Source: Actinomycetes bacterium (GTDB taxonomy: Bacteria; Actinomycetota; Actinomycetes; Actinomycetales; Cellulomonadaceae). From it: a stretch of DNA of 5,374 nt. Shown here one piece after another: positions 1 to 5,374 of the stretch. Under the pieces are notes generated by a model, which saw only the letters and a program-made list of their open reading frames with translations, did not search any database and was not told the origin of the DNA. The stretch lies in NCBI GenBank assembly GCA_023401045.1, contig JAEXEM010000382.1, positions 1 to 5,374 on the forward strand. The letters run 5' to 3'. Each line of letters starts with the position of its first letter. Position 1 is the first letter of the stretch. A program made the position numbers and the translations under genes.

Positions 1-174
1 CTCCGGCAGCGGGCTGACGCTCATCTCCGGGGTCGGCAGCGGCCGCAGGTCGAGCGGGTCGTCGTCGCGTGCCGCGAGCGACATCGGGGAGCCGAGCGCG
101 GCGGCGAGCACGGCGACGACGACGAGCAGCGCGGCCACGGCGGTGGCAGGACCCACCCGGCGGCTCGGCGGCAC
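1..174 (-). CDS. Partial gene: N-terminus of an unrecognised exported or membrane-anchored protein
   Basis: Only the first 58 codons are present; the gene runs off the left edge, so no family can be assigned. From the GTG at 174 the protein begins with a short basic stretch (VPPSRRVGPA). A hydrophobic segment follows at about residues 11-29, rich in Ala, Leu and Val (TAVAALLVVVAVLAAALG). After it comes a polar, acidic and proline-rich stretch (RDDDPLDLRPLPTPE). This is the layout of a Sec signal peptide or a single N-terminal membrane anchor, with the rest outside the cytoplasm. The GTG at 174 is preferred because GAGGAG lies 4 bases upstream (179-184). An in-frame GTG at 186 is the alternative and would add four residues. 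The gene has the same direction as the glycosidase operon but is separated from it by about 130 bases with a possible terminator and its own possible promoter, so it is probably a separate unit. Confidence 0.6.
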   Translation of the reverse strand, partial: MPPSRRVGPATAVAALLVVVAVLAAALGSPMSLAARDDDPLDLRPLPTPEMSVSPLPE

Positions 175-178
175 GACG

Positions 179-184
179 CTCCTC
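179..184 (-). promoter_or_regulatory. Ribosome binding site of the left-edge gene
   Basis: The minus strand reads GAGGAG, followed by a 4-base spacer (CGTC) and GTG at 174. The spacer is on the short side. It overlaps the alternative in-frame GTG at 186, so this site decides for 174 as the start. Confidence 0.45.
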
Positions 185-247
185 ACGACGCTGGGCCCGC
201 CGGCAGCACCGCGCGACGGGGGGCACCGGCACAGCCGGCGTCACCAC

Positions 248-253
248 AGGCTA
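248..253 (-). promoter_or_regulatory. Possible -10 box for the left-edge gene
   Basis: The minus strand reads TAGCCT, which fits the TANNNT -10 pattern common in actinobacteria. Transcription would start near 241, leaving a leader of roughly 65 bases before the GTG at 174. The -35 position (about 271-276) reads CACGCG, a poor match, so this is a weak call from the -10 box and its location alone. Confidence 0.3.
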
Positions 254-272
254 GCGGCCGGGCCCGCCGCCG

Positions 273-294
273 CGTGGGCCTCCCCGGACCCACG
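273..294 (-). terminator. Candidate hairpin terminator after the GH2-DUF2804 gene
   Basis: CGTGGGCC (273-280) can pair with GG plus CCCACG (286-294). The loop is 5 bases and one A (288) is bulged, giving an 8-bp GC-rich stem. It begins 13 bases past the stop codon at 307-309 in the direction of transcription. There is no U-tract after it, which is usual for high-GC actinobacterial terminators but lowers certainty. Confidence 0.4.
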
Positions 295-306
295 GGTGCC
301 GCGACG

Positions 307-1302
307 TCACCACCGGTTGTGGACGTCCTCCGCCCACCCGACGACGTCCGCGACCCGCACCCACGTGCCCGTCTCGTCGCGCACCCGCCCCGACCAGTGC
401 CCGAAGCACTGGTGCGTGCGGGAGGCGAAGACCTTGAGGTCGGTGACGGACTCCTTGAGGTGGAACGGGGTGAGCGTGAGCTCGACGTCGGTGCCGGTGA
501 CGTGCCACGGCGCGAGCCAGTCCTCGGGGTCGTAGTCCCAGACGAGCTCCTCGCTGATCTTGGTGAGCCGCCCGTCGACGAGGAACGAGTTCTCGACCGA
601 GCCCGTGCCGTCGGTCCACCGCCCGCCGACCTGCACCCCGACGACGCGTCCGTCGGTGACGCCCGACCCGGCGCCCCAGTTCCACCGCACGTCGTAGGGC
701 CAGCGGCCGCGCCCGTGGTCGAGGGTCGCCCAGGACTCCCCCGCCGGGACCTCGGACGTCACGCCGTCGACGCGCACCCGGCCGACCGCGGGGCGGGCGA
801 CGTCCTTGACCGTGTACTGGAAGAGCGTGTCGCTCCACGGGACGACGACGCCGAGGCTCTCGTGCCCCTCCGGTCGCTGCGCGAGGACGTCGATGCGCAC
901 CCGCGGCCCGACCGCGCGCAGCCGCGTCCCGCCGGGCACCTCGTCGATCGCGATCTTCACACCACCGGTGCTCGTGCGGACCTTCCCGCGCCCGAGCGTG
1001 CCCGGCAGCCGCACCGACCCGGTGAGCGCGCCGATCGCGTCGTGCGCGACGGTCTGCCCGGTGCGCCGGTCGAGCACCCAGATGCCGTGGACGGCGGCGT
1101 AGTCGATCGCGGAGGTGACGAGCGCGATCACGTGCGTCGGCGTCGTCACCGCCCAGTACTCCCACCGCTTGTTGCGGCCCCGGCCGCGCAGCCCGTGGCC
1201 GATGCCGTCGGTCTCGACCAGCGGGGTCCGGGTCCACCCGACGGCGTCGGGGTTGAGCCGGCCGTCGGGCAGGGTGAGGCTGACCGGTGCGGTGATCTCG
1301 CG
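307..1302 (-). other. DUF2804 domain (residues 605-935 of the GH2 fusion protein)
   Basis: The segment opens with REITAPVSL and GRLNPDAVGWTRTPL, followed by the basic/aromatic NKRWEYW. This is the start I remember for free-standing DUF2804 proteins (PF10974). Other conserved-looking blocks are GRGRWPYDVRWNWGAGSG (801-818), GGRWTDGTGSVENSFLVDG (830-848), DYDPEDWLAPWH (860-871) and HWSGRV (906-911). The segment is about 331 residues, the usual size of the whole family, so the domain is complete. It is tryptophan-rich and predicted to be mainly beta-strand. I know of no biochemical function for the family. A GTG at 1311 (V602) could in principle start a separate protein, but no Shine-Dalgarno sequence precedes it and the frame is open through the join, so a true fusion is favoured. 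The linker is about residues 586-604 (Arg/Ala-rich). Family assignment is from memory of motifs. Confidence 0.8.
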
Positions 1303-3114
1303 CTCCTGCACGGCGATCGCGCGGCGGGGCCGCACGCCGGTGGCCGCGTCGTGGCGGGCGCGCAGCCGCTCGTTGGACGTGCGGACGGCGTCGGCGTCGA
1401 CCTTGAGGACGCGCCGGTCGTACGTGAGCAGCCCGTTCGTCTCCTCCTCGACGTCCGCGAGCTGGGTGTACACGAACGCCGCGAGCGCGTCGTCGACGGC
1501 CGGGCCGACCTGCGCGTGCTGCAGCCGCAGGAAGGCGCGCTCGAACGTGTCCCGGTCGCGGAACCGCCGGTACCCGAACTCCTTGTCCGACCACGTGTGC
1601 CCCGGGACGCGGTACGAGTACCCGCCGTACTCGGAGAGCACCGCGGCGCGCGGGTCGGCCGCGTCGGCGCGCGAGAGCCGGTAGGGCCGGAAGTAGACGT
1701 GCCGGGAGACGACGTCCCCCGCGCCCTGGTCGTGCCAGCCGGAGGCGTGGTCGACGGGGCGCGTCGGGTCGAGCGCCGCGACGCGTGCGGCGACCGCCGC
1801 GGCGTCGAACTGCCCCCAGCCCTCGTTGAACGGCACCCACAGCGCGACGGACGGCACGCTGCGCAGCAGCTCGACGGTCGCGTCGAGCTCGGCGAGGAAC
1901 TCGTCCCGCCCCCCGGCGTCCTGCCTGCCGAACACGGAGTACCGGGAGTCGTCGAGCCGCAGCGGGGTGAGCACGGGCGCCGTGACGACGGCCGGGTGGT
2001 AGGACCGGCCGCCGTTGACCATGTCCTGCCAGACGAGCATCCCGAGCCGGTCGCAGTGGTGGTACCAGCGCAGCGGCTCGACCTTGATGTGCTTGCGCAG
2101 CATCGTGAACCCGAGGTCCTTGGCGGTGCGGATGTCGTGGACCATCGCCTCGTCCGAAGGCGGGGTGTACAGCCCGTCGGGCCAGTAGCCCTGGTCGAGC
2201 AGCCCGGCGTGCAGGTACGGCTCGCCGTTGAGCAGCAGGCGGGTGCGGCCGTGCGCGTCGGGGCCGACACCGAACGAGCGCATGCCGACGTAGCTCGTCA
2301 CGCGGTCGTCGCCGAACGTCACCTCGACGTCGTGGAGGAACGGGTCCTCGGGGGACCACGTGCGCGCGTCGGGGCCGAGGGGCAGGCGCGTGGGGACGCC
2401 CGGGCGCACCGCGGCGCCCGCGAGCTCGCGCCCGTCGGCGCGGACGACGACCTGCGCGGTGGCCTCGGCCGGGACGTCACCGCCGGGCACGACCGTGACC
2501 TCGACCTCACCGGTCGCCAGGTCCGGGACGAGGACGAGCCGGTCGACCCAGCGCGCCGGCACGGACTCGAGCCACACCGTCTGCCAGATGCCCGACTGCG
2601 GGGTGTACCAGATGCCGCCGGGCTCGAGCCTCTGCTTGCCGCGGCTGCGGTACGAGGTGTCGGTGACGTCGCGGACCCGCACGACGACCTCGTGCTCCTC
2701 GCCGTCCGCGAGCGCGTCGGTGACGTCGAGCGTGAACGGCAGGTACCCACCGCGGTGCCCGCCGACGTCGGTGCCGTCGACCCACACCTGCGCGTCCTGG
2801 TCGACGGCACCGAGGTGGAGCAGGACGCGGTCGCGGACGAACCCGGCGGGCAGCGTGAACGTCCGCCGGTACCACAGCGCCTCGTCGGGCTGCAGCGTGC
2901 GCCCGACGCCGGACAGCGGCGCCTCGGGCGAGAACGGCACGAGGATCGGCCCGTCCCACACCTGCGGGACCTGCTCGTCGGTCGCGTGGGTGAACGCGTG
3001 GTCCCAGCGGCCGTTGAGGTTGAGCCACGAGTCGCGCACGAGCTGCGGGCGCGGGTGCTCCGGCAGCGGGGCGTCGGGGTCGAGGGCGTCGCCCCACGGG
3101 GTCGTCATCGTCAT
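307..3114 (-). CDS. Glycoside hydrolase family 2 enzyme fused to a DUF2804 domain, cytoplasmic
   Basis: 935 residues. Residues about 22-185 form the GH2 N-terminal sugar-binding (jelly-roll) domain (PRPQLVRDSWLNLNGRWD; WYRRTFTLP; GGIWYTPQSGIWQTVWLE). Residues about 187-282 are the Ig-like domain, and about 284-585 the TIM barrel. The expected catalytic glutamates are present: acid/base E431 in FNEGWGQFD and nucleophile E495 in LSEYGGYS. The arginine region reads LRKHIKVEP (339-347) instead of the textbook RxxHYP, as I recall for a subgroup of GH2 proteins of about 600 residues. Residues 605-935 match DUF2804. There is no signal peptide, so it acts in the cytoplasm, probably on a sugar brought in by the overlapping permease gene. 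The ATG at 3114 is set by GGAGGT six bases upstream, and it overlaps the permease stop as ATGA. The substrate is unknown: beta-galactoside, beta-glucuronide or another glycoside are all possible from family membership. Confidence 0.93.
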   Translation of the reverse strand: MTMTTPWGDALDPDAPLPEHPRPQLVRDSWLNLNGRWDHAFTHATDEQVPQVWDGPILVPFSPEAPLSGVGRTLQPDEALWYRRTFTLPAGFVRDRVLLHLGAVDQDAQVWVDGTDVGGHRGGYLPFTLDVTDALADGEEHEVVVRVRDVTDTSYRSRGKQRLEPGGIWYTPQSGIWQTVWLESVPARWVDRLVLVPDLATGEVEVTVVPGGDVPAEATAQVVVRADGRELAGAAVRPGVPTRLPLGPDARTWSPEDPFLHDVEVTFGDDRVTSYVGMRSFGVGPDAHGRTRLLLNGEPYLHAGLLDQGYWPDGLYTPPSDEAMVHDIRTAKDLGFTMLRKHIKVEPLRWYHHCDRLGMLVWQDMVNGGRSYHPAVVTAPVLTPLRLDDSRYSVFGRQDAGGRDEFLAELDATVELLRSVPSVALWVPFNEGWGQFDAAAVAARVAALDPTRPVDHASGWHDQGAGDVVSRHVYFRPYRLSRADAADPRAAVLSEYGGYSYRVPGHTWSDKEFGYRRFRDRDTFERAFLRLQHAQVGPAVDDALAAFVYTQLADVEEETNGLLTYDRRVLKVDADAVRTSNERLRARHDAATGVRPRRAIAVQEREITAPVSLTLPDGRLNPDAVGWTRTPLVETDGIGHGLRGRGRNKRWEYWAVTTPTHVIALVTSAIDYAAVHGIWVLDRRTGQTVAHDAIGALTGSVRLPGTLGRGKVRTSTGGVKIAIDEVPGGTRLRAVGPRVRIDVLAQRPEGHESLGVVVPWSDTLFQYTVKDVARPAVGRVRVDGVTSEVPAGESWATLDHGRGRWPYDVRWNWGAGSGVTDGRVVGVQVGGRWTDGTGSVENSFLVDGRLTKISEELVWDYDPEDWLAPWHVTGTDVELTLTPFHLKESVTDLKVFASRTHQCFGHWSGRVRDETGTWVRVADVVGWAEDVHNRW

Positions 3115-4424
3115 CGCGGCACCTCCACGGGCGCGTCGGCGGGGGCGGTGGTCGTCGCGTGACGGCGCAGCCGCAGCGCGGGCAGCACGACGGGCAGGAC
3201 GACGAGCGCCGCCGCGACGAACACCCACGGCGTCGGCACCTGCTTGACGACACCGAGGTCGACGTACGTCTCGTCGGCGCCGAGGATGACCGCCGCACCG
3301 ACGAACGGGCCGACGACCATGGGCACGAGCACCGCGAACACCATCCGCAGCCCCTGCACCTGCCCGGCACGCTCCGGCGGGGTGAGGTTGCGGACGGTCG
3401 CGGAGATCGCCGCGACGCCGAGCATGAAGCCCGACATGAGGACGATGCCGGCGCCGATGACGGCGAGCATGCCGCGCGCGGGGAACATGAGCAGCAGACC
3501 CACGACGTAGACGGCCACGACGGGGACGATCGCCCGCGCCGGCCCGACCCGGTCGAGCAGGCGCCCGCCGAGCACGCTGACGACCGCGGCACCGAGCAGC
3601 ACCGACGCGAGGACGATCGGGTACCCGTCGATCTGCAGGTACCGCTGCACGTAGATGATGAGGTACGGCATGAACACCTGGGTGCTCGTGCCGAGCACCG
3701 CCCAGGCGCACAGTGCGAGGTAGAGCGCGGGGTTCGCGCGCACCGTCGAGGGGCGCAGCCCGTGGACGACCGACGCGAGGTACGTGCCGCCGGTGCGCGG
3801 GCGGGGCTCCTCGCGCAGCCCGAACCACGCGGCGACGCCGACGAGCATCGTCACGACCCCGACGACGAGGAAGAACGTCGACCAGTCCCCCGCCTGGGTG
3901 AGCGGGTCGAGCGCACCGAAGACGACGAGCATCGCCAGCAGCGGGAACGTCGCGATGACCGAGTCGACGCGGCCGCGGTTCGACGTGTCCGTGGAGTCGG
4001 TGACCCACGCGTTGAACGCCGCGTCGTTGGCCGTCGCCCCGAGTGCGCTCATCACGCAGTCGAGCAGGACGATCGCGACGACCGCCACGGCCACCGCGTC
4101 GGCCGCCGGGGCGAGCGCCGCTGCGGTCTCGACGTCGACGAGCCCGAACGCCGCCGTGCACGCGCCCCACAGCAGGTACCCGACGGCGAGGAACGGCCGC
4201 CGCCGGCCCGTGCGGTCCGACCACGCCCCCGCGAGGAGCGTCGCGACGGTCGCCGCCACCGCGCTGGCGGCGACGAGGGTGGCCAGCACCGTCGGGGAGT
4301 CCGTGATCGTGTCGTGCACGAAGACGTTGAGGTACATGTTCTCGACCGTCCAGGCGAGCTGCCCGGTGAGTCCCAGGAGGACCACCCACAGCCACAGCCG
4401 ACGGCCCGTTCGGCTCCGTTGCAC
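3111..4424 (-). CDS. Major facilitator superfamily (MFS) permease, probable sugar/glycoside transporter
   Basis: 437 residues with about 12 hydrophobic segments, near 11-36, 43-66, 78-97, 108-130, 155-175, 182-203, 230-257, 266-290, 298-314, 317-340, 356-381 and 399-418. The MFS motif A loop between TM2 and TM3 is clear (GAWSDRTGRRRP, 66-77). A second-half copy lies between TM8 and TM9 (GGRLLDRVGPAR, 286-297). The charged or polar sequence WTVENMYLNVF in TM1 resembles SLC45/sugar-cation symporter-like MFS proteins, but the substrate cannot be read from sequence. It would sit in the inner membrane and import the substrate of the glycosidase, whose ATG overlaps its TGA stop. The GTG at 4424 is chosen because it precedes all of TM1; the next in-frame ATG (residue 30) would delete TM1. 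No Shine-Dalgarno sequence precedes the GTG, but a -10-like box six bases away suggests leaderless translation. Confidence 0.92.
   Translation of the reverse strand: MQRSRTGRRLWLWVVLLGLTGQLAWTVENMYLNVFVHDTITDSPTVLATLVAASAVAATVATLLAGAWSDRTGRRRPFLAVGYLLWGACTAAFGLVDVETAAALAPAADAVAVAVVAIVLLDCVMSALGATANDAAFNAWVTDSTDTSNRGRVDSVIATFPLLAMLVVFGALDPLTQAGDWSTFFLVVGVVTMLVGVAAWFGLREEPRPRTGGTYLASVVHGLRPSTVRANPALYLALCAWAVLGTSTQVFMPYLIIYVQRYLQIDGYPIVLASVLLGAAVVSVLGGRLLDRVGPARAIVPVVAVYVVGLLLMFPARGMLAVIGAGIVLMSGFMLGVAAISATVRNLTPPERAGQVQGLRMVFAVLVPMVVGPFVGAAVILGADETYVDLGVVKQVPTPWVFVAAALVVLPVVLPALRLRRHATTTAPADAPVEVPR
3121..3126 (-). promoter_or_regulatory. Strong ribosome binding site of the GH2-DUF2804 gene, inside the permease gene
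   Basis: The minus strand reads GGAGGT, followed by six bases and the ATG at 3114. It lies within the last codons of the permease gene and fixes the start of the glycosidase. Together with the ATGA overlap it indicates coupled translation, with its own strong re-initiation signal. Confidence 0.8.
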
Positions 4425-4430
4425 GGCGTG

Positions 4431-4436
4431 ACTGTA
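4431..4436 (-). promoter_or_regulatory. -10 box of the permease/glycosidase operon, positioned for a leaderless mRNA
   Basis: The minus strand reads TACAGT, then six bases, then the GTG at 4424. A -10 box at this distance would place the transcription start at or next to the first base of the start codon. There is no Shine-Dalgarno sequence in this gap. The -35 region is not a good match to TTGACA (GGGGAC at 17-bp spacing), so an activator or an alternative sigma factor may be needed. Confidence 0.45.
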
Positions 4437-4441
4437 GCCAC

Positions 4442-4456
4442 GACGAGGTCCTCGTC
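4442..4456. promoter_or_regulatory. Perfect 7-bp inverted repeat, candidate operator
   Basis: GACGAGG (4442-4448), one T, then CCTCGTC (4450-4456) form a perfect inverted repeat with a single-base centre. It lies 5 bases upstream of the TACAGT box of the permease operon, that is between its -10 and -35 positions, where a bound repressor would block RNA polymerase. No regulator gene is visible in the window. In DNA this GC-rich such palindromes also occur by chance. Confidence 0.4.
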
Positions 4457-4501
4457 CCCCGACCCGCCGGTCGCGCCGGGCCCGGTTGTCCGGTATTTCC
4501 C

Positions 4502-4526
4502 GGTGCGGCCCGGCCCCCCGGGCACC
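4502..4526. repeat. GC-rich hairpin in the divergent intergenic region
   Basis: GCCCGG (4508-4513) and CCGGGC (4518-4523) are perfectly complementary around a CCCC loop. An alternative, longer fold pairs GGTG (4502-4505) with CACC (4523-4526) outside CCCGG/CCGGG. It lies between the permease and SDR starts. It could form in the 5' leader of the SDR transcript or mark a regulatory site; no specific role can be shown. Confidence 0.3.
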
Positions 4527-4613
4527 GCCCGCGTGATCAACCCCCAGGAGGATCCGCCGTGGACCGTCGGATACGTACGTTCGTGACGAGCTTCCCGAGA
4601 ACCGTCCTCGACC

Positions 4614-4619
4614 GGAAGG
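4614..4619 (+). promoter_or_regulatory. Ribosome binding site of the SDR gene
   Basis: GGAAGG lies six bases before the ATG at 4626, a good position. It fixes the start just ahead of the Rossmann fold, as expected for this family. No convincing -10/-35 pair is visible upstream; TACGTT at 4576-4581 is the nearest TANNNT-type box. Confidence 0.6.
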
Positions 4620-4625
4620 CACACC

Positions 4626-5374
4626 ATGCAGATCACCGGCTCCACGGCACTCGTCACCGGCGCCAACCGCGGCCTCGGCGCACAGTTCGCGCGGCAGCTC
4701 CTCGAGCGCGGCGCGCGGCGCGTCTACGCGACGGCGCGCCGGCCGGAGTCCGTCACGCTCCCGGGGGTGGAGGTGCTCGGGCTCGACGTCACCGACGCCG
4801 AGCAGGTCGCAGCCGCCGCCCGCGCCGCCGACGACGTCGACCTCGTCGTCAACAACGCCGGGGTGAACTCCGGCGCCACGCTCGTCACCGGCGACCTCGC
4901 GGACATCCGGAACGACATGGCGGTCAACCTGTTCGGCCCGCTGCTCATGGCTCGGGCCTTCGCGCCGGTGCTCGCGGCGAACGGCGGCGGCGCGATCCTC
5001 AACGTGCTCTCCGGCGCGAGCTGGTTCGTCGCCCCCGGCGCCACGTCCTACGGGGTCTCGAAGGCCGCGGCGTGGGGCCTCAACGACGGCCTGCGGGTCG
5101 AGCTGGCCGGGCAGGGCACCCAGGTGACGAGCGTGCTCATGGGCGTCGTCGACACCGACATGGCCGCCGGGCACCCCGGGAGAAGGCGAGCCCGCGCGAC
5201 GTCGTCGACCGGGCGCTCGACGGTCTCGAGGCCGGTGCGAGCGAGGTGCTCGGCGACGACCTCGTCGGAGCGGCGAAGGCGTCCCTCGTGATGGACCCGG
5301 CCGAGCGCTACGCGAAGTTCCTCGGCGTGTGCCCCACGGCCCGGCCCCCGCGCCCGGCCCGCCCCCCGCCCCCC
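4626..5374 (+). pseudogene. Short-chain dehydrogenase/reductase (SDR), frameshifted near its 3' end
   Basis: A classical SDR, an NAD(P)-dependent oxidoreductase acting in the cytoplasm; the substrate is unknown. The Rossmann motif TGANRGLG is at residues 11-18, and R38 R39 after the second strand suggest NADP(H). D54 (LDVTD) and NNAG (76-79) follow. The catalytic set is complete: N101, S129, Y142 and K146 (YGVSK). After DTDMAAGHPG the reading frame turns into an Arg/Ser-rich tail and stops at 5289-5291 (221 residues). From 5180 in another frame a proper family C-terminus appears: EKASPRDVVDRALDGLEAGA, then SEVLGDDLVG, ending near DPAERYAKFLG (5326). Restoring one base in the CCCCGGG run at 5174-5180 would give about 234 residues, the usual length. 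No stop is seen in the restored frame before the edge. It is either a real 3' mutation or a sequencing error; catalytic residues are untouched. It is divergent from the permease operon. Confidence 0.8.
5337..5374. other. Pure G/C low-complexity edge, possible contig-end artefact
   Basis: After the A at 5336 the last 38 bases contain only G and C, with long C runs. If read in the restored SDR frame it encodes a Pro/Arg/Ala string past the expected end of the family, with no stop codon. The pattern fits poor sequence at the end of a contig better than a gene. Confidence 0.5.

What the first reader, a model, noticed from the sequence alone, without database searches (positions are those of the whole stretch)
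307..3114. In-frame fusion of a complete GH2 glycosidase with a complete DUF2804 domain
One 935-codon frame carries all three GH2 domains with both catalytic glutamates (E431, E495), and then a full-length DUF2804 domain (605-935). GH2 proteins of this subgroup normally end soon after the TIM barrel (here about residue 585), and DUF2804 proteins are normally free-standing. A fusion is a 'Rosetta stone' link: it suggests the unknown domain works on the same substrate as the glycosidase, for example by binding or transforming the aglycone or a modified sugar. What is seen is the continuous frame and motifs; the family names are from memory; the functional link is inference.
Basis: partly seen in the sequence, partly recalled or inferred. 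Interest (0 to 1): 0.75.

Follow-up and report, generated by a model that had tools for sequence, protein, structure and literature searches.

The report
Sugar-cutting enzyme fused to hydratase-like domain
One bacterial gene encodes, in a single protein, a sugar-cutting enzyme that likely removes furanose sugars and a domain of unknown function whose predicted shape and conserved acid match a group of enzymes that includes ones adding water to double bonds, so the two would likely strip a sugar and then change the molecule it was attached to.

The parts
307..3114 (-). GH2-DUF2804 fusion gene, 935 codons plus stop
   Evidence: Open frame and translation; 96 further fused proteins besides the near-copy P0004
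1360..3114 (-). GH2 glycosidase part, residues 1-585; closest solved structures 7SF2 and the beta-D-galactofuranosidase 9J6N/9J6M
1822..1824 (-). E431, acid/base glutamate of GH2 (NE motif; role from the GH2 family)
   Evidence: Codon read from sequence; E in 97 of 97 fused proteins; aligned with ORF1110 of 9J6N
1630..1632 (-). E495, nucleophile glutamate of GH2 (role from the GH2 family)
   Evidence: Codon read from sequence; E in 97 of 97 fused proteins
1306..1359 (-). Junction, residues 586-603; in some relatives the GH2 stop and the DUF2804 start overlap by 4 nt at this place
310..1305 (-). DUF2804 domain (PF10974), residues 604-935; predicted all-beta fold of the CrtC/AttH type
   Evidence: Pfam E 4.6e-96; model of residues 605-935, pLDDT 94.9; fold search
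718..720 (-). D799, candidate general acid; aligns with the invariant Asp of CrtC/AttH proteins
   Evidence: Profile alignment; D in 97 of 97 fused rows and 254 of 255 rows of the other set
676..684 (-). W811 and W813, the WxW pair that aligns with the WxW of CrtC/AttH proteins
3111..4424 (-). MFS transporter gene directly upstream; its stop overlaps the fusion's start by 4 nt (ATGA at 3111-3114); its own start is a guess
   Evidence: Sequence; Pfam MFS_1 E 1.9e-38; same pair in relatives
3121..3126 (-). Shine-Dalgarno-like GGAGGT, 6 nt before the fusion's ATG, inside the MFS gene
   Evidence: Read from sequence

Best explanation
The protein joins a complete GH2 domain, likely a furanosidase, to a complete DUF2804 domain that is predicted to fold like CrtC/AttH hydratases and lyases, and the two would likely work in turn on one imported glycoside: the sugar comes off, then the freed aglycone is changed. 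Shown: the fusion, its conservation, the 4-nt overlap with an upstream MFS gene, the unfused operon versions, and the conserved Asp/WxW motif. By eye only: the absence of a signal sequence. Predicted: the fold. Inferred: that the MFS protein imports the glycoside; that E431/E495 cleave a beta-D-galactofuranosyl or alpha-L-arabinofuranosyl bond by the retaining mechanism of GH2; that D799 protonates a double bond (or a leaving group) of the aglycone while W811/W813 stabilise the cation, as proposed from mutants for D268/W283/W285 of RgCrtC; and that the DUF2804 substrate is the unmasked core, because a lipase-type esterase can take the place of the GH2 as its fusion partner.
Against: The protein does not match Pfam's CrtC family even at E 1, the DUF2804 profile finds no CrtC-fold chain in the PDB by sequence, and identity to the structural matches is only 7-13%. 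87 of 117 DUF2804 loci have no GH2 in the stretch read, and a close relative of the fused domain (78% identical, L131) sits in genome G211, which is not among those with a GH2 match. The fold also includes pericyclases, so hydratase chemistry does not follow from it. The first profile comparison, with a 4-row CrtC alignment, was weak (probability 7.7%); one with a different DUF2804 alignment gave 69.8%. No activity or substrate was tested. No MFS gene was seen beside three of nine fused genes (L194, L199, L201).
Confidence: 0.42

Rival explanations
1. DUF2804 is a binding module, not an enzyme: a lipocalin-like pocket that holds the aglycone, lipid or sugar and presents the glycoside to the GH2 site.
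For: Lipocalin-type barrels often bind hydrophobic ligands (recalled). The best match by Z, 2ICH, is titled only a putative AttH. GH2 enzymes can carry extra domains; ORF1110 has an AbfB domain (PMC4560423, passages).
Against: Many polar residues (R647, K770, D799, E841, N842) are kept in 252-255 of the 255 rows, which suits catalysis. The domain is mostly free-standing, which is odd for a GH2 accessory module.
Confidence: 0.25
2. DUF2804 acts on the sugar side: it changes the released furanose or the intact glycoside, not the aglycone.
For: In L125 and L126 the partners are GH13, GH36 and a sugar-type MFS transporter, a sugar-catabolism setting.
Against: The named enzymes of the fold act on prenylated flavonoids, polyketide-type chains or steroids (titles and recalled), and an esterase can replace the GH2 as partner.
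Confidence: 0.2
3. The link is with glycerolipid metabolism: the GH2 cleaves a glycosylglycerol or glycolipid remnant and DUF2804 handles the lipid or glycerol part.
For: The P. aeruginosa DUF2804 gene PA3342 rises 15-fold with overproduced GliR, together with a phospholipase and a lipid kinase (PMC8151288, passages). The alternative fusion partner resembles hormone-sensitive-lipase-type esterases.
Against: In that paper's reporter test in E. coli the PA3342 promoter rose only slightly with GliR. The one P. aeruginosa DUF2804 that I saw, on a plasmid and not shown to be PA3342, is 28% identical to the window's and sits beside a fumarate hydratase gene, not lipid genes.
Confidence: 0.1
4. The fusion is a chance or assembly artefact.
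For: Split genes with 4-nt overlaps exist in relatives, so a lost stop could join them.
Against: 96 further fused proteins on many contigs from several sources, most with the junction near residue 600.
Confidence: 0.01

Closest known systems
ORF1110 beta-D-galactofuranosidase of Streptomyces sp. JHA19 (GH2_18; PDB 9J6M, 9J6N)
   Different: ORF1110 has a signal peptide and an AbfB domain (PMC4560423, passages); the window protein has no AbfB hit and no signal sequence by eye, and carries DUF2804
Superfamily of AttH, kievitone hydratase, fungal pericyclases, 25-phosphosteroid lyase and the CrtC carotenoid hydratases
   Different: 7-13% identity, no Pfam CrtC hit, different residues around the motif (LDHGRGxWP), no known activity
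Free-standing DUF2804 proteins (PA3342 of P. aeruginosa is one by annotation)
   Same: Same full-length domain; up to 83% identity among the best 120 listed, the named ones mostly Nocardioides
   Different: No GH2 attached; distant ones, such as one on a P. aeruginosa plasmid, are about 28% identical
Esterase-DUF2804 fusions (P0095, P0096, P0097, P0100, P0102, P0106)
   Same: A hydrolase at the N-terminus, DUF2804 at the C-terminus
   Different: The hydrolase is an Abhydrolase_3 lipase-type esterase, not GH2

Membership tests
Glycoside hydrolase family 2 | N-terminal sugar-binding domain and TIM barrel over Pfam cut-offs | tested here: met
   PF02837 53.7 bits (cut-off 28), PF02836 27.3 bits (cut-off 21); the middle domain PF00703 is below its cut-off, 20.8 against 23
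Glycoside hydrolase family 2 | Both catalytic glutamates | tested here: met
   E431 and E495, 97 of 97 fused proteins
GH2 group III (GH2_18/GH2_19 furanosidases) | Nearest solved relatives are group III enzymes | tested here: met
   9J6N/9J6M and 7XYR stand above the other GH2; group from PMC12243196 passages. 7SF2, the top match, does not occur in that paper's main text
GH2 group III (GH2_18/GH2_19 furanosidases) | Thr in place of the -1 subsite Trp | tested here: inconclusive
   T550 is in 96 of 97 fused proteins and aligns with Thr in 9J6N, but that this is the Thr meant by the paper is my inference
GH2 group III (GH2_18/GH2_19 furanosidases) | Furanosidase activity | not testable with these tools
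   Needs an enzyme assay
DUF2804 (PF10974) | Full-length profile match over cut-off | tested here: met
   1-339/339, 322.4 bits against 26.9
Pfam CrtC family (PF07143) | Profile match | tested here: not met
   No PF07143 hit for P0002 up to E 1; so it is not filed in that family
CrtC/AttH structural superfamily | Fold match over most of the domain | tested here: met
CrtC/AttH structural superfamily | Conserved Asp and WxW of the active site | tested here: met
   Aligned in hhalign; conserved in 97 of 97 fused rows and in 253-255 of the 255 other rows, which include the window's own domain twice
CrtC/AttH structural superfamily | Hydratase, lyase or cyclase activity | not testable with these tools
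   Needs an enzyme assay

The most novel reading that the evidence does not exclude
DUF2804 is an unrecognised branch of cofactor-free hydratases/lyases related to CrtC and kievitone hydratase, and the fusion is an 'unmask-and-transform' enzyme: one polypeptide removes a furanosyl cap from a natural product and then hydrates or eliminates on the freed core. Nature swaps the unmasking half (furanosidase or esterase) according to the cap.
Probability: 0.35. Interest if true: 0.75.

Novelty: new variant of a known kind. Interest (0 to 1): 0.52.

Why it matters
DUF2804 has no assigned function: one paper in the library searched mentions it and none holds PF10974. A predicted fold, three candidate catalytic residues, a fused and operon-linked partner and a nearest characterised furanosidase turn it into a testable enzyme. 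Cofactor-free hydration of plain double bonds is sought after in biocatalysis (PMC12402844, passages), and a hydratase-like domain fused to a glycosidase is, as far as I know, a new arrangement.

Tried and rejected
Rejected: lost-stop artefact. Rejected: one common fused clade. A GH2 tree of 62 rows holds two starred fused groups, one of them with the unfused 4-nt-overlap genes L238 and L246, and one more fused row (P0094) placed loosely; the one-clade tree is worse by 138 log units (p-AU 2e-51; quick tree, no bootstrap). More than one fusion, or fusion followed by splitting, both fit. The DUF2804 tree (91 rows) mixes fused and single rows, but many single rows are database proteins whose neighbours I did not see.

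Led nowhere: the window's own genome is not held. No plasmid record held a match over 80% or more of the fusion. Clostridial DUF2804 genes: 9 of 148 genomes have one; in the stretches read for these 9 (8 plus L150) I saw by eye no recurring neighbour; one, L275, has a distant GH2-like gene (68 bits) about 1.4 kb away. For G008 (L151) that script did not pick up the gene. In 199 genomes no single match covered both halves of an esterase-DUF2804 fusion, with at most 6 candidates scored per genome. A PDB search with the MFS protein gave nothing at E 0.001. A PDB sequence search with the DUF2804 profile gave only E 0.015 and 2, not the CrtC fold. The first hhalign against a 4-row CrtC alignment was weak. 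A VIA run on the whole fusion was filled by GH2 matches, so DUF2804 was modelled alone. The facing of the two pockets could not be tested because coordinates and inter-domain error are not given. P0109 (DUF2804 with a threonyl-tRNA synthetase) was set aside as a likely readthrough or misassembly, untested; P0110 looks frame-shifted and P0108 and P0168 were odd, and these three were dropped between A2 and A3.

Rows dropped: for I fetched context only for places of about 270 bits or more that I did not hold yet; weaker ones were left out. For one search I fetched 34 places in 32 of 36 genomes (G213, G038 and G108 left out; G001 held as L001). Six of the 117 loci (L150-L155) come from genomes chosen because they hold the GH2; two of them, L153 and L154, are among the 14 'near'. 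In 7 of the 117 my simple gene caller or BLAST cut-off found no DUF2804 gene. Some loci are cut short by contig ends. For A7, L164 (stop in the stretch), L167 and L170 were left out. The 255 rows are 241 distinct sequences and include the window's own domain twice. That searches drew the same 296 genomes is taken from their equal numbers and handles.

I had tied the 28% identity to PA3342; the record seen is a plasmid gene not shown to be PA3342.

Full report
OBSERVATION. The frame is real and lies on the minus strand, 307-3114, 935 residues. Pfam gives DUF2804 over its whole profile at residues 604-935 (E 4.6e-96) and GH2 domains before it. The ATG overlaps the stop of an upstream MFS transporter gene by 4 nt (ATGA, 3111-3114), with a GGAGGT six bases before it, so the two genes look translationally coupled. 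The N-terminus (MTMTTPWGDALDPD...) shows no signal sequence by eye, so the protein is probably cytosolic.

NOT AN ARTEFACT. A search with the DUF2804 region returned 107 proteins. One, P0004, is a near-copy of the window protein (933 of 935 residues); of the other 106, 96 also match the GH2 domain, 92 of them at 900 aa or longer. The ten without GH2 are six esterase fusions and P0099, P0108, P0109 and P0110. Names given by sources for fused proteins include Cellulomonas, Beutenbergia, Tessaracoccus, Rhodococcus, Nocardioides, Mumia, Microbacterium and Propionicimonas. In 97 aligned fused proteins (the window's and the 96) E431, E495, R647, K770, D799, W811, W813, E841 and N842 never vary.

THE UNFUSED STATE. 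In L238 and L246 (genomes in the same family as G001, a Cellulomonas MAG) the order is MFS, GH2, DUF2804 with 4-nt overlaps at both joins (starts by my gene caller). In L125 and L126 the order is MFS, GH13, GH36, GH2, DUF2804, again with a 4-nt GH2/DUF2804 overlap and a TetR gene divergent to it (Pfam was run on the L125 genes, the L126 genes cluster with them). In L195 the order is MFS, DUF2804, a 73-aa frame, GH2, with a DUF2804 only 28% identical to the window's. In L154 a TetR-DUF2804 pair diverges from MFS-GH2, and in L139 MFS-GH2 and DUF2804 converge, 0.5 kb apart with a 117-aa frame between. MFS genes also sit directly upstream of GH2 genes without DUF2804 in several Clostridia (L010, L011, L032, L042 among others), so MFS-GH2 is probably the older unit and DUF2804 the addition (inference).

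HOW STRICT IS THE LINK. DUF2804 is in 36 of 296 Actinomycete genomes. The close GH2 subgroup (over 900 bits) is in 6 of 296 (at most 4 candidates scored per genome); 5 of these 6 have DUF2804. In those five the two are fused in one (G001), overlap by 4 nt in two (G096, G064), lie 0.5 kb apart in one (G222) and lie on different contigs in one (G051, where the GH2 reaches a contig end); the sixth, G005, has no DUF2804. Hypergeometric p is 1.1e-4, and 7.7e-4 without the fused genome. The control: of 35 genomes with only more distant relatives of this GH2 (370-441 bits), 3 have DUF2804 (p 0.83). The converse is weak: of 117 DUF2804 loci read, 9 are fused, 14 have a GH2 within 5 kb (four with 4-nt overlap, two at 0.4-0.5 kb, eight at 2.0-4.9 kb), 87 have none in the stretch read (8 or 6 kb each side, less at contig ends) and in 7 no DUF2804 gene was called. 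Six of the 117 come from genomes chosen for the GH2. So the GH2 goes with DUF2804 more than DUF2804 goes with this GH2.

HOW OFTEN FUSED. A GH2 tree of 62 rows puts 29 of 33 fused rows in one starred group, but three others (P0087, P0088, P0104) in a starred group with the unfused L238 and L246; P0094 is placed loosely. A single fused clade is rejected (p-AU 2e-51, quick tree). The fusion therefore arose, or was split, more than once. DUF2804 is also fused to an Abhydrolase_3 esterase in six proteins (two of them rescanned), which form one clade; the one compared further, P0106, resembles hormone-sensitive-lipase-type esterases, below NCBIfam cut-offs.

MECHANISM. Most likely: a small glycoside is imported by the MFS protein, E431/E495 remove a furanosyl residue, and D799 with the WxW pair protonates a double bond or leaving group of the freed aglycone (hydration or elimination). 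The first step is supported by family; the second by predicted fold and motif only; the order and the shared substrate by the fusion, by operon linkage and by the esterase swap. The substrate is unknown. One outside hint, the 15-fold rise of the DUF2804 gene PA3342 with overproduced GliR in a glycerolipid regulon (PMC8151288, passages), is too distant to weigh much.

NOVELTY. In the library searched, one paper mentions DUF2804 and none holds PF10974. Named fused proteins are in public databases mostly as 'DUF2804 family protein', so the architecture is recorded but, as far as these searches show, not described. I rate it a new variant of a known kind.

Noticed in passing
window 4626-5374 (+): A short-chain dehydrogenase gene (PRK08264-like) whose best family match stops near residue 187; what looks like its C-terminal end reads on in another frame (by eye), so the gene looks frame-shifted near 5175-5190, or the assembly has an error there.
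   Followed up: no
window 1-174 (-): A further minus-strand frame with a hydrophobic N-terminus that runs off the window; in relatives L228 and L242 a gene of about 255 aa with a hydrophobic N-terminus follows the fusion.
   Followed up: partly
P0095, P0096, P0097, P0100, P0102, P0106: A second kind of DUF2804 fusion, with an Abhydrolase_3 lipase-type esterase at the N-terminus.
   Followed up: partly
L195:3856-8336: A distant DUF2804 (28%) in an operon with MFS and GH2, in a different gene order; the GH2 reading frame seems to lack its N-terminus (a 73-aa frame precedes it).
   Followed up: partly
L131:7974-8999: A DUF2804 78% identical to the fused domain stands alone in genome G211, which is not among those with a GH2 match.
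   Followed up: partly
P0109: A 1043-aa protein with DUF2804 and threonyl-tRNA synthetase domains, probably readthrough or misassembly.
   Followed up: no
P0193: A 484-aa protein with a weak MFS match (below cut-off) before a DUF2804 that lacks its first 34 profile positions; perhaps a joined MFS-DUF2804 pair.
   Followed up: no
L194, L199, L201: Fused genes with no MFS match beside them, next to a divergent gene of about 1173-1182 aa that looks like dnaE (by eye).
   Followed up: no
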